A program made the translations under genes and the position numbers. 64,000 bases of DNA from a virus. Under the pieces are notes generated by a model that did not search any database, was not told the DNA's origin, and was given only the letters and a program-made list of their open reading frames with translations. Positions within the stretch are counted from its first letter, which is position 1, and each line of letters opens with the position of its first letter. Shown one piece after another: positions 1-64,000 of the stretch. The stretch spans positions 1 through 64,000 of IMG/VR virus record IMGVR_UViG_3300003177_000010; one strand, given 5' to 3'.

Positions 1-219
1 AAATACTAATAAATACTAATAACTACTAATAACTACAAATAACTACAAATAACTACTAATAACTACTAATAACTACAAATAACTACAAATAACTACAAAT
101 AACTACAAATAACTACAAATAACTACAAATAACTACTAATAACTACTAATAACTACTAATAACTACTAATAACTACTAATAACTACTAATAAATACTAAT
201 AAATACTAATAATACTAAT
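1..219. repeat. Decamer tandem repeat array
   Basis: Twenty-one uninterrupted 10-bp units run from the window edge to position 210, each AACTACTAAT, AACTACAAAT or AAATACTAAT, followed by a 9-bp partial unit. Variants are grouped in blocks (AAATACTAAT at both ends, AACTACAAAT in the middle), which looks like expansion by slippage or recombination. Every frame on both strands meets a stop within a few units, so the array is not coding. Its true length is unknown because it starts at the window edge. No function can be read from it. Confidence 0.95.
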
Positions 220-278
220 ACCAGCTAAGAGTTAATATCAGCTGGTAACCCAGAGAATCTAAAATAATAATTGCGTCG

Positions 279-358
279 CCTACTTAGCAATTATAAGCTA
301 AGAAACTCTAAAATTTTCTGCTAACCGCAGAAAATCGTTTCTTTTTTTTTCTTCCTGT
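279..358 (-). ncRNA. Structured leader RNA, copy 1
   Basis: Read on the minus strand this begins with a run of nine A, then AAGAAAC, a perfect 9-bp hairpin (positions 313-321 with 327-335, loop of 5), and GTTTCTT, which pairs with AAGAAAC (337-343 with 300-306). A second hairpin follows (297-302 with 283-288). The block GCTAAGAAACTC on the plus strand (297-308) is identical to 14022-14033, where the same closing stem encloses different hairpins. A promoter sits just upstream at 363-392. No gene follows before the decamer array, so it is either a small noncoding RNA or the leader of a transcript that continues off the window. Confidence 0.5.
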
Positions 359-362
359 AAAA

Positions 363-392
363 ATACTAGCATACACTTACTGTTTTTAGCAA
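363..392 (-). promoter_or_regulatory. Sigma70-type promoter with TAGTAT -10
   Basis: The minus strand reads TTGCTA, 18 bp, TAGTAT, with TGC directly before the -10 box (extended -10). The same TAGTAT class recurs at 14108-14136 and 53193-53221. It points into the structured leader at 279-358. Confidence 0.6.
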
Positions 393-590
393 GCATTATT
401 TTTATTTTTTTAGGGTTTGCAGTACCCTACAGATTAATAGTGTTAACATGTAATCCCCATTAACTAACTCCGTTAGTGGTAATTAGGATTAAGTAAAAAT
501 CAAGTTATCTCTTTGTTTTAAGGAAAAGTCTGATGCATATAAACTTGTTTTTCAAATAAACTAGTTTGTAATATCTGTTTTATGCATCAG

Positions 591-1316
591 TTAGTAATCC
601 TGTCGGTAAAAAGTATGCCTATGGTACTGGAATGTTTCAGCAAACTGTCTAGACCAGCTAGGTGGATTCGGCATATAAGATAAAAAATACTGGGCACCAC
701 GAGTATAGTCATGTAAATTATTTTCATTATTATAGAGAAAATTCGCTGCATTTTTAACCCGTTGGAAAACTTCGTTTTCATATATCCCGGTAATACCTAA
801 ACTAACCCAGCTGAATTGACTTCTCTGATAAACAACTTTACAAATTGTGTTTGGAAAATGAATAGAATTTCTCCTGTTTATAGTAACCCAGCCTACTGCT
901 ACCATACCTATTCTGCCTTCTCCTCTAGCTTCGTGGTACATATTGACTGCTAAACAATTAATCTCTTTAGCGTCAAAAATAGCTATCAATCTTGCCTCAG
1001 CTTTTTGATTGATTATCTCTTCATCTCTACGAGCTGGTCTAGTAACAATATCAAAAACAGTAGGCAAGGAACCTGAAGTAGTTACCGGCGCTAGAAGTAT
1101 AGGAGTACCATAAACATCATAAGAACTTCTAGATTTTGGTTTAATGATAGATTCTTGGTAGCTAGGATAAAACATATTAGAATTTATAGTATCTTGAGTG
1201 TTAACTAATATAGTAGGAGGGATAAAGTACCAAAAAGCGAAAACAAGTATAATTATTAAATACTTCAGAGCATTAGGTGCTAAGTAATTAATTAGTGTTA
1301 GTAAACTCTTTATCAT
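591..1316 (-). CDS. SleB-like cell wall hydrolase, membrane anchored
   Basis: This 241-residue protein looks like a member of the SleB/Hydrolase_2 family (PF07486), lytic enzymes that cleave peptidoglycan glycan strands. The evidence is the block around residues 123-145 with NMYHEARGE, followed by GMVAVGWVTINRR and a later QFSWV, all typical of the family. Residues 16-33 form one hydrophobic segment, so the catalytic domain should sit outside the inner membrane, anchored or secreted by a signal-anchor. The ATG is preceded by AAGGAG at 7-nt spacing and overlaps the end of the upstream gene by 29 nt. A second, unrelated endolysin lies at 15649-16098, so the phage carries two lytic activities. 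Confidence 0.8.
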   Translation of the reverse strand: MIKSLLTLINYLAPNALKYLIIILVFAFWYFIPPTILVNTQDTINSNMFYPSYQESIIKPKSRSSYDVYGTPILLAPVTTSGSLPTVFDIVTRPARRDEEIINQKAEARLIAIFDAKEINCLAVNMYHEARGEGRIGMVAVGWVTINRRNSIHFPNTICKVVYQRSQFSWVSLGITGIYENEVFQRVKNAANFLYNNENNLHDYTRGAQYFLSYMPNPPSWSRQFAETFQYHRHTFYRQDY

Positions 1317-1677
1317 TATTGAACTCCTTTATTAATTTACAATACCCATATATAGTAGGTTTAGGATTACTATAAGGAAAATCTAAAGCAATTACTTCCC
1401 AAGGAACTTTAGCTAATTCTTGTTTAGAAAAGTGTAAGTATGAGGGTACTAATTTATTACCTTTACATTTTATGATATTGTGGTGCCGCAAATTGAAGGC
1501 AGCGTCACAAGCACCTGTAGTGTTACATACTGCTTTAACAAAAGATGACACGGTCCAATGCTCTTTACCAAAAGTAAAAGCCGGGCCTTTATCACTTACC
1601 CATGCCATACAGTTGTCAGCGCTACAAGCGTTATTCTTTAAATGGCACCTTTTAGCCTTTGCATCACTTGCTAACAT
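1288..1677 (-). CDS. Cysteine-rich small phage protein
   Basis: A 129-residue protein of unknown function. Its N-terminus has a spaced cysteine set ending in CMAW (about residues 11-25) and its C-terminus has YGYCKLI. The same pattern of an N-terminal DAK/DAE, cysteines, (C/V)(M/V)AW and a C-terminal GYCKLI is seen in the 51-residue gene at 4609-4764, and the N-terminal half recurs in the broken gene at 1677-1941. The spacing suggests metal binding by the two ends with an insertion between them here. It is translationally coupled to the upstream gene (TAATG) with an AGGAG ribosome site. Confidence 0.6.
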   Translation of the reverse strand: MLASDAKAKRCHLKNNACSADNCMAWVSDKGPAFTFGKEHWTVSSFVKAVCNTTGACDAAFNLRHHNIIKCKGNKLVPSYLHFSKQELAKVPWEVIALDFPYSNPKPTIYGYCKLIKEFNNDKEFTNTN

Positions 1678-1941
1678 TACAGTAATCTCCTACAAATACC
1701 GTCTGCTGATATTAAAGATTCCCAATCAACTTCTTTAGTAAACATCTTAGTGATAGTCTTACCTTTTTTAACATAGCCGGCGTCTTCTAAAGTATTAGTT
1801 ACTCAATTTACCCTCTGCTGCAAGCTTAATAATGATATTAGGGGACATAATACTAGGCCCCCAAGCTACACAATTTTCTGATTTGCAGTATTTATCTAAG
1901 TCAAAAGGGCACCGTTTACTTTTTGCATCTTTTATCAGCAT
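1677..1941 (-). pseudogene. Frame-broken paralogue of the CMAW-type cysteine protein
   Basis: From ATG at 1941 the frame encodes 48 residues with cysteines at spaced positions and NCVAW, then stops at 1795. A second frame picks up around 1805 and encodes 41 further residues that end in TAATG overlapping the start of the next gene, exactly as an intact gene here would. The whole interval is 3n+1 nt, so one base insertion (near AAATTGAGT) explains it. The N-terminal part matches the neighbours at 1288-1677 and 4609-4764. It may be decayed or a sequence error. Confidence 0.55.
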
Positions 1942-1994
1942 TGTTTAACTCCGTTAAATATTTGAAGACATCTTTACCACTAATTCGCACTGCA

Positions 1995-2165
1995 TTAGGG
2001 TCGGTAGTTAGGGTTGTCGAATTGTATGTATGCAGCTTCTATATTACCATGACCGCAACAAGCGTTTTTAACAGGGCCAGGAATAGTACCTAAACAAGGA
2101 TCATGGCCTTTAGCTGTACGCTCTTTACTACAGAGTATACACTTATTATTAACGTACAATCTCAT
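1995..2165 (-). CDS. Small zinc-binding-like phage protein, possibly frame-shifted
   Basis: A 56-residue protein with CILC, GHDPC and ACCGHG, a cysteine/histidine layout that I recognise from small conserved phage proteins and that suggests one zinc site; the function is unknown. The annotated frame stops soon after YIQF. If one base of the CTACCGACCC stretch were removed, the frame would continue as a plausible 26-residue tail (with RISGKDVFKYL) ending at 1916 inside the next gene. Either the short form is real or a single-base insertion truncated it. It overlaps the gene upstream by 17 nt. Confidence 0.6.
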   Translation of the reverse strand: MRLYVNNKCILCSKERTAKGHDPCLGTIPGPVKNACCGHGNIEAAYIQFDNPNYRP

Positions 2166-2355
2166 TACAGCAGGCTTTATACTGCTCCCATGTTAAACGA
2201 CTATTACAAAATTTTATAGCATTATGGGGGCTAATCCTGATAGCTTTATTAAACTGTTCATCTGTCATTTTATTTCCAGCGAACTCAAGAGCAGACCAAG
2301 GATCTGCTTCTACAGCTTTATCAAACTCCATTTCAAAGAACTCTTCTTTAGTCAT
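2149..2355 (-). CDS. Hypothetical protein
   Basis: A 68-residue protein starting MTKEEFF. The ATG at 2355 is chosen because it follows GGAGG at good spacing, whereas the longer open frame has no ribosome site. The sequence repeats an approximately 20-residue motif (WSALEFAG..MTDEQFNKAI / PHNAIKFC..LTWEQYKAC), so it is probably a short helical repeat protein. It is the first gene behind the promoter at 2379-2408. Confidence 0.7.
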   Translation of the reverse strand: MTKEEFFEMEFDKAVEADPWSALEFAGNKMTDEQFNKAIRISPHNAIKFCNSRLTWEQYKACCNEIVR

Positions 2356-2378
2356 GCTATTTTCCTCCGTTATAATTA

Positions 2379-2408
2379 AATATAGCATAAAATAAACCTG
2401 AATAGCAA
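2379..2408 (-). promoter_or_regulatory. Sigma70-type promoter
   Basis: The minus strand reads TTGCTA, 18 bp, TATATT, about 25 bp upstream of the ribosome site of the gene ending at 2355. The approximately 225 bp between it and the next gene (2635) show no open frame I can support. Confidence 0.55.
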
Positions 2409-2634
2409 ATACTAAACAGGTTCAATAAGTGCAAAAGCTTTATTCTCTAAAAATTAAAGTCTTTATATCTTCGTACAGGTATACCTACAGTTAACTACAT
2501 TAAGCACACTACTAAAATTTGAGATTAAATGCACAAAGTTACTACAGCAGGTAAAAATATTAGGTGACTTTGTTAAAGCCTCACATCCGTAAAAAATATA
2601 ATAAAAACTGATAAAGATTTTTTAGTGAGAATTC

Positions 2635-2805
2635 TCATTTTCCTACTTTAATCAACAGTAAAGTAGTAGCGCCTATATTACCTAGCATAAAAGGCAGGGA
2701 AATAAATGAAAGGCCAAATTTGCCTGTCAACATAGAAAAAATCATTATCCAGAATAAATAAAAAGTTACCTGAGTGTTATAAGAGAAATGTTTATTTATG
2801 TCCAT
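2635..2805 (-). CDS. Small membrane protein
   Basis: A 56-residue protein with two hydrophobic segments (about residues 13-27 and 31-53) separated by GKFG, so a hairpin in the inner membrane. The start follows TAAGGAG at 6-nt spacing and overlaps the end of the upstream gene by 10 nt. Its function is unknown. Confidence 0.65.
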   Translation of the reverse strand: MDINKHFSYNTQVTFYLFWIMIFSMLTGKFGLSFISLPFMLGNIGATTLLLIKVGK

Positions 2806-3116
2806 AGGTTACTCCTTAATTTTACTAATTCGACTAACTTTTCCGTTATTAAATCTTCATCTTTTTCTTCTTTATTATGTTTAAACCAACTGTACAACCA
2901 CATAAGCTGGCTCTCAATAACATATTGGTTATAGTATTGATCTCCTTCTTCTGTGGACTCCTGTATCAATTCATCTACATAACTAGCGTAGCGCGTAAAA
3001 CCGCCATGTTCTACCTCTACATAACGATTAAGAAGAGCTACCAAAGCTCTTTCCATTAGAAAATCAATATCTACATACTCGTTAGGTAGATCTGTATATA
3101 CTACGTTATGCTTCAT
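2796..3116 (-). CDS. Hypothetical acidic protein
   Basis: A 106-residue, acidic, probably helical protein with no motif I recognise. It overlaps its upstream neighbour by 4 nt (ATGA type) and its downstream neighbour by 10 nt, so it belongs to the same translationally coupled string running from 3701 to 2635. Confidence 0.65.
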   Translation of the reverse strand: MKHNVVYTDLPNEYVDIDFLMERALVALLNRYVEVEHGGFTRYASYVDELIQESTEEGDQYYNQYVIESQLMWLYSWFKHNKEEKDEDLITEKLVELVKLRSNLWT

Positions 3117-3346
3117 ATTTTATCCATTAAACAGTAAAAAGAAAGTCCATAATCGTCAAAGTCAATTACATTCCCGTACCCATCAAATACATGTAATTCG
3201 TCATTAACTACCGCAACAATAGAAGCGTATATATTACCCTCAGTAACTTTAAAAGCAGTTACCGAAATAGCAGGCACTCCAGAATCTGTAACCCATTTAT
3301 GCCCTGGTTTTGCATAGTCAGGGTGAGTAAATTTATGCGCAGTCAT
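3113..3346 (-). CDS. Hypothetical protein
   Basis: A 77-residue protein of mostly beta character (VPAISVTAFKV, IYASIVAVVND, LHVFDGYGN). It starts at an ATG preceded by AAAGGAAAA and is coupled on both sides. No family recognised. Confidence 0.65.
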   Translation of the reverse strand: MTAHKFTHPDYAKPGHKWVTDSGVPAISVTAFKVTEGNIYASIVAVVNDELHVFDGYGNVIDFDDYGLSFYCLMDKI

Positions 3347-3701
3347 GGCATTTTCCTTTTTCGTTTATTTCAATTAGGTCTTTAACTACTTTACAGCTTT
3401 TACAATATTTTCGCCCTATAGATAGTAATAAATTTTCAGTATAACTATCAACTTTAGCTACTACATCGGGATTATAAAACCGAGTATGTACTCCCTCAAA
3501 AGAAGTAAAAGAAGTACCGTAATAGTTAGGGTTTTTATAGTCAGAAAATCCATGCCATACCAGTCCTTTATCTGTTTTAAGAAAGGGTACCCTATAAGGG
3601 TCTACTTCAGTGACACAGCTATAAGGTCTAGGACGTTGAACAGGGGGGTAATATAAGGATCCTTTATTACACTTTCGAGTGTTGTAATGTTCATTTAACA
3701 T
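3333..3701 (-). CDS. Hypothetical protein with C-terminal zinc motif
   Basis: A 122-residue protein. The last 25 residues contain CKSC and CHDC separated by 16 residues, which is a plausible small zinc ribbon; the N-terminal part is rich in Tyr and Pro and not recognisable. Overlaps the next gene by 14 nt. Function unknown. Confidence 0.6.
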   Translation of the reverse strand: MLNEHYNTRKCNKGSLYYPPVQRPRPYSCVTEVDPYRVPFLKTDKGLVWHGFSDYKNPNYYGTSFTSFEGVHTRFYNPDVVAKVDSYTENLLLSIGRKYCKSCKVVKDLIEINEKGKCHDCA

Positions 3702-3813
3702 AATATAAGTACTCTACTAATTCTCTTTAATAATTACAGGGGTAACTTTACGCACTAAAGTAAATGTTGTGTCATTTAGGCGCTTACTATTAAATCCTAT
3801 GCTATTTATATAG

Positions 3814-3933
3814 TCACCAAAAAAGTAGTAAGTTTAAAGGAATGGCTACAGACCACCATGCCCAAGTTAACGGTCCGTAACCTACATACGCTACATAACT
3901 TGTTACTGCTATTGATATAATATACTTAATAAT
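3814..3933 (-). CDS. Possible 39-residue membrane peptide with ATT start
   Basis: An open frame of hydrophobic and aromatic residues (ends NLLLFW) has no ATG, GTG or TTG, but an ATT codon at 3931-3933 follows a perfect GGAGG by 8 nt. The same GGAG-8-ATT arrangement precedes the macrodomain gene at 22814. It overlaps the 3' end of the phosphoesterase gene. Downstream, 3715-3813, another unstarted frame looks like a gene remnant. Moderate to low confidence. Confidence 0.35.
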   Translation of the reverse strand: MIKYIISIAVTSYVAYVGYGPLTWAWWSVAIPLNLLLFW

Positions 3934-4612
3934 AAGCCTTACCTCCGTATAAATCATTAAAGTCCATATCAATATACTGATTAATATCTAAGCATATATA
4001 ACGAGTATCGTATAGCACTGTATCTTTAGCTTTATGCCAGTGACCAAACACCCATAATTTAGGAGTATGAATACTTAACATAGTGTCAAAAGCTCTACGA
4101 GTTCTTGAGTAGAAGGCTTCACCATCATTTTTAAAGCTACTAAATAGCACATTAGAAATAGACTCAGGGCACTCATGCGTAATCATTACGTCAGGTTTAA
4201 TATCTTCGTAAACCTGTACCATTACTGATAAGTCATTATAGCTTAGTTCTTCATCTGGCCACCAATCTTTTCCTTCTGTGCGCCAATTAGGTACAAAAGA
4301 AGGACCATCAATAGATAAAGCACCGCCGATATACATTATAGTTTTACCTTCTATAACTTCAATGGTACCATCGGAGATATACTCTTTATATGTTTTGCAT
4401 ACAGAAGGGTTATCATGGTTACCCCTAATGAAACGATGCTCCCCACGAGAAAAAGTATTTTTCAAACGCTTATCAATACGCTCTTGTTTATTCTGGTTAT
4501 TACAAGGAGGGAAACCTATTCCAAAATCTCCTACTTGCACAGATTTATCTACACCTTTTACAAGTGTTTCGTAGTACGGCCAGTTGCCATGAATATCGCC
4601 AATTAGCCTCAT
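3926..4612 (-). CDS. Calcineurin-like metallophosphoesterase
   Basis: A 228-residue metallophosphoesterase. All five signature blocks are present in order: GDIHG (residues 5-9), GDFG (about 28), GNHD (about 64-67), the single His of ITHE (about 148) and GHWH (about 195), which together bind two metal ions. Enzymes of this fold hydrolyse phosphomono- or diesters; the substrate cannot be told. The ATG overlaps the stop of the upstream gene (ATGA). A second family member, in a different subgroup, is at 23508-24023. Confidence 0.85.
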   Translation of the reverse strand: MRLIGDIHGNWPYYETLVKGVDKSVQVGDFGIGFPPCNNQNKQERIDKRLKNTFSRGEHRFIRGNHDNPSVCKTYKEYISDGTIEVIEGKTIMYIGGALSIDGPSFVPNWRTEGKDWWPDEELSYNDLSVMVQVYEDIKPDVMITHECPESISNVLFSSFKNDGEAFYSRTRRAFDTMLSIHTPKLWVFGHWHKAKDTVLYDTRYICLDINQYIDMDFNDLYGGKAYY

Positions 4613-4764
4613 TTTATGAATCCTATAAGTTTACAATAACCATATGTAGCTGTATCAAGAGTATTTACAGGGTTTTTACTTTTCACCCATGCCATACACT
4701 TATCGGCACAGCATTTACCTCCTGTAGAATAGCATTTTAATTTTTCTGCGTCATCAGTTTTCAT
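4609..4764 (-). CDS. Small CMAW-type cysteine protein
   Basis: A 51-residue protein with six cysteines, KCMAWVKS in the middle and YGYCKLI near the end. The layout matches a widespread class of tiny phage proteins that end in GYCGLAG and probably bind a metal; the role is unknown. It shares the layout with 1288-1677 and 1677-1941. GGAGG precedes the ATG and the stop overlaps the phosphoesterase start. Confidence 0.7.
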   Translation of the reverse strand: MKTDDAEKLKCYSTGGKCCADKCMAWVKSKNPVNTLDTATYGYCKLIGFIK

Positions 4765-4858
4765 GTAATTCCTCCTTTATACTAAAATACCGTATAAAAG
4801 CCCCGTTAGCAATAATATTATTTATCTATACCCTTATATAAGTGCTAAATAAATGTAT

Positions 4859-5335
4859 TTACCAATGCTCATACTCCGTTATATCAATAGTAGTATCTTT
4901 ATAAGTGACTTTTACTACAGTGCCTAGATTAGTAGGAGTAAAAGAATAAGTTACTGCACCTCCTATAGCGCCTTCGTAATCTTTTCTGTCTTTTAAAAAA
5001 TCATTAATTTTTATTCTTTGATTATCTGTTATATAGTAAAATATTAATTTTGTAAATACTTTTCTTGTTTTATGCATAGCACCATCTTTTAGAGCTTGTC
5101 TATCTATTAGACTATAATTACCTAGATAATTTATAGTAGTTTCTAAGTCCCCTATCTCCTCTGACATTCTTTCTATATTATTTAAAGTCTGTCCTTCTTG
5201 AACTTCGTTCAACCCAAAGCGTAGTGCTTTAGTAGCTCTTTGTTGCACTTCTGCACACTCTTCAATAAGAATAGTAAGTAATTCTCTTTCTATACCTTCT
5301 GGTGCCTTTTCAGGGCTAATAAATTTTTTACTCAT
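4859..5335 (-). CDS. MazG-like nucleotide pyrophosphohydrolase
   Basis: A 158-residue protein. Residues 14-65 carry LLTILIEECAEVQQRATK followed by EEIGDLET, the EEXXE...EXXD metal-binding pattern of all-alpha NTP pyrophosphohydrolases (MazG/dUTPase-like superfamily). Such phage enzymes hydrolyse (d)NTPs to monophosphates and may lower alarmones. The C-terminal 60 residues are an extra segment of unknown role. Overlaps the upstream gene by 8 nt. Confidence 0.7.
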   Translation of the reverse strand: MSKKFISPEKAPEGIERELLTILIEECAEVQQRATKALRFGLNEVQEGQTLNNIERMSEEIGDLETTINYLGNYSLIDRQALKDGAMHKTRKVFTKLIFYYITDNQRIKINDFLKDRKDYEGAIGGAVTYSFTPTNLGTVVKVTYKDTTIDITEYEHW

Positions 5336-5612
5336 AGCAAATAATTTCCTTTACTTTAGGGGTAACCTCTTTACAACCTTCGTATTCAGCTCCTACAAAA
5401 GATTGATAAAAACCATATACCTTTATATAAGCATTATCATTTACTTTATAAACTGCGTATATATTAGATCCTTGCTCTTTTCCTCCATTTTGTTGCACTA
5501 GTTCTAGCTTATAATCTTTAAAGTAATCCTCGTTATCATATAGGTCAACATCCCCATACAGCATATCAATAACTTCTGGAAAATCGTCTACCAATTTAAT
5601 TAGTTCGTCCAT
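5328..5612 (-). CDS. Hypothetical protein
   Basis: A 94-residue acidic protein; the first half is rich in Asp and the second half looks like beta strands (IYAVYKVNDNAYIKVYGFYQSF). The last residues EVKEIICYE and general form recall small conserved phage proteins, but I cannot name a family. Coupled to both neighbours. Confidence 0.6.
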   Translation of the reverse strand: MDELIKLVDDFPEVIDMLYGDVDLYDNEDYFKDYKLELVQQNGGKEQGSNIYAVYKVNDNAYIKVYGFYQSFVGAEYEGCKEVTPKVKEIICYE

Positions 5613-6379
5613 TTTTTTATTTCCTTAAATTTATCTTTATTAAACATTGCTATCATTTCTACGTAATTATCTAAAGCAAAATCCCTAAACCATCCAGAAG
5701 TTAAAGTAGTGCATACTTTTTCTAATGCTTTCATATAAGAACGTAGTTCTTTATTTTTTGGCCATTTTTGTGGTATAAGAAAACGCTCACTAGCAATTAC
5801 ATATACTTCTTCTGCAGCGCACTTAAATTTATCTTCAGTAGATAATAAGTCCCATAAATCTTTCTCACACCAAGCAGAACTAAAATCTGTTTTTAACTGT
5901 AAGTATAAAGGTTTATTATAATAAGCAGCTTTAGTATGCAGCCAATCATGATCATATAGCTTAGTTAAAGGATTATCAAAAAATTCTTCATTACTCATTC
6001 TAAGAGAGGGAGATTTAAACATTTTTTGAGTAGCTTTAGTTCTATCTTTATACTCTTTACTAGAGAAATTCATATATTTTCTCAAAAAAGTATAATATAA
6101 TCCTATATTCCTATTAAAGTTTTTCTCTCTAAACAAATGAGATCTTTTTAATATAGCAAGCCCTTCTAAGCTCATTACTTCTATTTTATTACCTTTTAAT
6201 TCTATAAACTCGCCACTACCATACTTCTCTACCATAGCTTTATTATTTAATATAGATAAACTCTGAGTATCAACACCTTTAATATCTAACTCAGTAATAA
6301 TATCTACATCCGTAGGTATAGTTACATTAGGGTACCAGTATTCTAATGCTTTAGATCCTATTAACATCGGGTAAGCCAT
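5600..6379 (-). CDS. Nucleotidyltransferase-like protein
   Basis: A 259-residue protein. The N-terminus has IGSKALEYW (residues 7-15) followed by TDVDII (about 23-28), the GS...DXD arrangement of the polymerase-beta nucleotidyltransferase fold, and the rest is a long helical domain with HDWLH. The second acidic strand is less clear, so catalytic activity is uncertain. Such proteins transfer NMP groups to RNA, proteins or small molecules. It is distinct from the RlaP-like protein at 26184. Confidence 0.55.
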   Translation of the reverse strand: MAYPMLIGSKALEYWYPNVTIPTDVDIITELDIKGVDTQSLSILNNKAMVEKYGSGEFIELKGNKIEVMSLEGLAILKRSHLFREKNFNRNIGLYYTFLRKYMNFSSKEYKDRTKATQKMFKSPSLRMSNEEFFDNPLTKLYDHDWLHTKAAYYNKPLYLQLKTDFSSAWCEKDLWDLLSTEDKFKCAAEEVYVIASERFLIPQKWPKNKELRSYMKALEKVCTTLTSGWFRDFALDNYVEMIAMFNKDKFKEIKKWTN

Positions 6380-6443
6380 TTCAATGCTCCAAGTGCTTAA
6401 TATATTAGTATAATAACCATAGACCTTACTTGTACAATAAAGA

Positions 6444-6710
6444 TTAATAAGTTAATTTACCATGATAATCATCGTTGTGACAGGGAATAAAGTAAATATC
6501 ATCATCTACAATTACTGTATGTCCTAATTTGTGTAGGGCTAATACTAGTAATTCATCAGCAGAATAATTATCACCGCCAGAACAAGAAGCAAAAGCAGGG
6601 AGATCAATTATTTTTTCTCCGTCTATCTCTACAAAACCGCCTTCAGCATAAGAAGACCCACAGGTTTCACACGCACACATATCTGTATCTGTTGTTATTT
6701 TAATTTCCAT
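6444..6710 (-). CDS. Hypothetical protein with N-terminal cysteines
   Basis: An 88-residue protein with CACETCGSS near the N-terminus and a further Cys and His residues later, perhaps a metal site. No family recognised. The ATG at 6710 is the only good start. Confidence 0.55.
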   Translation of the reverse strand: MEIKITTDTDMCACETCGSSYAEGGFVEIDGEKIIDLPAFASCSGGDNYSADELLVLALHKLGHTVIVDDDIYFIPCHNDDYHGKLTY

Positions 6711-6738
6711 AAGTAAAGCTTTCTATATTGCAGTCCGA

Positions 6739-6936
6739 TTAGTTGCTAACCCGTTTAAACTCTGATTCAGTAGCTATAATATAGCCACCACAAGCATTGC
6801 CGTCACTATCTAAAGGTAACATAATTTTAGTTTTATTTATTACTTTAGTAATTAAGTAAGTAGTAGAAGCACTCCTAACTACAAAAGTTTTTGACATAGG
6901 CTTTGTACATACTACAATATCTCCTACTTTACACAT
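6739..6936 (-). CDS. Hypothetical small beta protein
   Basis: A 65-residue protein, MCKVGDIVV..., whose alternation of short strands resembles SH3-like barrels. The ATG at 6936 is preferred over the upstream GTG because it overlaps the stop of the gene before it (TAATG). Confidence 0.55.
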   Translation of the reverse strand: MCKVGDIVVCTKPMSKTFVVRSASTTYLITKVINKTKIMLPLDSDGNACGGYIIATESEFKRVSN

Positions 6937-7310
6937 TATATGCACTCATCAATAGGTTGCCAACCGCCTGTGACAGGATTGGATCTACAAATACTTTTAG
7001 CAGTTATTTTAGGTTGTTTAAATTTTGCTAGAACAGATTTTGCCCATTCGTTTTCATCCATATGAAGGTAAGGGCTTTCTCGTCTGGCAAACCTAGCCCC
7101 TGTCCATTCATCCCAGTAAGCAAAGCTAGCTTTATATAGTTCTTTTTGTTCTGCAGACAAGGTACACATAATGGGGGTCTGCTCTGCTTTTTGCTTAGCA
7201 ACTAATTTTTTAGTATCAGCTAACGAACCACTATACTTAGGTTTAGGTAAAGTAGCTCTATAAGCGTTACCCTCTCTAACAGGTTTTAATAGTTTTTCTA
7301 AAAATTTCAT
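6936..7310 (-). CDS. Hypothetical basic protein
   Basis: A 124-residue basic protein with no recognised motif. It contains a Trp-rich centre (YWDEWTGARF). Coupled by TAATG to the next gene and by 4 nt to the previous one. Confidence 0.6.
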   Translation of the reverse strand: MKFLEKLLKPVREGNAYRATLPKPKYSGSLADTKKLVAKQKAEQTPIMCTLSAEQKELYKASFAYWDEWTGARFARRESPYLHMDENEWAKSVLAKFKQPKITAKSICRSNPVTGGWQPIDECI

Positions 7311-7498
7311 AGTATTTTATTAACCTCCTGGAGTGTAGGTTTTTCACCTTCAGCTACTAAAATTATACTCATAGCACTATTAACTAAATAAGGGAGTTCA
7401 TCTTTTGCAAAAATTTGATCTGAGCTATGTATTTTACTAGACCAACTAAAATATTCATCTGCATATTCACCTTGTTTATTCTTAATAACGAACCACAT
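7307..7498 (-). CDS. Hypothetical protein
   Basis: A 63-residue protein beginning MWFVIKNKQGEYADEYFSWS; no family recognised. First gene behind the promoter at 7523-7552. Confidence 0.6.
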   Translation of the reverse strand: MWFVIKNKQGEYADEYFSWSSKIHSSDQIFAKDELPYLVNSAMSIILVAEGEKPTLQEVNKIL

Positions 7499-7522
7499 TG
7501 TTTTCTCCTTTACTCATTTCTT

Positions 7523-7552
7523 ATGATAGCATAAAAAGACCCCTCTAAGCAA
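7523..7552 (-). promoter_or_regulatory. Sigma70-type promoter
   Basis: The minus strand reads TTGCTT, 18 bp, TATCAT, between the NAD-salvage gene and the string that starts at 7498. Confidence 0.45.
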
Positions 7553-7568
7553 GAGTAATCTTTAATTT

Positions 7569-8933
7569 TTAAATAGCAGTTCTACATCTTACCTCTGAAA
7601 AACTAGTATCTCGTAATAGTTTACCGTTTAAATAAACAGGCTCTAGCAGGTCTACCCCTATTTCTTCTTTACGTTTAGTAGAAAATCCATGAGTTAGAGT
7701 ATACTGTAGTGCTAATCTACCTTTTTTAGACTTTTTGTTACCGTGTAGGGGTTCTTTAAAAACGTCATGCCAGATACCAGAAGTATCGCAACGTGCGGAG
7801 GCTTTCATAGCATACTCTAAGTCATCACGCTCTACTTTTTGTAGCAGTCCTCCGCCCATACCAAAGGCAAAGTTCTCTACGGATAATCCGGCATCAATAA
7901 TGTTATACAAAAGCATGGGTAATGATTCATCAGTAATACCGTCTCCTTGTATCACCCTAATATAATCAGGTAGTACTTTATATCCTTTAGAGTTTGTGGT
8001 GTAACCAAACTCTTCCATTAGTATTTTTGCGACCTCAATAGGCATATAAGTAGGGGACCCTGAATCAGGTCTAGCAATTACACGACCCTTTGATGCGATA
8101 ATCTTAGCTTTCAGTTCTTTACCTAGAATATTACGAGCAGCGTTATATACATCATAAGAATCAATAACTACTGCAAGAAGCTTACCTTCTCCACTAAATA
8201 AGTTAATCATATTTTCATAGGCATCTACTTCATTATTCCAAGAAGTCATAGTAGAGTGCTCAGAGGCAGGAATAGAAGTACCGGGGTTAACTGCGTTATA
8301 GTACTTCATAGCTCCGTAAATACCTTCAATAGTATCTGTTCCAACGAAGTTGGTTAGGTGGGCCATACCTCCTAACATAGCACTTTCAGGAGAGGAGACT
8401 CCTCGCGAACCAAAATCATGCAACATGAAAGGTATCAATTCATCTACAGTAGTGTCTGACGACTCATTAATTGCATTTACTAAGTATTTCTTCATTTCTC
8501 TAGACTTAGTAGCTACCGTAGAAGGGTACCACACGCCTCTAAGAATAGCGGTCTCAATATACGACGTTAACCAGTAGAGTCTGGGGTCTGTATTAGTTAC
8601 CCTTACTTGAATATTAGATACAGGCATTACAGTACCTTCTGGTACAGCTTCGATACTCAGAGGTAAGTACCCATCATACTCATTAACAATAATTTCCCAA
8701 CCTTCGCGATTAAAATAACCAATGTAAGGCATTAGTACTTTTTCTGCAAAGTCAATATCCTCCATAGTAATAGGAGTAAGCAAATACTCTTTAATAAATG
8801 CTTGCAGTCCGAAGAACGTAGATTCTTCCGCGCCGCCCCTAGCTTCGATATATGAAGTAAGATATTCTGTATCAGAAGGGTACTGTTCCCATTGAGTAAC
8901 TTTGTATCCGTCAGTTCGTAAAATATTAATCAT
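7569..8933 (-). CDS. nadV: Nicotinamide phosphoribosyltransferase
   Basis: A 454-residue homologue of NAMPT/NadV, which joins nicotinamide and phosphoribosyl pyrophosphate to make NMN, the first step of two-step NAD+ salvage. Family blocks are easy to see: EARGG then FFGLQ, HDFGSRGVSSPES and NFVGTDT, SIPASEHST, VVIDSYDVY, RPDSGSPT, and GMGGGLLQ near the end. Together with the NMN adenylyltransferase at 11724-12722 it forms a complete nicotinamide-to-NAD+ route, the pair known in vibriophage KVP40 and now called NARP2-type NAD+ reconstitution, which counters defence systems that deplete NAD+. The start at ATG 8933 is the only family-consistent one. Confidence 0.93.
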   Translation of the reverse strand: MINILRTDGYKVTQWEQYPSDTEYLTSYIEARGGAEESTFFGLQAFIKEYLLTPITMEDIDFAEKVLMPYIGYFNREGWEIIVNEYDGYLPLSIEAVPEGTVMPVSNIQVRVTNTDPRLYWLTSYIETAILRGVWYPSTVATKSREMKKYLVNAINESSDTTVDELIPFMLHDFGSRGVSSPESAMLGGMAHLTNFVGTDTIEGIYGAMKYYNAVNPGTSIPASEHSTMTSWNNEVDAYENMINLFSGEGKLLAVVIDSYDVYNAARNILGKELKAKIIASKGRVIARPDSGSPTYMPIEVAKILMEEFGYTTNSKGYKVLPDYIRVIQGDGITDESLPMLLYNIIDAGLSVENFAFGMGGGLLQKVERDDLEYAMKASARCDTSGIWHDVFKEPLHGNKKSKKGRLALQYTLTHGFSTKRKEEIGVDLLEPVYLNGKLLRDTSFSEVRCRTAI

Positions 8934-9006
8934 TTGTAAAATTCCTTTACAGTTATTTTATTGCCTAATTCTATTACTAGGACTTTTTAATTAGGTATTC
9001 CGGCTT

Positions 9007-9344
9007 TTAACTATCTTCATACAAGTCTACCCCTACAGAATAATAACCATTGCTTGCCCCGTTCCAACGTATAGTAACCTCTCCTTTTATAGTAGCAATG
9101 TTATAAAAAGTATAAGTAATTAACTCATATTCACCATCTATGTCTTCTGTGCGTTCTTCTGCTCGCAATATTGGGAAATTAATTATATCAGACCATGCCC
9201 CATTTATATCTGCAATATATACGCTTTCGCAACATTCTTGATCGTGGTACATAGTATAGTTACTACCGTCAGCTGCATAAAAAGTTATTTTCTCATCTGC
9301 TATTACTTCTACTTTTTTAGTGTTTTTCCTATTAATCTATTCAT
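9007..9344 (-). CDS. DUF7448-like protein read through a -1 frameshift
   Basis: The ATG at 9342-9344 overlaps the stop of the radical SAM gene (ATGA), and its frame encodes MNRLIGKTLKK before a TAG. Without the stop, a -1 slip on A AAA AAG (9318 to 9312) joins this to a 100-residue frame running VEVIADEKITF...MYHDQECCESVYI, which has the look of a DUF7448-family phage protein whose members start in just this way. An AGGA lies 8 nt upstream of the slip site, as in programmed dnaX-type frameshifting. The alternative is a lost A in the run. The interval is 3n+2 nt, consistent with either. Function of the family is unknown. Confidence 0.6.
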
Positions 9345-10345
9345 TGTTCTTCCTTTGTATAAGGTATTGTAGGACGACGGCCTGATAGAATCGCATTTCC
9401 GCAAGTAATCATTCCATAGTCTTCGTCATAAGAGGGTACAAATACTAAAGTATCAAAACCGGCTTCTACAAAAGCCTCTTCTCTAGGTTTATAAAATTCA
9501 TATAAATCGTACCCATCAGTAGTTTTAATATTATTTTCAACAGTAGAGTTATTAACGTGAATGGGAGTAATTTTTACCATCCAATGCTCAGGGTTAAATA
9601 AAGAAGCTAAGTACTTACCGTCATATTCGTTTCCGTCAGCCATAGCCATATTTAAACAGTACTTACGGCCCTTATTAGGAGGAAAATCTTTTACTAACTC
9701 TGAAATCTCTTCTAAGGATCTCGTACACCCATTATACATAGCGTTTCGCTGCTCATTAGAGGTAGAGTTAATACTGACTTGAAGATTAGCTTCCCCGTTA
9801 AAGTCTTTATTTTTAATATCGATCCATTCGTATAAATAGTCTTTAAGAATAGAATTTTTCTTAGGCATCATAGTGGTTAGAACAGGGTGTAAAGTCTTAT
9901 AATCAAGCCCCAGTAATTCTTTACCTTTCCTAGCTAATAGCCTACTTACTGTTAATACATTTTTATTAAAAGTAGGCTCTCCCATACGAGCATAGTGTAG
10001 ATTTAGCCGGTCTGTTCTAGTAACTTCTGAGTATTGCTCGCGCGCTAGCATTACTTGATTAAGTAAATCTTCTACAGAGGCATTTTTACCTTTACCAACT
10101 AAAGGAACATCGCAAAAATTACAAGTCATATTGCAGCCATACTGAGTAGATATAGTAATAACCCACTTACTCTCAAGTGGCATAATCTCTCCGTTAGGTA
10201 CCCCATTAATGTCAGAGCTTAACCCTAAAAAATCTGCCTTAATATTAGCAGCTTGTCCGTAGTCCCCAATAGAAAGAAATTCTAAAGGTCCTTTAGAAAA
10301 GTTATTGGTAATAATCTTACCCGTAGGTACTGTGTAAATTTTCAT
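9341..10345 (-). CDS. RlmN/Cfr-like radical SAM enzyme
   Basis: A 334-residue radical SAM protein. CNMTCNFC (Cys 71, 75, 78) is the CXXXCXXC cluster motif; MGEPTFN (about residue 122) matches the GEP block of RlmN; and near the end ITCGN..LSG (Cys 315) resembles the CGQLAG that carries the methyl group in RlmN and Cfr. These enzymes methylate adenosine C2 or C8 of 23S rRNA A2503 and, for RlmN, A37 of some tRNAs. The protein is somewhat short for RlmN, so a relative with another RNA target is possible. The neighbourhood of translation genes fits an RNA substrate. Confidence 0.7.
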   Translation of the reverse strand: MKIYTVPTGKIITNNFSKGPLEFLSIGDYGQAANIKADFLGLSSDINGVPNGEIMPLESKWVITISTQYGCNMTCNFCDVPLVGKGKNASVEDLLNQVMLAREQYSEVTRTDRLNLHYARMGEPTFNKNVLTVSRLLARKGKELLGLDYKTLHPVLTTMMPKKNSILKDYLYEWIDIKNKDFNGEANLQVSINSTSNEQRNAMYNGCTRSLEEISELVKDFPPNKGRKYCLNMAMADGNEYDGKYLASLFNPEHWMVKITPIHVNNSTVENNIKTTDGYDLYEFYKPREEAFVEAGFDTLVFVPSYDEDYGMITCGNAILSGRRPTIPYTKEEQ

Positions 10346-10346
10346 T

Positions 10347-10565
10347 TTATTTAGCTCTTTCTATAGCCTTAAGTGCTCTTTTTGCTAGATGTTGCATACC
10401 GTATTTATTAGTAGCTAACTCACGCTCCCAAGTACTTTGTAAAGTTATCTGAGTAAAGTTTAAACAATCAGGGCATGTTACAAACAAACCATCTTCAATA
10501 GGTACCAGGTCATCATTTGTGTAATTATGTACAGCTGCACAAGTACTGCATAAAAAGTCATCCAT
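10347..10565 (-). CDS. Small zinc-ribbon-like protein
   Basis: A 72-residue protein with CSTC near the N-terminus and CPDC about 25 residues later, a likely zinc ribbon. The ATG at 10565 follows AAAGGA, so it is chosen over the longer frame that runs into the upstream gene. Ends two bases before the radical SAM start. Confidence 0.6.
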   Translation of the reverse strand: MDDFLCSTCAAVHNYTNDDLVPIEDGLFVTCPDCLNFTQITLQSTWERELATNKYGMQHLAKRALKAIERAK

Positions 10566-11214
10566 ACTTTTTCCTTTTATTAGGAGATTTACGAAAGCTA
10601 AGCTCATTAAAACCTCGTTTAGCAATTTTATATTTATCAGATAACTCTACCATTTTTGGAGATTGTCCTCCTAGTACCCCAGAAATAAACATTGATAGCT
10701 CCTGAAAAGCAGAAGTAGCATTAAACACTTTGTAAAACTCTATATCTTTGAGCACAGGATTATAAATAACACTAATTCCCTCAAAAATCTCGTTAGAAAC
10801 ACCATAAAGTATAATAGGAATACCTGTTTTATATTGATATTCTAATAGTTTTTTATTATCTTTAGGAATATAATCAAAAAAGTTATCTTTATTAAACCAA
10901 TTATAATATTCTAATTTGTGTAATTCTTTTTTACTTTTTGCGTAATTATATAAGGATTCTTTAGTATAAAAGTATTTTTTACTATACAAGTCTGTGCAGC
11001 GAACACCTTTATATACTTTATCACAGAAAACTACGTAAAAAGTACTATAACCATTGCGACTTACGATAGTCTTATCTATAATATCAGATACCTCTTTATA
11101 TTCAATAGAATCTTTAAAAAATTCTTTAGTTTTACGAACATAGTGACACGTAGTATCTACTCCGTAAGCGATAGCAGTATCATAATAATCTCGGAACTTA
11201 GAATGTAAAAGCAT
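10558..11214 (-). CDS. Conserved hypothetical phage protein
   Basis: A 218-residue protein starting MLLHSKFRDYYDTAIAYGVD. It resembles a conserved uncharacterised family of large phages that begins in this way; I cannot assign a function. The C-terminus is strongly basic (RKSPNKRKKYG), which suggests nucleic-acid contact. First gene behind the promoter at 11237-11265. Confidence 0.6.
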   Translation of the reverse strand: MLLHSKFRDYYDTAIAYGVDTTCHYVRKTKEFFKDSIEYKEVSDIIDKTIVSRNGYSTFYVVFCDKVYKGVRCTDLYSKKYFYTKESLYNYAKSKKELHKLEYYNWFNKDNFFDYIPKDNKKLLEYQYKTGIPIILYGVSNEIFEGISVIYNPVLKDIEFYKVFNATSAFQELSMFISGVLGGQSPKMVELSDKYKIAKRGFNELSFRKSPNKRKKYG

Positions 11215-11236
11215 AATTTTTTATCTCCTTTGTATT

Positions 11237-11265
11237 ATAATAGTACTAATTTAGCCTTATAGCAA
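11237..11265 (-). promoter_or_regulatory. Sigma70-type promoter
   Basis: The minus strand reads TTGCTA, 17 bp, TATTAT, about 20 bp upstream of the ATG at 11214. Confidence 0.65.
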
Positions 11266-11273
11266 CTTTAATA

Positions 11274-11525
11274 TTACAAGAAATGAATTAAACAGTCGGT
11301 TACATTATGAAGCATAAGGTACTTATCAATAGCAGGATAAGCGTCTTTATTAACACGGTAAGAATCATAAAAGAAATTTTCACCTTCACGAGACCAGTTA
11401 AAGTAATCTGTATCCATTCCTAGGTCATAATAACTCCATAAAAGTCGTACTTCTTCTCTTATATCTGAAGGACAAGAATCTCCTATAACCTCAAGAATAT
11501 ATTGTTGTGTAAGTGCTTTTGTCAT
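11274..11525 (-). CDS. Hypothetical protein
   Basis: An 83-residue protein of unknown function, acidic and aromatic (YFNWSREGENFFYDSYR). Overlaps the upstream membrane protein by 4 nt. Confidence 0.6.
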   Translation of the reverse strand: MTKALTQQYILEVIGDSCPSDIREEVRLLWSYYDLGMDTDYFNWSREGENFFYDSYRVNKDAYPAIDKYLMLHNVTDCLIHFL

Positions 11526-11722
11526 TTTGTTACCTTATATTTACTAAAGAATAATAACCAATACAAATAGCCTGTAATAAGCATAGCAGGTCCTAAGAAA
11601 AAAACAGCTATAGTAGCAGAATAAAAATTTAATACCATTGCTACCATAATAAGTAGCATAGCTATCCTAATTAGAGTATTACCTATTTTTTTAATATGTA
11701 TAAGCTTTTCTTTATCTGTCAT
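11522..11722 (-). CDS. Small two-helix membrane protein
   Basis: A 66-residue protein with a charged N-terminus and two hydrophobic segments (about residues 16-35 and 37-58). Lies directly downstream of the NMN adenylyltransferase gene with a 1-nt gap. Function unknown. Confidence 0.65.
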   Translation of the reverse strand: MTDKEKLIHIKKIGNTLIRIAMLLIMVAMVLNFYSATIAVFFLGPAMLITGYLYWLLFFSKYKVTK

Positions 11723-11723
11723 G

Positions 11724-12722
11724 TTAGCTAATCCCCAAAAAGTAATCTAAAATGGCATAGTGATCTTCGAAGAGCATAGACCTATCAATTTTACTAAAAG
11801 GAACCCATACAGCCTTTTCAGCATCATCAGACCCTGTAACTTTAGATAGGGTGCTAGTAAAACCTAGGTCAATGTAAAAAGCAGTAGTGATAGTCCTTCC
11901 GCGAGTTGAACGATTAGGGTCATCAAACACTTTTTCTGCCTTGATGGAGCCTTTTAGTACTGGGATAGGTACTTTAAGCTTTGTTTCTTCTTTAAGCTCT
12001 CTAAGCGCTCCGTTCAATAATGTTTCCTCGTGATTTAGGAAACCTCCAGGCAGTGCCCATAAACCTGCACCAGGCGAGGATTTACGTCTAACAAGTAAAA
12101 CATGTCCTGACTGAGTTACTACCGTGTCTACTGTTTGAAAAATTACAGGGTAGGGGGCTTGTTCCCAAGACTGTTTATACTGATCTACTAAACGTACTTC
12201 CTCTCTAATAATATCAAAATCTTTAGTAGTAGTAAAATCTCGTAAGTATTTATTTACAGAGCCAGGTATATAGCAGCTAATAAAATGACCAGCATTTTTA
12301 AATAAATTATTACGAATATCCGTAGCATTAATATCTGCACCCTTTTTATTAGTAACTGCTGGTACAGAATAAGCACCCCAGTTAGGGAAAATATTTAAGT
12401 AATAAGAGGTGCTATCTTTATTATAGCCAACAAGGCTGACCGCGCCAATAGCGACAGTTTCTACTGCTTTAGTAATAGTAGCAACCCATTTGTTATCATT
12501 ATATTGGTAGTCTGCAACAGGAAGAACCACGACCTGTGGAAATACAGACTTGATCATGGCTTTACGTTCAGCAAAAGTGAACGGATTTCGAGCGTTGCGA
12601 GGTGCAAAAGATGAACCTACAACTATAATAACTTGGTCGCTAACTCTAAGAGCAGCATCTACAACGGATTTATGTCCGTTGTGAAAAGGCGAAAAACGCC
12701 CTATAAAAACACTAGTTTTCAT
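11724..12722 (-). CDS. Bifunctional NMN adenylyltransferase / Nudix hydrolase
   Basis: A 332-residue two-domain protein. The N-terminal half begins GRFSPFHNGH (residues 8-17), the (H/T)XGH nucleotidyltransferase signature, with ATDIRNN later; the C-terminal half has a complete Nudix box (GGFLNHEE...RELKEET). This is the architecture of NadM-Nudix enzymes, which condense NMN with ATP to NAD+ and hydrolyse ADP-ribose or related nucleotides. With the nicotinamide phosphoribosyltransferase at 7569 it completes NAD+ salvage; the Nudix half could also clear ADP-ribose left by NADase defence. Confidence 0.9.
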   Translation of the reverse strand: MKTSVFIGRFSPFHNGHKSVVDAALRVSDQVIIVVGSSFAPRNARNPFTFAERKAMIKSVFPQVVVLPVADYQYNDNKWVATITKAVETVAIGAVSLVGYNKDSTSYYLNIFPNWGAYSVPAVTNKKGADINATDIRNNLFKNAGHFISCYIPGSVNKYLRDFTTTKDFDIIREEVRLVDQYKQSWEQAPYPVIFQTVDTVVTQSGHVLLVRRKSSPGAGLWALPGGFLNHEETLLNGALRELKEETKLKVPIPVLKGSIKAEKVFDDPNRSTRGRTITTAFYIDLGFTSTLSKVTGSDDAEKAVWVPFSKIDRSMLFEDHYAILDYFLGIS

Positions 12723-12782
12723 GTGTAAAAATTCCTTTTACATAACTTTATATTACAACCTATTAGCAAATTATTTTTTAAA

Positions 12783-12848
12783 TTAATATGCTGGTTTAGG
12801 TTTAGTTCTTCCTTTTATTATCCTAGGTTTGTAGTACTTTTTAAACAT
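12783..12848 (-). CDS. Possible 21-residue basic peptide
   Basis: An ATG-initiated frame encoding a Lys/Arg/Pro-rich peptide, MFKKYYKPRI...KPAY, between broken genes. No strong ribosome site is visible, so it may be spurious. Confidence 0.3.
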   Translation of the reverse strand: MFKKYYKPRIIKGRTKPKPAY

Positions 12849-12857
12849 AATCAACAC

Positions 12858-13021
12858 TTATTCCTCTAGAAGATATATAAGTAAATCTTTACCGTAAGGG
12901 CCGACACCTCCAGCATCAATCCATTCTTCATCTCATTTACTTTCTCAGGGTCTGCCTTACCTTTAGTAGCCTTCATTACTATTAGGTAATTCCTTAGCTT
13001 ATCGAGGCTGTAAGTTATCAT
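12858..13021 (-). pseudogene. Frame-broken hypothetical gene
   Basis: From ATG 13021 the frame reads MITYSLDKLRNYL... to a stop at 12866, but after KVNE the other frame reads DEEWIDAGGVGPYGKDLL to a TAA at 12858, which looks like the natural tail. The interval is 3n+2 nt, so one missing base (GAGGAT to GAGAT) accounts for it. No family recognised. Confidence 0.45.
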
Positions 13022-13045
13022 GGTTATTTACAATGATTTTATTAA

Positions 13046-13290
13046 CTACGTTTTGCTAAAATCAGTGTGACTATATGCATCTGTATAAAAGGGGTATAAC
13101 CATTCTAAATTACTCATAGATATATCGACATTTTTACCTGCAGAAGCGATAGGCCCAATTAATTAATATTAGCTAGATTGTATGTCAGCCCAGAGAAACT
13201 GTGGCTTCTAGGTGCCCAAGCATCCTCAAATAAGCTACCCATAAGTAGCACTGGTATAACAAATACTAGTAATCTTAATATCTTTTTCAT
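13046..13290 (-). pseudogene. Frame-broken small exported protein gene
   Basis: ATG at 13290 overlaps the stop of the upstream gene (TAATG) and begins a signal-peptide-like sequence (MKKILRLLVFVIPVLLMG, then AWAPRS). The frame stops at 13159; a shifted frame continues with IGPIASAGKNVDISM and ends at 13046. The interval is 3n+2 nt. Like its neighbour at 12858 it seems to be decaying or mis-sequenced. Confidence 0.45.
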
Positions 13291-13625
13291 TATCTTATGT
13301 ACGCTCCTAGAACCCATCCAATATGCCCTTCAGTATAAATAGTGTTTTCTTTTATAAACTTATTCAGGTTATTAGAGTTAATATTCTCCTCTAAATCATA
13401 CATATAGGCATCCTGGCCTTCTTGTATCGACTTTTTAAATACTAGGTAATAAGTAGGATATTCACAGTGGCCTATGAATTTTATAGAAAACTCTGTATCA
13501 GGAAATAAAGTAGTAAAACACTCTTCTACATCCTCCCCTAATTCTTCATCATAGAAACTAGGAATATAATCAAAATCTCCTATTTTTACTCCATAAAAGA
13601 CTATACCATAAAGATGACTACTCAT
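13290..13625 (-). CDS. Hypothetical protein
   Basis: A 111-residue acidic protein with alternating strands; no family recognised. Overlaps its upstream neighbour by 4 nt and its downstream one by TAATG. Confidence 0.6.
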   Translation of the reverse strand: MSSHLYGIVFYGVKIGDFDYIPSFYDEELGEDVEECFTTLFPDTEFSIKFIGHCEYPTYYLVFKKSIQEGQDAYMYDLEENINSNNLNKFIKENTIYTEGHIGWVLGAYIR

Positions 13626-13909
13626 TTAATACAGCTGTCAAAGTAAGTGCTTTGTACTTTACTAGCACTCCAATCTGAGGAGTAAATAGCTTGCCCTGCC
13701 GCAGATAGTATAATACCAAATAGCTGGTCTACTTCAGTACTATTATGAGTATCGTAGTACTGAATAGCTGTAGTAAGTGGTATATTTTGATCTCGCATTT
13801 TAGCGATACCCTCCGCTACTAGGCTTTGCACCATACATGATTCATACGCACTTTGTGCTTGTGAAATAGAGGCGGTTGATAGAGCAATTAAGATAATTAA
13901 TTTTTGCAT
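13622..13909 (-). CDS. Small periplasmic protein
   Basis: A 95-residue protein with a typical signal peptide (MQKLIILIALSTASISQAQS, cleavage after AQA/AQS near residue 20) and two cysteines in the mature part that could form a disulphide. It is the first gene downstream of the leader RNA and promoter at 14022-14136. Function unknown. Confidence 0.6.
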   Translation of the reverse strand: MQKLIILIALSTASISQAQSAYESCMVQSLVAEGIAKMRDQNIPLTTAIQYYDTHNSTEVDQLFGIILSAAGQAIYSSDWSASKVQSTYFDSCIK

Positions 13910-14021
13910 TTGGTCCTGTTTATTTAAAAGAAAGGAAAAAGAAAAACGTAGTTTTATAAGTCAGAAAAACTACAAAAAAATTGTTCAGTATATAAACGAA
14001 GTTTATTAACTTTTGAACTAC

Positions 14022-14096
14022 GCTAAGAAACTCCTATCTCCTACGGAGAAGTCGAGTTCTCAACGATGTATCGAACTCTCTGTTTCTTTTTTTTAT
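14022..14096 (-). ncRNA. Structured leader RNA, copy 2
   Basis: Read on the minus strand: a run of eight A, AAGAAAC, a 6-bp hairpin (14073-14078 with 14054-14059), a 4-bp hairpin with a 3-nt loop (14045-14048 with 14038-14041), then GTTTCTT closing on AAGAAAC (14082-14088 with 14025-14031). This three-way junction shares its closing stem and the 12-bp block 14022-14033 with the leader at 279-358, but the enclosed hairpins differ. It lies directly behind promoter 14108-14136 and about 110 nt before the gene at 13909, so it is either a 5' stabilising/regulatory leader or a processed small RNA. Confidence 0.5.
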
Positions 14097-14107
14097 AACG
14101 TAAACTA

Positions 14108-14136
14108 ATACTAGCACAGTTTTACTCATTTAGCAA
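14108..14136 (-). promoter_or_regulatory. Sigma70-type promoter with TAGTAT -10
   Basis: TTGCTA, 17 bp, TAGTAT with TGC directly before the -10 box. Same class as 363-392 and 53193-53221. Confidence 0.65.
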
Positions 14137-14207
14137 ATTATATTTGTTAGAAATAGCAGTAAACCCCTTAAAATTCAGTAATTTTAATTATTTGCTACTA
14201 TAATAAA

Positions 14208-14321
14208 CTAAGTTATATTACTGTAAATAATAGCTAGAGTTTTTGCAACTTCATGAGTAGTGCCTTGTGCTATAATTGTGTTTTTATATATAGCAACAAT
14301 TTTTGGATAATAATATTGCAT
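14208..14321 (-). CDS. Possible 37-residue protein
   Basis: ATG at 14319-14321 opens a frame reading YYYPKIVAIYKN and HEVAKTLAIIYS, overlapping the end of the gene before it by 38 nt. It has protein-like composition but no ribosome site, and could instead be the natural tail of a frame-shifted 14284-14559. Confidence 0.35.
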   Translation of the reverse strand: MQYYYPKIVAIYKNTIIAQGTTHEVAKTLAIIYSNIT

Positions 14322-14559
14322 CTTTTTTTAGGGTATTTGCTACAAAATAGCCCTTGTAGAAAAGAGTACCATCTTCAAAAGTAAAGTCTTCAGGAAATTT
14401 GTTCTTTTCGTAATGCTCTTCTGCCATTTTTAATACGTACAAAACGTTAAAAGAGCCATGTATATTAGTATCTTTATAATTAAGCTCGTAGTACTCGTCC
14501 TCTATTTCTATAGTATAGTCTCCTGATACTAAATTACTACCGTTAAATTCCCATTTCAT
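14284..14559 (-). CDS. Hypothetical protein
   Basis: A 91-residue protein whose first 70 residues are beta-rich (YTIEIEDEYYELNYKDTNI) with FYKGYFVANTLKKD near the end. Start at ATG 14559 follows AGAGGAAAATAA of the coupled upstream gene. No family recognised. Confidence 0.55.
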   Translation of the reverse strand: MKWEFNGSNLVSGDYTIEIEDEYYELNYKDTNIHGSFNVLYVLKMAEEHYEKNKFPEDFTFEDGTLFYKGYFVANTLKKDAILLSKNCCYI

Positions 14560-14694
14560 TTATTTTCCTCTTCTCTCTTTTTTATATTGTATAATGAACA
14601 TATGTATATTTGTATTTTTACAGTTAAGGGTAAAATACTCGTTAGCTATCCTTATTGTATAAGTATCTGGCACTGCTTTATCATGGTATTTCAT
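14560..14694 (-). CDS. Small hypothetical protein
   Basis: A 44-residue basic protein, MKYHDKAVPDTYTIRIA..., packed between neighbours (TAG directly followed by its ATG; its TAA directly followed by the next ATG). Its 3' end contains AGAGGAAA that serves as the ribosome site of the next gene. Confidence 0.5.
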   Translation of the reverse strand: MKYHDKAVPDTYTIRIANEYFTLNCKNTNIHMFIIQYKKERRGK

Positions 14695-14973
14695 CTATTT
14701 TACCTTTACATAGTTGTTTAACGAAGTTAAACTGGGGAAGCCAGGTCTTAGCCTATGAAGTAAACCAGTTTGCATAATTAGTAAATCAGCGTAGCTTTTA
14801 CCATTCATAGCATTTAGCGCCCAAGCATCTGCATCGTCACCATTACCATAATTCTCACCCTCCTGAAGGTTTTCTACATCAGGAAGGTATTCTCCAGATA
14901 ACAAACGTGTATTTCTACACACATCAGCTAATAGTTTTTGTAATTCTATTCGCTTTTCTATAAGTTTATTCAT
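14695..14973 (-). CDS. Hypothetical protein
   Basis: A 92-residue mostly helical protein (RIELQKLLADVCRNTRLL) of unknown function; overlaps the preceding small frame by 8 nt. Confidence 0.6.
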   Translation of the reverse strand: MNKLIEKRIELQKLLADVCRNTRLLSGEYLPDVENLQEGENYGNGDDADAWALNAMNGKSYADLLIMQTGLLHRLRPGFPSLTSLNNYVKVK

Positions 14974-15049
14974 TTTTAAACTCCTCTAACCATTCATTCC
15001 ATTTTGCATCCGTTATATAAAAAGGGTCAGCTAAACTGGTATTAGACAT
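14966..15049 (-). CDS. Small hypothetical protein
   Basis: A 27-residue frame, MSNTSLADPFYITDAKWNEW..., whose end carries GAGGAG used as the ribosome site of the next gene. Own ribosome site is weak, so it may depend on coupling. Confidence 0.45.
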   Translation of the reverse strand: MSNTSLADPFYITDAKWNEWLEEFKNE

Positions 15050-15062
15050 AACAGGACACGAC

Positions 15063-15337
15063 TTATTTAAGTGAATCCAGCATAAAACGCATAGCTTTCT
15101 CTGCTCTCTTATTAGCTAATGTTTTTGCTTTTCTAGCTATTACCAACCGCTGTTCTAACCCTTTGATGGCTCCAGTATATATGGCCCTATCGTCCTCTCT
15201 ATATTCCTCAATAAGTGCTATTGTAGTTTTTAGAGCAGATTTACTTCTATCCTTTACAGGAATAAAACGCAAATTAGAGTCTAATATTCCAAGGATTTTT
15301 TTGCTTCTTGCTTTTCTTTTCTGGTATACTTAACCAT
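15063..15337 (-). CDS. Small basic helical protein read through a -1 slip
   Basis: ATG at 15337 (behind AAGGAAG) encodes MVKYTRKEKQEAKK and stops after a run of seven A (15296-15302). A -1 slip on A AAA AAA joins it to ILGILDSNLRFIPV and 70 more residues, rich in Lys, Arg and Ala, to 15063. The downstream frame otherwise has only a TTG start inside it. The interval is 3n+2 nt. It is either frameshifted or one A is missing. Function unknown. Confidence 0.5.
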
Positions 15338-15341
15338 TCTA

Positions 15342-15542
15342 TTATCTTCCTTTTTGTGATAAATTAAGAGATTCGATATCATTGAGCTGCTTCTGTAAGG
15401 TGCTAATGCTATATTTCTCTGCATTAAAATACCAACCATTGCGAAAAGCGTCGGCAAGCACGCTAGGACTATTTACAGGTAAATTATTAATACGCAGAGC
15501 CATTTCTAACTCTATAGGATCATTATCTTTATGCTGACTCAT
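15342..15542 (-). CDS. Hypothetical protein
   Basis: A 66-residue protein starting MSQHKDNDPIELEMAL. The ATG at 15542 follows AAGGAG at 6-nt spacing and is preferred over the longer frame. First gene behind promoter 15562-15590. Confidence 0.6.
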   Translation of the reverse strand: MSQHKDNDPIELEMALRINNLPVNSPSVLADAFRNGWYFNAEKYSISTLQKQLNDIESLNLSQKGR

Positions 15543-15561
15543 ATTATACTCCTTTTCTCCT

Positions 15562-15590
15562 ATAATAACATAAAAAAAGCGTAATAGCAA
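15562..15590 (-). promoter_or_regulatory. Sigma70-type promoter
   Basis: TTGCTA, 17 bp, TATTAT on the minus strand, with the +1 about 12 bp before the ribosome site of the gene ending at 15542. Confidence 0.65.
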
Positions 15591-15648
15591 TAAAGAACTA
15601 CGTTCTGAAGCTACTACGCTAGTTATACTATTTAAAATATTTTACTAG

Positions 15649-16098
15649 TTAATTTAACTCAAAATGCGGACCGTCAATAAAAGGTCTACGTTTTTCTTTA
15701 CGTCTTTGGTCTATATAAGACATTTGAGCAGCTTCCATAGTTTTATTCCATTTAGCAATATCAGGCACTGTCCAAGCACCACCCCAGCGCATTTTTACAT
15801 TATATTTTATTGCACCTAGCTTCATAGCATCAGCAATATCATCATACAAATCTAAATCCCAACTTATATGACCTCCAACATATGCAATTAAATCTACAGC
15901 ATCACCTGTTAAATGTTTAGACTTCATTGTTTGTGTTTTCCTAGCAGCTAATAAAGCTCTTTGTTGTTCTATAGTTCTTAGCCCTTGTGTTACACCAAAG
16001 TCTACTTTGGTGACTGTAATAGCATAATTTACTACTTTTATTAGCTTAGGGTTTATGCCAGCCATTCGATCTTTTGAGCGCATTGATAATTTGAACAT
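15649..16098 (-). CDS. M15-family endolysin (L-alanyl-D-glutamate peptidase type)
   Basis: A 149-residue zinc peptidase of the VanY/M15 group, related to the T5 endolysin that cuts between L-Ala and D-Glu in peptidoglycan. SKHLTGDAVD (residues 60-69) gives the SXHXXGXAXD motif with His62 and Asp69 as zinc ligands, and GPHFEL (143-148) gives the third ligand His145. There is no signal peptide, so export needs a holin. The ATG at 16098 follows GGAGG and is preferred to the longer frame that overlaps the upstream gene by 140 nt. Confidence 0.88.
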   Translation of the reverse strand: MFKLSMRSKDRMAGINPKLIKVVNYAITVTKVDFGVTQGLRTIEQQRALLAARKTQTMKSKHLTGDAVDLIAYVGGHISWDLDLYDDIADAMKLGAIKYNVKMRWGGAWTVPDIAKWNKTMEAAQMSYIDQRRKEKRRPFIDGPHFELN

Positions 16099-16669
16099 CT
16101 TTTCCTCCAATAATAGAGCAAATATCTTTCCAGTTATTAGCTCTTGTTGTAAAATTATTATACCATCTATTATGTGGGTGGTCAAGTAAAATTGATGTTA
16201 AACCTAAATTTTGGCCTATTTCATAATTATTAGGGTTATCTTCTATCCAATAGTTGTCTGTGTATATTGATAACTCTTTAGTCTTATCTTCATTATCTGA
16301 GCTAAAAATTATTTCAGTGAATACGTCACCAAAAATACTATTAAGATTGCTTCTACGCAATGTTCTAGAGTAACTATCCCCTCCCATAGCAGTGATAACA
16401 GTAAATCTATAGTCTAAAGAAGCTAATAATCTAACTCCTTCCTTAGCATCATTTAACGGAGTTAAAAAGCCTATAGCAGCACTTCTATTAAACTCTGTCA
16501 TTAAGTCAAACGCAGTTTGATAGGTCATAGAAGCATATCTATCTTGAAGATTATAAGTATTTCTATGTCTTGGCTGACCATAGCCCCTTTCATGCACCCA
16601 GTTATGAAACGAAGTTTCCCAGTCTAATAGAACACCGTCACAATCTACAAGTATATTTTTGTTACACAT
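16046..16669 (-). CDS. HAD-superfamily 5'(3')-nucleotidase-like hydrolase
   Basis: A 207-residue HAD protein. ILVDCDGVLLDWE near the N-terminus supplies the DXD nucleophile motif, TAMGGD about residue 95 the second motif, and YWIEDNPNN the late acidic motif. The form matches phage 5'(3')-deoxyribonucleotidase-like proteins, which dephosphorylate nucleotides. Overlaps the endolysin gene by 53 nt. Confidence 0.75.
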   Translation of the reverse strand: MCNKNILVDCDGVLLDWETSFHNWVHERGYGQPRHRNTYNLQDRYASMTYQTAFDLMTEFNRSAAIGFLTPLNDAKEGVRLLASLDYRFTVITAMGGDSYSRTLRRSNLNSIFGDVFTEIIFSSDNEDKTKELSIYTDNYWIEDNPNNYEIGQNLGLTSILLDHPHNRWYNNFTTRANNWKDICSIIGGKDVQIINALKRSNGWHKP

Positions 16670-16687
16670 TATTGCACTCTTTACCTA

Positions 16688-17047
16688 CTACGTTACCCAT
16701 TTTTTACACATATCTTCAAAGGTACTTTGCACCGCTTCTTTTGCCTTATCCGAAGTACGAAATTTAGTTATGTTATTGTAACAATCTTTTATCCCCTCAT
16801 CACCTATAGATCCATAGTACCAGCCATCTGCAAAATATACAGCACATAATATACTCATACCTATAGCTGTATATCTATTAGTAGCTACTTCACTCCATTT
16901 TAACTTTTTAATTTTGGGTGCTACTACGGATTTAAAAGGTACTTTAAAACGAGTAGTAGAATGGTCTAACCATTCTCCTCTAGGGTACCACGTACCCCCA
17001 GGTAATAGTAAAGGTTCGACATATATAATAGTTGGAATATTACTCAT
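16688..17047 (-). CDS. Hypothetical protein
   Basis: A 119-residue protein with one possible membrane segment (AIGMSILCAVYFADGWYY, about residues 62-79). No family recognised. Sits between the nucleotidase and LemA-like genes. Confidence 0.55.
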   Translation of the reverse strand: MSNIPTIIYVEPLLLPGGTWYPRGEWLDHSTTRFKVPFKSVVAPKIKKLKWSEVATNRYTAIGMSILCAVYFADGWYYGSIGDEGIKDCYNNITKFRTSDKAKEAVQSTFEDMCKKWVT

Positions 17048-17049
17048 TA

Positions 17050-17601
17050 CTAATTCCTAATTGATATTACGTTATCTGTGCCTGTAGAAAAAGTTTCTTG
17101 AGCACTAGTACTAACTACAATAGAATAGTCAGCTAAGTTTATACGAGGAAATCCTGCAATACTCATCCAAGTACCTGTCCATAAGGAGCCTAATGCAGTA
17201 TTGTATACACGCTTCTGATCAATTAACTTAGTTTGTGCTAGTTGAAAATCATTTCTACCAGCCTCAATGATTTGCTGTAAATTAGTATATACAGAAGAGT
17301 CAATAGTCGGATTAGCTTCTGTTATCATTTGGAACATAGCTTTTGCCCCATCATCGCCATATCTTGCCATTAACGCTGAAGTTGCAACTGTGGTTAAATC
17401 ATCTCTCTGCATATCAGGTATTTGAGCAGCTTCTGCTATTTTATTACCGTATTGCGATAGTATATTTATATTGTTATCGTAGGTAGCTTGAATTGCATTT
17501 TCTAAACGATTGCCTGAATTATAAGCAGAAAAGTAGCTTATTATCCCTATGCTAACCACTGCGGATGTAGTAGCTAATGCTATAAGTATTTTTTTATTCA
17601 T
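17050..17601 (-). CDS. LemA-like membrane protein
   Basis: A 183-residue protein with one N-terminal membrane segment (residues 5-25) followed by a helical domain starting NRLENAIQATYDNNINIL, which resembles the LemA family (a single-span protein with an extended coiled helical domain outside). LemA proteins are of unclear function; homologues occur in large phages. Pairs with the three-span protein encoded just upstream (14-nt gap). Confidence 0.65.
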   Translation of the reverse strand: MNKKILIALATTSAVVSIGIISYFSAYNSGNRLENAIQATYDNNINILSQYGNKIAEAAQIPDMQRDDLTTVATSALMARYGDDGAKAMFQMITEANPTIDSSVYTNLQQIIEAGRNDFQLAQTKLIDQKRVYNTALGSLWTGTWMSIAGFPRINLADYSIVVSTSAQETFSTGTDNVISIRN

Positions 17602-17615
17602 GTTTTATCTCTTTC

Positions 17616-18725
17616 TTAAATATTAGTGTGGTATGTAAAATAGTATGTTATTGCTGGTGTAGCGATTAATATTAGAATAGCCCCTACTATAAGAACCCAT
17701 AAAGGTGCTGGAGTATCTTCCGCTAAATATTCAAAATTACTCATATCTTGTAAAGTAAAAGAACTAGAGACTGCATCTACTATAATACTATTTATCAGTT
17801 CTGGGTCTATATTTTTAGTAGCTAATATGTTATTTTTTATTTGTGTATTAACTAAGTCTGTAGAACTCCAGGATCTAACATCAACCCATGCTATATCATT
17901 ACTAATTACATCTTCAGTGCCTATAACGATTACAATATCATTAATATTATGTGCATCCCATCCTTGTGCTAGTTGTTCAGCCCATATCTTATTATGTGCT
18001 GTTACTACTATTATTACATTAGCACCTGTATCTATTAATCTACGATTAACTTCCGCTAAAGACTTATTCCAATCGCGCCAAAATTGAGGGGCTACTGTAT
18101 GCTCTGCATAAATCACTCTGTTAGACCTATAGTAGTCAGATATACGTGGATAAGCTATTTCTGCTACCTCTAGAAATTGTTCATTAAATAAAGAATCTGA
18201 TGCACCTTTTATATAATTAACAAATGGTACTTGTATTGCTGTAGGATCTCCTATAGATACTTCACTAAATCTCGGAGGTATATTAACTCCTTGCTTATCT
18301 ACTCTGTTAATCTCATAGGTACCTGTAGTAGCCTCAATAAAATATCTACGTTCCCATGGGTAAATAGACCTATACTCCGTGTGGTAAACTGCGTGGCATG
18401 AACGTGTTTTACCACTACCGGAACAACTTTGCCCGTCATATACAGATTTTGAATCCTGATTTGTACAAAAAGAATCACTAAATCTACTCCAAGAAGTATT
18501 ACAAGATTCTTTACGCGCATTAACAGAAATTACTTCTCCATTCACAAATTTAGTATCTGCAAATTGTAAGTAAGAACCCATAGCAGTTATAAATACTAGT
18601 AATACTAAGGAAAAGCCTAGCTGTATACCTGCCTCTGCTAGTGAGTATGCTTTAGGTTTAAGTAACTTTACTATTCCTATCCATAGTAATACAGGTATGG
18701 TAAAGTATAAAAATAATATCATCAT
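17616..18725 (-). CDS. Multi-span membrane protein with cysteine-rich exterior domain
   Basis: A 369-residue protein with two N-terminal hydrophobic segments (about residues 2-22 and 32-53), a large exterior domain with five cysteines in residues 75-110, and a last membrane segment (about 344-364). No family name, but this layout next to a LemA-like gene suggests an envelope complex. Starts at ATG 18725 directly after the TAA of the upstream small frame. Confidence 0.55.
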   Translation of the reverse strand: MMILFLYFTIPVLLWIGIVKLLKPKAYSLAEAGIQLGFSLVLLVFITAMGSYLQFADTKFVNGEVISVNARKESCNTSWSRFSDSFCTNQDSKSVYDGQSCSGSGKTRSCHAVYHTEYRSIYPWERRYFIEATTGTYEINRVDKQGVNIPPRFSEVSIGDPTAIQVPFVNYIKGASDSLFNEQFLEVAEIAYPRISDYYRSNRVIYAEHTVAPQFWRDWNKSLAEVNRRLIDTGANVIIVVTAHNKIWAEQLAQGWDAHNINDIVIVIGTEDVISNDIAWVDVRSWSSTDLVNTQIKNNILATKNIDPELINSIIVDAVSSSFTLQDMSNFEYLAEDTPAPLWVLIVGAILILIATPAITYYFTYHTNI

Positions 18726-18755
18726 TTATTCCTCATATAAACTCTCATAGTCTTC

Positions 18756-18857
18756 TCAAGATAAGTCTACGTTACTTGTGCTAAATTCTTCAAGGTTTTT
18801 TAATAGTAATTCCTCATAAATCTTACTAATAGCTACTTCGAAAGTATCTTCTAACAT
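18756..18857 (-). CDS. Small helical protein with possible read-through TGA
   Basis: A 33-residue acidic helix (MLEDTFEVAISKIYEELLLK...VDLS) ending in TGA. After the TGA the same frame continues EDYESLYEE and ends in a TAA adjacent to the ATG of the next gene, with GAGGA as its ribosome site. A Trp codon at the TGA would give natural-looking SWEDYE. Other genes here use TGA as stop, so this is probably a nonsense mutation. Confidence 0.45.
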   Translation of the reverse strand: MLEDTFEVAISKIYEELLLKNLEEFSTSNVDLS

Positions 18858-19042
18858 ACTAGTAAATACTCTGCTGCTGCAGCTTTAGCACTGCCTATAC
18901 TACTTTCGTGCCCTAAAAAAGTATTACCTATATATAAGGTGTACTTAGGGAAAATAGGACTATTATAGATGTAAAAAGTACCTATATCCGATTCTGCGTA
19001 TAAACAGAACTCTACGTTATCTTTTTCTGTGTGCCATTTCAT
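18851..19042 (-). CDS. Hypothetical protein
   Basis: A 63-residue protein with beta-like N-terminus and a C-terminal helix (GSAKAAAAEYLL). Overlaps both neighbours. No family recognised. Confidence 0.55.
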   Translation of the reverse strand: MKWHTEKDNVEFCLYAESDIGTFYIYNSPIFPKYTLYIGNTFLGHESSIGSAKAAAAEYLLVC

Positions 19043-19359
19043 TTTCTAAACTCCAAATAATTATTTAAATACATTTCTATATTTTTCTTACCAATAGGGT
19101 TTTGGCTATGAACATAAAAAGTAAAATCTTTAGGTATATTATAAAAACCTTCTGCCATATCTAATTCTACAAGCCACTTAGCAATATCATAACCAGTAGG
19201 CTCTTGTTTACCCAAATCATGGTCGAAAGATATAAAAGTAGGTAGGCTATTAAAATACAGTATATATTCTGCTACCTCTTTCTTATTTCTTGCAATTAAA
19301 GTATTTAAGTCATACTTAGCAGGCATTCTTTCATCATCTAAGAATAGTTTCCAGTTCAT
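19039..19359 (-). CDS. Cyclic-phosphate processing receiver-like protein
   Basis: A 106-residue protein, MNWKLFLDDERMP..., with FISFDHDLG and TGYDIAKWLVE and FYVHSQNPIGKKNI. This matches the receiver-like domain that is found with RNA repair proteins and predicted to act on cyclic phosphates (PF20274). The ATG at 19359 is chosen over the longer frame. With RtcB, the RlaP-like protein and the HAD protein at 37468 it points to an RNA repair set. Confidence 0.65.
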   Translation of the reverse strand: MNWKLFLDDERMPAKYDLNTLIARNKKEVAEYILYFNSLPTFISFDHDLGKQEPTGYDIAKWLVELDMAEGFYNIPKDFTFYVHSQNPIGKKNIEMYLNNYLEFRK

Positions 19360-19786
19360 TAATAGTATCCTTTGTATTTTTATGTAATATAAAAGTACCA
19401 CCTACAGTTTCCCAAGAGTACCTGGCGCTAGCTCTATCATCAATTAGTACGTCACCTTCTTGACAATACTTATACTTCTCATAAGACCAGCAAGTTATAA
19501 CTTTAGTATTAATACCTAAATGTTTTTTACACCATTTTATTTTTTGTACTTCTGCCCCCTTACCTCTAGGCACTCCTGTTAGTATTATAGGGTGGTACTT
19601 CTTGATACTTGACCACAATTCCTCTCCGTCAATAGTCCAAGGCAACTCTGTAAAAAAATTAGGATACTTATGTAGTGTACTCCATAAGGTACTAGGTTCT
19701 ATGTCGTTAGGCTTTTTACCGAAAATACTAAAAATACGACTATTAAAGTCAGCTAACACACCATCTAGGTCACAGTATATTTTCAA
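19334..19786 (-). CDS. HAD-superfamily phosphatase, TTG start
   Basis: A 150-residue HAD protein: IYCDLDGVLADF gives the DXDG nucleophile block, ILTGVPRGKG the second motif and VLIDDR the third. Likely a 5'-nucleotidase or polynucleotide-type phosphatase. No ATG fits; TTG at 19784-19786 follows GGAG at about 9 nt and gives the usual family start, so I take it as initiator. Overlaps the SLOG gene by 17 nt. Confidence 0.7.
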   Translation of the reverse strand: MKIYCDLDGVLADFNSRIFSIFGKKPNDIEPSTLWSTLHKYPNFFTELPWTIDGEELWSSIKKYHPIILTGVPRGKGAEVQKIKWCKKHLGINTKVITCWSYEKYKYCQEGDVLIDDRASARYSWETVGGTFILHKNTKDTINELETILR

Positions 19787-20156
19787 TTTGTTTTACTCCA
19801 CAACTTAATGCTTTTTTAACCATATGTCTAGTACCTTTCCCTCCAGGAAACGCTATTATATGTGTAGGCTCTTCTTCCAGCATACGAGTATTTCTAATAA
19901 AACCTGCACTTTTACCATATTTATCCCACTCTGCTTGGAATTCTAATAGTTTTACATCGTTTTCATACGCCCACCTAGCTGCTATAGTGTCAGCTCCTTT
20001 AGCCATACCAGAAATAATGACTAAGTTACTTTTATTCAAAATTTTAATAGCCGCTTCGTATTGACGGACCCTATTATTGTATTCTTCTGGATATTCTTGT
20101 GCATCTATATATGAAAAAGCACCATAATCTCTGCCACCACAAACTAAAACTCTCAT
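19770..20156 (-). CDS. SLOG-domain (YspA-like) nucleotide-binding protein
   Basis: A 128-residue Rossmann-like protein of the DUF2493/YspA branch of the SLOG superfamily. The blocks VCGGRDYG (N-terminus), ISGMAKGADTIAARWA (middle) and IAFPGGKGTRHMV (C-terminal third) are typical. SLOG proteins bind or cleave nucleotide-derived ligands, often in nucleotide signalling or NAD+/ADP-ribose related contexts; the ligand here is unknown. Confidence 0.75.
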   Translation of the reverse strand: MRVLVCGGRDYGAFSYIDAQEYPEEYNNRVRQYEAAIKILNKSNLVIISGMAKGADTIAARWAYENDVKLLEFQAEWDKYGKSAGFIRNTRMLEEEPTHIIAFPGGKGTRHMVKKALSCGVKQIENIL

Positions 20157-20566
20157 ATTTTACCCTTTATTTTATTCCGTAAACCAGAACTAGAAAAAGA
20201 GTGTTTTCTAGAGTTATAGTGTATTTTTATATGCTTCTCTTCACATACCTGTTTTCCTGTGAAATCTATTTTAGACTGATATTCTTCCCCAATAAATCGT
20301 ATATCCAATTTATAAGATAGTAGTATGTCTAATAGCTCATTCTCATGTTCATAGGGTATAATCTCATCTACATAGGCGCATCCTTTCAGTTGTGTATACC
20401 TCTCAAACACAGACTGTATTGGCTTATTTTTACTACTTCTATCTATAGAGGGGTCGATCTGTAGACCTACTATTAGATAGTCGCAGTGCTCTGCAGCTTC
20501 TTTAAGCATTATTACGTGCCCTGCATGTAGTAAGTCAAAAGCAGAAAAAGTTATACCTACTATCAT
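20153..20566 (-). CDS. Cytidylyltransferase-like protein
   Basis: A 137-residue nucleotidyltransferase of the glycerol-3-phosphate cytidylyltransferase group: FDLLHAGHVIML (residues 10-21) is the HXGH motif and RSSKNKPIQSVFERY the conserved substrate strand. It would make a CDP- or ADP-activated compound, perhaps for surface glycans. The 3' part with SSSGLR matches the ISSTXXR position. Coupled to both neighbours. Confidence 0.75.
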   Translation of the reverse strand: MIVGITFSAFDLLHAGHVIMLKEAAEHCDYLIVGLQIDPSIDRSSKNKPIQSVFERYTQLKGCAYVDEIIPYEHENELLDILLSYKLDIRFIGEEYQSKIDFTGKQVCEEKHIKIHYNSRKHSFSSSGLRNKIKGKI

Positions 20567-20961
20567 TAGCTATCCTTAATATCTAATAGCTTAAATAGAG
20601 TAGTGCCTACTTCTCCGCTAATACCTTCTGGTACTCCTGCGTTACTACTCTCTTTAGCTACTAAAGTAGTTATCACATATGCAACTCTTTTTAGAGCCGC
20701 TTTAGTAGCACCTTCTAGTCCTGTAGGGTCAATGCCTATATTGTATAAGTCACGCATAATTTCTTTTTTAGTTTTACCATTGCTCCTAATTGCTCCCTTA
20801 GGGATAGGTACATATACTCCTAAGTTTACCAATTTAGCTCTTACAGATTTTATAGGTTTATTATATTTATTAGCTATTTCTGTAAGCCCTTCGTTACCTA
20901 GTTCATTGTACATTACTACAATGCTAGCTACATCTTCGTCGGTATAATTTATTGTTGCCAT
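20566..20961 (-). CDS. Helix-turn-helix-like DNA-binding protein
   Basis: A 131-residue protein. The first 52 residues (YTDEDVASIVVMY...IANKYNKPIKSVRAKLV) resemble a SANT/homeo-like helix-turn-helix, and the same pattern is found in the rightward gene at 61953-62264, so the two are probable paralogues. Likely a small regulator. First gene behind the promoter at 20978-21006. Confidence 0.55.
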   Translation of the reverse strand: MATINYTDEDVASIVVMYNELGNEGLTEIANKYNKPIKSVRAKLVNLGVYVPIPKGAIRSNGKTKKEIMRDLYNIGIDPTGLEGATKAALKRVAYVITTLVAKESSNAGVPEGISGEVGTTLFKLLDIKDS

Positions 20962-20977
20962 TTAGTAATCTCATTCT

Positions 20978-21006
20978 ATATTATAATAAAAAACAATAAT
21001 TAGCAA
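20978..21006 (-). promoter_or_regulatory. Sigma70-type promoter
   Basis: TTGCTA, 17 bp, TAATAT on the minus strand, just upstream of the gene ending at 20961 and overlapping the untranslated end of 21013. Confidence 0.6.
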
Positions 21007-21012
21007 TAATAA

Positions 21013-21135
21013 TTACTGTTTTTTAGCTAGTTCTTCTTTAAGTAACTTAATCTCTCTTAATAAAGCTGCTATTTCATCGTCTTTTATTAGCATGTATAAT
21101 TCGTGTGTTTCTATATCTATGTATCCAAATTCCAT
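21013..21135 (-). CDS. Small coiled-coil peptide
   Basis: A 40-residue peptide whose second half (DDEIAALLREIKLLKEELAKK) is an obvious amphipathic coiled-coil helix. Function unknown. Confidence 0.5.
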   Translation of the reverse strand: MEFGYIDIETHELYMLIKDDEIAALLREIKLLKEELAKKQ

Positions 21136-21301
21136 AACATATCCTATAATATCTGGGCTAATCCTGACCCTGTTATTGAGAATTTATCTAAATTCTCAGA
21201 ATTATTCTGTATATTTGTATCTTCATAATGGTAATGCTTAATATTACCATAGTTATTTTATACCTTGCCATTATGTTTACCGTTATTTTGCTTTTTTATT
21301 G
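21136..21301 (-). other. Hairpin-rich spacer with gene remnant
   Basis: Contains two perfect hairpins, GAGAATTT/AAATTCTC around 21177-21202 and ATGGTAAT/ATTACCAT around 21226-21252. One minus-strand frame reads like protein on both sides of a TAA (ends SITGSGLAQIL) but has no start, suggesting a decayed small gene. Confidence 0.35.
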
Positions 21302-21394
21302 TTAAGTACAGATAGATATATAAGTACCTATAATAGTAGATAGTAATGCTGTGATAGCTACTAAAGTTATTATTATGTAAATAAAAGCTCTCAT
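21302..21394 (-). CDS. Single-span membrane peptide
   Basis: A 30-residue peptide that is almost entirely one hydrophobic helix (FIYIIITLVAITALL). Its ATG overlaps the stop of the upstream gene (TAATG). Confidence 0.5.
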   Translation of the reverse strand: MRAFIYIIITLVAITALLSTIIGTYISICT

Positions 21395-21864
21395 TACCCT
21401 TTACCATTTGCTATAGCATCTGCACCAAAAGAGGCGGCAAAAGAATCAGGTTTTAGTTTTGGAGTTATGCCAGTCATCCCTATTACGTAACCTGCTGCTT
21501 CTTTAGCTACGCAGTTAGAACCATTAGATGGATCTGTGGATATATCCAAATGTATTTCTACGTCAAAACCATCTATTAATGGCATAATTTGTATACCTAG
21601 TTGGCATACTTTCATTACTTCATTCATCATGCGCATTTTAGGTCTATTTTTAACAGCATCATAATCAGGTTCTGTACTTATATTAGAAAATATTTTACAT
21701 CCTTTATTGCTGTCTTTATGCACGATACATACAGTAGCATACTTAGCAAACCACATACCATTTTTCTTATACCGTACAGAATCACAACCTAAATACACTT
21801 TAGTCTTAGGCCCTACAGTTAATAGTAAATCAAATAGCTCTTGTTGTTGTTTATCCGTAAACAT
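21394..21864 (-). CDS. RNase H-like fold protein (DUF458/YkuK type)
   Basis: A 156-residue protein. KVYLGCDSVRYKK (residues 22-34), with later DVEIHLDIS and a C-terminal region KPDSFAASFGADA, match the DUF458 family related to YkuK, which has an RNase H-like fold. The carboxylates of CDS and LDIS could bind metal. Nuclease activity is possible but not shown for the family. Confidence 0.65.
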   Translation of the reverse strand: MFTDKQQQELFDLLLTVGPKTKVYLGCDSVRYKKNGMWFAKYATVCIVHKDSNKGCKIFSNISTEPDYDAVKNRPKMRMMNEVMKVCQLGIQIMPLIDGFDVEIHLDISTDPSNGSNCVAKEAAGYVIGMTGITPKLKPDSFAASFGADAIANGKG

Positions 21865-22393
21865 TATTTTTTCCTATAAAATTATTATATTCTAAATAAT
21901 CTACTAAAATACTTACCTCACTCCTTAAGTTACCTAAACCGTAGTTATTATTTACAATATAATCTGCTTCTTCTTTTGGTATATTAAAACTATCACTAGA
22001 CTCTGCAGACACTCTATTCTCTGCATCTACCCATATTACAATAGTGTTAAAATTACCTGATTTTCGTACGGCAGCTAATTCTTCGATATTTCTGATACCG
22101 GCATATATATCATATTCTTTAAATATGTTTCTAGATAGTCTAGTTAAATCTTTTTTATTATACTCGCATATCAAGTCGAACCATATTTTTCTTAACCCTG
22201 GCTCGTGGCGTCTTTTGAAGCATTCTTCAGCATCTATATAACCAAACTTATCTTTTATAGCAGGAAATATTATGTTCTCTGATAAGAAGTAAGAACTAGC
22301 ACAGTAAGTATAATTATAACTTTTAGCTAATAACTCACATACAGTATCTTTACCTGACCTGCCATGCCCTATTACGTATATCGCCTTAATCAT
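21851..22393 (-). CDS. P-loop deoxynucleotide kinase-like protein
   Basis: A 180-residue P-loop kinase. The Walker A is GHGRSGKDT (residues 9-17), and the middle has YAGIRNIEEL then VIWVDA, as in phage deoxynucleoside monophosphate kinases. It likely phosphorylates a nucleotide monophosphate. Overlaps both neighbours. Confidence 0.65.
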   Translation of the reverse strand: MIKAIYVIGHGRSGKDTVCELLAKSYNYTYCASSYFLSENIIFPAIKDKFGYIDAEECFKRRHEPGLRKIWFDLICEYNKKDLTRLSRNIFKEYDIYAGIRNIEELAAVRKSGNFNTIVIWVDAENRVSAESSDSFNIPKEEADYIVNNNYGLGNLRSEVSILVDYLEYNNFIGKNNVYG

Positions 22394-22814
22394 ATAAATA
22401 TACTACTGGTTGTACTTTTGTTAAAGTATTTTCTATTATACTAGAGATAATAGCCCAATTACCTCCTCCTAAAGATGCCCCTATTAATGGCATGGCCACT
22501 TTCTCATACTGTGTAAAATCATTATTTATTTTAAAGAATACTTCTTCTATAGCGTCATAACTAACAAATCTACTCCCATCTCTACCGTAAGATTCTTGAG
22601 TTATAGCGTTAATTACTACTCTACTAGAGTAGTTATAATTAGTATAAGTACCTAAAAATCTACTGTTATTTTTATAAATGTTGAAAGCTTCTGGGTATTT
22701 ATTTTTAATTTGTAAAGCTACTCCAGAACCCATCATCCCTACCGAGTTACAGCCATGAACTATTACAACTTCTTTAGCTTTTAATAAGTCACCTTTTTTA
22801 TATATTATCTTAAT
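22386..22814 (-). CDS. Macrodomain ADP-ribose hydrolase with ATT start
   Basis: A 142-residue macrodomain protein of the TARG1/DarG-like group. With an ATG start the protein would lack its first strand; reading upstream in frame restores KIIYKKGDLL and VVIVHGCNSVGMMGSGVALQI, the ADP-ribose binding loop region, and MPLIGASLGGG near the end is the second loop. The only initiator that fits is ATT at 22812-22814, 8 nt after AGGAG. These enzymes remove ADP-ribose from proteins or DNA bases, or bind free ADP-ribose. It is adjacent to a NADAR gene. Confidence 0.8.
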   Translation of the reverse strand: MKIIYKKGDLLKAKEVVIVHGCNSVGMMGSGVALQIKNKYPEAFNIYKNNSRFLGTYTNYNYSSRVVINAITQESYGRDGSRFVSYDAIEEVFFKINNDFTQYEKVAMPLIGASLGGGNWAIISSIIENTLTKVQPVVYLYD

Positions 22815-22963
22815 TTTCTTAACTCCTGCCTTCCTTGCTCTTTTAACTTTTTATGGGCTAGACTCTTAGCATTGTGAGGGTTTTTAGGTTCTTGATCCTG
22901 ATAAAACCCCTCTAAAAAAGCATGATAAGCACAAAACCATATTAATTTATATTTTCTAATCAT
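22805..22963 (-). CDS. Small basic protein between macrodomain and NADAR genes
   Basis: A 52-residue protein, MIRKYKLIWFCAYHAFLEGF..., with a basic C-terminal helix. Its last codons contain AGGCAGGAG, the ribosome site for the macrodomain gene, and its ATG overlaps the NADAR stop, so the three form one coupled unit. Function unknown. Confidence 0.6.
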   Translation of the reverse strand: MIRKYKLIWFCAYHAFLEGFYQDQEPKNPHNAKSLAHKKLKEQGRQELRKLR

Positions 22964-23367
22964 AAAGTATCTCTAATACACATAAGAATATTACCAAGTG
23001 TGTTTTTACCATTACCTATAGGAGATTCACCCCAAAAAGTGTCTCCCCAATTATTAACTTCTATTAACTGTTTACTACCTGTATCTTTTAGTTGTTCGGC
23101 TAGTATAGGATCTTTAAATTTAATAATTAGTAACTTCTCCATTGCCTCAACTTTTATGTCGTCCCAATCCTTACGCATTTTAATATATCTGCCTTGCTTT
23201 TTAGCTAAAGTAGGTGTCTTAAACTTGCTAAACATTTCCCAATCTACAGGGTCTAAAGATTTACAGGCTTGGTAAGCATGTTCTACTGTTGGATAAGAAA
23301 AACCATTAGCAAATATGGTACTTTCATAAAAGTTAGATAGAAAAGTATTTCTGAAATTTGTTATCAT
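22960..23367 (-). CDS. NADAR-family ADP-ribose glycosidase-like protein
   Basis: A 135-residue NADAR (YbiA-like) protein. Family features are FLSNFYES near the start, YPTVEHAYQACKS, and GDTFWGESPIGNGKNTLGNILM near the end, with the conserved Glu and Trp residues. NADAR enzymes cleave N-glycosidic bonds and some remove ADP-ribose from guanine in DNA or act on related metabolites. Together with the macrodomain next door it would reverse ADP-ribosylation. First gene behind promoter 23476-23504. Confidence 0.85.
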   Translation of the reverse strand: MITNFRNTFLSNFYESTIFANGFSYPTVEHAYQACKSLDPVDWEMFSKFKTPTLAKKQGRYIKMRKDWDDIKVEAMEKLLIIKFKDPILAEQLKDTGSKQLIEVNNWGDTFWGESPIGNGKNTLGNILMCIRDTL

Positions 23368-23475
23368 TTATTAATCCTTTTTATTACATGTACTATAGGC
23401 AAGCTATCTATCTATTATTAGAATTAGTACTTTACCGCCATGAGCTATGTTAATTTGTTTTTTAAATACTCGATA

Positions 23476-23504
23476 AGTATACCATATATAATTCCTATTA
23501 TCAA
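23476..23504 (-). promoter_or_regulatory. Sigma70-type promoter
   Basis: TTGATA, 17 bp, TATACT on the minus strand, upstream of the NADAR-macrodomain unit with a leader of about 100 nt. Confidence 0.6.
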
Positions 23505-23507
23505 TAA

Positions 23508-24023
23508 TTAATTTACTTTTAGCTCGTCTATATTATATGGGTAATAATTATTACGCTCTACTGATATATTATAATAGGGTCCTGGAGGTGACTCTTTCTC
23601 ATGTATATGGCCATGGATATTTTGTACCATTTTATTACGCCTAACAAGACTAGAGGCATGCGTAGGCACATGAGTTGCTAGAAACCCGAAGTCACTAAAG
23701 TCTCCCCATAGTAGTATTTTTTGAAACATATTTTTAGAGGCGATATATGATATATTATCGTGATTACCAACTATAAGACGTTTTTTGCCTCGTAACCTAT
23801 TCCAGTTATCTTCTATCCAGCTTTTAGACCCCATAAATACGTCGCCTAGATGGTATACTTTATCTTCTGGTTTTATATATTCGTTCCAATTATTAATTAT
23901 AGTCTCATTCATGTCCTCTATACTAGAGAAACCAGGACGAATTAACTTACCGTCTTCGTCTGTAAATTTAAGTATATTCTTATGGTTAAAATGTGTATCC
24001 GATATAAACCAAATGTTACTCAT
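23508..24023 (-). CDS. Calcineurin-like phosphoesterase, YfcE/phage type
   Basis: A 171-residue metallophosphoesterase: WFISDTHFNHKNI (residues 4-16), HLGDVFMG, VGNHDN, LATHVP and NIHGHIHEK supply the metal ligands in order. This compact form is common in phages and hydrolyses phosphodiesters or monophosphates; a cyclic phosphate substrate would fit the RNA repair genes next door, but that is speculation. Confidence 0.85.
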   Translation of the reverse strand: MSNIWFISDTHFNHKNILKFTDEDGKLIRPGFSSIEDMNETIINNWNEYIKPEDKVYHLGDVFMGSKSWIEDNWNRLRGKKRLIVGNHDNISYIASKNMFQKILLWGDFSDFGFLATHVPTHASSLVRRNKMVQNIHGHIHEKESPPGPYYNISVERNNYYPYNIDELKVN

Positions 24024-24050
24024 TATTACTACCTCTTATATAACTTCCTG

Positions 24051-24236
24051 TCATTCAAATTCTTTCTTTTTATACGAAGATACTTTCTCCGTTGTTGCAT
24101 GAGCTAACGATTCATGCAAAGTATCTGCATAAGATAACACCTCTGTAAATACTTTCCATTTTGTATACTCATCTTTAGCGTTTATGAATCTACGTTCAAA
24201 AGATTCTCTAGTTACTTTTTGTGCTTCTGCAGCCAT
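24051..24236 (-). CDS. Small helical protein
   Basis: A 61-residue, charged, helical protein (AQKVTRESFERRFINAKDEY) overlapping the end of the RtcB gene by 25 nt. Function unknown. Confidence 0.55.
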   Translation of the reverse strand: MAAEAQKVTRESFERRFINAKDEYTKWKVFTEVLSYADTLHESLAHATTEKVSSYKKKEFE

Positions 24237-25570
24237 GGTTTATATATTTCTCCTGCCCTCATAGAACCTAGGGGCTCTATTTCATCTACTATATGTGCTA
24301 ACTTATAGTCTTTAATTTGTTTACAAACTTCTTTTGCACTCTTGTATGCTCCAGGTAGCTCTGATATATCTGCAGTTCCTGTATAAAAACGACAGTCAAT
24401 GTCCTTAGGTACTAACTCTTCATAAGTCTTACTAATATTATCTTTTTTGGACTGCGTTCTAGAAATATTTCTGCCAGCACCATGCGGAGCAAAACCATAA
24501 GTGTTATCTATATGATGCGTAACTATCAATATAGGCTCCCCCATATTTAAAGGTATAATACGCCTATCTTCCGCCCACTTGTTAAATGTAGGTGTAGCTC
24601 CTTTAGCATGGTGGAAAATATCACCATCTTTAAACACAAAGTTATGCTCGTTCCAAAAGCGGTCTGTGATACTCGGATTATTTAGCTCATGCAATACTTC
24701 TGAATGTACTACAAAGTGGTTAAGTTTAGTCCAAGCTCTTATAATCTGTAGAGCTTCCCAATAATTCTTGCCTTCCTCAGTCTCATAAGGAATCCATGCG
24801 TTCTGTTTTAAGGTATTAGAGGAATATTTAATCCTAAATTCTTCTGCAGCTTTCATTCCTTTTTTATACAATAAGGCTCCAGGTTTTCTAGACCCGTGAT
24901 GAGTAACTAAAGTGATTCTACCTGTGCTTTTAGATCTACCTACAAAGAAAAAGTGGTTACCATCTCCTTGAGTACCTAGATAATCATACATAGCTTGTAT
25001 AATAGTAGTATCATTTAAAAATTTATTATTTCGTGCTCTAGCTATTATTTTATTATTCATAGGTATCTTAATAGCTCTACCTCCTGGGCCAAAGTGCGAG
25101 CGCTTTTGAACTGCGTTCAATATAGTAGCAACATCTATTTCATCTTTAATCTCAGTTAAGTATAAAGAGCAACAAATATTAGAACTATGCATACCTGGGT
25201 GAATAGCATTTTTTGCACTAATTACACCCCCTACTGGTATAGTCCCTACAGGGCCTGAAGGGCAAGCATCAGGCATTACAGAAGCTTTAACTACAGTAGG
25301 AGTAAGAGTAGCTACCTTCATAGTCTCTACTACCGCTTTATAATTAGCTTTTTCATATTTTGTAGTACCTTTATCAAGATTTACTTTAAAAAATGAAGAA
25401 GTTTTCAATGGAATTGAGCGGTCCTTAGTAGCTTCTTTATATCTCCAAGCTAGGCCTTCCATTAAGTCAGTAGTCCTACCTGGTTTATTAGCATAACTTA
25501 ATAATTCCGAGAACCAAGGACCTGGTTTAAAGCCCCAATCAATTAGGTCTTTTCCTGTTATTTTTTCCAA
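24212..25570 (-). CDS. rtcB: RtcB-type RNA ligase
   Basis: A 452-residue RtcB homologue, a GTP- and Mn-dependent ligase that joins 2',3'-cyclic phosphate or 3'-phosphate ends to 5'-OH RNA ends. The metal and GMP blocks are present: GMHSSNICCS, GDGNHFFFVG, HHGSRKPG, HHAKGATP and APHGAGRN, whose His accepts GMP. It would repair tRNAs cut by anticodon nucleases, matching the phage's large tRNA set. No ATG fits; TTG at 25568-25570 follows GGGGAAA. The sequence is divergent from bacterial RtcB. Confidence 0.88.
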   Translation of the reverse strand: MEKITGKDLIDWGFKPGPWFSELLSYANKPGRTTDLMEGLAWRYKEATKDRSIPLKTSSFFKVNLDKGTTKYEKANYKAVVETMKVATLTPTVVKASVMPDACPSGPVGTIPVGGVISAKNAIHPGMHSSNICCSLYLTEIKDEIDVATILNAVQKRSHFGPGGRAIKIPMNNKIIARARNNKFLNDTTIIQAMYDYLGTQGDGNHFFFVGRSKSTGRITLVTHHGSRKPGALLYKKGMKAAEEFRIKYSSNTLKQNAWIPYETEEGKNYWEALQIIRAWTKLNHFVVHSEVLHELNNPSITDRFWNEHNFVFKDGDIFHHAKGATPTFNKWAEDRRIIPLNMGEPILIVTHHIDNTYGFAPHGAGRNISRTQSKKDNISKTYEELVPKDIDCRFYTGTADISELPGAYKSAKEVCKQIKDYKLAHIVDEIEPLGSMRAGEIYKPWLQKHKK

Positions 25571-25616
25571 TATTTCCCCATCATATAGCTACAAAGAAAA
25601 GCCTATAAGAGCTATT

Positions 25617-25796
25617 TCAAAATTTACCATTTATTTCATCTTTTATAATAGATATTGACACTTTGTATACTCCACATTCTTGTATACACTTAGGCATATC
25701 AGCTATGTTATTATACACCCTAACTTTATCTGCGCAGTTACCAAGTTCATGGTTAAATTCTGTTTTGCACATGAATGCTGTTTTAGTTTTTTTCAT
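25617..25796 (-). CDS. Small cysteine-containing protein
   Basis: A 59-residue basic protein with four cysteines (FMCKTEF, GNCADKV, PKCIQECG), perhaps a small zinc knuckle or disulphide protein. No family recognised. Confidence 0.55.
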   Translation of the reverse strand: MKKTKTAFMCKTEFNHELGNCADKVRVYNNIADMPKCIQECGVYKVSISIIKDEINGKF

Positions 25797-25814
25797 ACGA
25801 TATATTCCTATATT

Positions 25815-26072
25815 TTAGTAACTAAAAGTAAATCTAATTAAAGTACCCTTAATTAGTACTTTATTCGCAGAGATTTCTGTATGTTTTAAAGATCCGTCTT
25901 CTATACTATTTAATACTTCGATAGCTGCTATAGTATTATCTCTATCATCAGAATTTATACAGCCTCCTGCTGATGCTAAAAGTAAATTTGTTTGTTCACT
26001 AGTGGTAAAGCACTCATATAGTATAGCCTCTTCCCCTGTAAAGTCAATTAATAGATACAGTTTATTATCCAA
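25815..26072 (-). CDS. Hypothetical protein, TTG start
   Basis: An 85-residue protein with beta-rich ends (DNKLYLLIDFTGEEAILYECF). The only start in place is TTG at 26070-26072, 8 nt after GGAG. First gene behind promoter 26106-26135. Function unknown. Confidence 0.55.
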   Translation of the reverse strand: MDNKLYLLIDFTGEEAILYECFTTSEQTNLLLASAGGCINSDDRDNTIAAIEVLNSIEDGSLKHTEISANKVLIKGTLIRFTFSY

Positions 26073-26105
26073 AAGTTACTCTCCAATTTTTTTGTCATTA
26101 AAAAT

Positions 26106-26135
26106 AATATAACAGGTAATTATAGTAATTGTAAA
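26106..26135 (-). promoter_or_regulatory. Sigma70-type promoter
   Basis: TTTACA, 18 bp, TATATT on the minus strand, just upstream of the TTG-initiated gene. Confidence 0.45.
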
Positions 26136-26183
26136 GTAAAAAACCACATAACTTGCTCAGCTACGTGGTTAATATTTTAATTT

Positions 26184-26840
26184 TTATAGGCTATTTACAA
26201 TATCTCTATAAACTTCTTCTACAAAATTATAAGCTTTATTCATATCTACAGAGGAAGGTAACACAGATTTTTCTTTAGCATAATTGCACACTTTTTCCAT
26301 ATGCACAACTTCTTTATCTAGCTCTGCTACAGCAAATTCTCCATTTTTCACTTTAATAAGTATCTCCCTATCTGGTTTACTAATAGGAAAGGTTAAAGTA
26401 CCTGACTTATGTAATTCTTCTAACAGTAATAAGGAGCGCAATTTATGGTAATAATCTTTATAGGTTTTAGTATTAAGATTAAAAGCCATCCCGGTAAAAC
26501 CACTTAGACTACTAGTTAATAGTGATAAACCCACAGCCCTAGCTTTTACCCATAGAATTGTTTCATACTCTGCTGATGCAAATAGCATCTCAATACTTTG
26601 CGGTTTACCCCTCCTAATATCTTCAAAAAATCTTAGTAAGCTAACAGTACTAATATCTTCATCATTTTTAGTATTTTTACCTATAGTTGCAGGAGAATAT
26701 CTAATATGATGTTTCTGACAATCTAGTAAAATTTCTGATTTACTAGGCAGATGAACTCCGTTCATATCTGTATCTGACTCTGGAGTATCTGTACCGTATA
26801 ACTTAGAACCACTATAGCATTTAAAAATAATAGTCATCAT
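26184..26840 (-). CDS. RlaP-like nucleotidyltransferase
   Basis: A 218-residue protein of the polymerase-beta fold. CYSGSKLYGTDTPESDTDMNGV (residues 8-29) is the GS...DXD active site, in the form typical of RNA-repair-associated nucleotidyltransferases (RlaP), which sit beside RNA ligases. The rest is helical. The RtcB gene is about 0.6 kb downstream on the same strand, consistent with a shared RNA repair role such as adding nucleotides to damaged ends. Confidence 0.7.
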   Translation of the reverse strand: MMTIIFKCYSGSKLYGTDTPESDTDMNGVHLPSKSEILLDCQKHHIRYSPATIGKNTKNDEDISTVSLLRFFEDIRRGKPQSIEMLFASAEYETILWVKARAVGLSLLTSSLSGFTGMAFNLNTKTYKDYYHKLRSLLLLEELHKSGTLTFPISKPDREILIKVKNGEFAVAELDKEVVHMEKVCNYAKEKSVLPSSVDMNKAYNFVEEVYRDIVNSL

Positions 26841-26983
26841 ATATAACCCTAAGTTGTTTTTCTTTTCTCTAATACTTTTATTCTGCTGTGATACTTCGTA
26901 TTATAATGTATTTTAGCTTCTTTATTTATTACATATACTAATACATTAGGGCAATATTTTAATATATAAACTGTACTAAGGAT

Positions 26984-27250
26984 TTACTCTGTATGCGCAT
27001 CTAAAAATTCTTTTATTACATCCCCATGGCAGGCCAAAGGCGCACACCAGCATTCTAAATCGTGCCCAGTTAATTCAGCTATAGCAGCTTTTTGTAGCTC
27101 TTCATTATTGTAGAAATATTCTTTATACTGCTGAATAACTTGTGTTCTATTACCATCAATACCAATAGAAAAAGGGTTACCAAATTTACTTGGTCGCCCT
27201 ATATAGGTTGCATTATCGCAGTTATCTTTTTTATGTACTACTTCAACCAT
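26984..27250 (-). CDS. DUF4326 protein
   Basis: An 88-residue protein with YIGRPSKFGNPFSIG and DLECWCAPLACHGDVI, the two hallmarks of DUF4326, a small phage and bacterial domain of unknown biochemical role. The frame continues open for 45 codons after the TAA without any start codon, which may be a remnant. Confidence 0.75.
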   Translation of the reverse strand: MVEVVHKKDNCDNATYIGRPSKFGNPFSIGIDGNRTQVIQQYKEYFYNNEELQKAAIAELTGHDLECWCAPLACHGDVIKEFLDAHTE

Positions 27251-27396
27251 TTGTCAATCTTTTCACAATATTGTGTAGCTACTTTTTTAGCGTAATTACT
27301 AGATAAAGTTTCGTAGTCTCCTACAGTCCAGTCATCTATCATATCGAACTTATGAGGAAAATCATTAGGTAGCCTAGCAAGCTGTTCTAATAGCAT
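27238..27396 (-). CDS. Small hypothetical protein
   Basis: A 52-residue acidic helical protein, MLLEQLARLPNDFPHKF..., overlapping the DUF4326 start by 13 nt. It is the last gene before the tRNA island. Function unknown. Confidence 0.55.
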   Translation of the reverse strand: MLLEQLARLPNDFPHKFDMIDDWTVGDYETLSSNYAKKVATQYCEKIDKWLK

Positions 27397-27426
27397 AAGT
27401 TACTTTAATAATATTCTTTCAAAAAA

Positions 27427-27512
27427 TGGAGGAAGGTAGAGTAATCGAAACCCGAACCCTTGCGGGTTCCCCGAGGGTTCAAACCTCGTTTGGCACCTTG
27501 CCGGTACCTTCC
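27427..27512 (-). tRNA. tRNA-Ser(UGA)
   Basis: Class II tRNA with encoded CCA: acceptor GGAAGGT/ACCTTCC, anticodon stem CGAGG/CCTCG with loop TTTGAAC, and a long variable arm (GAACCC/GGGTTC). The discriminator base is T rather than the usual G of serine tRNAs. Confidence 0.9.
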
Positions 27513-27793
27513 TTAATATGGATCCTCCAAAATACCGTCTATACTCACTTTTTATCAGGAGCTTATCCCCTCAATCAGAGTAACACCCTTTAGGTGATTG
27601 TCTCATGTATTTCAGATGTATTTGTTATTATAATAGAAGCTACCTACATATCAACTTATCTATCAAGAATACTACTATATTAGTTATAAGGCCCTAATAG
27701 TATACTTGATAAACTTAAAGGACGGCAATACACGTCCACCCCTGTGACGCTTTTTAGCGTTTCGTCCCTTAAGGACTCCTCAGACAGGTTATT
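27513..27793. other. Noncoding spacer in tRNA island
   Basis: No supported gene. The stretch is stop-rich on both strands and holds short inverted repeats typical of the other island spacers. Confidence 0.5.
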
Positions 27794-27869
27794 TGGTGAA
27801 CCGATTGGGATTCGAACCCAAGTCCCATGATTAAAAGTCATGTGCTAAAACCTACTCAGCTACCGGTCC
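27794..27869 (-). tRNA. tRNA-Lys(UUU)
   Basis: Complete cloverleaf, 76 nt with encoded CCA: anticodon stem CATGA/TCATG, loop CTTTTAA, T loop TTCGAAT. Confidence 0.95.
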
Positions 27870-27989
27870 TTTATATATTTAATGGCACAGGAAGTACTAG
27901 CATACTTATCTCTTACACCGTAGTCTCGCTGCTAGACTAAACTACCATTGTGCTATCCTTACGGTCATCCGCCGAAGGACCATTAAATT

Positions 27990-28072
27990 TGGTACGGATG
28001 GAGGGACTCGAACCCTCACGCACTAGGCAGGAAATTTTAAGTCTCCCGTGTCTACCATTCCACCACATCCGC
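27990..28072 (-). tRNA. tRNA-Leu(UAA)
   Basis: Class II tRNA with encoded CCA, acceptor GCGGATG/CATCCGT, anticodon loop CTTAAAA, D arm GTGGTGGAATGG. A remnant with nearly the same 5' half lies at 39522-39549. Confidence 0.93.
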
Positions 28073-28354
28073 AATTAGGGCCGCCCTATATATACCGAAT
28101 CCTCCAGTATATATTATTTAAGGTAGCAGCGACGGCCACAGTACCCGATTACTTTTACTAATAAGTATACCTGCGTGAAAAGTACAAACATACAAGTACT
28201 AATATAACGTAACTGGTCCCCAGTTTTCATTTAGTATTTGGAATACTAAATCCAGTATCTCTTCACCGTTAAGTAATTAAAATTACTTAAAAAGCTAATT
28301 TACCGTATGTGCGGTGTGTGAGGCGGGTTTCTCACCTTACGTTATACAAAACAA
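28073..28354. other. Hairpin-rich spacer
   Basis: No gene. Contains perfect hairpins at about 28231-28251 (9 bp, loop TGG), 28272-28289 (8 bp) and a TATATATAC/GTATATAT pair around 28092-28116. The hairpin at 28231-28251 would present a TTCCAAA loop like that of tRNA-Trp, but no full cloverleaf forms. Confidence 0.4.
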
Positions 28355-28420
28355 TTTATATAAACTCGGACTATACCCGAGACGTATAGCATTACAAATG
28401 CTAAATTTTACGATATAAAC
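28355..28420 (-). other. tRNA-like element, Thr(UGU)-type anticodon arm, no D arm
   Basis: A terminal stem TTTATAT/ATATAAA encloses an anticodon-like arm TAGCA TTTGTAA TGCTA and a T-arm-like hairpin CTCGG GTATAGT CCGAG, with only about nine bases where a D arm would be and no CCA. A true tRNA-Thr(UGU) exists at 38941. It is either a decayed tRNA or a different structured RNA. Confidence 0.4.
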
Positions 28421-28427
28421 TGTATCT

Positions 28428-28504
28428 TGGTAGTCCCACCTGGACTCGAACCAGGACTCAAAGCGTTATGAGCGCCCTACTTTAACCGATTAAGCTATGG
28501 GACT
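28428..28504 (-). tRNA. tRNA(CAU), Met or Ile2
   Basis: Complete 77-nt cloverleaf with CCA, acceptor AGTCCCA/TGGGACT, anticodon loop CTCATAA. Identical to 36006-36082 except for the first base. As the phage encodes a TilS-like enzyme, one of its CAU tRNAs may be Ile2. Confidence 0.93.
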
Positions 28505-28510
28505 AAACTT

Positions 28511-28615
28511 TTAATCTTTATCGCAGTCTGGTTTATGTGGAGCATTTCGGCTAAAACACATGCCAAAAGCTACTGCTAAAACAGTGACACTTAGAATTAC
28601 TAGAATATTAATCAT
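28511..28615 (-). CDS. Small membrane peptide in tRNA unit
   Basis: A 34-residue peptide, one membrane helix (residues 3-20) plus a short charged tail. It is preceded by AAAGGAAA and a strong promoter and followed by tRNA(CAU), so it heads a mini-operon of peptide plus tRNA. Confidence 0.55.
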   Translation of the reverse strand: MINILVILSVTVLAVAFGMCFSRNAPHKPDCDKD

Positions 28616-28646
28616 AATTATTTCCTTTTTCTTTTCCGTATAATCT

Positions 28647-28675
28647 ATTATAACGCAAAAATAAGCGTTAAGCAA
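28647..28675 (-). promoter_or_regulatory. Strong sigma70-type promoter
   Basis: TTGCTT, 17 bp, TATAAT on the minus strand; the best example of the island class that starts TTGC(T/C)TAACG. Confidence 0.75.
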
Positions 28676-28683
28676 GTTTAATA

Positions 28684-29154
28684 TTAAAGTATGTTCTTAT
28701 CTAACTCAGTGTCTTCAATCGAAGTACCATTAGCAATTTGCTCTCTAACTCTATCTTTATACGAAATAAAACTACCATCAATAGAGCGTTTGCAATTATC
28801 TTCCATCCAAGCAATATCTGCTTCTAGGTCTACATCTGGCCATATATCTGATAAGTGACATAATTCTTGCATCTTATCTTTAGAAGGAGCTTCTGCATAA
28901 CATATAGCTAGCACTTTCTTACGGTACTCAGTATACCTAGCTAACTGTGCTAGTAGCTTACCCTCATTACTATAACTATTATATAATTTGTCTCTTTTAT
29001 TCCTATAAGTAAGAGAAGCTCTAACCTTATCTACTGTAGCCTCAGGTCCTAAAATTACAGATAAGTAATCTGCCCCTTTGGATATAGCTACTTTTTTAAG
29101 CATCTGGCCCATTTTGGTACTCTGATTAGAATTAACCTTTTTATTAAATGACAC
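28684..29154 (-). CDS. Hypothetical protein, GTG start
   Basis: A 156-residue, mostly helical, basic-then-acidic protein (MGQMLKKVAISKGADYL early; DIAWMEDNCKRSIDG later). No family recognised. The GTG at 29152-29154 is the earliest standard start; the open frame extends a dozen codons upstream without a better one. Leader contains an AGGGTCT/AGACCCT hairpin. Confidence 0.6.
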   Translation of the reverse strand: MSFNKKVNSNQSTKMGQMLKKVAISKGADYLSVILGPEATVDKVRASLTYRNKRDKLYNSYSNEGKLLAQLARYTEYRKKVLAICYAEAPSKDKMQELCHLSDIWPDVDLEADIAWMEDNCKRSIDGSFISYKDRVREQIANGTSIEDTELDKNIL

Positions 29155-29254
29155 CCTAACAGACGATCTTAATGGGTATTTTTCCAGTTACCTGAAAAGC
29201 AGGGTCTCTGGTTTGGTGTCGCTACTACAGACCCTTTTTCGCTCTGTATAAACT

Positions 29255-29283
29255 ATAATAACATTAGAATAAGCGTTAAGCAA
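29255..29283 (-). promoter_or_regulatory. Promoter with adjoining palindrome
   Basis: TTGCTT, 17 bp, TATTAT, with the 15-bp palindrome TTAAACGAAGTTTAA (29286-29300) just before the -35 box. The palindrome also forms the stop codon of the gene upstream. Confidence 0.7.
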
Positions 29284-29285
29284 TT

Positions 29286-29605
29286 TTAAACTTCGTTTAA
29301 AGGCTTCCATAGCTTAGCAAATTTTAATACGTTAGGTAAATCTTTAGCAGGTAGTGGTATAGCACAAGAAGTTTTACCCTCTAAAGTACTGCTTTCATGA
29401 CCTAAGTATACATGATCTAAGTCACTAATTTTGGTAAACTCTTTTTTTTACTCTAACTACACATTTTTTTAAAACTAGTAGTTAGCCATTCTTTATATTT
29501 TTCGTCATCTTTAAATAATAAATGTGTGCCTAATACTGCATGAGCTACTAGAGTAGGAGTCATGTAGTCTGGAAAATCATCTAATACTGCAATATATAGT
29601 TTCAT
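29286..29605 (-). pseudogene. Broken peptidyl-tRNA hydrolase (Pth2-like) gene
   Basis: From ATG 29605 the frame encodes MKLYIAVLDDFPDYMTP..VAHAVLGTH...YKEWL, then stops after a run of seven A. A second frame, entered after a run of eight A, gives VYLGHESSTLEGKTSCA and KFAKLWKPLNEV. Removing one A from each run gives a continuous 105-residue protein resembling the Pth2-like proteins of phages, which free tRNAs from peptidyl-tRNA. Two extra A in two homopolymers suggest decay, slippage-dependent expression or sequencing error. It ends in the promoter palindrome. Confidence 0.65.
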
Positions 29606-29618
29606 TTATGGGTCTATG

Positions 29619-29690
29619 TGGTAGAGTTACTTGGAATCGAACCAAGCCTAAGTAGATATGAGCCACTCGTCAGAACCGTTCTGTAACTCC
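29619..29690 (-). tRNA. tRNA(CAU) with minimal D loop
   Basis: 72 nt with CCA: acceptor GGAGTTA/TAACTCT, anticodon arm AGTGG CTCATAT CTACT, T arm CTTGG TTCGATT CCAAG. The D region AGAAC G GTTCT pairs almost completely, leaving no normal D loop. Met or Ile2 identity is uncertain. Confidence 0.75.
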
Positions 29691-29697
29691 GCTAATT

Positions 29698-29771
29698 TGG
29701 TAGCCCTAAAAAGAATTGAACTTATATCTAACAGTTATCAACTGCTTGCTCTACCATTGAGCTATAGGGCC
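29698..29771 (-). tRNA. tRNA-Ile(GAU)
   Basis: 74-nt cloverleaf with CCA: acceptor GGCCCTA/TAGGGCT, anticodon arm AGCAG TTGATAA CTGTT, T loop TTCAATT. Confidence 0.88.
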
Positions 29772-29772
29772 A

Positions 29773-29934
29773 TTAATGACAAGGAAATCCAACAGAATGG
29801 CGGGTATCATGTTCGAAATCGTGTATATAACTAGAGCTGTAAAACCCAGTAAAAAATATTAAGAATACCCCAAATAAAGCAATAGATACTATTTCTAATA
29901 TAGAGGTATCAACTCTTTGTTTTACTTGTATCAT
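29773..29934 (-). CDS. Small membrane protein in tRNA unit
   Basis: A 53-residue protein with one membrane helix (ILEIVSIALFGVFLIFF, about residues 12-28) and a His-rich tail. It ends two bases before tRNA-Ile. Function unknown. Confidence 0.5.
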   Translation of the reverse strand: MIQVKQRVDTSILEIVSIALFGVFLIFFTGFYSSSYIHDFEHDTRHSVGFPCH

Positions 29935-30047
29935 AATATTATACGCTCTTTCAAAAAATATTTGGAAATAATTTTTTGCAGTTATTGGAAAGGTTGCAGC
30001 CTTGTTTTTATTTTACTTTATCATTCCAGATAAAGGGGTCGGATTCT

Positions 30048-30122
30048 TGGTACTAGATAGAGGATTTGAACCTCGCCCTCAAGGTTCACAGTCTCGCGTA
30101 CTACCTCTACACCATATCTAGC
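30048..30122 (-). tRNA. tRNA-His(GUG)
   Basis: 75 nt with CCA: acceptor GCTAGAT/ATCTAGT, loop CTGTGAA, T loop TTCAAAT. The anticodon stem has one A-C mismatch and the discriminator is A, unusual for histidine tRNAs. Confidence 0.8.
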
Positions 30123-30317
30123 ATATATATTTATAACCTGTATAATCTTAATGCGTGCGACTTACATAACATAGAAAGGAAAAGAATGTTAACGCGCTAA
30201 TTAGTAACTCCTACTGTACTTTCAACAATATCTCGCTGGTTAAGGAGGGCTTTGCATCATGAATTTAAGCTAAGGAGGCGACTTACATATTAAACGAAGT
30301 TTAATAACGCGGGAAAC

Positions 30318-30392
30318 TGGTACTGGATATTAGATTTGAACTAATGCCCTGACGCGTGTAAAACGCCTGCTCTACCACTGAGCTAATCCAGC
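30318..30392 (-). tRNA. tRNA-Val(UAC)
   Basis: 75-nt cloverleaf with CCA: acceptor GCTGGAT/ATCCAGT, anticodon arm GGCGT TTTACAC GCGTC, T loop TTCAAAT. Confidence 0.92.
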
Positions 30393-30619
30393 AAGACATA
30401 GTTATAAGAAAGTTATATAGACAACTCATAACTACTGCAGGCAATGATTACTGCTATTATCCATCGGGCTACGCAGATGACACGGATATTCTTTTACGCA
30501 CATTTTTATTCTGCTGTCGGCTGATTTACTCCAGATCATCTGCAGTCTACATTACAAGATTTTATATAAGTTCTATACAACTTTGTTTATTACTTATAAT
30601 GTAAATTCTCTTATAAACT

Positions 30620-30648
30620 ATAATAACACTTATTTTAGCGTTAGGCAA
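30620..30648 (-). promoter_or_regulatory. Promoter with adjoining palindrome
   Basis: TTGCCT, 17 bp, TATTAT, preceded by the palindrome variant TTAAATGAAGTTTAA (30651-30665). Confidence 0.65.
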
Positions 30649-30912
30649 GTTTAAACTTCATTTAATAAAATCTCTGTTATAATAAAACAATCCCCGGAGG
30701 CTCCGTTGTATTAACCAGAAAAAATATGTCTTAGTCACCACATTGTCCCGGCAACAGAGACTCATATTAAAGTTTATTATAAAGAAAATAACCCCATTAC
30801 ATACTACGTATGCTTGCTGAACCATTACGCCACGGTTCTAGAGCTTTTGTTTTGCTACGCTGGGTAATGCTCTATTACCCTATGGCCACTTGAGTTATTC
30901 TCTTTATAAACT

Positions 30913-30941
30913 ATATTAACATTTATTTTAGCGTTAGGCAA
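30913..30941 (-). promoter_or_regulatory. Promoter with adjoining palindrome
   Basis: TTGCCT, 17 bp, TAATAT, preceded by a decayed palindrome (TTAAATGAAATTTAA). Nearly the same 45 bp as 30620-30665, so the two look like duplicated cassettes. Confidence 0.6.
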
Positions 30942-30964
30942 GTTTAAATTTCATTTAATATCTG

Positions 30965-31405
30965 TTATCTCATTGCATTTAAAATATTGTTATAATTACC
31001 ATTCAAATCTATAGAATCATATTCCAGTCTATTATTACACACGTCGCAGAGTCCGTATTTCGCAGCAAAATCCATACATGATGTTTGCTTACCGCAGCAC
31101 TCGCATTTTTCTCCATATGCCCCATAACCATATGTATCAGCATTAAACTGATTTTTTGCTAATTTACTTTCAGGAAATATACGATTAGTGTTTCTATTCT
31201 CATCAAAATCATAGTATTTATCATGAATAATAGTTGATTTAATTAAATTTTGACTTAATGACATTATATCAAACAAATTTCTTCTTAAAACATTCGAATT
31301 ACTTTCGTATTTTTGACGATAATCTCTGCGATCATTCCACTCAGTAAAACCTATTGTAGGTTTATGAAAAGAACCTCGCAGAGTTTTATCATTTTCAGGC
31401 GTCAC
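30965..31405 (-). CDS. Hypothetical protein with zinc-binding end
   Basis: A 146-residue protein whose C-terminal third has CECCGKQTSC and CDVCNN, probably a zinc finger. GTG at 31403-31405 overlaps the upstream gene by 11 nt. It and the next gene use codons such as CTT, CGT and AAG far more than the rest of the window, which suggests a different origin. Function unknown. Confidence 0.55.
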   Translation of the reverse strand: MTPENDKTLRGSFHKPTIGFTEWNDRRDYRQKYESNSNVLRRNLFDIMSLSQNLIKSTIIHDKYYDFDENRNTNRIFPESKLAKNQFNADTYGYGAYGEKCECCGKQTSCMDFAAKYGLCDVCNNRLEYDSIDLNGNYNNILNAMR

Positions 31406-32162
31406 TTGAGAACCAAGATTTTACCTTTGACATAAATGTTACCTTTTTATTCTTGGCCAGATCTGTGTAAGAAATATTCTTAATTGTTTCAACCTCAATA
31501 AGAGATTCTGAAACAATTCGATTAATGTTATCAATATCTACGCTAATTTTCTTGCCTGGTTTTTCGATGCCAATTTCTCGCATTCTATCAAGCATTTTTG
31601 TAAATGTCAAATCACAGAATTCATCTTCCCAATCTGTGATAAAATACATTCGATCGTGTTTTAAATTAATTTTCTCGTTCAAAAACATACCAAAAACGAT
31701 TGGATCTCTGTTACGGGCGACAAAACTTTTCTGTTCAGGAGTATTGACTTCTTCATCCGTAAAATCTGTATAGATAACAACTAAAAGATCAAAGATTTCA
31801 AGATTACGAGCTTTTTCAATATCTTCTACGTTCATATCAGGAATAACACGAGGAAAGTTTTCAAGCTCAATAATTTTTACAGAATTTTTTGGTGTAATTG
31901 AATCAATAAGTCTAACAACATCTTGGCGATATACAAAATCTTCATATCCTAGAGAGTTAAGAATCATTTCTTTTTCAAGAATTTGCCACATATAAGCTGA
32001 TTTATGGGAGAGATTTTTCTGACCAAGACGTTCCGCCTTTTGAATTTCTTTACCAAGAAATGCCATATTATCTTCAAGCTTTTTATATTCCATTTTGTTG
32101 ATTTTAGTTTTCAACTCAGCGAAATAATCCTTTGGCTCTGTAATATTATCATCTTCTATCAT
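31395..32162 (-). CDS. Hypothetical protein, atypical codon use
   Basis: A 255-residue acidic protein (NMAFLGKEIQKAERLG early, RNRDPIVFGMFLNEKI and FITDWEDEFCDLTF in the middle). It recalls uncharacterised proteins of T4-like marine phages but I cannot name it. Leu is mostly CTT/TTG and Arg CGT, unlike the TTA/CTA and AGA of neighbours. A good ribosome site (AGGAGAG) precedes the ATG. Lies directly downstream of the tmRNA. Confidence 0.6.
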   Translation of the reverse strand: MIEDDNITEPKDYFAELKTKINKMEYKKLEDNMAFLGKEIQKAERLGQKNLSHKSAYMWQILEKEMILNSLGYEDFVYRQDVVRLIDSITPKNSVKIIELENFPRVIPDMNVEDIEKARNLEIFDLLVVIYTDFTDEEVNTPEQKSFVARNRDPIVFGMFLNEKINLKHDRMYFITDWEDEFCDLTFTKMLDRMREIGIEKPGKKISVDIDNINRIVSESLIEVETIKNISYTDLAKNKKVTFMSKVKSWFSSDA

Positions 32163-32199
32163 GTTATCTCTCCTGTTAACTATAGAATAATAATTATAA

Positions 32200-32580
32200 T
32201 AAAGTAGACCCGTTTGGTAATACGGTGGAGTCTATACCGCAAAAAGGATTAGGCAACTAGTGCATAATCTTTAGGTGCTATGTTATCGTTTGCATTTACG
32301 AGTTTTGAGCCGATGTGGTGTGCTCATCCAGTAATCTCCACTTTATCCCCAATGTCATTCGATCCTATTTCGACCCCATTATAAGTATATCAGTTTCAGG
32401 GTTCGAACCCTCTTACGGCCTAAATAAACTGTTATAATCACCAATGGCCACTGTACACTCAGTGTCAATATACTTATGGTGGAGTCGCTGGGTACTGCCC
32501 CCAGGTCATGTCCATTTTTGTATTGTTTCATCAATTACTAGGTGTCTTTAAGGCGCATCCCATTCCTATTAATTTCGTCT
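32200..32580 (-). ncRNA. ssrA: Circularly permuted two-piece tmRNA
   Basis: Minus-strand reading finds a tag frame at 32293-32249, ANDNIAPKDYALVA then TAA, in the setting GTAAAT-GCA-AAC typical of tmRNA. The coding piece begins GGGGTCG at 32377. No matching 3' strand follows it; instead CGACTCC-ACCA lies upstream (32486-32477) and pairs all seven acceptor positions with GGGGTCG, including G3-U70, the alanyl-tRNA synthetase signal. A 5-bp T stem (CTGGG/CCCAG) precedes it, though its loop GGCAGTA is unusual. A 99-nt insert between the CCA and the GGGG is flanked by TAAGTATAT/ATATACTTA and would be excised. tmRNA rescues stalled ribosomes and tags the product for ClpXP-type proteolysis. Outer ends are approximate. 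Confidence 0.87.
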
Positions 32581-32776
32581 TTATACTAAACCGGAGAACC
32601 GGCCTCAGAATAACTAACTCCGAATCTTCACCCTATGAAGGTGATGTAATTTCACATCTCTAACAATGTCAGTCATTAGATTAGTAGGTGGCACTAGTTA
32701 GATAGTATAGCTACCTACTAATTAAGTAAGAACAAGTGCAAAGGCACCTTCGTGGGCTAAGCCTAATAATTCTTAC
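32581..32776. other. Stem-loop-rich spacer upstream of tmRNA
   Basis: No gene. Strong stems: a 10-bp pair ATTAGTAGGT/ACCTACTAAT around 32679-32722, and TAAGTAAGAA/TTCTTACTTA (about 32722-32779) enclosing two small hairpins just after the stop of the next gene. These may be terminator, processing signals or part of the tmRNA precursor. Confidence 0.45.
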
Positions 32777-33250
32777 TTAAAAATCTTCATAGTACAATAT
32801 AGGTTTATTAAAAGCATCCATATATTGCTTCATAACATCAGATAAATCTTCATCTTCAGTAGCTACTGGCGCTACTGGCTCTTCTGTACAAGCTGTAGGA
32901 ATACCTCCTACAGAATATACTTCGTGTATACCTGTTTGATATTCTCCGTCACCTAATGATTTAGTAACACGGCGATAAGACCAAGTAGGCTCATGATGCT
33001 TTACAGTACCTTTACTAATGGTAAATAAAGTTCTACCTTCGTTATTTAAAATTACATAGCCGCCTGTTTTATTATAATGAATTACTCCATCAATATTACA
33101 AGTATTAGCATCAGTACTGGTTATGCCTACTACTTCATTATTAAGTAAAGCACCGAAAGTACATGTAACACTTCGATATTTCTCCTGTATAGTAATAGTG
33201 CAGTCAGTATAATTTACTACTTCTATACATTTACCTAATAGACTTCTCAT
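32777..33250 (-). CDS. Hypothetical protein
   Basis: A 157-residue protein, beta-rich in the first 100 residues with a low-complexity acidic linker (APVATEDEDLSDV) before a short C-terminal helix. No family recognised. Overlaps the upstream gene by 4 nt. Confidence 0.55.
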   Translation of the reverse strand: MRSLLGKCIEVVNYTDCTITIQEKYRSVTCTFGALLNNEVVGITSTDANTCNIDGVIHYNKTGGYVILNNEGRTLFTISKGTVKHHEPTWSYRRVTKSLGDGEYQTGIHEVYSVGGIPTACTEEPVAPVATEDEDLSDVMKQYMDAFNKPILYYEDF

Positions 33251-33540
33251 TTTGTTTTCCTGTATTTAGGTTCAATTTTTTCGTAAGTTTTGGGAAAAAA
33301 GCGTGTATAAGACTCTTTTGTAGTTACTTGTAAAAGACCTTGCTCATCGCATAATGTACATGGTTCTTTATAGGTCTCTGTTTGAAAATCATGATAATTA
33401 ATTACCTTTTCTTTTTCAATAAAACCTATACCGCCACAGTTATTACACAACTTATCCTCTACAGTAGTACGTATATATACAGATATATCACCATATAGAC
33501 CTATAATATATTCGTCTGCTGGTAGCTCTTTTACAACCAT
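33247..33540 (-). CDS. DnaJ-type zinc finger protein
   Basis: A 97-residue protein with CNNCGGIG and CTLCDEQG separated by about 30 residues, two CXXCXGXG-like repeats as in the DnaJ zinc finger, so one zinc site is likely. There is no J domain. Role unknown, perhaps protein or RNA contact. Confidence 0.6.
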   Translation of the reverse strand: MVVKELPADEYIIGLYGDISVYIRTTVEDKLCNNCGGIGFIEKEKVINYHDFQTETYKEPCTLCDEQGLLQVTTKESYTRFFPKTYEKIEPKYRKTK

Positions 33541-33616
33541 TATATTCCTTTCTTAAGAGTAATATAGATATTATTCCATTATTGGCACTCTATTTTATTT
33601 TGTTCTACGCACTAAT

Positions 33617-33692
33617 TGGTTGCGGGAGTAGGACTCGAACCTACGACCTCTTGGTTATGAGCCAAGCTAGCTGCCGCTGCTAACATCCCGCA
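33617..33692 (-). tRNA. tRNA-Met(CAU), initiator-like
   Basis: 76 nt with CCA. The D arm AGCAGC-GG-CAGCT and the arrangement of the acceptor (GCGGG/CCCGC offset by one) are like initiator tRNA, and the anticodon arm is CTTGG CTCATAA CCAAG. The first position would pair (T1-A72) instead of the usual initiator mismatch, and only two G-C pairs flank the loop, so initiator function is uncertain. Confidence 0.8.
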
Positions 33693-33710
33693 TTAATTTC
33701 TTTATACTCC

Positions 33711-33739
33711 AATGTAATACTAAAATAAGCGTTAGGCAA
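33711..33739 (-). promoter_or_regulatory. Promoter with adjoining palindrome
   Basis: TTGCCT, 17 bp, TACATT on the minus strand, preceded by TTAAACGAAGTTTAA (33741-33755), for the initiator-like tRNA. Confidence 0.55.
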
Positions 33740-33776
33740 TTTTAAACTTCGTTTAATAAGTACTTCAGCTATAAAT

Positions 33777-33864
33777 AAGCCCTACTACAAAGTCATTTTA
33801 GTGACAGCTCACGTCATCCATATATAGCACCTGCAGACACTATGTACATTTTGTAGTAGGACTT
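33777..33864 (-). other. 15-bp stem with 58-nt structured loop
   Basis: AAGCCCTACTACAAA (33777-33791) pairs over 15 bp (one G-T) with 33850-33864; the enclosed region can form smaller hairpins (GTGAGC/GTCAC). It starts six bases after the 3' end of tRNA-Tyr and could be a terminator, a processing element or a small RNA. There is no poly-T tract. Confidence 0.5.
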
Positions 33865-33869
33865 AACTT

Positions 33870-33954
33870 TGGTGGAAGAGTGTCGAGTCGAACGACACGC
33901 TATTACACTCCGGTTTTACAGACCTTCTGCGGATACCCTCCGCTGAACTCTTCC
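33870..33954 (-). tRNA. tRNA-Tyr(GUA)
   Basis: 85-nt class II tRNA with CCA: acceptor GGAAGAG/CTCTTCC, loop CTGTAAA, T arm TGTCG TTCGACT CGACA. The upper two pairs of the anticodon stem are mismatched. Confidence 0.85.
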
Positions 33955-33962
33955 ATTATTTC

Positions 33963-34101
33963 TTATAGGATAAAGGACGTTACTTCCTTTTGACTCTCCT
34001 TTACGCTATTCAACGAAGTTGAATAATAACACGTCTATAAGCCTGCCACGGAGATCTCTTATAGTTGGCGGTCACTTAACTCTAAGTAAGTAATCCTATA
34101 A
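33963..34101 (-). other. Closed 139-nt structured element
   Basis: TTATAGGAT and ATCCTATAA at the two ends pair over 9 bp and enclose CTATAAG/CTTATAG and TTCAAC/GTTGAA hairpins. It begins just upstream of tRNA-Tyr. No gene is present. Confidence 0.35.
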
Positions 34102-34205
34102 AAATAAGCAGTTATCACTCTACTCGTAAATACTACTAAAAAATAATAAATCTTGTAGTAACTGCTCCGATATACTGTAGATTTTTTTGATCGGTTTATG
34201 ACTGT

Positions 34206-34403
34206 CTACGAACCGGAAGTCATTTTTAGTATATCGTTTAATTGTTCTTTACTATGTATAGCTGCTTGAATTGCTATATCAAAATCTTTAGCATTTTTAG
34301 TATTACATAAGCAATAAAAAACTACGTTTTTATGTAACCCGCTGGAAATAGCATTTCCTAAGGCAGAAGCCATAATGTCATAATCAGAAATATCTTTATA
34401 CAT
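34206..34403 (-). CDS. Hypothetical protein
   Basis: A 65-residue helical protein of unknown function; overlaps the next upstream gene by 8 nt. Confidence 0.5.
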   Translation of the reverse strand: MYKDISDYDIMASALGNAISSGLHKNVVFYCLCNTKNAKDFDIAIQAAIHSKEQLNDILKMTSGS

Positions 34404-34671
34404 ATTGATACTTAATAGTGCTTAGGACTAATATACGTAGAATTATTTGCTGTAATTCTAAAGGAAAGTCAGCTGGTTTACCCTCTAAATAATTAATAAT
34501 CCTTGTTACAGACTTCTCATACCTTAATAATTCTTTTCTCTTTTTTCTATCTTCACATTTCTGAGAGCTACTCGCAAAATACTTTCTTTGCTCTTTGAAA
34601 TACGCAATATCTGTGTAGCTATAGCTACTAGCTAAATCCATTCTTAGTACTTTAGGTATATTATAGCGCAT
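34396..34671 (-). CDS. Hypothetical basic protein
   Basis: A 91-residue, Lys/Arg/Tyr-rich helical protein (QKCEDRKKRKELLRYEKSV). Starts at ATG coupled to the upstream stop (TAATG). Function unknown. Confidence 0.5.
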   Translation of the reverse strand: MRYNIPKVLRMDLASSYSYTDIAYFKEQRKYFASSSQKCEDRKKRKELLRYEKSVTRIINYLEGKPADFPLELQQIILRILVLSTIKYQYV

Positions 34672-34832
34672 TATTTAATAATCTCTGCTGCGATACATAC
34701 ACCTCTAACTTGTGTTGGCTCTAACTGTGTGAGAGCTGCTTGACACGCTTCAAAGCTGTCTAGTTTCACTGTAGTTATTCCGTTATGGGATATAAATAAC
34801 ACCAGAATATAAGCACCTGCAGTATTAATCAT
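34671..34832 (-). CDS. Small hypothetical protein
   Basis: A 53-residue protein with a beta-type first half (AYILVLFISHNGITTVKL) and FEACQAALTQLE helix, a common layout of tiny phage proteins of unknown role. Coupled to the next gene. Confidence 0.5.
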   Translation of the reverse strand: MINTAGAYILVLFISHNGITTVKLDSFEACQAALTQLEPTQVRGVCIAAEIIK

Positions 34833-34947
34833 TATGTTTCTTCTAAAAAATTAAATGCCTGAGAACCTCTTCATCTCTCACATTGTTCTGTAATTAAATA
34901 GCTATCAGGTAAGCACTATAAACCACTAAATTTATACTTGTATTATG

Positions 34948-35023
34948 TGGCGAAACTGAAGGGGATTGAACCCTCGACCTCCTACGTGACAGGCAGGCGC
35001 TCTAACCACTGAGCTACAGTTCC
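34948..35023 (-). tRNA. tRNA-Asp(GUC)
   Basis: 76-nt cloverleaf, G73 and CCA: acceptor GGAACTG/CAGTTTC, anticodon arm CCTGC CTGTCAC GTAGG. Confidence 0.94.
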
Positions 35024-35114
35024 AAAAAATTGCTACAGCAGATGTTAATTAGGGCCACCTTACGAATTTGAACCACGAAACATTCCACTCATTTTGCTCT
35101 ACTCGATAATTAGT

Positions 35115-35192
35115 TGGTCCTGCCGACGAGATTCGAACTCGCATTGGTCTCATTGAAAGTGAGGGTTCCTAGTCCAATTAGAAGACGGCAGG
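35115..35192 (-). tRNA. tRNA-Glu(UUC)
   Basis: 78 nt with CCA: acceptor CCTGCCG/CGGCAGG, anticodon arm CCTCA CTTTCAA TGAGA, T loop TTCGAAT. Confidence 0.92.
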
Positions 35193-35650
35193 ATATACTT
35201 ATGCTAGCTAGACACATATTTAACTAGTAATTTCTTACTGCTACAGGCATTAGGTAGTTGACACGGAGTGTCACGGCGCAACATTTAAGGGTATCCATAT
35301 ACACAAACAGAAGTATTATCGAGAGTGAGAATTGAGCCTAATATCTCTGTACTGTTATTAGGCCAATCCGCACAACGCATTAATTCATAGGCTATTACTT
35401 ATAAAAGCTGCTGTATACAAATTTAAAGCATTGCTGCTACCTAATTTTTACCTTTAAACTATTACTCTCCAATAATAGTGCTAACGTACTTAGTTAAAGT
35501 AGTAATTAGGCGCTGTTATTCCTTATACAGTAGGATTGAGTATTCTTTATCTTTACAGCTTATATCGGTTCAGGGGATACTATCCTAATAGCTACGTATA
35601 ACTAAAAGCATAAAGAAATGAGTATCTTCATTTAATTACGACCTGAATGT
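35193..35650. other. Noncoding hairpin-rich spacer
   Basis: No open frame supported. Shows a TGACAC/TGTCA hairpin near 35258-35273 and CCTAATA/TATTAGG near 35338-35364. Confidence 0.45.
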
Positions 35651-35727
<77 letters not shown>

Positions 35728-36005
35728 AATGAGTTAGGTTCTACTGCGAGACAGCGACTTAGCCAAACCTACGCGTTTGGTTCCATGAATTCGTATAGCT
35801 ACTATAATTTCTAGAGTTAGTAGCTATTTGAGGTATTGAATAGTTAATCCTGTAGTGTATACCGCACACTTTTATATTTAATTATTAAGGTTCAATAAAC
35901 ATAATAAACAAACCTACGATCACTCCCGCAATAGAGATTATATGATATAGTTCACATAACAAAACTATGTACCGTATTGAGTAACTATCTCAATTTAGTA
36001 TATTT

Positions 36006-36082
36006 TGGTAGTCCCACCTGGACTCGAACCAGGACTCAAAGCGTTATGAGCGCCCTACTTTAACCGATTAAGCTATGGGACC
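36006..36082 (-). tRNA. tRNA(CAU), duplicate of 28428-28504
   Basis: Identical over 76 of 77 positions to the tRNA at 28428; only the first base differs (G here, A there). Anticodon CAU; Met or Ile2. Confidence 0.93.
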
Positions 36083-36530
36083 AAAGAATAGGCTAGTAGT
36101 AATGAATATTCCCTACTAAGTTTCCTGCGGTCGGAGATTTGTATAATTTAGACCGCAACCATTAATTTGGAATAGCATGAGATTGATTAATTCTCTTATA
36201 CAGGAACGCTATTAATGCCTAGATAAGTATGTATGGAACACCTAACTTCTCCCTCTGTATACAATGCTCTACAGTTAGCAAATTTATTATCTCAGTTTAT
36301 TCTGCGTCTGGTTCCTACGAGTTAATCATTCTCGCCTCCCAAATCCCTCTTTATAACCCATTATAATATAAAAATAGGCTATAAACAAGAATAAACTTCG
36401 TTTAAAATGGTAGAAGGCATAACCGACCCTATAAGGTTATCCGGTTTTCGTAGAGTTAGTCATACATCACTGAAATGACTTGCCTTCTATTAAAAAATTT
36501 ATTTTGTTAAATAACTTTTCTTTATAATCC

Positions 36531-36559
36531 AATATAACGCAAAAATAAGCGTTAAGCAA
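36531..36559 (-). promoter_or_regulatory. Promoter with adjoining palindrome
   Basis: TTGCTT, 17 bp, TATATT on the minus strand, followed upstream by a degenerate palindrome. Confidence 0.6.
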
Positions 36560-36609
36560 GTTTAAATTTCGTTCAAAATATGATCTGTACCAGATTAAAT
36601 TGAACTTTA

Positions 36610-36677
36610 TTAGCGAGAGTAAGATTCGATACTTACATTCTGAGTAGTCTCAGGCTTAACTTAGGGGATCTCGCTAA
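36610..36677 (-). other. tRNA-like element without D arm
   Basis: A 9-bp end stem (TTAGCGAGA/TCTCGCTAA) encloses CTGAG/CTCAG and GTAAG/CTTAC hairpins, the latter with a TATCGAAT loop resembling a T arm. No CCA and no D arm. Confidence 0.35.
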
Positions 36678-36682
36678 TAACT

Positions 36683-36740
36683 ATCGAAAGTAAGAATCGA
36701 GCTTACATTGCCTATAACAATTCATTCATCTGATTTCGAT
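36683..36740 (-). other. tRNA-like element without D arm
   Basis: A 7-bp end stem (ATCGAAA/TTTCGAT) encloses ATTG/CAAT with a 7-nt loop and a T-arm-like GTAAG CTCGATT CTTAC. Similar to the neighbour at 36610, so the two may be related by duplication. No CCA. Confidence 0.35.
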
Positions 36741-36746
36741 ATAACT

Positions 36747-36775
36747 AATATAACATTTAAAAAAGCGTTTAGCAA
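36747..36775 (-). promoter_or_regulatory. Promoter with adjoining palindrome
   Basis: TTGCTA, 17 bp, TATATT on the minus strand, with the palindrome TTAAACGAAGTTT immediately upstream. Drives the tRNA-like elements. Confidence 0.6.
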
Positions 36776-36815
36776 TTTTAAACTTCGTTTAAAATATGAA
36801 CTGTACCAGTTTAAA

Positions 36816-37409
36816 TTAAACTTCGTTTAAAATCTTCTTTCTAACAACTTTATGTAATCCAGGATTTACTAGTAAGGCTCTAGGAAGAATTTCATGTCTA
36901 ATAAAATTACGCATATACTTAGTATCTTGATTAGATTTATCTTCTACCCAATTTACGTCGCGTTTATTGCACCAACGAATAAACTCTTCTTTTTTATTAA
37001 GTCTAAAAGGTCTAATAACATTCCTATTAGCATAAGGAATGATATTCCCTTTTCCGTGTAGGCTGCTAAAAAGCCATTGCTCTACACAATCATCTAAATG
37101 GTGTCCAGTAATTACTGGAGTATCAAAACTATGAAAAATAGAATATCTCTCATTTCTCCAATGCTCCTCTTGGCTTACTCCGATAGGAACTGTAGTATTG
37201 ATGCTAAAGACGTGTAAAGCAAGGTCGTTATTTTCAGCGTAAGTGGTGACAAACGTTTCTGCAATAGAACTTGTTTCGGTCCCATGATTTATAAATACTA
37301 AATTAACAGTATGATTATTCTTAAGAAAATCTACAATAGCTACACTATCTACACCGCCGCTAAATGCGACAGTTACTTCTCTTGGTAATTTCCCTTGAAT
37401 AGCAATCAT
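36816..37409 (-). CDS. tilS: tRNA(Ile)-lysidine synthetase-like protein
   Basis: A 197-residue N-type ATP pyrophosphatase. FSGGVDSVA (residues 16-24) is the PP-loop, GHHLDDCVEQWLF the TilS-type block and RHEILPR near the end is also conserved. TilS converts C34 of tRNA-Ile(CAU) to lysidine so that it reads AUA, and the phage has CAU tRNAs to serve as substrate. It is short, having only the catalytic domain. Its last residues LNEV and stop are supplied by the promoter palindrome. Confidence 0.85.
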   Translation of the reverse strand: MIAIQGKLPREVTVAFSGGVDSVAIVDFLKNNHTVNLVFINHGTETSSIAETFVTTYAENNDLALHVFSINTTVPIGVSQEEHWRNERYSIFHSFDTPVITGHHLDDCVEQWLFSSLHGKGNIIPYANRNVIRPFRLNKKEEFIRWCNKRDVNWVEDKSNQDTKYMRNFIRHEILPRALLVNPGLHKVVRKKILNEV

Positions 37410-37431
37410 TGTTTCTTCCTCTCTATAATTA

Positions 37432-37460
37432 AATATACATTATAAAAAAGAATTAAGCAA
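37432..37460 (-). promoter_or_regulatory. Sigma70-type promoter
   Basis: TTGCTT, 17 bp, TATATT on the minus strand, about 20 bp before the TilS start. Confidence 0.6.
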
Positions 37461-37467
37461 CTATATT

Positions 37468-38049
37468 TTAAAAAGCACAGGCATATAAAAGATCTAAAGA
37501 TTCTTTTTCTTTTTGTACTGTTTCTATAGACTTAATGGGTATATTAAACTCATTATAACCAAGTTTAGCTACATCTATATCAAAAAATTTTAAGGCTTTT
37601 ACATAATCATTATATACCATCCCATTTACTAGGTCTACCTCAATGTGCTTAATATTATAGTTAGTATCTAATAAAGCACAAAGAGGTAAGTCATCAATTA
37701 TTAAAAATTTATCATCTTCTTCGGCATTATCCTCTATCCACCACAGTATTTCATGTGATCTTTTTGAGGATTTACTTTTAGGTGTTAATGCTACACGCGC
37801 ATAATCAAAACGTAGTCCACATTTATATAGTAAATCTTTTAGTTTTTTCTCTTCTAAAAACCAAGACCAGTTAGTAGAAAGTACAATTTTAGCATCTGCA
37901 TAATCAGCAATTAGATTATGTAAACGAACTGCAAAAGGGTCAAAAGTAGGTAAACCTTTTTTAGTTTTATGGAATTTATAGTTTTCTTGTAAAAAATTCA
38001 ATTTAGCAGGTAACAGAGGCCCGTCAATATCTACAAATATATAATTCAT
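37468..38049 (-). CDS. HAD-family protein of RNA-repair type
   Basis: A 193-residue protein, YIFVDIDGPLLP (DXDG nucleophile), STNWSWFLEE in the middle and FLIIDDLPLC (late acidic motif). This is the form of HAD domains found in 'Swiss army knife' RNA repair proteins, where they dephosphorylate RNA ends. The upstream gene is a broken duplicate of it, and the two overlap or abut. Confidence 0.65.
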   Translation of the reverse strand: MNYIFVDIDGPLLPAKLNFLQENYKFHKTKKGLPTFDPFAVRLHNLIADYADAKIVLSTNWSWFLEEKKLKDLLYKCGLRFDYARVALTPKSKSSKRSHEILWWIEDNAEEDDKFLIIDDLPLCALLDTNYNIKHIEVDLVNGMVYNDYVKALKFFDIDVAKLGYNEFNIPIKSIETVQKEKESLDLLYACAF

Positions 38050-38050
38050 T

Positions 38051-38506
38051 TTAATTCCTCAAAAAAGTTAAAGCTTCAAGATAGTTATTATAAGACAGAC
38101 CGTCTATTAAGTCTGCTTTTATATTTTTAATGTTACTTTGTGGGAAATTCAGTAGTAAATCATCAATTACTAGAATTTTGTCTTCTGAGGTACAGTTAAC
38201 ATCTATCCACTGTTGTATTTCCTTAACTCTATTACCTACTTTATTAGTAACAGAGCTACTAGCGTAAGTAAAATTAAAGCCGCAATTATATAGTATATTT
38301 TTTATCTCATATTCAGAAAAGTAATTAGTCCAATTTGTTGCTAATATTATCTTAGCTTTTTATGCTAGTTTATTATAAGCAAAAACTGCAAAAGGGTCAA
38401 ATGTAGGTAAACCTTTTTTAGTCTTGCGATACTTATAATTGTTACCTAGCCTACTAAATTTAACAGGCAATAACGGGCCATCAATATCTACAAATACATA
38501 GTTCAT
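38051..38506 (-). pseudogene. Broken tandem duplicate of the HAD gene
   Basis: Starts MNYVFVDIDGPLLP and shares KTKKGLPTFDPFAV, ATNW and VIDDL with the gene at 37468, but a TAA follows KLA at about residue 49 where the intact copy has a few more residues. The rest of the frame (KAKIILATNWT...) stays open to 38051. Start overlaps the upstream stop by ATGA. Confidence 0.7.
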
Positions 38507-38796
38507 CTTAAGCTTTTATAAAATTTTGAAGTTTCTTCATAAGCGCTTTCACATTCTGTGCAAGGCTCTCCGTTTATTTCCCCATACCCACCATTACAAG
38601 TATTATTACCACATTTCCAACATATATGCATATAACGGTCACAATGTTTACAAAAGGTTAATTTATGCTTCTTATCTTTTGGTGCTATATGGTTACTAGT
38701 ATTGTAAGAAAAATCTAGAGTAGATATATCATAATCCCTAACTAACCTATAATAAATGCTCGGGACAGTGCTTTTTCCAATGTTATATTTCTGCAT
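38503..38796 (-). CDS. Zinc-ribbon protein
   Basis: A 97-residue protein with CKHC, CWKCGNNTC and CTEC spaced as in a double zinc ribbon. No family name. Coupled to the HAD remnant. Confidence 0.55.
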   Translation of the reverse strand: MQKYNIGKSTVPSIYYRLVRDYDISTLDFSYNTSNHIAPKDKKHKLTFCKHCDRYMHICWKCGNNTCNGGYGEINGEPCTECESAYEETSKFYKSLR

Positions 38797-38872
38797 ATAC
38801 TATCTCTACAACTTTTTCGTAGTCGTTATAATCTGGCTTATCTAAGTGAAATTCTGGTATATAATTACTCAT
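38783..38872 (-). CDS. Small hypothetical protein, perhaps N-terminally truncated
   Basis: A 29-residue acidic frame, MSNYIPEFHLDKPDYNDY... The same frame stays open upstream through KIDWGTD to a run of eight A; with seven A it would join an upstream ATG (MLKKAYLCYPKIDWG). So it may be one more gene disrupted in a poly-A run. Confidence 0.4.
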   Translation of the reverse strand: MSNYIPEFHLDKPDYNDYEKVVEIVYAEI

Positions 38873-38940
38873 GTCTGTTCCCCAGTCTATTTTAGGGTAG
38901 CAAAGGTAAGCTTTTTTTTAACATAGTTAAATATCCTTAT

Positions 38941-39015
38941 TGGTGCTCCAGTCAGGAATCAAACCTGCTTCTCCGACTTACAAGATCGGGCATCATTCTT
39001 AAATGTTTCAAGAGC
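38941..39015 (-). tRNA. tRNA-Thr(UGU)
   Basis: 75 nt with CCA: anticodon arm CCGAT CTTGTAA GTCGG, T arm GCAGG TTTGATT CCTGA. The D arm is a simple CATT-TAAG-AATG hairpin without the usual GG, and the acceptor has a T-T mismatch. Confidence 0.82.
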
Positions 39016-39019
39016 GTTG

Positions 39020-39424
39020 TTAGGTATATAGCGCTACAGCATATTCTATTTTATTGAAGGTGTTAAGTTTAGCTAAAGTATCTTCTATAAACCATTTATC
39101 TGCTATTTCGTCAAAAAATACTGCATTAATTTTACCTTTTGGTATTGTATAGCCTCTTTTTTCCCTACCTACCATTACTACTTTATCGTGTAAAATAGGC
39201 GTAAAGTTTTTATTATACTTTGAGTATATAATAGGATATTTCTCAGTACAAGCTAAGGCGTTAATTAGGTAACTTTTTCCTACTTGTCTAGGTGTTTTCA
39301 TTATTAAAGTTTTATACTCTAATAAATAGCTATAACGTGATAGATATTCAGGGTTATCACGTAATTTACTATTTTTCATTTCCTCTATTAAAGCAAACAT
39401 ATATACTTGAAATTTATTATCCAT
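39020..39424 (-). CDS. P-loop ATPase, terminase-like fragment
   Basis: A 134-residue protein, MDNKFQVYMF..., with MKTPRQVGKSYL (a terminase-style Walker A) and AVFFDEIADKWF (Walker B). It resembles the N-terminal ATPase half of phage terminases or related helicases but is far too short to be complete. The ATG at 39424 follows GAGG; the longer open frame is an artefact of translating the adjacent tRNA-Gln. Its 5' end is 15 nt from that tRNA. Confidence 0.6.
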   Translation of the reverse strand: MDNKFQVYMFALIEEMKNSKLRDNPEYLSRYSYLLEYKTLIMKTPRQVGKSYLINALACTEKYPIIYSKYNKNFTPILHDKVVMVGREKRGYTIPKGKINAVFFDEIADKWFIEDTLAKLNTFNKIEYAVALYT

Positions 39425-39438
39425 TAAGTACCTCATGC

Positions 39439-39512
39439 TGGTTGGAGAGGCAGGATTCGAACCTACGATCTTCTGAATCAAAGTCAGACGTCCTACCACT
39501 AGACCACTCTCC
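39439..39512 (-). tRNA. tRNA-Gln(UUG)
   Basis: 74-nt cloverleaf with CCA: acceptor GGAGAGT/CTCTCCA region, anticodon arm TCTGA CTTTGAT TCAGA, T loop TTCGAAT. Confidence 0.93.
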
Positions 39513-39521
39513 AAAAATTAT

Positions 39522-39549
39522 TGGTAAGGGTACCATTCCACCACACCCT
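39522..39549 (-). other. Internally deleted tRNA-Leu remnant
   Basis: The 28-nt minus-strand sequence starts with GAGGGTG and a D arm (TGGTGGAATGG, as in tRNA-Leu at 27990) and goes straight to CCCTTACCA; AGGGT and ACCCT still pair. The anticodon and T arms are absent, so this is a deletion derivative that keeps its acceptor and CCA. Confidence 0.55.
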
Positions 39550-39555
39550 CAATAA

Positions 39556-39654
39556 TTAATTGTTATTACTACCGAATAGAGTAGTCTGTTTAAATTTCTT
39601 CAAACCTACTTTATTAATTGTTTTTAGAAAAGCTTTATATAGTGCTTGTTGCAT
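39556..39654 (-). CDS. Small basic peptide
   Basis: A 32-residue basic peptide, MQQALYKAFLKTINKVG..., behind AGGA at 8 nt. Located between tRNA genes. Function unknown. Confidence 0.45.
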   Translation of the reverse strand: MQQALYKAFLKTINKVGLKKFKQTTLFGSNNN

Positions 39655-39821
39655 AATTATATTCCTATAAATAAAAATTGCTATGATTTATTAGATACAT
39701 AGCCTTAGTAACTTACAAACAGCAACCACGCTGTAAAATTACTAATTTGACCGGAGGCATAACTTTTAGCACGAAAGCACTGGTAATACTTTCTATAGTC
39801 AGTGGGCTTTACCGGAAGACC

Positions 39822-39903
39822 TGGCATAAGCGCGAGGAATCGAACCCCTTGCCAATACGTTTGGAAGGTAGCACCTATCCAGTAGATATTAGGCTGCGCT
39901 TAT
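39822..39903 (-). tRNA. tRNA-Trp(CCA)-like, poor anticodon stem
   Basis: 82 nt with G73 CCA: acceptor ATAAGCG/CGCTTAT and good D and T arms, but the anticodon stem keeps only three central pairs around TTCCAAA. By position the anticodon is CCA; a shift of one would give Gly(UCC). Well-formed Trp and Gly tRNAs exist at 40360 and 40994, so this is probably a decaying copy. Confidence 0.6.
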
Positions 39904-39908
39904 ATAAT

Positions 39909-39983
39909 TGGTGCTTATGGGTAGAATCGAACTACCTACTCGGGGGCCTTCAACTCCCAGCTCTACCAATGAGCTACATAAGC
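39909..39983 (-). tRNA. tRNA-Phe(GAA)
   Basis: 75-nt cloverleaf with CCA: acceptor GCTTATG/CATAAGC, loop TTGAAGG, T loop TTCGATT; one A-C mismatch in the anticodon stem. Confidence 0.88.
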
Positions 39984-40095
39984 AAAATAACTACAACTGA
40001 TTACAGACTTTTACTGCTTTCTACATACTAACCAGACAGCAGATAGTATAAGTTTTCTAAATAAACAAAAGGTACTAGTTCTTTTGTTTATTTCT

Positions 40096-40170
40096 TGGCT
40101 CCCTAGAAAGGATTCGAACCTTTGATATACTAATTAACAATCAGTTGCCTTACCACTTGGCTACTAGGGA
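40096..40170 (-). tRNA. tRNA-Asn(GUU)
   Basis: 75-nt cloverleaf, G73 CCA: acceptor TCCCTAG/CTAGGGA, anticodon arm ACTGA TTGTTAA TTAGT. Confidence 0.93.
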
Positions 40171-40359
40171 ATAATTTTATTGCCGAATTATTTGCACTAC
40201 AAGTTAGAGCAATACCTCTGTTTTTTAGCAATAGGATTTGCACCTATAAGTCCTGTCACAGACAACCGGATTTTACTCCAGTCACGTATACTAGTTCCGT
40301 CATACTAAAAAATTCATTGGGTGCCTCAGCTTTACGTACGACACACCTACAACAGTTAC

Positions 40360-40435
40360 TGGCATCGGTGCAGGGATTCGAACCCTGGACTCATGGTTTT
40401 GGAGACCACTGCTCTGACCACTGAGCTACACCGAT
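40360..40435 (-). tRNA. tRNA-Trp(CCA)
   Basis: 76-nt cloverleaf, G73 CCA: acceptor ATCGGTG/CACCGAT, anticodon arm GTGGT CTCCAAA ACCAT. Confidence 0.95.
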
Positions 40436-40439
40436 AAAT

Positions 40440-40515
40440 TGGTCAGAGTGGTGAGACTCGAACTCACGATCTCCGGAATCCAAGTCCGACGACTTACCAA
40501 CTAGCCTACACTCTG
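40440..40515 (-). tRNA. tRNA-Pro(UGG)
   Basis: 76-nt cloverleaf with A73 CCA: acceptor CAGAGTG/CACTCTG (C1-G72 as usual for Pro), anticodon arm TCGGA CTTGGAT TCCGG. Four bases separate it from tRNA-Trp. Confidence 0.95.
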
Positions 40516-40567
40516 CTATCAGCCGGAAATTCTTTTTACATGCAGCCGGATCTGCATATTATTTCTG

Positions 40568-40640
40568 TACTCTCGATAGAAATCAAACCTACGGTCTTCA
40601 CCTTATAAGAACAATGAGATGATACCTCGCTACAAAATAG
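40568..40640 (-). other. Decayed tRNA-Arg-like copy
   Basis: The acceptor 3' strand CGAGAGT and T arm (GTAGG TTTGATT TCTAT) match tRNA-Arg at 40728, but the 5' acceptor strand and CCA are lost and the anticodon loop is CTTATAA. A pseudo-tRNA. Confidence 0.45.
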
Positions 40641-40727
40641 TACCCTTGCTCCTTACCGTGGTGTACCGACTCTTTGGTGAGCACTCAGTAGCAATCTTTC
40701 GAAGGCGGGCATTTCTACTGATAATTT

Positions 40728-40800
40728 TGGTACTCTCGATAGGAATCGAACCTATACGTCAGCTTTCGTAGAGCCAAGTCCATTATCCATCGGCGAGAGT
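40728..40800 (-). tRNA. tRNA-Arg(ACG)
   Basis: 73 nt with CCA: acceptor ACTCTCG/CGAGAGT, anticodon arm TGGCT CTACGAA AGCTG, T loop TTCGATT. A34 would need editing to inosine; no tadA gene is seen here. Confidence 0.87.
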
Positions 40801-40806
40801 ATAAAT

Positions 40807-40880
40807 TGGAGGTATAGATCAGATTTGAACTGATGTAACTGAGTTTGCAATCCAGCGCGTAGCCTCTCCGCCACTATACC
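40807..40880 (-). tRNA. tRNA-Cys(GCA)
   Basis: 74 nt with T73 CCA, as usual for Cys: acceptor GGTATAG/CTATACC, loop TTGCAAA, T loop TTCAAAT. Confidence 0.92.
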
Positions 40881-40993
40881 ATTAATAGATTGGTTAGCCG
40901 CTTCCTAACCACAGGCCGGTACTTGATCCTTATGATCTGGCCCCGACTTGGCGCTGCACGGAACTAAACAACTATGTTGTTAGTCAAAAAAAA

Positions 40994-41076
40994 TGGAGCG
41001 GGCGACGAGAATCGAACTCGCCATGGAATTAACCGCTAGCTTGGAAGGCTAGTTCTACACCTTGTAGATCACCCGC
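40994..41076 (-). tRNA. tRNA-Gly(UCC) with 14-nt variable loop
   Basis: 83 nt with T73 CCA: acceptor GCGGGTG/CGCCCGC, anticodon arm CTAGC CTTCCAA GCTAG, T arm GCGAG TTCGATT CTCGT. The variable region is about 14 nt instead of 4-5, which is odd for glycine. Confidence 0.88.
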
Positions 41077-41184
41077 AAAAAGTCGATTTTGAAACAGAAC
41101 TATCGTAAACCGCATTTGTATACATTGTAAGCAGTGCATCATCACTGTAGGAACTACATCCCGCAACCTCTCCTGTATACACAT

Positions 41185-41215
41185 AAAAAAACCCTCACTA
41201 ATTTCTTAGGAGGGT
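41185..41215 (-). terminator. Rho-independent terminator
   Basis: On the minus strand, ACCCTC and GAGGGT enclose CTAA-GAAA-TTAG and are followed by seven T. It closes the small unit that encodes the 24-residue peptide. Confidence 0.85.
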
Positions 41216-41244
41216 GTAGACTAGTTAAAATAAGTATATAATAC

Positions 41245-41319
41245 TTATCCGCCATACCCTTCATAAGCCATAGGAAAATCCCATGCACATATATTTTCTT
41301 GTATATTAAATAGTCTCAT
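41245..41319 (-). CDS. 24-residue peptide in its own transcription unit
   Basis: MRLFNIQENICAWDFPMAYE followed by GYGG and TAA. It is the only frame between a near-consensus promoter (41367-41395) and a strong terminator (41185-41215), behind GAGAG and a small leader hairpin (AATCAG/CTGATT). The dedicated control signals argue that it is real. No family known to me. Confidence 0.6.
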   Translation of the reverse strand: MRLFNIQENICAWDFPMAYEGYGG

Positions 41320-41366
41320 TTTGTATTCTCTCTTTTAATCAGTTTACCTGATTTTCTTTATAATTA

Positions 41367-41395
41367 AATATAGCACAAAATTTAGCAATAGTCAA
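41367..41395 (-). promoter_or_regulatory. Strong sigma70-type promoter
   Basis: TTGACT, 17 bp, TATATT on the minus strand, for the 24-residue peptide unit. Confidence 0.75.
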
Positions 41396-41440
41396 CAACT
41401 TTTTTAATTTTTTATGTAAGGTGCTGAAGTGTTTCTTATA

Positions 41441-41878
41441 CTACAGCGAATTAAAAAATCTCTCTAAAACTATATTAGATAAATCCTTATATTCTTTATT
41501 TAGCTTTTTAAAGTCTCTGATTAGCACAGCATTACTTACTTTATTAACATCTTCATCTAAAAAGTTAATGTAATAAGTTAAGTCGTCTTTTAGCTTAGGA
41601 TAATATACATTTTGTAGCTTTACGTCTTTAGTCCACCCTAGAAATATCTCAGACTCGCTATCAATATGGTCACTATCAAACTGGTCTACAAGCTGTTCAA
41701 GGCTATCAGTAGCATAGGCATCTGTAACAGTTTCACCTAAATGGTATTGAGAAAACTCTTCTGGAACCTCTCCAACGGTAACATAATCTTTATACGGATT
41801 AGGGTCTGTATCTCCATCTTCCATTTTTACTACATAACGATGGCGAAATGATTGAATTGACGTAATTACTGCGTACAT
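41441..41878 (-). CDS. Hypothetical protein
   Basis: A 145-residue acidic protein, beta-like at the N-terminus (MYAVITSIQSFRHRYVVKME) and helical later. No family recognised. Stands alone between the peptide unit and tRNA-Ser. Confidence 0.55.
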   Translation of the reverse strand: MYAVITSIQSFRHRYVVKMEDGDTDPNPYKDYVTVGEVPEEFSQYHLGETVTDAYATDSLEQLVDQFDSDHIDSESEIFLGWTKDVKLQNVYYPKLKDDLTYYINFLDEDVNKVSNAVLIRDFKKLNKEYKDLSNIVLERFFNSL

Positions 41879-41954
41879 TTTATATTCCCTTTATTGATGA
41901 TTATTTTTAACATATAATTTTATCTTTTAGCAAATATAAAATGAAATTTTTTAG

Positions 41955-42044
41955 TGGCGGAAGCAGTGAGATTCGAACTCAATACTACTACAAGTACCTT
42001 TAGGTTAGCAACCCAAGACAGAAACCTTTCTGCTTCTTACTTCC
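41955..42044 (-). tRNA. tRNA-Ser(GCU)
   Basis: 90-nt class II tRNA, G73 CCA: acceptor GGAAGTA/TGCTTCC, anticodon arm TTGGG TTGCTAA CCTAA, long variable arm. Begins one base after the AAA ATPase stop. Confidence 0.92.
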
Positions 42045-42045
42045 A

Positions 42046-42906
42046 TTACTCTAGTGCATTGTTTTTCGTTTTAGATACTGCGTCCATAACACTGTAATTA
42101 AACACGACTACTAAGATAAGCACTTCTTTAACTTCTGCAATACTAAACCCATCAGTATTAACTACTATTTCTTCAATATCTATAAGTAAATTATCTACTA
42201 TAGCAGATACATATGCACGTCGTGCATCAGCGCTTGGCATACCAATTTTCATTACTACATCAAATCTACTAGGTCTATTAAGAAGTCTAGCAGGTAGCCT
42301 TTCTGGGTAATTAGTAGTAGCTAAAAATAATACTCCGTCTACGTCAGAACTACCATCTAGTAAGTGAGTCATATCTTCGTCACCATGCCTAGCAATAATA
42401 CCATCTATGTCTTCGAATACTACTACAATTTTACGTTCTGGCTCAAGAGTTTTTATAATTTCAATGGAGTCTTCAGCGCTGTCAGCGCTATTAGCAAGGA
42501 TCATAACAGCATCCTCTTTTTCTAGCATACCAGCTAGTCTATATATAGTAGCCGACTTACCACTACCTGGAGGTCCATATAGTAAAATGCCGCGTTTATA
42601 GACAAAATTTAGCTTAGCGTAATCTTTTCTCTTTGTCCAGAAATCTTTTATATGGCTTAGAACAGTGGAGGAGGAATCATCAGGTAGTTTTACAAGACCG
42701 TCAACAGACATAGATAGCCTCTGAAGAAAAGGCTCCACACCCCAAGGAGCGCGGTATTTATATATACCTGCTGGTATCTTACCTTTAGAATAACCACCAA
42801 CTCTCCAAGTCTGCGCTTGAGAATCAGTAGCCCATACAGGGTCTTTTATCTTTAGCGGTTTTTTATATTTGAATGGCTGTACATTTTTAACAACTATATT
42901 TGACAT
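42046..42906 (-). CDS. AAA+ ATPase
   Basis: A 286-residue AAA ATPase: GPPGSGKS (residues 111-118, Walker A), VVVFEDIDG (Walker B), ATTNYPERL (sensor 1 with the family's Asn) and RLLNRPSRFD (arginine finger region), as in the BCS1/FtsH/CDC48 class. With no protease or BCS1 domain attached it may be a small unfoldase or remodelling factor. Single-gene unit behind promoter 42935-42963, followed by tRNA-Ser. Confidence 0.85.
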   Translation of the reverse strand: MSNIVVKNVQPFKYKKPLKIKDPVWATDSQAQTWRVGGYSKGKIPAGIYKYRAPWGVEPFLQRLSMSVDGLVKLPDDSSSTVLSHIKDFWTKRKDYAKLNFVYKRGILLYGPPGSGKSATIYRLAGMLEKEDAVMILANSADSAEDSIEIIKTLEPERKIVVVFEDIDGIIARHGDEDMTHLLDGSSDVDGVLFLATTNYPERLPARLLNRPSRFDVVMKIGMPSADARRAYVSAIVDNLLIDIEEIVVNTDGFSIAEVKEVLILVVVFNYSVMDAVSKTKNNALE

Positions 42907-42934
42907 TTTTTAATCCTTATGTTAGCTTATTAAT

Positions 42935-42963
42935 AGTATATAATATAACATAATAATAGTCAA
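42935..42963 (-). promoter_or_regulatory. Sigma70-type promoter
   Basis: TTGACT, 17 bp, TATACT on the minus strand, directly upstream of the AAA ATPase. Confidence 0.7.
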
Positions 42964-42972
42964 ATAATAAAA

Positions 42973-43326
42973 TTAAAATCCGCTATATGGATATGTAATC
43001 CAAGACTTAATATTATAGTAGGATACATCTTTACCGTACTTATTAACCATAGTGTGTATGCGTTTAAGTAAGTATTTATCTGCTAAAGGACTATTGAGGG
43101 CTTTACAATTCTGCTCTACAGTCTTATACTCTTTATTACTTATTATGGCTCTAGCTAAAAAAGTAGCTCTATTTTCCCTACGAACAGTAATTTTTCTATG
43201 GTTAGCTAAATTATTTAACATGCTAACGTCTTTATTATTACTTTGTTTGATCTTTAACTCTTCAAAGCGTATAAGTTTAGCCTCTATACCTAAGTGCTTT
43301 GACTTTATTTTAAGTTCTATACTCAT
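42973..43326 (-). CDS. Hypothetical basic protein
   Basis: A 117-residue basic helical protein (KHLGIEAKLIRFEELKIKQ) of unknown function. Confidence 0.55.
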   Translation of the reverse strand: MSIELKIKSKHLGIEAKLIRFEELKIKQSNNKDVSMLNNLANHRKITVRRENRATFLARAIISNKEYKTVEQNCKALNSPLADKYLLKRIHTMVNKYGKDVSYYNIKSWITYPYSGF

Positions 43327-43490
43327 TATATCATCTTTATATTATTATACTTATAGCTATACAGTAATTTCAATCCATATATCTGAAGGATTAACTATTA
43401 CGTTATATTACCTGTGTGCAAGGTTCTACCTCTGGCCAACATCTTACCTGACTTATCCTTTAAAGACGCTATTCCGCCTTTCTATAATTA

Positions 43491-43520
43491 TTTATAACAT
43501 TAAAATTAACCATTAGGCAA
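43491..43520 (-). promoter_or_regulatory. Sigma70-type promoter
   Basis: TTGCCT, 18 bp, TATAAA on the minus strand, upstream of 42973-43326 with a leader of about 160 nt that shows no open frame. Confidence 0.45.
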
Positions 43521-43594
43521 ATGTTATTTTGATTTTTTAAGAGTTTACCCGTTATTAAATAGTTTTAACTCTAATACTACATACACTATAGTTA

Positions 43595-43624
43595 TATATA
43601 GCATTAAAATTAGCCGTTAGGCAA
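43595..43624 (-). promoter_or_regulatory. Promoter with adjoining palindrome
   Basis: TTGCCT, 18 bp, TATATA; the palindrome TTAAACGAAGTTTAA (43627-43641) directly precedes it and supplies the end of the rfbD gene. Confidence 0.6.
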
Positions 43625-43626
43625 TA

Positions 43627-44454
43627 TTAAACTTCGTTTAATGGCCAGTAAGGCTGTTCAATATTGAATGTTCTATATATTTTACTACAATCTAGCCTAG
43701 AGTTTTTAGGTCTTTTTATAGAATCGTTACTGCCCTTAGTACTAATTCGATTAATTTTACAAGTATAATTATTACTTTTTACTATGTATTCTGCAAAGTC
43801 AGCCCAACTAACTGCGGGTACTCCTGAATAATTATACACACCAGATACAGTACTATTTCGAAGTAGCTTTTTAGCAATAGTAGGAATTATACTGGCTATA
43901 CTTGACGCAGATGTAGGCCCTCCTATTTGATCGTCTACTACACTTATACTACTCTGATTTGTAGCAAGGTTTTTTATAGTATTTACAAAATTTTTACCTT
44001 TATCAGAAAATACCCAAGAAGTCCTAATTATAGCATAAGTACCCCCAACCCTAGATATACCTATATCAGCTAACTCTTTAGTTATACCATATGAGTTTAT
44101 AGGGTGAGTTCTATTTTTCTCTTTATATGCTTTTTTCTTTTTACCATTATATACATAGTCAGTAGAAATGTGGATAAAAACTTTATTATTGTCTTTTGCT
44201 GCCTGGGCCATAACAATAGGTGTTATACTGTTTACTATGTATGCTTCTTTCATATTATCTGGGCAGTTCTTAACACCTGTATAAGCAGCTAAATTAACAA
44301 TTACATCTGCATCAGACTTTTTTATTATATCAGTACAGGCATCAGTATTTAATAAATTAGCAGTAGATCTATTTATAAATATTGCGTTATCTACTACATC
44401 CTTAAATGCAGTAGCTATCTGTCCTGTGCTACCAAAAACTAAATATTTTATCAT
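43627..44454 (-). CDS. rfbD: dTDP-4-dehydrorhamnose reductase
   Basis: A 275-residue RfbD homologue: FGSTGQIATAF (residues 7-17) binds NADPH, NLAAYTGV, HISTDYVYNGKK and YGITKELAD (YXXXK) give the active site. It reduces dTDP-4-keto-rhamnose to dTDP-rhamnose. Directly follows rfbC. Ends in LNEV supplied by a promoter palindrome. Confidence 0.88.
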   Translation of the reverse strand: MIKYLVFGSTGQIATAFKDVVDNAIFINRSTANLLNTDACTDIIKKSDADVIVNLAAYTGVKNCPDNMKEAYIVNSITPIVMAQAAKDNNKVFIHISTDYVYNGKKKKAYKEKNRTHPINSYGITKELADIGISRVGGTYAIIRTSWVFSDKGKNFVNTIKNLATNQSSISVVDDQIGGPTSASSIASIIPTIAKKLLRNSTVSGVYNYSGVPAVSWADFAEYIVKSNNYTCKINRISTKGSNDSIKRPKNSRLDCSKIYRTFNIEQPYWPLNEV

Positions 44455-44991
44455 CTAAAAGGGACTTTCAAAATCAGTAAAATTAATTGCGGATTTATCT
44501 TTATCTGATAAAATACTTTGTAAAGGTAAAGTTATTAAACCGTTAAAAGATACGGACATGTCACAGGTACTATCATAATAATCAGAACACTTATAAAATA
44601 CTTTAGTGTAAGGCTCTAAGGTAATAAAACCATGTAAAAACCCTTCAGGTATAAATAGTTGCTCTGCGTGCTTATCCGTTATTATCTGTTGAACAGCTTT
44701 TCCATATGTACTACTACTTTTACGAATGTCTATTGCAATATCTAATATGGACCCTTTCATACAAGTTACTAGTTTAGCTTGCGCTTTAGGAGGCTTCTGA
44801 AAATGTAAACCTCTTGCAGTGTGTTTGCTTACAGATACAGAAAAGTTATCTTGTACAAAGACAGGTAATTTAACGCCTTCTCGCAGTAATGTATTATTAT
44901 TATAGCTCTCTACGAAGGCTCCTCTAGTATCTTTATGTATTTTTGGATATATAAGTATAACATCGTTTATACCTGTAGTAACTATACGCAT
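44455..44991 (-). CDS. rfbC: dTDP-4-dehydrorhamnose 3,5-epimerase
   Basis: A 178-residue RfbC: DTRGAFVESYN, FVQDNFSVS, ARGLHFQ, DIAIDIRKSS and LFIPEGFLHGF are family blocks including the catalytic His. It makes the substrate for the reductase encoded next. The 4,6-dehydratase needed before it is at 57134 on the other strand. Confidence 0.9.
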   Translation of the reverse strand: MRIVTTGINDVILIYPKIHKDTRGAFVESYNNNTLLREGVKLPVFVQDNFSVSVSKHTARGLHFQKPPKAQAKLVTCMKGSILDIAIDIRKSSSTYGKAVQQIITDKHAEQLFIPEGFLHGFITLEPYTKVFYKCSDYYDSTCDMSVSFNGLITLPLQSILSDKDKSAINFTDFESPF

Positions 44992-45110
44992 TTAATACCT
45001 ATACATTCTAGCATTCTAACTGCTATTAGCAATTCTCCTGTGTACAATGAGTCAATAATTCGCATCTCGTTAAATACTTCATCTTTATATAACCATTTAA
45101 GAGTTTTCAT
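44982..45110 (-). CDS. Small hypothetical protein
   Basis: A 42-residue protein, MKTLKWLYKDEVFNEMRI..., overlapping the rfbC start by 10 nt. Function unknown. Confidence 0.5.
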   Translation of the reverse strand: MKTLKWLYKDEVFNEMRIIDSLYTGELLIAVRMLECIGIKCV

Positions 45111-45261
45111 TGTGCCCCATTTGATTTAGTTGTTGTTCAAAAATATTTATCTGCTTTAGTAATTCTTTTTTATGCTTACTTGCTAGTAAGTATATGTCAT
45201 GATCTGACGTATTTTCTAGTACATACTCTACAAAGTCTAATTGTTCAAAAGTATTAATCAT
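45097..45261 (-). CDS. Small helical protein
   Basis: A 54-residue coiled-coil-like protein (KHKKELLKQINIFEQQLNQ) of unknown function, coupled to both neighbours. Confidence 0.5.
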   Translation of the reverse strand: MINTFEQLDFVEYVLENTSDHDIYLLASKHKKELLKQINIFEQQLNQMGHNENS

Positions 45262-45433
45262 TACTTATAACAGTACTAGATACAATATCTTCTTGAATTC
45301 TTATTGATTCATCTGGTGTAACAGCTCCTTCTTCAATAAATTTTTCTATGTCTTGCATAGTTACTTTAGATAAAGAGTCAAATAAATAGGTGTGCCTTAT
45401 ATGCTCGATTGTTACTATTTTTACGTTATTCAT
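45254..45433 (-). CDS. Small acidic protein
   Basis: A 59-residue acidic protein, MNNVKIVTIEHIRHTYLF..., of unknown function. Confidence 0.5.
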   Translation of the reverse strand: MNNVKIVTIEHIRHTYLFDSLSKVTMQDIEKFIEEGAVTPDESIRIQEDIVSSTVISND

Positions 45434-45480
45434 GTAGTACCTTTTTAATGTAAATATAGCTGCTACGGCAGCTATATTTT

Positions 45481-45615
45481 TTATACTAGTATACCTTTAC
45501 GGCATAATTCTTTTTGCTTATGTTCTAACTCAGCTAAGCTTTTGGAGGTTGCTAAATAATCTTCAATATAACTATCCCTAGTCTTAAATAATTTAGCTAA
45601 TATATACTTAACCAT
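45481..45615 (-). CDS. DUF3563-like small protein
   Basis: A 44-residue protein whose second half, YIEDYLATSKSLAELEHKQK, resembles the small DUF3563 family of unknown function. Confidence 0.5.
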   Translation of the reverse strand: MVKYILAKLFKTRDSYIEDYLATSKSLAELEHKQKELCRKGILV

Positions 45616-45754
45616 ACATACGCGAAACTTGAGTAACAGTTTTGCCATGAGTTAGCATATAGTAAGCAGCGTTAGCTTCACTTCCATATTCAACTTGGCA
45701 GTATCTGTATAATCCACTATTATTTTTAAGTACTTTTTTTAACATGTTTAACAT
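45608..45754 (-). CDS. Small hypothetical protein
   Basis: A 48-residue protein, YRYCQVEYGSEANAAYYML..., overlapping the next gene by 8 nt and starting just after the Hsp20 stop. Function unknown. Confidence 0.5.
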   Translation of the reverse strand: MLNMLKKVLKNNSGLYRYCQVEYGSEANAAYYMLTHGKTVTQVSRMYG

Positions 45755-45756
45755 GG

Positions 45757-46170
45757 CTACAAACCTTTTACTTTAATTTTATTGGCTTTTGCAGCTTTTG
45801 GAACTTTGATCTCTATATTAATAGATAATATACCGTTAGCTAGATTAGCATTAGTAACTTTAGCATCTTCAGCTAATTTAAATACCTTAGTAAATTTTTT
45901 AGCAGAGATACCTTTATGTATATATTTATCTGCGCTACGATGTTTATCTCTATTACCGGTGATAGTTAGTACATTATTTAGCTCTTCTAGATCTATATCA
46001 TCTATAGTAAAACCAGCAACGGCTATTTCTATAGTATATTTATTATTTGATTCTTTAGCAATATTATACGGTGGATAGTTATCTGTAGATACCGACATTA
46101 AATTATTAAAAGAGTCAAGTAGGGGTTCAAAGCCAATGAAAGCTCTGCGTGATAGGTGTAAGTCAGTCAT
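45757..46170 (-). CDS. Small heat shock protein (Hsp20/alpha-crystallin)
   Basis: A 137-residue Hsp20: the alpha-crystallin domain spans about residues 40-130, with IEIAVAGFTIDDIDLEEL, LTITGNR and LANGILSINIEIK (the GXLXIXI-like strand). A ClpP-like, a SprT-like and an AAA protein are encoded nearby, so it may be part of a proteostasis set. AAGGAG precedes the ATG. Confidence 0.9.
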   Translation of the reverse strand: MTDLHLSRRAFIGFEPLLDSFNNLMSVSTDNYPPYNIAKESNNKYTIEIAVAGFTIDDIDLEELNNVLTITGNRDKHRSADKYIHKGISAKKFTKVFKLAEDAKVTNANLANGILSINIEIKVPKAAKANKIKVKGL

Positions 46171-46189
46171 TTTATCTCCTTATTAAGCA

Positions 46190-46230
46190 AGACTAATTAT
46201 AGTAAACCGGAATTCCGCATTTACAATTTG
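46190..46230 (-). promoter_or_regulatory. Possible promoter with CGGAATTCCG palindrome
   Basis: TTGTAA and TATAAT are separated by 19 bp on the minus strand, with a perfect 10-bp palindrome (46208-46217) in the spacer, upstream of Hsp20. The spacing is long, so a bound protein could control it. Confidence 0.35.
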
Positions 46231-46255
46231 CTATTTCATAGCATAGCTGCTATTA

Positions 46256-47035
46256 TTAATGTTTAGGAAAATCCATTCTATATATATCAGTTTCTATACA
46301 GTCTTCTCCGTATTGTATCTCTATTACTGATATTTCCTTATCTGTATTATTCTCTAAGCAGTGCCAACAATTTACAGGTAATAATACATAGTTATCTTGT
46401 ATATAGTTTATAGTAGTAAGTCTACTGCCTACAAAGCTACTGTGGACTGTAGCAGTACCTTTTCTAATAAACCACAATTCGCTTCTCTTACTATGTTTTT
46501 GCCAAGACAAGCGTTTACCTGGGCTAACTGTTAATTCTTTAATTTTAGTGTGTTTACTATAAGATTTTAATACTCTCCAAGTACCCCAGTCTCTTATAGC
46601 TTCTTCAGAGTAATAGTTATTCAACGTAGTTGAAGATGAATTAACTTTATTAGTGCCGCCTAAGTAACCGTCTATTAGCACTCTATTATTTAAGCAATAA
46701 TCTTTTTCAGGGAAATTACCATTAGCTCTATCACCGCCGTTACCGAATGTTAAAGTACTATGAATATTTCTATCTTTTATTTTTCTAATAAGTTTTATAG
46801 CAGTATCATCAGAATCATCAAATATTACTACTTCATCTATATACTTTATAGAGGTTAATATAGCAAACCTAGTAGCTAAACTCTGAAAATTATTACCCTT
46901 TTTTCTTTTTAGCCAGCTATCCGAATTAATACCTACAATGACTTTATCATATTTAATAGATGCTTCTTCAAACATAGCTATGTGACCCTCATGAATAGGG
47001 TCAAAACCACCAGAAAGTACTACTACATTACCCAA
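46256..47035 (-). CDS. Cytidylyltransferase-cupin fusion
   Basis: A 259-residue fusion. Residues 1-150 are a nucleotidyltransferase (LSGGFDPIHEGHIAMF, HXGH motif; LKRKKGNNFQS). Residues 160-255 form a cupin (GKRLSWQKHSKRSELWFI, LLPVNCWHCLENN) like the C-terminal domain of mannose-1-phosphate guanylyltransferase/isomerase. It probably makes and processes an activated sugar or polyol. No ATG; TTG at 47033-47035 is used. Confidence 0.75.
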   Translation of the reverse strand: MGNVVVLSGGFDPIHEGHIAMFEEASIKYDKVIVGINSDSWLKRKKGNNFQSLATRFAILTSIKYIDEVVIFDDSDDTAIKLIRKIKDRNIHSTLTFGNGGDRANGNFPEKDYCLNNRVLIDGYLGGTNKVNSSSTTLNNYYSEEAIRDWGTWRVLKSYSKHTKIKELTVSPGKRLSWQKHSKRSELWFIRKGTATVHSSFVGSRLTTINYIQDNYVLLPVNCWHCLENNTDKEISVIEIQYGEDCIETDIYRMDFPKH

Positions 47036-47258
47036 TACATAATTGTCCTACTTTTTCAGTAGTATCTCCATATACTTCTCCAAATATACTACCTGCCTTT
47101 TTCCACTTATCTAAGATTTTAATATGTTTACATAGACGAGTAGATGGGCAAGTACATGAATTATGTGATACCTTATACACAGCGGTAGGTAGGCTAGTAT
47201 CTTCAAATTTAGAGATTTCAAAATTATTACTTACTTTTCTAAGTAGATATTCTGCCAT
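47028..47258 (-). CDS. SWIM zinc finger-like protein
   Basis: A 76-residue protein with SCTCPSTRLCKHIKIL, the CXCX(n)CXH pattern of the SWIM zinc finger, which binds DNA or protein. Overlaps the cytidylyltransferase gene by 8 nt. Confidence 0.65.
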   Translation of the reverse strand: MAEYLLRKVSNNFEISKFEDTSLPTAVYKVSHNSCTCPSTRLCKHIKILDKWKKAGSIFGEVYGDTTEKVGQLCIG

Positions 47259-47781
47259 TATAATCCTTTATTGCATTATTATAGATAGCTTTTAACTGCT
47301 CCTGATTGCTAGGTAAAATATTATTTAACATATTTATTCTAAGTTTTTTATAGTATTCTTTAAATAAATGCCCATGAGGTGTGCCTTTTATACTATAGTG
47401 TTTATATGCAAAATATTGAACAGCATGAGATACCTCATGAGCAATAGTGCCATATAACTTGTGTAAAGGGTCATAAGTGTAAAAATCACCTATTATATCG
47501 TCATTATTATACTTACCATGTTCTGAAAATTTTATAGGTATAGGATTACTCATAGGATTAGAATCATAAATATACCTATAATTATCTCTCATGGCTATAT
47601 TTATACCTGGACCTTTTTTATACATACCTCCTTTTGAGGCAGTACGGCGAGGATCCCAGTCTAGCCTAGTAGTAACAAGTACAAAAGAAGATTCTATGTT
47701 TCTTTGTATATAGTTTTCTAATAAACTAGCGTAATCATACGCTAGATTATTTACTTCAGTTTTTGGCCTAATTCTGCTCAA
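47239..47781 (-). CDS. SprT-like metalloprotease
   Basis: A 180-residue protein with HEVSHAVQ (His115, Glu116, His119) and a third ligand region PHGHLFKEYYKKLR, the arrangement of SprT/Spartan-type zinc peptidases. Those cut DNA-protein crosslinks; phage homologues are uncharacterised. The start is TTG overlapping the upstream TGA. Confidence 0.78.
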   Translation of the reverse strand: MSRIRPKTEVNNLAYDYASLLENYIQRNIESSFVLVTTRLDWDPRRTASKGGMYKKGPGINIAMRDNYRYIYDSNPMSNPIPIKFSEHGKYNNDDIIGDFYTYDPLHKLYGTIAHEVSHAVQYFAYKHYSIKGTPHGHLFKEYYKKLRINMLNNILPSNQEQLKAIYNNAIKDYNGRIST

Positions 47782-48041
47782 TATTTTGTACTAGGTTTTG
47801 AGGGCAGTTTCCATACCTCGTTAGCATTAACTTTAATAAAGCGCTTATTAGTTTCATTTTTATTAGGGTTTTCTATAGTAAGAACTACATTTTTACCTTC
47901 TAAAAATGCAGTATACTGATTAAGTACCCTCTTTCCTGTAAGTAGATAAGCAGATCGCATAGCATTAGTTAATTTTTTACTAACGCTATGACGTTCCCCT
48001 TTGGATACGTATTTACTATGGGATTTTTTATGCTTAGCCAT
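47778..48041 (-). CDS. Hypothetical basic protein
   Basis: An 87-residue, strongly basic protein (MAKHKKSHSKYVSKGERHS). Probably binds nucleic acid. Function unknown. Confidence 0.6.
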   Translation of the reverse strand: MAKHKKSHSKYVSKGERHSVSKKLTNAMRSAYLLTGKRVLNQYTAFLEGKNVVLTIENPNKNETNKRFIKVNANEVWKLPSKPSTKY

Positions 48042-48068
48042 TGTATATTCCTTTTATAAGCTTTGCAG

Positions 48069-48692
48069 TTAATATTCAGTTCTATTTTTTACTTTATCTT
48101 TATTAAGTAGCCATCTAATTTTAGGGTCATCATTGTATTGTTTATCCCATATGTACCAAGCGTAACATATAGCATTAGATGCCTTAGTTATTTCTCCATT
48201 TTTATATATAGGCTGTCTATTAGAAAAAATATATACATACTTTAAATTTTTATTACTAGTAAAAAATGAATAACGTCTCTCACTTTCCAAAAAAGTAATT
48301 TTTAAGAACATAGCTACGAATCTACTAGAAACTTTTAAGCTTTTTTCTACAAAGGGCATTAACAATTTAGTAGTATATGGAGGATTCGTTATAACTAAAT
48401 CATAAGTTTTACTATACTCTTTAGCTAAGAAATCTACCCCTACCTCTATGGAATCATCCCCATAATAATGTAAATCTGAAGATTCAATAGTAGCATCAGG
48501 ATAGAATCGTTGTACTGCGTTACTAATATGTTTCATACCACAAGCAGGCTCTAAAACGGTGTCTATGTTGCCGAATAAATTTAATTCTAGTAGACTCTCA
48601 GTACTTAAAGTAGGGGTCGGATAATAGTCCGTCGCACTTCGTGCGTTACCTTTGCCACTAGAGCCGCCTGTTATTACTGCGTAATTCTTCAT
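48069..48692 (-). CDS. DNA adenine methyltransferase-like protein
   Basis: A 207-residue class I methyltransferase with TVLEPACGMKHIS (SAM motif I) and VITNPPYTTKL (NPPY motif IV), diagnostic of N6-adenine methylation of DNA (or an rRNA/protein relative). No target recognition domain is visible, so specificity is unknown. Confidence 0.75.
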   Translation of the reverse strand: MKNYAVITGGSSGKGNARSATDYYPTPTLSTESLLELNLFGNIDTVLEPACGMKHISNAVQRFYPDATIESSDLHYYGDDSIEVGVDFLAKEYSKTYDLVITNPPYTTKLLMPFVEKSLKVSSRFVAMFLKITFLESERRYSFFTSNKNLKYVYIFSNRQPIYKNGEITKASNAICYAWYIWDKQYNDDPKIRWLLNKDKVKNRTEY

Positions 48693-48863
48693 CTAATAAT
48701 ATTTTTTCTTATTATGTAGAAGTCCTAACATAAAAGGCCATAATAAAGTAAGTATAATAACTTTAATTTTATTATTTTTATCAGCACCTCTAAATAAATG
48801 TTGTGCCACTACAAAGGACCCTAAACTATATAGTAGGTATACGGTAATTAAAAATATTAACAT
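48693..48863 (-). CDS. Small membrane protein
   Basis: A 56-residue protein with two membrane helices (about residues 2-19 and 34-50) joined by FRGADKNNK. Ends next to the methyltransferase start. Function unknown. Confidence 0.6.
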   Translation of the reverse strand: MLIFLITVYLLYSLGSFVVAQHLFRGADKNNKIKVIILTLLWPFMLGLLHNKKKYY

Positions 48864-48920
48864 TTTTTTTTCTTTCTTATTAATTTATAAACTAAAAATA
48901 ACCTTTAGGCAAATAATATA

Positions 48921-49418
48921 TTATATTATTTCATCTATTAAGTTATACTGTTTTGCTTTTTTAGGAGTTAACTGCACGTCATTAGGAGGAAGTAGCTCTG
49001 CCTCTATGATTTTCTTTGGTAATTTAGTATATTTACAGTAGTGTTTTACGAATCTTTTATACTCTGCATTTATGTTATTGCTAAATAACTCATGAGCTTT
49101 ACCAGAGATGCTACCTGAAGGTTGATGCGACACTAATGTAGTATTTTTAGTAACTCTACGGTAATCTCCTGCCATTAGCACGATTAAGGCACAAGAAGCT
49201 ACCATACCTGTACCAACTATTACAATGGGTATTTTAGACCACGCTATAGTATCAATTAAAGCAAAGGCACTAGCAGTCTCCCCACCATAAGAATTTATAA
49301 TTAAAGTTAAAAAGTTATGGATCTTTTGGTCGTTACTATTTACAATCCATTTTATTACTTCTGCAGTGCTTTCATTATCAAAGTCTTTATAGAAGTAAAA
49401 TTTACTACTATCATACAT
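48921..49418 (-). CDS. clpP: ClpP-like serine protease
   Basis: A 165-residue ClpP relative: GMVASCALIVLMAG holds the nucleophile Ser75, SHQPSG the His98, and the region of Asp in LTPKKAKQYNLID matches the end of the family. ClpP works with an AAA unfoldase. The phage also encodes a tmRNA whose tag ends in LVA, a ClpXP-type degron; whether this phage ClpP takes part is unknown. It is shorter than host ClpP. Confidence 0.82.
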   Translation of the reverse strand: MYDSSKFYFYKDFDNESTAEVIKWIVNSNDQKIHNFLTLIINSYGGETASAFALIDTIAWSKIPIVIVGTGMVASCALIVLMAGDYRRVTKNTTLVSHQPSGSISGKAHELFSNNINAEYKRFVKHYCKYTKLPKKIIEAELLPPNDVQLTPKKAKQYNLIDEII

Positions 49419-49421
49419 ATA

Positions 49422-49619
49422 TTATAACCCTGTACTTACTGATATAGACACATTCTGTCGTAATTCTAAAAAAGAATGTATAAAGCTACTAGGGTCATAT
49501 ATAGTAGCACAATTAGTACACTCTATAACACTAATAGGCTGTATGGTACTGTTATAGTACCACACTTCTTCTTCTGTATAGCAATTTGGACAAAATGCTC
49601 TAGCTCTATGTATACTCAT
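49422..49619 (-). CDS. Zinc-ribbon protein
   Basis: A 65-residue protein with FCPNC and ECTNC about 20 residues apart, a likely zinc ribbon. Function unknown. Confidence 0.6.
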   Translation of the reverse strand: MSIHRARAFCPNCYTEEEVWYYNSTIQPISVIECTNCATIYDPSSFIHSFLELRQNVSISVSTGL

Positions 49620-49622
49620 GTA

Positions 49623-49946
49623 CTACTTAGGCTTACTCATATAAGCAGTAGCACCAAAGTAAAATCCTATTATAGAGGCAAAAGATAGCATAACTACCCC
49701 ACTCATATCGGAAATAAAGGATAATCTATCTGCAGTTACATAGGGAATTATAGGTAGTACAGAATACAAAATTAAAAATATTAAAGCTACCCATGCCATA
49801 TTTTTCTGTGCTAGTGCTTTCTCTTCTCGTAATTCTAACTCTATAAGGTCTTTAGCTAAAGAAACTTCCTCGGCAGTCATATCACCATTTTTATTTAAGT
49901 CAAAACGACTCCAATCATTCAACATGTTGAATATTCTCTCTTTCAT
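49623..49946 (-). CDS. Holin-like membrane protein with EF-hand
   Basis: A 107-residue protein: DLNKNGDMTAEE (residues 16-27) is a canonical EF-hand loop, followed by two membrane helices (about 50-67 and 80-98). The two-span layout next to the spanin genes suggests a holin; a calcium-binding holin would be unusual. Confidence 0.6.
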   Translation of the reverse strand: MKERIFNMLNDWSRFDLNKNGDMTAEEVSLAKDLIELELREEKALAQKNMAWVALIFLILYSVLPIIPYVTADRLSFISDMSGVVMLSFASIIGFYFGATAYMSKPK

Positions 49947-49953
49947 TTTTCCC

Positions 49954-50259
49954 TCATTGATTTATTACGTTATCGTAGTAATTTATAATTCCTTTTTGTT
50001 CCTCAATGTACCTTTTTAACTCTAGTAAGTTTTGTGCTAAGATTTGATAATCAGATATAGTCACCGCATAGTAAATTAAGCCATTTACTTCTAGCACCTT
50101 CCAAGTAATGTTATTTAAAGTGACAGGGGCAGGGCTATTAGGTTTAGTAATAGGTACCGCTATAGGAGTACTTACTGTAGAAATACTATTATCTTTAGTG
50201 CAGCTAATTAGAAGTAGTAAGGCTAGTAATATTACTAAATAAGTTTTTAGTACCTTCAT
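49954..50259 (-). CDS. o-spanin (Rz1-like lipoprotein)
   Basis: A 101-residue outer membrane lipoprotein: LLLLISC is the lipobox with Cys20, followed by a Pro-rich stretch (PIAVPITKPNSPAPV). It starts 56 nt inside the i-spanin gene in another frame, the classic Rz/Rz1 overlap. Together they fuse inner and outer membranes in the last step of lysis. Confidence 0.78.
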   Translation of the reverse strand: MKVLKTYLVILLALLLLISCTKDNSISTVSTPIAVPITKPNSPAPVTLNNITWKVLEVNGLIYYAVTISDYQILAQNLLELKRYIEEQKGIINYYDNVINQ

Positions 50260-50596
50260 TTATTCTTCTCTCTATTAACCCTGGTTTAGCTCTACTAAGA
50301 GCTTCCCAATCATGCCCTAGTATAACGCTATTTAAAGCATTTTTTTCATTTTGCAACTCTTGCCGCAACCTTCCTAATGTTAATAACTGTTCAGACTGCC
50401 TTCTATAAGAACTTTGTAGTACATTTATAGCGTCTGTTTGATTATTAACAGCTATTTTTAGTTTTTCATTATTGTTTTGTAATACTCTAATGGTATTTTG
50501 TGATGTATTATAGTAGTATAAAACCGAAGTAACTATGCTAGCTAGTAGTAAACCGATTACAATATACAACTTTACTTTTCCAAATAATTTAAACAT
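50204..50596 (-). CDS. i-spanin (Rz-like)
   Basis: A 130-residue inner membrane protein with one N-terminal helix (about residues 9-28), a periplasmic coiled coil, and HDWEALSRAKPGLIERRIN near the end, as in Rz-type spanins. Partner of the embedded lipoprotein gene. Confidence 0.8.
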   Translation of the reverse strand: MFKLFGKVKLYIVIGLLLASIVTSVLYYYNTSQNTIRVLQNNNEKLKIAVNNQTDAINVLQSSYRRQSEQLLTLGRLRQELQNEKNALNSVILGHDWEALSRAKPGLIERRINEGTKNLFSNITSLTTSN

Positions 50597-51003
50597 TATA
50601 TATCCTTACTGTATTTATTGCTTTGCATATATAAAATTCTATTAAATTGTAACTCAGTTAATTGACCACTATTATCCTGACAGCGCAAACAGCCTTTTAT
50701 AAATGATAAATCTTTATCTGATAAATCTAAGCTTAGTAAATGTTTTTTTAACTTTGGTGTTATTCTTTTTTTAATATAAGTAGCTTTAGGTCCTGGTCCA
50801 GGTTTTAGCACTCTATTTCTGGAGTCTTTAGTGTACCCAAGGGCAAGTAAATAGTTACTCCAACTACCGTATAAACGTATAATTAATTTTTTATCACAAA
50901 AGTCACTAGTAGCAGTATAATCCTTCATCTTAGGAGGGCAATTATACTTATCTTTATATATCTTCGCTAACTTCTCTGCTTTTTCTTTTGTTATTAATAG
51001 CAT
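50596..51003 (-). CDS. HNH-associated repeat protein
   Basis: A 135-residue basic protein with LYGSWSNYLLALGY, resembling the repeat domains that accompany phage homing endonucleases. No nuclease motif is present. It overlaps neighbours by 1 and 50 nt. Likely DNA-binding. Confidence 0.5.
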   Translation of the reverse strand: MLLITKEKAEKLAKIYKDKYNCPPKMKDYTATSDFCDKKLIIRLYGSWSNYLLALGYTKDSRNRVLKPGPGPKATYIKKRITPKLKKHLLSLDLSDKDLSFIKGCLRCQDNSGQLTELQFNRILYMQSNKYSKDI

Positions 51004-51646
51004 AGTAACTCCTAATTCTATTTTTTAGCTCAGGAAGGAACATAGGAGCAGGTTTAATAAAAGTTTTTCCTGGCTTATCATCAATAGTCATATTTATTAC
51101 TATTTGCTTTATACCAGTACCATATCTTTCGTTATGTGCTACACAGTAAGAACATCCTTGTATAAAGTAATCTTTTATCTGCTTTATATTTTTAACCTTT
51201 TTTGACGTTTTAAAATCTATAATAGACGGAACGCCATTCCATAAGCCTACCATATCACATCTACCCGCAAACTTATACTTATTGCTCCATAGTATTTGTT
51301 CCTGTCCCCATACTTCTGGGTTACCAGCTTCCGTAATTTTAATAAGCTCTTTAGTTAAGTGTATAACATCAGCAGCTTCTTGTTCTAACTCTGCAAATAT
51401 AGGTATGCCGTTAAAATGTTTTTCGGCATATTCATGTACCAATGTACCTCTATCAGTAGCTATTTTAGATATTCTAGCAGCCTCAGCTTCTCCTACTCTA
51501 GCGATCCATGCTGCTAACCAAGCTTGGTTAGATGTTTTAGCTAAAATGGTAGTTATAGAAGGGTAAGACCCGTCAGGAGTGTGATAGGTTCTACCAGTAG
51601 GTAAGGTATCTACAGGCATTTCTGTAACATAGTTATACTTAGTCAC
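50954..51646 (-). CDS. PD-(D/E)XK nuclease (RecB/Cas4-type)
   Basis: A 230-residue nuclease: GTLVHEYAEKHF, then EQILW..KFAGRCDMVGLWN and SIIDFKTSKK form the RecB-type H..D..E-x-K active site. Such phage exonucleases act in recombination or replication. GTG at 51644-51646 overlaps the upstream TGA (GTGA) and is taken as start; MPVD 8 codons later is the alternative. Confidence 0.8.
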   Translation of the reverse strand: MTKYNYVTEMPVDTLPTGRTYHTPDGSYPSITTILAKTSNQAWLAAWIARVGEAEAARISKIATDRGTLVHEYAEKHFNGIPIFAELEQEAADVIHLTKELIKITEAGNPEVWGQEQILWSNKYKFAGRCDMVGLWNGVPSIIDFKTSKKVKNIKQIKDYFIQGCSYCVAHNERYGTGIKQIVINMTIDDKPGKTFIKPAPMFLPELKNRIRSYYAINNKRKSREVSEDI

Positions 51647-51879
51647 TTACACAACTTTACAATATTTTTTATTTCCTGCCATACTTCATCTTCTTCTGCA
51701 ATATTTTCTTTTCTTACTAAGCTAACAATTTTAGTTATTACAGGGGTAGGTAGATCAAAATTTTCTTTTATATCTTTTTTTAGTGATGATATAGATGCAT
51801 TTATTGCTTCTCGCTGTATTACCAAATCTACTATACGATTAATTTCTTCAGCTAGTTCTGACGCTATAGATGCATCCAT
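51643..51879 (-). CDS. Small helical protein
   Basis: A 78-residue coiled-coil-like protein (ELAEEINRIVDLVIQREAI). The ATG at 51879 overlaps the stop of the upstream frame (TAATG). Function unknown. Confidence 0.55.
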   Translation of the reverse strand: MDASIASELAEEINRIVDLVIQREAINASISSLKKDIKENFDLPTPVITKIVSLVRKENIAEEDEVWQEIKNIVKLCK

Positions 51880-52019
51880 TATACTATCCAATACTCTTTA
51901 TGTGCTGCTCTATTAAACCAAGATATTGCTATCTCCATATCTTGTACTGCTTTACTATCCGTTTTTGTTAAACTATTTTGTAAATCTTTTTTACATGTAT
52001 TGCATTCCAATGAGCACAC
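51879..52019 (-). CDS. Small protein with non-ATG start
   Basis: An open frame with ECNTCKKDLQNSL and a helical tail AAHKEYWIV ends in TAATG. Only GTG (52019) or TTG (52010) can start it and no clear ribosome site is seen, so it may rely on coupling to the upstream gene it overlaps. Confidence 0.4.
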   Translation of the reverse strand: MCSLECNTCKKDLQNSLTKTDSKAVQDMEIAISWFNRAAHKEYWIV

Positions 52020-52207
52020 TTATTAGAAAATGCAGTTTGTGAATTTACATTTCTTTCTGATTCTTGAAGTCTTTGTTTTAGTAGCTTAAACAAAGATTGA
52101 TATGCAATAAACTTATCTTTATCCTTTAACTCTTTAGAACTAGCAATAATTTTTATATTCTTTACTAAGTCTCTGTATGCGTTTTTAGCTGTTAATTTAA
52201 AAAACAT
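51968..52207 (-). CDS. Small basic helical protein
   Basis: A 79-residue, Lys-rich helical protein (FFKLTAKNAYRDLVKNIKI). Function unknown. Confidence 0.5.
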   Translation of the reverse strand: MFFKLTAKNAYRDLVKNIKIIASSKELKDKDKFIAYQSLFKLLKQRLQESERNVNSQTAFSNKCAHWNAIHVKKIYKIV

Positions 52208-52249
52208 TTTATTCCTTATATATTATAATATTTTTACTTTTATGTCAAT

Positions 52250-52594
52250 TTATTTTTTTAAAGAAAAATTATCTACATTGTCTATAAAGTTAATTGACCC
52301 ATTAGTAGATTGTATATAGGTACAGGTAGTAGGGCGGTCAATAGCTCCCCAAAAATCTTCCTCATTATACCAATTAAAATTCTTTATTGTAGCCCAAAAT
52401 GAATTAATCCTAGCTGCTGCTAAATCAAATTCATTATAATAAGGGTTATCTAAGTCAATACCATTTAATGCTTCAGACATCCATAAATGCGCTAACCAAG
52501 GGTTCCACTTAGACACATTTTCAGCCTCTTTTATAGTTCTTAAAATTGACCAATCAGAATAGTCAGAAACAGGAATAATTTTTCTTTTAGCCAT
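52250..52594 (-). CDS. Hypothetical protein
   Basis: A 114-residue Trp- and Asn-rich protein (WNPWLAHLWMSEALNG; INSFWATIKNFNWY) of unknown function. Confidence 0.55.
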   Translation of the reverse strand: MAKRKIIPVSDYSDWSILRTIKEAENVSKWNPWLAHLWMSEALNGIDLDNPYYNEFDLAAARINSFWATIKNFNWYNEEDFWGAIDRPTTCTYIQSTNGSINFIDNVDNFSLKK

Positions 52595-52832
52595 TTATAC
52601 TTATACTTTCTGACTTCTTATAAAAATTATTTACAATTTCAACAATTATCCTAGATGCAAGAAATTCATTAGTTTTCTTTAATTCTTTATATTCTATTAA
52701 AGCTTGGGAACAATAACTATTATACATTTTATATTGTTCTAAGATCGCAATAGATTCTTTTAACGTAGGTCTTTTTCTCATTATATCCAAAATATCTTTA
52801 TTTTTTACTAATATCAAGTTTTTTGTTGACAT
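52587..52832 (-). CDS. Hypothetical protein, first gene of leftward block
   Basis: An 81-residue basic helical protein. Its start codon lies inside the -35 box of the rightward promoter at 52826-52854. Function unknown. Confidence 0.6.
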   Translation of the reverse strand: MSTKNLILVKNKDILDIMRKRPTLKESIAILEQYKMYNSYCSQALIEYKELKKTNEFLASRIIVEIVNNFYKKSESISING

Positions 52833-52854
52833 TTAAATTATTATAAATTATAAT
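52826..52854 (+). promoter_or_regulatory. Consensus sigma70 promoter, rightward
   Basis: Perfect TTGACA (52826-52831), 17 bp, perfect TATAAT (52849-52854). It opens the rightward block and overlaps the leftward promoter at 52840-52869. Confidence 0.85.
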
Positions 52855-52869
52855 ACAAGCAATAGGCAA
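52840..52869 (-). promoter_or_regulatory. Sigma70-type promoter, leftward
   Basis: TTGCCT, 18 bp, TATAAT on the minus strand, sharing sequence with the rightward promoter so that polymerase could occupy only one at a time. Confidence 0.6.
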
Positions 52870-52911
52870 GAAAAAAATTACCTATTTTCGTGGTAAAAAA
52901 GGAAGTAATAT

Positions 52912-53178
52912 ATGAATTATAAATTAACAGTATTTGTACCTTTATCTGACTTTAATTTAACTGAATATGTTAATAATCAAGCACAACTAATTAAGCAAAA
53001 AATTAACATTCAAGTAGAAGTAGTCGATAATTCTGATTCACGTATGTTACTATATTGTAAAAAACCAGATAGAGTACCTTGTTTTATGATTTTTAAGAAT
53101 AGTAAATTTAAAACATATAAACAAATTAAAGTAAATGATAATGATTTACTTTCTTGGGTTACTGAAAATGTATCTTAG
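52912..53178 (+). CDS. Thioredoxin-fold-like protein
   Basis: An 88-residue protein whose second half, RVPCFMIFKNSKFKTYKQI, resembles the cis-Pro segment and following strands of thioredoxins. There is no CXXC, so it is probably not a redox enzyme. First gene of the rightward block; AAGGAAG precedes the ATG. Confidence 0.5.
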   Translation: MNYKLTVFVPLSDFNLTEYVNNQAQLIKQKINIQVEVVDNSDSRMLLYCKKPDRVPCFMIFKNSKFKTYKQIKVNDNDLLSWVTENVS

Positions 53179-53192
53179 TTGTTTAATAACTT

Positions 53193-53221
53193 ATACTAGC
53201 ACAGTTCTACCCATTTAGCAA
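53193..53221 (-). promoter_or_regulatory. Leftward promoter, antisense to 52912-53178
   Basis: TTGCTA, 17 bp, TAGTAT with an extended -10 on the minus strand. It would transcribe across the thioredoxin-like gene towards the leftward block. Confidence 0.55.
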
Positions 53222-53274
53222 ATTTAAAGTTGATTTAAAGTTGCTACTACCAAAATTTAAAATAAAGACATTAA

Positions 53275-53472
53275 ATGAAAATATACGTTAAGAATAACAA
53301 TGTAGACAAAGCTATGCGTGTGCTAAAACGTAAGCTTTTACTAGAGGGGGATACAAATGCACTAAAAGATAAAAGATTTTTTGTATCTAAAAGCGAAAAA
53401 AAGAGACTTATAAAAAAAGCAGGCCGTAAAAGATGGTTGCATAAGCAAAAAGAATCGCATTTGTTTGAGTAG
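53275..53472 (+). CDS. rpsU: Ribosomal protein bS21
   Basis: A 65-residue bS21: the opening VKNNNVDKAMRVLKRKLLLE matches the first helix of alphaproteobacterial-style S21, followed by FFVSKSEKKRLIKKAGRKR. bS21 sits near the anti-Shine-Dalgarno region of the 30S subunit; phage copies, known from pelagiphages and huge phages, probably replace the host protein and bias initiation. Confidence 0.9.
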   Translation: MKIYVKNNNVDKAMRVLKRKLLLEGDTNALKDKRFFVSKSEKKRLIKKAGRKRWLHKQKESHLFE

Positions 53473-53498
53473 TTAGTGGTAAATAAGTAATTTTATAG

Positions 53499-53527
53499 TT
53501 GCTAATGACTATTTTTACGTGTATATT
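53499..53527 (+). promoter_or_regulatory. Sigma70-type promoter
   Basis: TTGCTA, 17 bp, TATATT upstream of 53608. Confidence 0.65.
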
Positions 53528-53607
53528 ATATTAATAAGAAACACTAAAAAAGGATTAAGTCTATCCTTAAAGGCTTTTAATTGATCAATTAAAAAATGGA
53601 ATATAAA

Positions 53608-53961
53608 ATGAATAAAATAATAACATTTGCTGCAACATTACTAGCAGCTACTACAGGGACTGCATCAGCTTTTGACCTAGGTAACACTGGAGTTGCTTTA
53701 GACAATAGTTTAGTTGCGGAATATAATATTAATAGTACAAATTATACTATTAATTATAGTGCAAAACTAAATTATAATATTGTGGATAGCGTAAATATGT
53801 ATGTAAAAACATCAGTAGATCTTACTAATATTACTTATTCTGGCGTTACTCTAGGAGCTACATGGGCTGCTAAACCTAATTTAGACATATATACTAATGT
53901 AGGAGTAGATAATAATGGTAATATAGGTAATGCTATTATTGGAGCAAAACTTAACTTTTAA
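53608..53961 (+). CDS. Small exported beta-rich protein
   Basis: A 117-residue protein with a clear signal peptide (MNKIITFAATLLAATTGTAS, then AFDLG) and alternating polar/hydrophobic strands to a terminal Phe, as in small outer membrane barrels. It may be a phage-encoded surface protein. Monocistronic: own promoter and terminator. Confidence 0.6.
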   Translation: MNKIITFAATLLAATTGTASAFDLGNTGVALDNSLVAEYNINSTNYTINYSAKLNYNIVDSVNMYVKTSVDLTNITYSGVTLGATWAAKPNLDIYTNVGVDNNGNIGNAIIGAKLNF

Positions 53962-54001
53962 TACGTAGTATTATAGGGCTGGTCGCCGTAAATAGACTCG
54001 T

Positions 54002-54026
54002 GGAAGCCTATGGTTAGCTTCCTTTT
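54002..54026 (+). terminator. Rho-independent terminator
   Basis: GGAAGC and GCTTCC pair around a 9-nt loop and are followed by TTTTATT. Confidence 0.7.
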
Positions 54027-54043
54027 ATTATATAGGAGATAGT

Positions 54044-54829
54044 ATGAATAGAATAACTAATATGTATAGCCCTGTATGGACAATACCAAAAACTGATAAA
54101 TTTACTAGCGTAAGCTCTAGTAATATAAAAAATAAGGTGTTTAAGCCCAAAAAATCAGGTACTAAAGCTTCACATATAATATTTATACTTGATAGCTCTT
54201 CCTCAATGAATGGTATTAAAGCAGGCACTATAGACGGTTTTAATGAGTTTTTGGATATACATAAAAAGGAATCTAAAGAAGACGGAGTTAAAACCTATAT
54301 TAGCTTATACAGCTTTAATGGATACTCTACTAAAAAAATACTCGATAGAAAAAATGTTAATTCAGTAGAAAATTTAACAGATAGCTCCTATAATCCCAGC
54401 GGCATGACTAACTTATATGATAGTATAGGTAAAGTAATGCGTAAAATAAATAATAAGGTAAGTAAGTATAAAAAGTCTAGCAGAGACTCTTTAATTTTCG
54501 TAGTATTAACTGATGGACAGGATAATACATCTAAGAAATATAATGGAGGCGCTATTAAAGAGATGGTAGAATTAGCTGAACAAGCTAACTGGGGTTTTAC
54601 TTTTTTAGGCACTAATATAGATACTTTCGGTATAGGGACATCAATGGGCTTTAATTTACATAATACAGTAATGTACAAAGGAGCTAATATAAAAGAATCT
54701 ATAGCTGCTGCAGGGGAAATGACTTCTAGACTAAGAACTGTTAGCCTATCTGGAAGCTCTATAATAGACGCTTATAGCTTATCAGGATATACAGAAAAAG
54801 AAAGATTAGAATCAGTAGGGTCAGAATAA
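54044..54829 (+). CDS. VWA-domain protein
   Basis: A 261-residue von Willebrand A domain: ILDSSSSMNG (Asp50, Ser52, Ser54) is the metal-binding DXSXS, the MIDAS Thr is in SGMTNLYD and VLTDGQDN supplies the Asp. VWA domains mediate protein interactions. It leads the glycan locus, but a direct role there is unproven. GGAG precedes the ATG. Confidence 0.8.
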   Translation: MNRITNMYSPVWTIPKTDKFTSVSSSNIKNKVFKPKKSGTKASHIIFILDSSSSMNGIKAGTIDGFNEFLDIHKKESKEDGVKTYISLYSFNGYSTKKILDRKNVNSVENLTDSSYNPSGMTNLYDSIGKVMRKINNKVSKYKKSSRDSLIFVVLTDGQDNTSKKYNGGAIKEMVELAEQANWGFTFLGTNIDTFGIGTSMGFNLHNTVMYKGANIKESIAAAGEMTSRLRTVSLSGSSIIDAYSLSGYTEKERLESVGSE

Positions 54830-54832
54830 TAA

Positions 54833-55477
54833 ATGTCTAATTTATACATTTTAGGTAATGGAGGTTTTGCACATGAGGTACGTGAGCAAATAAAAGAGCA
54901 ATATACTGACTTAGGGTTCGGGGGTTACATCTATAAAGAAGGTGACGCTATAATGGTAGAATCCCCATTCAATACTATTAAGGAGTTTACTTTCCCTAAA
55001 TTTAGCAGTTTTCTTTTAGGTACTGGAAATAAGTTTTGGAGGGCTTATTTTATAGACCTGATAGATGAGTACTATGGAGTAAGTAAAGAAATTTTTCCAA
55101 ATATAATAGCGGATAATTGTTATTTATCATGTTACGCTAAAATAGGTATAGGTAATCTATTATGTACAAATTCTATAGTTCTTGGCAATGCCATTCTAGG
55201 GGATTTTAACTTACTAAATGTGCAAACATTAGTATCTCATGACTGTGTAATAGGGGACCATAACTTATTAAATCCTAAAGTATCTGTATTAGGTACTTGT
55301 AAAATAGGTAGTAATAACTATTTAGCTACTAATGTTACTATAATACCGAAAATCACAATAGGCAATAATAATACTATCAGCGTATCTGAGAATATAGTAA
55401 GAGATATAAATAATAGTATATTTTTTAAAGACAACAAAGAAAGTAGTAAATATGCATATTCTATTCAGAAGTTGTGA
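54833..55477 (+). CDS. Sugar O-acyltransferase (NeuD/PglD-like)
   Basis: A 214-residue protein: LYILGNGGFAHEV is the Rossmann-like PglD_N start, followed by a hexapeptide-repeat left-handed helix (GIGNLLC, GNAILGDF, GDHNLLN, GSNNYLA, GNNNTIS). Such enzymes acetylate amino or hydroxyl groups of nucleotide sugars, matching the aminotransferase two genes on. Confidence 0.8.
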   Translation: MSNLYILGNGGFAHEVREQIKEQYTDLGFGGYIYKEGDAIMVESPFNTIKEFTFPKFSSFLLGTGNKFWRAYFIDLIDEYYGVSKEIFPNIIADNCYLSCYAKIGIGNLLCTNSIVLGNAILGDFNLLNVQTLVSHDCVIGDHNLLNPKVSVLGTCKIGSNNYLATNVTIIPKITIGNNNTISVSENIVRDINNSIFFKDNKESSKYAYSIQKL

Positions 55478-56213
55478 AGCTAATTTATCTCCAGGGTCTT
55501 TGGGAAAAGGCACAGATGATAAACCCAGATGGAATGGTAAGTATAAATTAGAAATCTTACGTAAATCTTATCTATCAATACAGGAAGGACTAAATAAAGA
55601 AGATAGTATAATTATTGTTAATGATAGAACTACTAAAGAAACTTTAGAATGGATGAAAAATACTACAATAGCTAATTTCTCTGTAGTAGATATTACTTCT
55701 TTAGATGTGCTAAGAAAAGAGCATAAGTATCCAAAGTATCATCCTGTTGTAATTAATGCTTGCCCAGACTTAACTGAATTACTAATACAAACTGCGGAAA
55801 GTAATCCAGAAGAATTAATATATATATGTGAAGATGATTACTTGCACACTCCTATAGCAATTAGCGCTATGAAAAATTTATATAATTCTTCTTTTGATGG
55901 GTTTTATGTACCTTATGACTACCCTGATAGATATACTATAGACAGGGAAATTAATACTAAGATATATTTAACTAACTACGGGCACATTAGGACTGTGCCT
56001 AGTGCTACTTTAACTATTGCAGCATTAGGTAAGACTTGGTTAAAATATAAGTATGAAATATTAAGAGCAGGAGTTTTTGCAGATGATAGCTGGACTTGGA
56101 AAGCTTTCGCACAAATACCAGCATTTTGTCCTATACCTGGTCACGCTACTCACTTGCAAGAAGGATGTATTACTCCAGGAGTAGATTGGGAAACTGTGTA
56201 TGCTAATTACTAA
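55452..56213 (+). CDS. Glycosyltransferase-like protein
   Basis: A 253-residue protein with IYICEDDYLHTP (acidic DXD-like motif) and DDSWTWKAF, as in GT-A folds. I cannot name its family. Overlaps the acyltransferase gene by 26 nt. Confidence 0.6.
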   Translation: MHILFRSCEANLSPGSLGKGTDDKPRWNGKYKLEILRKSYLSIQEGLNKEDSIIIVNDRTTKETLEWMKNTTIANFSVVDITSLDVLRKEHKYPKYHPVVINACPDLTELLIQTAESNPEELIYICEDDYLHTPIAISAMKNLYNSSFDGFYVPYDYPDRYTIDREINTKIYLTNYGHIRTVPSATLTIAALGKTWLKYKYEILRAGVFADDSWTWKAFAQIPAFCPIPGHATHLQEGCITPGVDWETVYANY

Positions 56214-57180
56214 AAAGTTAAAAATTAAGAATTTTAATAAATATATACAAGAGGCTAATAGGTCTAATATATTTACAAATTATGGCTATGCAGTACAATT
56301 ACTAGAAGAACGCGCTAGGTACATGCTAAAAATAGATGAGTCTAAAGCAATTATAGCTACTAGTAGTGGGACTGCTGCTTTACATGCAGCAGTTAATGTG
56401 TATGATTGTGAAAATATAAATGTGCAAGACTTTACTTTCCCTTGTAATATACAGGGGCCTTTAAATAATGCTATTATTGTTGATATGCATGACAGTGCTA
56501 ATATAGCCTTAGATAAAGATGCTGACTTAATAGTAATAACTAACTGTTTTGGACACCTACAAGATGTAGTATTTATAGAAGAGTTTGCAGAAGCGCATGA
56601 CATAGTTACCATATACGATAATGCTGCAACTCCTTTTTCTTTTATTAACAGCACTAACAGTTGCAATATTGGAGACGCGGCTATAATATCGCTACACCAT
56701 ACAAAGCACCTAGGATTTGGGGAAGGTGGTTTACTAATTATAGATAAACAATTTGAAGATTTAGCTAGGGATATAATAAATTTTGCTAAGCATAGTGACC
56801 CTTTTTTAGGTAATAATTATAAGATGAGTGAGATAGCTGCTGCAGGAGTGCTACAGTGGTGGGATAGCTTCTCTATAGAAAGTTTAAAAAATAGCTTATT
56901 AGATAGATATTTTTATCTGTATGAGATGGCTAAAAAGTATGCTGAGCTATTTCCTAATGTTGCGGATGATTATTCTTTCTTACCTGCTAATTTACCTATT
57001 ATAATAGAAGATCAGTATATAAGAAAAGATGCAGAGAAACTAGGGGTTAAATACTATAAACCTTTACTAGGGCTACCAAATTCAAGTAAACTATATGAAA
57101 ATATAGTTTGTTTACCAATAACAGGAAATATAAATGCAAAGAATAGCAATAGTAACTGGCTGCGCAGGATTTTTAGCTAG
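56200..57180 (+). CDS. DegT/DnrJ/EryC1-type sugar aminotransferase
   Basis: A 326-residue PLP enzyme: IIATSSGTAALHAA near residue 50, DNAATPF for cofactor contacts, and LHHTKHLGFGEGG with the PLP lysine (HTKH). It transfers an amino group to a 3- or 4-keto nucleotide sugar, whose precursor would come from the dehydratase encoded next; they overlap by 47 nt. Confidence 0.85.
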   Translation: MLITKKLKIKNFNKYIQEANRSNIFTNYGYAVQLLEERARYMLKIDESKAIIATSSGTAALHAAVNVYDCENINVQDFTFPCNIQGPLNNAIIVDMHDSANIALDKDADLIVITNCFGHLQDVVFIEEFAEAHDIVTIYDNAATPFSFINSTNSCNIGDAAIISLHHTKHLGFGEGGLLIIDKQFEDLARDIINFAKHSDPFLGNNYKMSEIAAAGVLQWWDSFSIESLKNSLLDRYFYLYEMAKKYAELFPNVADDYSFLPANLPIIIEDQYIRKDAEKLGVKYYKPLLGLPNSSKLYENIVCLPITGNINAKNSNSNWLRRIFS

Positions 57181-58093
57181 TACATTTGTGGAACAACTAC
57201 TAAATAGAGGGTGGTTTGTTTATGGTATTGATAAAATAACTAAAGTATCAAATACAAATAGGCTCAAGTACTTACAAAAAGTATTTCCTAACTCTTATAA
57301 GGTAGTAAAAGAGGATATATGTGAGGTAACATGGCTACCTGATGCAGATGTATTATTTAATTTTGCTGCAGAGAGTGATGTAGATAATAGTAATAAAAGT
57401 AGTAAAGAGTTTTTTAAAAGTAACGTCAGTGGTGTAGCTAATTTACTAGAGGTACTTAATAACCAAATTAATATTAAAAATAGTAAAACTATGTTTTTTC
57501 AAATATCTACTGATGAAGTTTATGGAGATTTAATTTCTAATAGTGCTAATGAGGATAGTAAGCTAAATCCTAGTAACCCTTATGCAGCTTCTAAAGCAGC
57601 AGCAGATATGCTAATAATGGCTTGGAATAGAACACACGAACAGCCTTTTACTATAGTAAGACCATCAAATAATTATGGACCACATCAATACCCAGAAAAG
57701 TTAATACCTTTAGCAGTTAAAAATCTTAATAGAGGATTACCTATAAATCTGCATAATAAAGGTACTCCTATAAGAGTATGGACACATGTATATGATACTG
57801 TAGATGCTATATTAACTATATATCATGCTGCAGAATTTAATTGTATATATAACATATCATCAGAATTTTCTCAAACTAACTTGGCTACAGTAGAAAAAAT
57901 ACTTAGCGCCTATGGAGTAGAACAGAGTAAATATAGTTACTATGTAAATATGCAGCATAACAGACCTGGGCAAGATGTTAGATATTCTATAACATGTGAG
58001 CCGTTAAAGAGACTAGGGTGGAAACCTAAAAAACAATTTGATGACTCTATAAATCTATTAGTACAAGAGTATAGAAAGGAATTTAGATGGTAA
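57134..58093 (+). CDS. NAD-dependent 4,6-dehydratase of dTDP-glucose type
   Basis: A 319-residue extended SDR: TGCAGFLAS binds NAD+, STDEVYG and YAASKAAAD give the catalytic residues, and RPSNNYGPHQYPEKLIPL and HNRPGQDVRYS are typical of RfbB. It makes the 4-keto-6-deoxy sugar used by the aminotransferase and by RfbC/RfbD at 43627-44991. Confidence 0.85.
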   Translation: MQRIAIVTGCAGFLASTFVEQLLNRGWFVYGIDKITKVSNTNRLKYLQKVFPNSYKVVKEDICEVTWLPDADVLFNFAAESDVDNSNKSSKEFFKSNVSGVANLLEVLNNQINIKNSKTMFFQISTDEVYGDLISNSANEDSKLNPSNPYAASKAAADMLIMAWNRTHEQPFTIVRPSNNYGPHQYPEKLIPLAVKNLNRGLPINLHNKGTPIRVWTHVYDTVDAILTIYHAAEFNCIYNISSEFSQTNLATVEKILSAYGVEQSKYSYYVNMQHNRPGQDVRYSITCEPLKRLGWKPKKQFDDSINLLVQEYRKEFRW

Positions 58094-58824
58094 AAATAAT
58101 AACCCCATATATCAACCCCAAAGAAATCAAAAAACATAAAGAACACTATTGGGAGTACGACATATACTATGAACAAGATACTGCCGGTATTGGCCCTGAT
58201 TTAATGTTCCAAAAAATGTGGAATAAATTCCCTGATGATGATATATTTATTTTGCATTCAGATATGTTTATGAAAGATACTGATTGGTTATCTAAAGTAT
58301 TAAAATATACTAATAAGTATCCAGAAGCTGGTATGTTCGGTTGCCTGTTACTTTATCCTCTAAAAGACGAAAAAGGTGACTATTTTATTCAATCAGCAGG
58401 AGGTAAATTTACAGACGGTAAGCCTGATCATTATGGTAGTGGTATTGTTGTAGAAAATAAATCCACGTTTAAGGAAGAGTTAGAAACTGATACAGGGGAG
58501 TACGATAGTGTAAGAGAAGTAGCTTGGACTACTTTTGGAGGTTGCTATATTAGAAGAAGTTTTATTAACGCAGTAGGGTCATTTTCTCCAGAATATGAGT
58601 GGGCGTATAATAGAGACGTAGACTTTTGCTTAGCTGCTAGAAGTGTAGGGCAAAAGATATACCAAATACCTGTAAGAATTATGCACTCCGAGTCTAAAGA
58701 TGCTAAAATTATAAAAGCCAACGATCAAAGTAAAGTGCAGATGGAATTAAGAAACTTAAATAAATTAATAGATAAATGGAGCGGCTCTAAGCTGTATAAA
58801 ACTATTGATAATAAGATTATATAA
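58087..58824 (+). CDS. Family 2 glycosyltransferase
   Basis: A 245-residue GT-A enzyme: ILHSDMFMKD provides the DXD-like acidic pair, WTTFGGCYIRRS and EWAYNRDVDFCLAARSVGQ are typical acceptor-site blocks of GT2. Overlaps the dehydratase by 7 nt. Confidence 0.8.
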   Translation: MVKIITPYINPKEIKKHKEHYWEYDIYYEQDTAGIGPDLMFQKMWNKFPDDDIFILHSDMFMKDTDWLSKVLKYTNKYPEAGMFGCLLLYPLKDEKGDYFIQSAGGKFTDGKPDHYGSGIVVENKSTFKEELETDTGEYDSVREVAWTTFGGCYIRRSFINAVGSFSPEYEWAYNRDVDFCLAARSVGQKIYQIPVRIMHSESKDAKIIKANDQSKVQMELRNLNKLIDKWSGSKLYKTIDNKII

Positions 58825-58843
58825 CTATATAAAAGGATATAAA

Positions 58844-59560
58844 ATGGCTACTATTACTAGACCACAAGTAACTGCTTCTCTAACGCTAGCAGATGGGGTA
58901 CAATCTAAATTACCAGAATATATGTTAGATCTATATGGACATAGCTCCTATAGGCTAAAGTCGTTTATTAATAATATTTGTAGTAAAAAGAACACAAACT
59001 ATTTAGAAATAGGAGTAGGTAGAGGTTCAACTATATTAAGTGCAGTATATGAGAATGAAACGTGTAAAGCTACAGGTATAGAAAATTATATGTATGACGC
59101 TATAGAGCCTACTAAAGTACCTTTAGAAGGAACCATATGGTACAATATGCAAAGTCAGTTAAAAAGCAATCTAAGTAGATATGGTACTTCGGATAATAAT
59201 AGTAAAAAAGGGTCTATAAATATAATAGAAGAATACTTTGAAAAAGTTATGCCAGAGGATGTGCCTAAAGCAGATGTAGTGTACTTTGATGTGACTCCTG
59301 TTAATGAAAAGGTATATTCTGATTTTTTTGAAAATATAGTTCCTTATATTAGTAGTTCTTCTGTAATTATATTCTCAAATTTTTCGAATACCCTACATGA
59401 AAGGCAAATAAGAAAAGCATTTGAAGAGCGCGAAGATAAAGTAAAAGTACTATGGGAAGAAACTCGAGTTACTAGTAGCTTAAATGATGCTAGTAATTAC
59501 TATTCCGGTATTGGTATATTTGGGGTAGTTAGATCTCATAAAGCAGTAGGTAAAGAATGA
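58844..59560 (+). CDS. Class I SAM-dependent methyltransferase
   Basis: A 238-residue protein with YLEIGVGRGSTILSA (motif I) and DVVYFDVTPVN (motif IV), resembling methyltransferases of glycan loci. ATG at 58844 follows AAAGGA and is preferred over the upstream frame start. Overlaps the next gene by ATGA. Confidence 0.75.
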   Translation: MATITRPQVTASLTLADGVQSKLPEYMLDLYGHSSYRLKSFINNICSKKNTNYLEIGVGRGSTILSAVYENETCKATGIENYMYDAIEPTKVPLEGTIWYNMQSQLKSNLSRYGTSDNNSKKGSINIIEEYFEKVMPEDVPKADVVYFDVTPVNEKVYSDFFENIVPYISSSSVIIFSNFSNTLHERQIRKAFEEREDKVKVLWEETRVTSSLNDASNYYSGIGIFGVVRSHKAVGKE

Positions 59561-60384
59561 AAAAAAGTGTTATAAGTTTAATCAGCTATGATGCACATAT
59601 GCTAATAGAAAGTATAAAATCTTATTATGCATATGTAGACGAAATTATATTAGGGCTTGATGAAGATAGAATTAGCTGGAATAATAATAAATTCTCTTTT
59701 AATGAGGGGGAATTATGGGATTCTTTACTATCTATAGATGTGGATAATAAAATAGAGGTAATTCAAAGTAATTTTCATTCCTCAAAAATAGCTATAGAAA
59801 ATGATAATTATGAACGAAATTTTCTTAAAAGTAAATGCACAAATAGTTGGATTTTTAGCTTTGATGCTGATGAAGTATTATTAAATGCGAAAGATTTTTT
59901 CTATAGCTATTGCCCCATAGTCCATAAGTATAAAGAAGATAAAGATGTATGTATGATTTGGGTTACTCCTTTTAAAACTATAGGAGATACAACATTACTA
60001 ATAGTGAATGAAGACGGGGCACCTTTCTTCGGAGAAAATCAGAGCATAGCTACTTCTGTAAATAACACTTTTACTTACGCTAGATGGAGTAACGTGAGCG
60101 CTTCCGGGAAAAATAGGCTTATGTCCCCATTAATTGGGCTACATTGGAGCTTAGATAGAGATAAACAAGCATTGTATGAAAAAATTAACAATACAGGGCA
60201 TTCTGATATTGTTAATGAGGATCCATTTTTTTCTTTATGGAATAGTGTGACTTTAGATAATTATAAAGAATTTCATAACTTTAGAACATCAGGTATAGGG
60301 CCAGCTCAGTGGCCTAGGTTACGCGCAGTACCTACAAAAGATTTAGTATCTTTTATTATGAGTTATAAGGATAAAGCGTATTAA
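59557..60384 (+). CDS. Glycosyltransferase-like protein
   Basis: A 275-residue protein, SLISYDAHMLIESIKSYY, with WIFSFDADEVL (DXD) as in GT2 enzymes of the type that hydrolyse or extend short glycans. Coupled on both sides. Confidence 0.7.
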   Translation: MKKSVISLISYDAHMLIESIKSYYAYVDEIILGLDEDRISWNNNKFSFNEGELWDSLLSIDVDNKIEVIQSNFHSSKIAIENDNYERNFLKSKCTNSWIFSFDADEVLLNAKDFFYSYCPIVHKYKEDKDVCMIWVTPFKTIGDTTLLIVNEDGAPFFGENQSIATSVNNTFTYARWSNVSASGKNRLMSPLIGLHWSLDRDKQALYEKINNTGHSDIVNEDPFFSLWNSVTLDNYKEFHNFRTSGIGPAQWPRLRAVPTKDLVSFIMSYKDKAY

Positions 60385-61529
60385 TGTTAATTGAAATATT
60401 AGGAAAATTTTTTGATAATCACTCTCTGAGTATTATAAATAGAAACTTAGCAATAGGGCTACATAACGCAGGAGTTGCTGTACAAATTATAGCTATTGAT
60501 TCTTATGACCACGAATTTAAAGTAGACAAAGAATCAGTAAAAATATTACAAAAGTTACGTAAGTCTACCGATAAAGTACCAGATATACAAGTTAGACATA
60601 CTTACCCACCAATATGGCAGTGGCCAGAAAATAAAAAAACTAAAATAGTATTTATTCAGCCATGGGAGTTCCCTAAAGTACCTTTTGAATGGCAGTATAA
60701 ATTTGAGTCATTTGCAGATGCTTTAATAGTACCAAGTTCTACTAATGCTGAAGTATTTATAAAAGGGGGCTTACGCAGTGATAAAGTTTTTGTAGTACCT
60801 AACGGGTATGACGACAAAATTTTTAAAAGTGGTAGATCAACAAGTTCTTATGTTGAGGAATCTAAATTTAATTTTGTATATGTAGGAAATTCACAGTGGA
60901 GAAAAGGGTTAGATATACTGCTGAATGCGTGGCATAAATGTTTTAAGTCTTATGATAATGCAAGACTAATTATAAAAGATAACCCAAGGGTATATGGAGA
61001 TAGTAATATAATTAATGAAATCATCCGTATGCAATATAAAACTTCTTGTGCTCCTATTACTTATATAGATAGTGATTTATCTGTAGAGGATATGGCTGAT
61101 TTATATAGTAGCTGTTCTGTTATTGTGCATCCTTACAGGGCTGAAGGCTTCGGTATGCATATACAAGAAGCAGTAGCTTCTGGGTGTTTTCCTATTATTC
61201 CTAATAAAGGGCCTACTAATGACTTTATACCAGATGACTGTAGTATAAAAATAGATACTACTGCTACACCTATTAATATTGCAGATGCTAATATATTTGC
61301 TATGAAGCCAGGAGACTCAAGTACCTTAATGGGCACTCATACATTTATTGATGAGCCTTCTGAGCAATCTCTAGAAAAAGCACTTATGTATTTATATCAC
61401 AGCCATGAAAGAGATAAGATAGTTAGTAAAGTAAAGGGTATATCTACACTTAATACATGGGACAAAGTTATAAAGCAATACATTGATGTGTTTAACAAAA
61501 TAAGTAACAACCAGGTAAGGAGAACATAA
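60384..61529 (+). CDS. Family 4 (GT-B) glycosyltransferase
   Basis: A 381-residue GT-B enzyme: PSSTNAEVF, VVPNGYDDKIF, FVYVGNSQWRKGLDILL and HPYRAEGFGMHIQEAVASG give the family's EX7E motif. Last gene of the glycan locus. Confidence 0.87.
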   Translation: MLIEILGKFFDNHSLSIINRNLAIGLHNAGVAVQIIAIDSYDHEFKVDKESVKILQKLRKSTDKVPDIQVRHTYPPIWQWPENKKTKIVFIQPWEFPKVPFEWQYKFESFADALIVPSSTNAEVFIKGGLRSDKVFVVPNGYDDKIFKSGRSTSSYVEESKFNFVYVGNSQWRKGLDILLNAWHKCFKSYDNARLIIKDNPRVYGDSNIINEIIRMQYKTSCAPITYIDSDLSVEDMADLYSSCSVIVHPYRAEGFGMHIQEAVASGCFPIIPNKGPTNDFIPDDCSIKIDTTATPINIADANIFAMKPGDSSTLMGTHTFIDEPSEQSLEKALMYLYHSHERDKIVSKVKGISTLNTWDKVIKQYIDVFNKISNNQVRRT

Positions 61530-61687
61530 TGAAAGATAGTATTTTACTAAAGTGTAAAAACAAAATTGAAATTATAGAGTTAGCTACAATTCAAGGGTTC
61601 GACCAAGGTGCTATAGATAAGCTTATAGCACGGTGGGTAGAGCTAAAAAAAGTAAAGAATAAAAAGAAAAATAAGTCTATTAATTAA
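61529..61687 (+). CDS. Small basic protein
   Basis: A 52-residue protein, MKDSILLKCKNKIEIIELAT..., with a Lys-rich tail. TAATG couples it to both neighbours and AAGGAG precedes it. The first half looks like a small helix-turn-helix. Function unknown. Confidence 0.6.
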   Translation: MKDSILLKCKNKIEIIELATIQGFDQGAIDKLIARWVELKKVKNKKKNKSIN

Positions 61688-61956
61688 TGGACAAGGATTT
61701 TGGCGTTGCATTCCATAAACCTAATGGGAATGCAGTAAAAGTAACAATAAATGAGTTTAGAGATATATTATATCTACACATACGAGAATATATGATGGAT
61801 GGGGATACAGGCACTTGGTTCCCCACTAAAAGTGGTTTTTCTATGCATGCAGATGAGGTAACATCTTTAATACCTTTATTAGAAGAAGCAGGCCATTTAA
61901 TAGCTAAAAGGTACGAGCATTCTACACAACTAACATTGCCTTTGGAGTATAAATGA
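61687..61956 (+). CDS. PC4-like transcription cofactor
   Basis: An 89-residue protein. Residues 19-75, VTINEFRDILYLHIREYMMD...WFPTKSGFSM, closely follow the PC4/p15 single-stranded DNA-binding fold. Bacterial and phage PC4-like proteins bind ssDNA and may act in replication or transcription; T5 and others encode relatives. Confidence 0.78.
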   Translation: MDKDFGVAFHKPNGNAVKVTINEFRDILYLHIREYMMDGDTGTWFPTKSGFSMHADEVTSLIPLLEEAGHLIAKRYEHSTQLTLPLEYK

Positions 61957-62264
61957 GTTTAAAAGCCTGGGAAGATAAAGACACAGAGAAATTAATAGAC
62001 TTGTACGTAAATAGAAAAGAACAAGATGTACACAAGTTAGCTAAGGTATTTAATAAAGGCTATAGAAGTGTTATAAGTAAATTAGTACAATTAAAGATAT
62101 ACGAAAAGCCTATTAATACTATAGAAAAAGCACCTACAGTTAAAATGATGGTATTAGAAATAGAAGGCATGTTTGGTATTCAACTTAACGGATATAACCT
62201 AAATAATAAGCAAAACCTAACTATATTGTTAAAAGAGTTAAAAAAGCGGTATTGTAGTGATTAA
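61953..62264 (+). CDS. Helix-turn-helix-like DNA-binding protein
   Basis: A 103-residue protein whose first 55 residues (WEDKDTEKLIDLY...LAKVFNKGYRSVISKLV) have the same pattern as the leftward gene at 20566-20961. Likely paralogous small regulators. ATGA overlap with the PC4-like gene. Confidence 0.55.
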   Translation: MSLKAWEDKDTEKLIDLYVNRKEQDVHKLAKVFNKGYRSVISKLVQLKIYEKPINTIEKAPTVKMMVLEIEGMFGIQLNGYNLNNKQNLTILLKELKKRYCSD

Positions 62265-62277
62265 ATGTAATTAATTA

Positions 62278-62306
62278 TTGCTAACTACTAATATTAAGTA
62301 TAATAT
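62278..62306 (+). promoter_or_regulatory. Sigma70-type promoter
   Basis: TTGCTA, 17 bp, TAATAT (or 15 bp to TATAAT), about 30 bp upstream of the ligase gene. Confidence 0.5.
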
Positions 62307-62334
62307 AGGTATATACACATAAGGCTATAAATTT

Positions 62335-64000
62335 ATGAACTATATCACTTTAAAGAAACTAGTACAAAAACACTGCGATTTATACTACGATCAGTCAGTG
62401 CCTAGCATATCAGATGCAGACTTCGATGCTCTATACGATAAGCTGGAAGAGGTAGAAAAAGCACAAGGATGGCAGGCTATTGATTCCCCCACAGTAAAAG
62501 TTGGAGGCATAGCAGGTAAGGTGCAACACCCATTTAAGTTGTACTCTCTACAAAAAGTATACAATGTAGAAGAAGTGCCCTCTAATTTTAGTATAGAAAC
62601 CCCAAAAATAGACGGTACTAATATAACTCTAGTGTATAAGTTGGGGCGCTTATCGGCTGCTCTAACACGAGGCAATGGAGAAATGGGGGATAATGTTTTA
62701 CACCTAGTAAAGCACATAAAAAATATACCTAAAACTATAAAATCTTCGTGGAAAATAGTAGTAATAAATGGCGAGTGTGTTACTAATAAAAAAGTAGATA
62801 ATTTTAGGAACTACGTATCTGGCGCCTTAGGGCTGAAGTCGGAAGAGGAATTTAAAAATAGAGATATTTTATTTATTGCACACGATTTATTAGGCGTAAC
62901 TTTAGATTACACTACTAGAATGAAATTAGTTAGTGCTATGGGTATAACTACAGTTATGGATCCTATTGCAGATAAGTATCCGCAAGATGGTAGAGTATTT
63001 AGAATTGATAGTTATAACAAATCTGTCACTTTAGGGTATACTTCTAAATACCCTAAATTTGCAATAGCATTAAAAGAGAGAGAAGTTACTGTTGCTATAT
63101 CTACCTTGCAGGAAGTAATATGGACAGTAGGGAGAACAGGAACAGTAAACCCTACTGGTATTATCAGCCCAGTGGTTTTAGATGATGCTACAATAACTAG
63201 AGTAACTTTACATAACATCCGTATAATAGAGGATAATAGTCTAGGCATAGGGGATACTATAAAAGTAGAAAGAGCAGGAGGAGTTATACCTAAATTTCTG
63301 GAAGTTATAGAGCATTCGAAACATAACATTAAAATAAGTAAAATTGATGCAGAGAAGCAAGTTAATCTAGAGCTAGTTAGAAAAGGGCCTACACTTGTTG
63401 TTAAGAATTCTAGTGATGTAAATCAAGCTAAAGTAGTAGAGCATTTTGTTAAAACTATGGAAATTAAAGGGTTAGGCCCTGCATCCATAAACAAAATGAA
63501 TATTACTCATATAAGCCAACTATATAGCAGTAACACTAAGTGGGATCAATTAGGAGCAAACGGGCAAAAAATACTTCAAGAAGTATATAAGTCTAGATTA
63601 AAACCATATAGTATTGTGTTAGCTGCTTTAGGTATAAAAGGGGTAGGTAGGGCAGCAGCTAAGGTTATAGTTAATAAAATACCTGCATTTATACATCTAA
63701 AGGATATTGAGTACACAGAAGTTAAAGGAGTAGGCCCCGCTACTATTAATTCTATACTTAGTTTTTTGGAGGATAATGAGGACTGGGTACTGAAGTTACC
63801 TCTACAATTGAGGCAAGAATTATTAATTTCAGATATATTAGATGAACCTACTAAGAAAGTATGCATTACAGGTAAAATGGATATTACTAGAAAAGAGCTA
63901 AGTGATGAATTAGAAATTCTAGGGTACAAAACTACATCTACTGTTACTAAAGATTGCTATGCATTGATAACAGGTGGGGATACTAGCTCTTCTAAGTATA
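62335..64000 (+). CDS. ligA: NAD-dependent DNA ligase (partial at window end)
   Basis: The first 555 codons of an NAD+-dependent ligase. YY near residue 17 and ISDADFDALYD are from the NMN-binding Ia domain, TPKIDGTNI holds the nucleotide-accepting Lys91, GRTGTVNPTG and IERAGG-like KVERAGGVIPK belong to the OB domain, GLGPASIN and GVGRAA are helix-hairpin-helix blocks, and a BRCT-like end follows (VCITGKM). The usual four-Cys zinc finger is absent. It seals nicks in replication and uses NAD+, tying it to the phage's NAD+ salvage genes. Continues past the window. Confidence 0.9.
   Translation, partial: MNYITLKKLVQKHCDLYYDQSVPSISDADFDALYDKLEEVEKAQGWQAIDSPTVKVGGIAGKVQHPFKLYSLQKVYNVEEVPSNFSIETPKIDGTNITLVYKLGRLSAALTRGNGEMGDNVLHLVKHIKNIPKTIKSSWKIVVINGECVTNKKVDNFRNYVSGALGLKSEEEFKNRDILFIAHDLLGVTLDYTTRMKLVSAMGITTVMDPIADKYPQDGRVFRIDSYNKSVTLGYTSKYPKFAIALKEREVTVAISTLQEVIWTVGRTGTVNPTGIISPVVLDDATITRVTLHNIRIIEDNSLGIGDTIKVERAGGVIPKFLEVIEHSKHNIKISKIDAEKQVNLELVRKGPTLVVKNSSDVNQAKVVEHFVKTMEIKGLGPASINKMNITHISQLYSSNTKWDQLGANGQKILQEVYKSRLKPYSIVLAALGIKGVGRAAAKVIVNKIPAFIHLKDIEYTEVKGVGPATINSILSFLEDNEDWVLKLPLQLRQELLISDILDEPTKKVCITGKMDITRKELSDELEILGYKTTSTVTKDCYALITGGDTSSSKY

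Follow-up and report, generated by a model that had tools for sequence, protein, structure and literature searches.

A probable two-piece tmRNA of alphaproteobacterial type, with an enlarged intervening sequence, in a tailed-phage genome

Phage-encoded permuted tmRNA is already a known kind of element: the two-piece tmRNA of phage Melnitz has been published, 53 were found among 18,146 phage genomes in 2022 (PMC9004378), and the 2025 tmRNA database holds 79 phage sequences (PMC11915505). Because Melnitz and about 50 others have been described, a permuted tmRNA in a phage is not new in itself. The same arrangement occurs in isolates of alphaproteobacterial phages (V10, DSS3P8, MD18, DSS3_MAL1, RcXuper, RcRudolph, RcSimone-Hastad, EliS-L02, and Cp1R7A-A1). 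Here we analyzed a 64,000-nt stretch of viral DNA (the window), which forms part of an IMG/VR record of 112,794 bases; what is new in it is the LVA tag end, the replaced 3′ region, and the 99-nt intervening sequence (IVS). Its piece order, acceptor–IVS–coding, is that of the alphaproteobacterial two-piece tmRNA (RF01849, the Caulobacter ssrA type) and of RF04321 (tmRNA_permuted).

The minus strand of the window from 32543 to 32205 is a circularly permuted tmRNA gene. The Rfam covariance model RF04321 matches it with 106.6 bits (E = 8.8e-20; cut-off 47) over the full length of the model (1–213), RF01849 matches with 82.4 bits (E = 8.7e-21; cut-off 50) over model positions 40–270, and ARAGORN calls the locus “tmRNA*” (permuted) on the minus strand with the tag ANDNIAPKDYALVA; the match is far beyond chance. 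A first-pass annotation, made from the letters alone, had proposed a permuted two-piece tmRNA here and named a covariance-model match over both pieces as a check; the two Rfam models supply that match and, with ARAGORN, bear out the proposal and assign the minus strand. The acceptor piece (32477–32543, minus strand), delimited by the RF04321 and RF01849 alignments, comprises a T arm with loop GGCAGUA and the 3′ acceptor strand, its 5′ end at 32543 being approximate. The 3′ acceptor strand, CGACTCC followed by ACCA, ends at 32477, with CCA encoded at 32479–32477. Sequence extraction places the 99-nt IVS between the two pieces at 32378–32476, and the coding piece (32205–32377) contains the 5′ acceptor strand, a D-like region, a helix 2 strand, the tag frame, and a 3′ pseudoknot; both models cover this piece down to 32249, and the pseudoknot lies beyond. 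The 5′ acceptor strand, GGGGTCG (32377–32371), thus lies downstream of the 3′ acceptor strand, and the two form seven pairs (G1-C72, G2-C71, G3-U70, G4-C69, U5-A68, C6-G67, and G7-C66). These extracted strands confirm both the earlier end coordinates, 32477 and 32377, and the earlier seven-position pairing with its G3-U70 signal. On folding, the 5′ part of the acceptor piece pairs with the coding piece, and cofolding of the two gives the acceptor stem plus a long helix 2 at −64 kcal/mol; helix 2, linking both pieces, is seen in the RF01849 alignment and in the cofold, for a single sequence and with no covariation.

The T loop GGCAGTA had been described as a departure from consensus; this was wrong, as it is the usual alphaproteobacterial tmRNA loop. 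The alpha_tmRNA (RF01849) T-loop consensus is GGCgGUA, and GGCAGTA itself serves as the T loop in 56 of 117 permuted tmRNAs from viruses and 6 of 110 from cells; it departs solely from the tRNA consensus.

The tag reading frame found by ARAGORN, with its stop, occupies 32293–32249 on the minus strand (GCA AAC GAT ... GTT GCC TAA). It begins with an Ala resume codon and ends in a ClpXP-type hydrophobic tail, of which the final VA is atypical: all 274 compared tags (168 viral and 106 cellular) end in AA, and the LVA of the window is unique among them. LVA is a known, working degradation signal in Escherichia coli (PMC3511798), so the tag should still be read. The distinct tag end would also suit an RNA that acts on the host, as a competing tmRNA that retags proteins or diverts SmpB and ClpXP, or that recycles host proteins into amino acids; such a role has been proposed for Melnitz (PMC9004378), and the tag-less tmRNA of phage DS6A inhibits endogenous tmRNA according to work cited in PMC11915505. 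However, neither the tag frame nor its stop is damaged, and a tail of LVA directs degradation in E. coli (PMC3511798), so that ordinary tmRNA function is sufficient, and we consider action on the host rather unlikely.

Beyond the tag stop, at 32205–32241 (minus strand), folding predicts an H-type, PK2-like pseudoknot with stems S1 UGCGGU/ACCGUA (six pairs) and S2 UAGACUC/GGGUCUA (seven pairs), which is equalled by 3 of 300 dinucleotide shuffles. The alpha-type 3′ part (RF01849 model positions 271–355) has no match in the window, the model stopping at the tag stop (270 of 355), and most other phage copies examined match RF01849 to or near the model end. This part of the window is unrelated in sequence to the RF01849/RF04321 type, and a different pseudoknot, itself convincing, apparently stands in for the alpha-type 3′ region.

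The record carries large terminase, portal, fused protease/major head protein, tape-measure, and tail genes, together with DnaB helicase, DNA polymerase, SbcC/D-like, thymidylate synthase, and ribonucleotide reductase genes. It is a tailed-phage genome, and the tmRNA is phage-borne rather than host contamination, in agreement with the first-pass annotation. The tmRNA sits within a phage array of 20 tRNAs (ARAGORN); anticodon CAT occurs in four of the tRNA genes of the array (28428–36082, minus strand). The next gene downstream of the tmRNA, at 31395–32162 (minus strand), has a match in phrog_10081 (E = 4.9e-42), a PHROG with the label transposase, and none among Pfam families. RNA repair and NAD salvage genes accompany the large tRNA array: an RtcB-like RNA ligase (24212–25570), a nicotinamide phosphoribosyltransferase (7569–8933), and a cytidylyltransferase-like/Nudix protein (11724–12722), all on the minus strand. 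No SmpB was found in the 112.8-kb record, which may be incomplete; tmRNA function would therefore depend on the host. Terminase relatives at ~70% identity were short fragments, none with a tmRNA over the cut-off; among relatives of a neighbouring gene at five loci, a single 150-kb phage carries a tmRNA, at another position and with an IVS of 12 nt, and the rest have none; and exact searches for the tag and IVS of the window gave no match. Since neither this particular tmRNA nor its IVS had a relative in these searches, conservation of this copy is without support.

The IVS of the window is about three times longer than in bacteria. IVSs were extracted with one identical pattern from viral contigs and alphaproteobacterial genomes. 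The median length is 81 nt in the viral contigs (70% above 50 nt), some short members of which may be host DNA, versus 29.5 nt in the alphaproteobacterial genomes (8% above 50 nt). With identical sequences removed, 80 of 109 viral and 9 of 110 cellular IVSs exceed 50 nt (Fisher p = 1.2e-24), and in a second cellular sample (240 genomes, searched with RF04321) 4 of 150 best matches span at least the 291 bases of the window's match. Short IVSs are present in some viral contigs (e.g., L012 and L079); of the 20 listed viral contigs that reach 20 kb and yielded an IVS, 17 have one longer than 50 nt, and in the ten isolated phages examined every IVS measures 88–142 nt. Judged from these sequences, IVS enlargement is a phage trait. 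This bears on a further explanation, that the gene is a recently captured host ssrA, decaying and useless to the phage. The record in which no SmpB was found, the divergent 3′ end, the unique tag end, and the failure of searches to find close relatives would all fit such decay; on the other hand, the gene has an intact acceptor, T arm, helix 2, and tag frame and an intact new pseudoknot, the IVS is of phage-like rather than host-like type, and permuted tmRNAs with long IVSs recur in isolates of several host genera, which argues for long residence in phages. We regard capture and decay as very improbable.

Long viral IVSs have a nearly universal terminal helix (median score 11 among 106 unrelated sequences, versus 4 in shuffles) and carry two kinds of insert. 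The first consists of small ORFs whose Shine-Dalgarno site falls within the helix strand; four IVS ORF families are under purifying selection (pN/pS 0.23, 0.15, 0.25, and 0.39), and a later scan added six ORF-bearing IVSs. In phage Melnitz, a relative of one ORF family stands as a separate gene immediately upstream of the tmRNA; the IVS ORF is therefore a real gene, able to sit inside or outside the spacer. A conserved 35-aa ORF (MDEVILWEFRKRCVEYICINNYSIRHARLIMMGAK; pN/pS 0.23) starts in the IVSs of L017, L088, L092, L093, L095, L115, and L014, and in most members its stop is a TAG within the conserved tmRNA sequence GGGGGCGAAATAG, so that tmRNA maturation would make its message nonstop. A small protein family (...MFKLYITWSICADIILIAGIIALILGYGKISF; pN/pS 0.15), apparently membrane-spanning, is encoded in the IVSs of L045, L063, L105, L074, L053, L116, L026, and L477, several of which have an overlapping mini-ORF upstream. 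The second kind of insert is non-coding, with two families showing compensatory changes, one with five two-sided pairs in three sequences and the other with nine two-sided cells and 100% pairing in six sequences. Across non-ORF inserts, simple folding energy hardly differs from shuffles (mean z −0.26), and pseudoknot potential exceeds the shuffled level (mean z −0.51, s.e. 0.13). In the IVSs of V10, DSS3P8, and RcXuper (L417, L418, and L421), an apparent pseudoknot is surrounded by shared motifs, UACGC and others like GGAAGAGGC, which suggests that these IVSs may form one RNA family; the window has a comparable AAGAGGG.

These features raise the possibility that phages of Alphaproteobacteria use the spacer of the two-piece tmRNA as a cargo bay, from which excision during maturation would release a second functional RNA or a mini-messenger, the 99-nt IVS of the window being one such RNA. 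Maturation would turn ORFs that extend into the 5′ piece (...MGAK-stop in GGGGGCGAAATAG) into nonstop messages, a conversion that would tie IVS ORF expression to trans-translation. We found no published description of selected cargo in phage tmRNA spacers in the open-access literature. The cargo pattern is strong for the phage class and the copy in the window is only a candidate; for the whole proposal, including this copy, our confidence falls somewhat short of even.

The IVS of the window has both features of the phage class, a length above 50 nt and a terminal helix; this 11-bp helix extends the acceptor stem and scores 11, where shuffles have a median of 4. The IVS lacks an ORF with an evident ribosome-binding site; its one frame starts with TTG, runs for 29 codons, and has no evident Shine-Dalgarno sequence. 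The best pseudoknot (GUGGCC/GGCCGU with CAGUUU/AAACUG) is equalled by 50 of 300 shuffles and has no relatives from which covariation could be read; neither simple folding energy nor pseudoknot potential is significant against shuffles. Since no relatives were found, a cargo role for this IVS is unproven. ARAGORN at a loosened 80% threshold gives a doubtful tRNA-Cys(aca) in the IVS; a complete tRNA there was rejected, with no Rfam match even at E up to 10. The IVS does hold a perfect T-arm-like hairpin, AGGGUUCGAACCCU, near the terminal helix, and might on this account be a tRNA-like processing module, in which hairpin and helix together would offer RNase P an additional substrate, so that the CCA of the acceptor piece is freed. 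Of 88 unrelated phage IVSs that have no ORF, 10 contain a T-arm-like hairpin, versus 1.3 in shuffles; the 6-mer with the strongest enrichment is GGTTCG (8 versus 1.0); and in MD18 the T arm AGCGG-UUCGAAA-CCGUU directly adjoins the terminal helix. However, an earlier, cruder enrichment test gave 6 versus 3.0, none of 17 fresh IVSs has such a hairpin (~2 expected), the motif is absent from most IVSs, and Rfam finds no tRNA in the IVS of the window or of MD18. The enrichment, strong in the discovery set, weak in the cruder test, and absent in the new set, is a lead only, and we think a processing module distinctly unlikely.

Given the observed gene architecture, pairing, tag, pseudoknot, enlarged IVS, and phage context, we conclude that the element is very probably a phage-borne permuted two-piece tmRNA of alphaproteobacterial type, with a phage-style enlarged IVS, that rescues stalled ribosomes with host factors. 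The proposed maturation, charging, and tagging steps follow established tmRNA biology. The tmRNA would be transcribed together with the surrounding phage tRNA array, and the acceptor stem and 11-bp IVS helix would bring its halves together. Host RNase P would cut 5′ of G32377, 3′ processing would expose the CCA at 32477, and the acceptor stem and helix 2 would keep the two mature pieces paired; the excised IVS may then have a role of its own. Host AlaRS would charge the tmRNA via G3-U70, host SmpB and EF-Tu would deliver it to stalled ribosomes in infected cells, and rescued products would receive a tag ending in ALVA, a target for host ClpXP. The phage might benefit either because ribosome rescue is maintained while host messages are destroyed or because protein turnover is steered by its own tag.

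Compared with the RF01849/RF04321 type, the window has in common the G3-U70 acceptor stem, the T loop GGCRGUA, the D-like region GAAAUAGGAUCGA, the PK1 region, and the ANDN tag start; it differs in its IVS (99 nt rather than ~30 nt) and in its tag end (VA rather than AA). Melnitz ssrA (Methylophilales phage, MZ577097) is, like the window, phage-encoded, permuted, and alpha-type with an enlarged IVS (142 nt). The Melnitz IVS (L349, just upstream of the coding start at 1674), within an SsrA that is itself annotated, contains an unannotated 48-codon frame (MFKWLSKTRLVVIT.../MFKWLSKTRLVVITRDYFRERNRKADAKIPKYLSG...), whereas that of the window has no RBS-bearing ORF, and Melnitz differs further in a glutamine riboswitch downstream of its ssrA. 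The 48-codon frame is partly similar to the IVS ORFs of L062 and L098. The Ruegeria/Phaeobacter/Rhodobacter phages (V10, DSS3P8, MD18, DSS3_MAL1, RcXuper, RcRudolph, and RcSimone-Hastad), whose permuted tmRNAs are mostly unannotated, resemble the window in a non-coding IVS (97–111 nt) with a terminal helix, although their IVS sequences are unrelated to its own; MD18 and DSS3_MAL1 also have a T-arm-like hairpin, theirs near the IVS 3′ end. V10, DSS3P8, MD18, and DSS3_MAL1 encode a GOLLD RNA shortly before the tmRNA, and Rfam finds none in the window. In the roseobacter phages L417, L418, L419, and L420, which have GOLLD RNA upstream, the tmRNA is unannotated in three of four. The new pattern is one of enlarged phage tmRNA spacers with selected content, mostly unannotated even in Melnitz, DSS3P8, and RcXuper; these three grow on laboratory hosts, which makes the roles of spacer and tmRNA directly testable. 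The window adds to these systems one more phage whose two-piece tmRNA looks functional and has a tag of its own.
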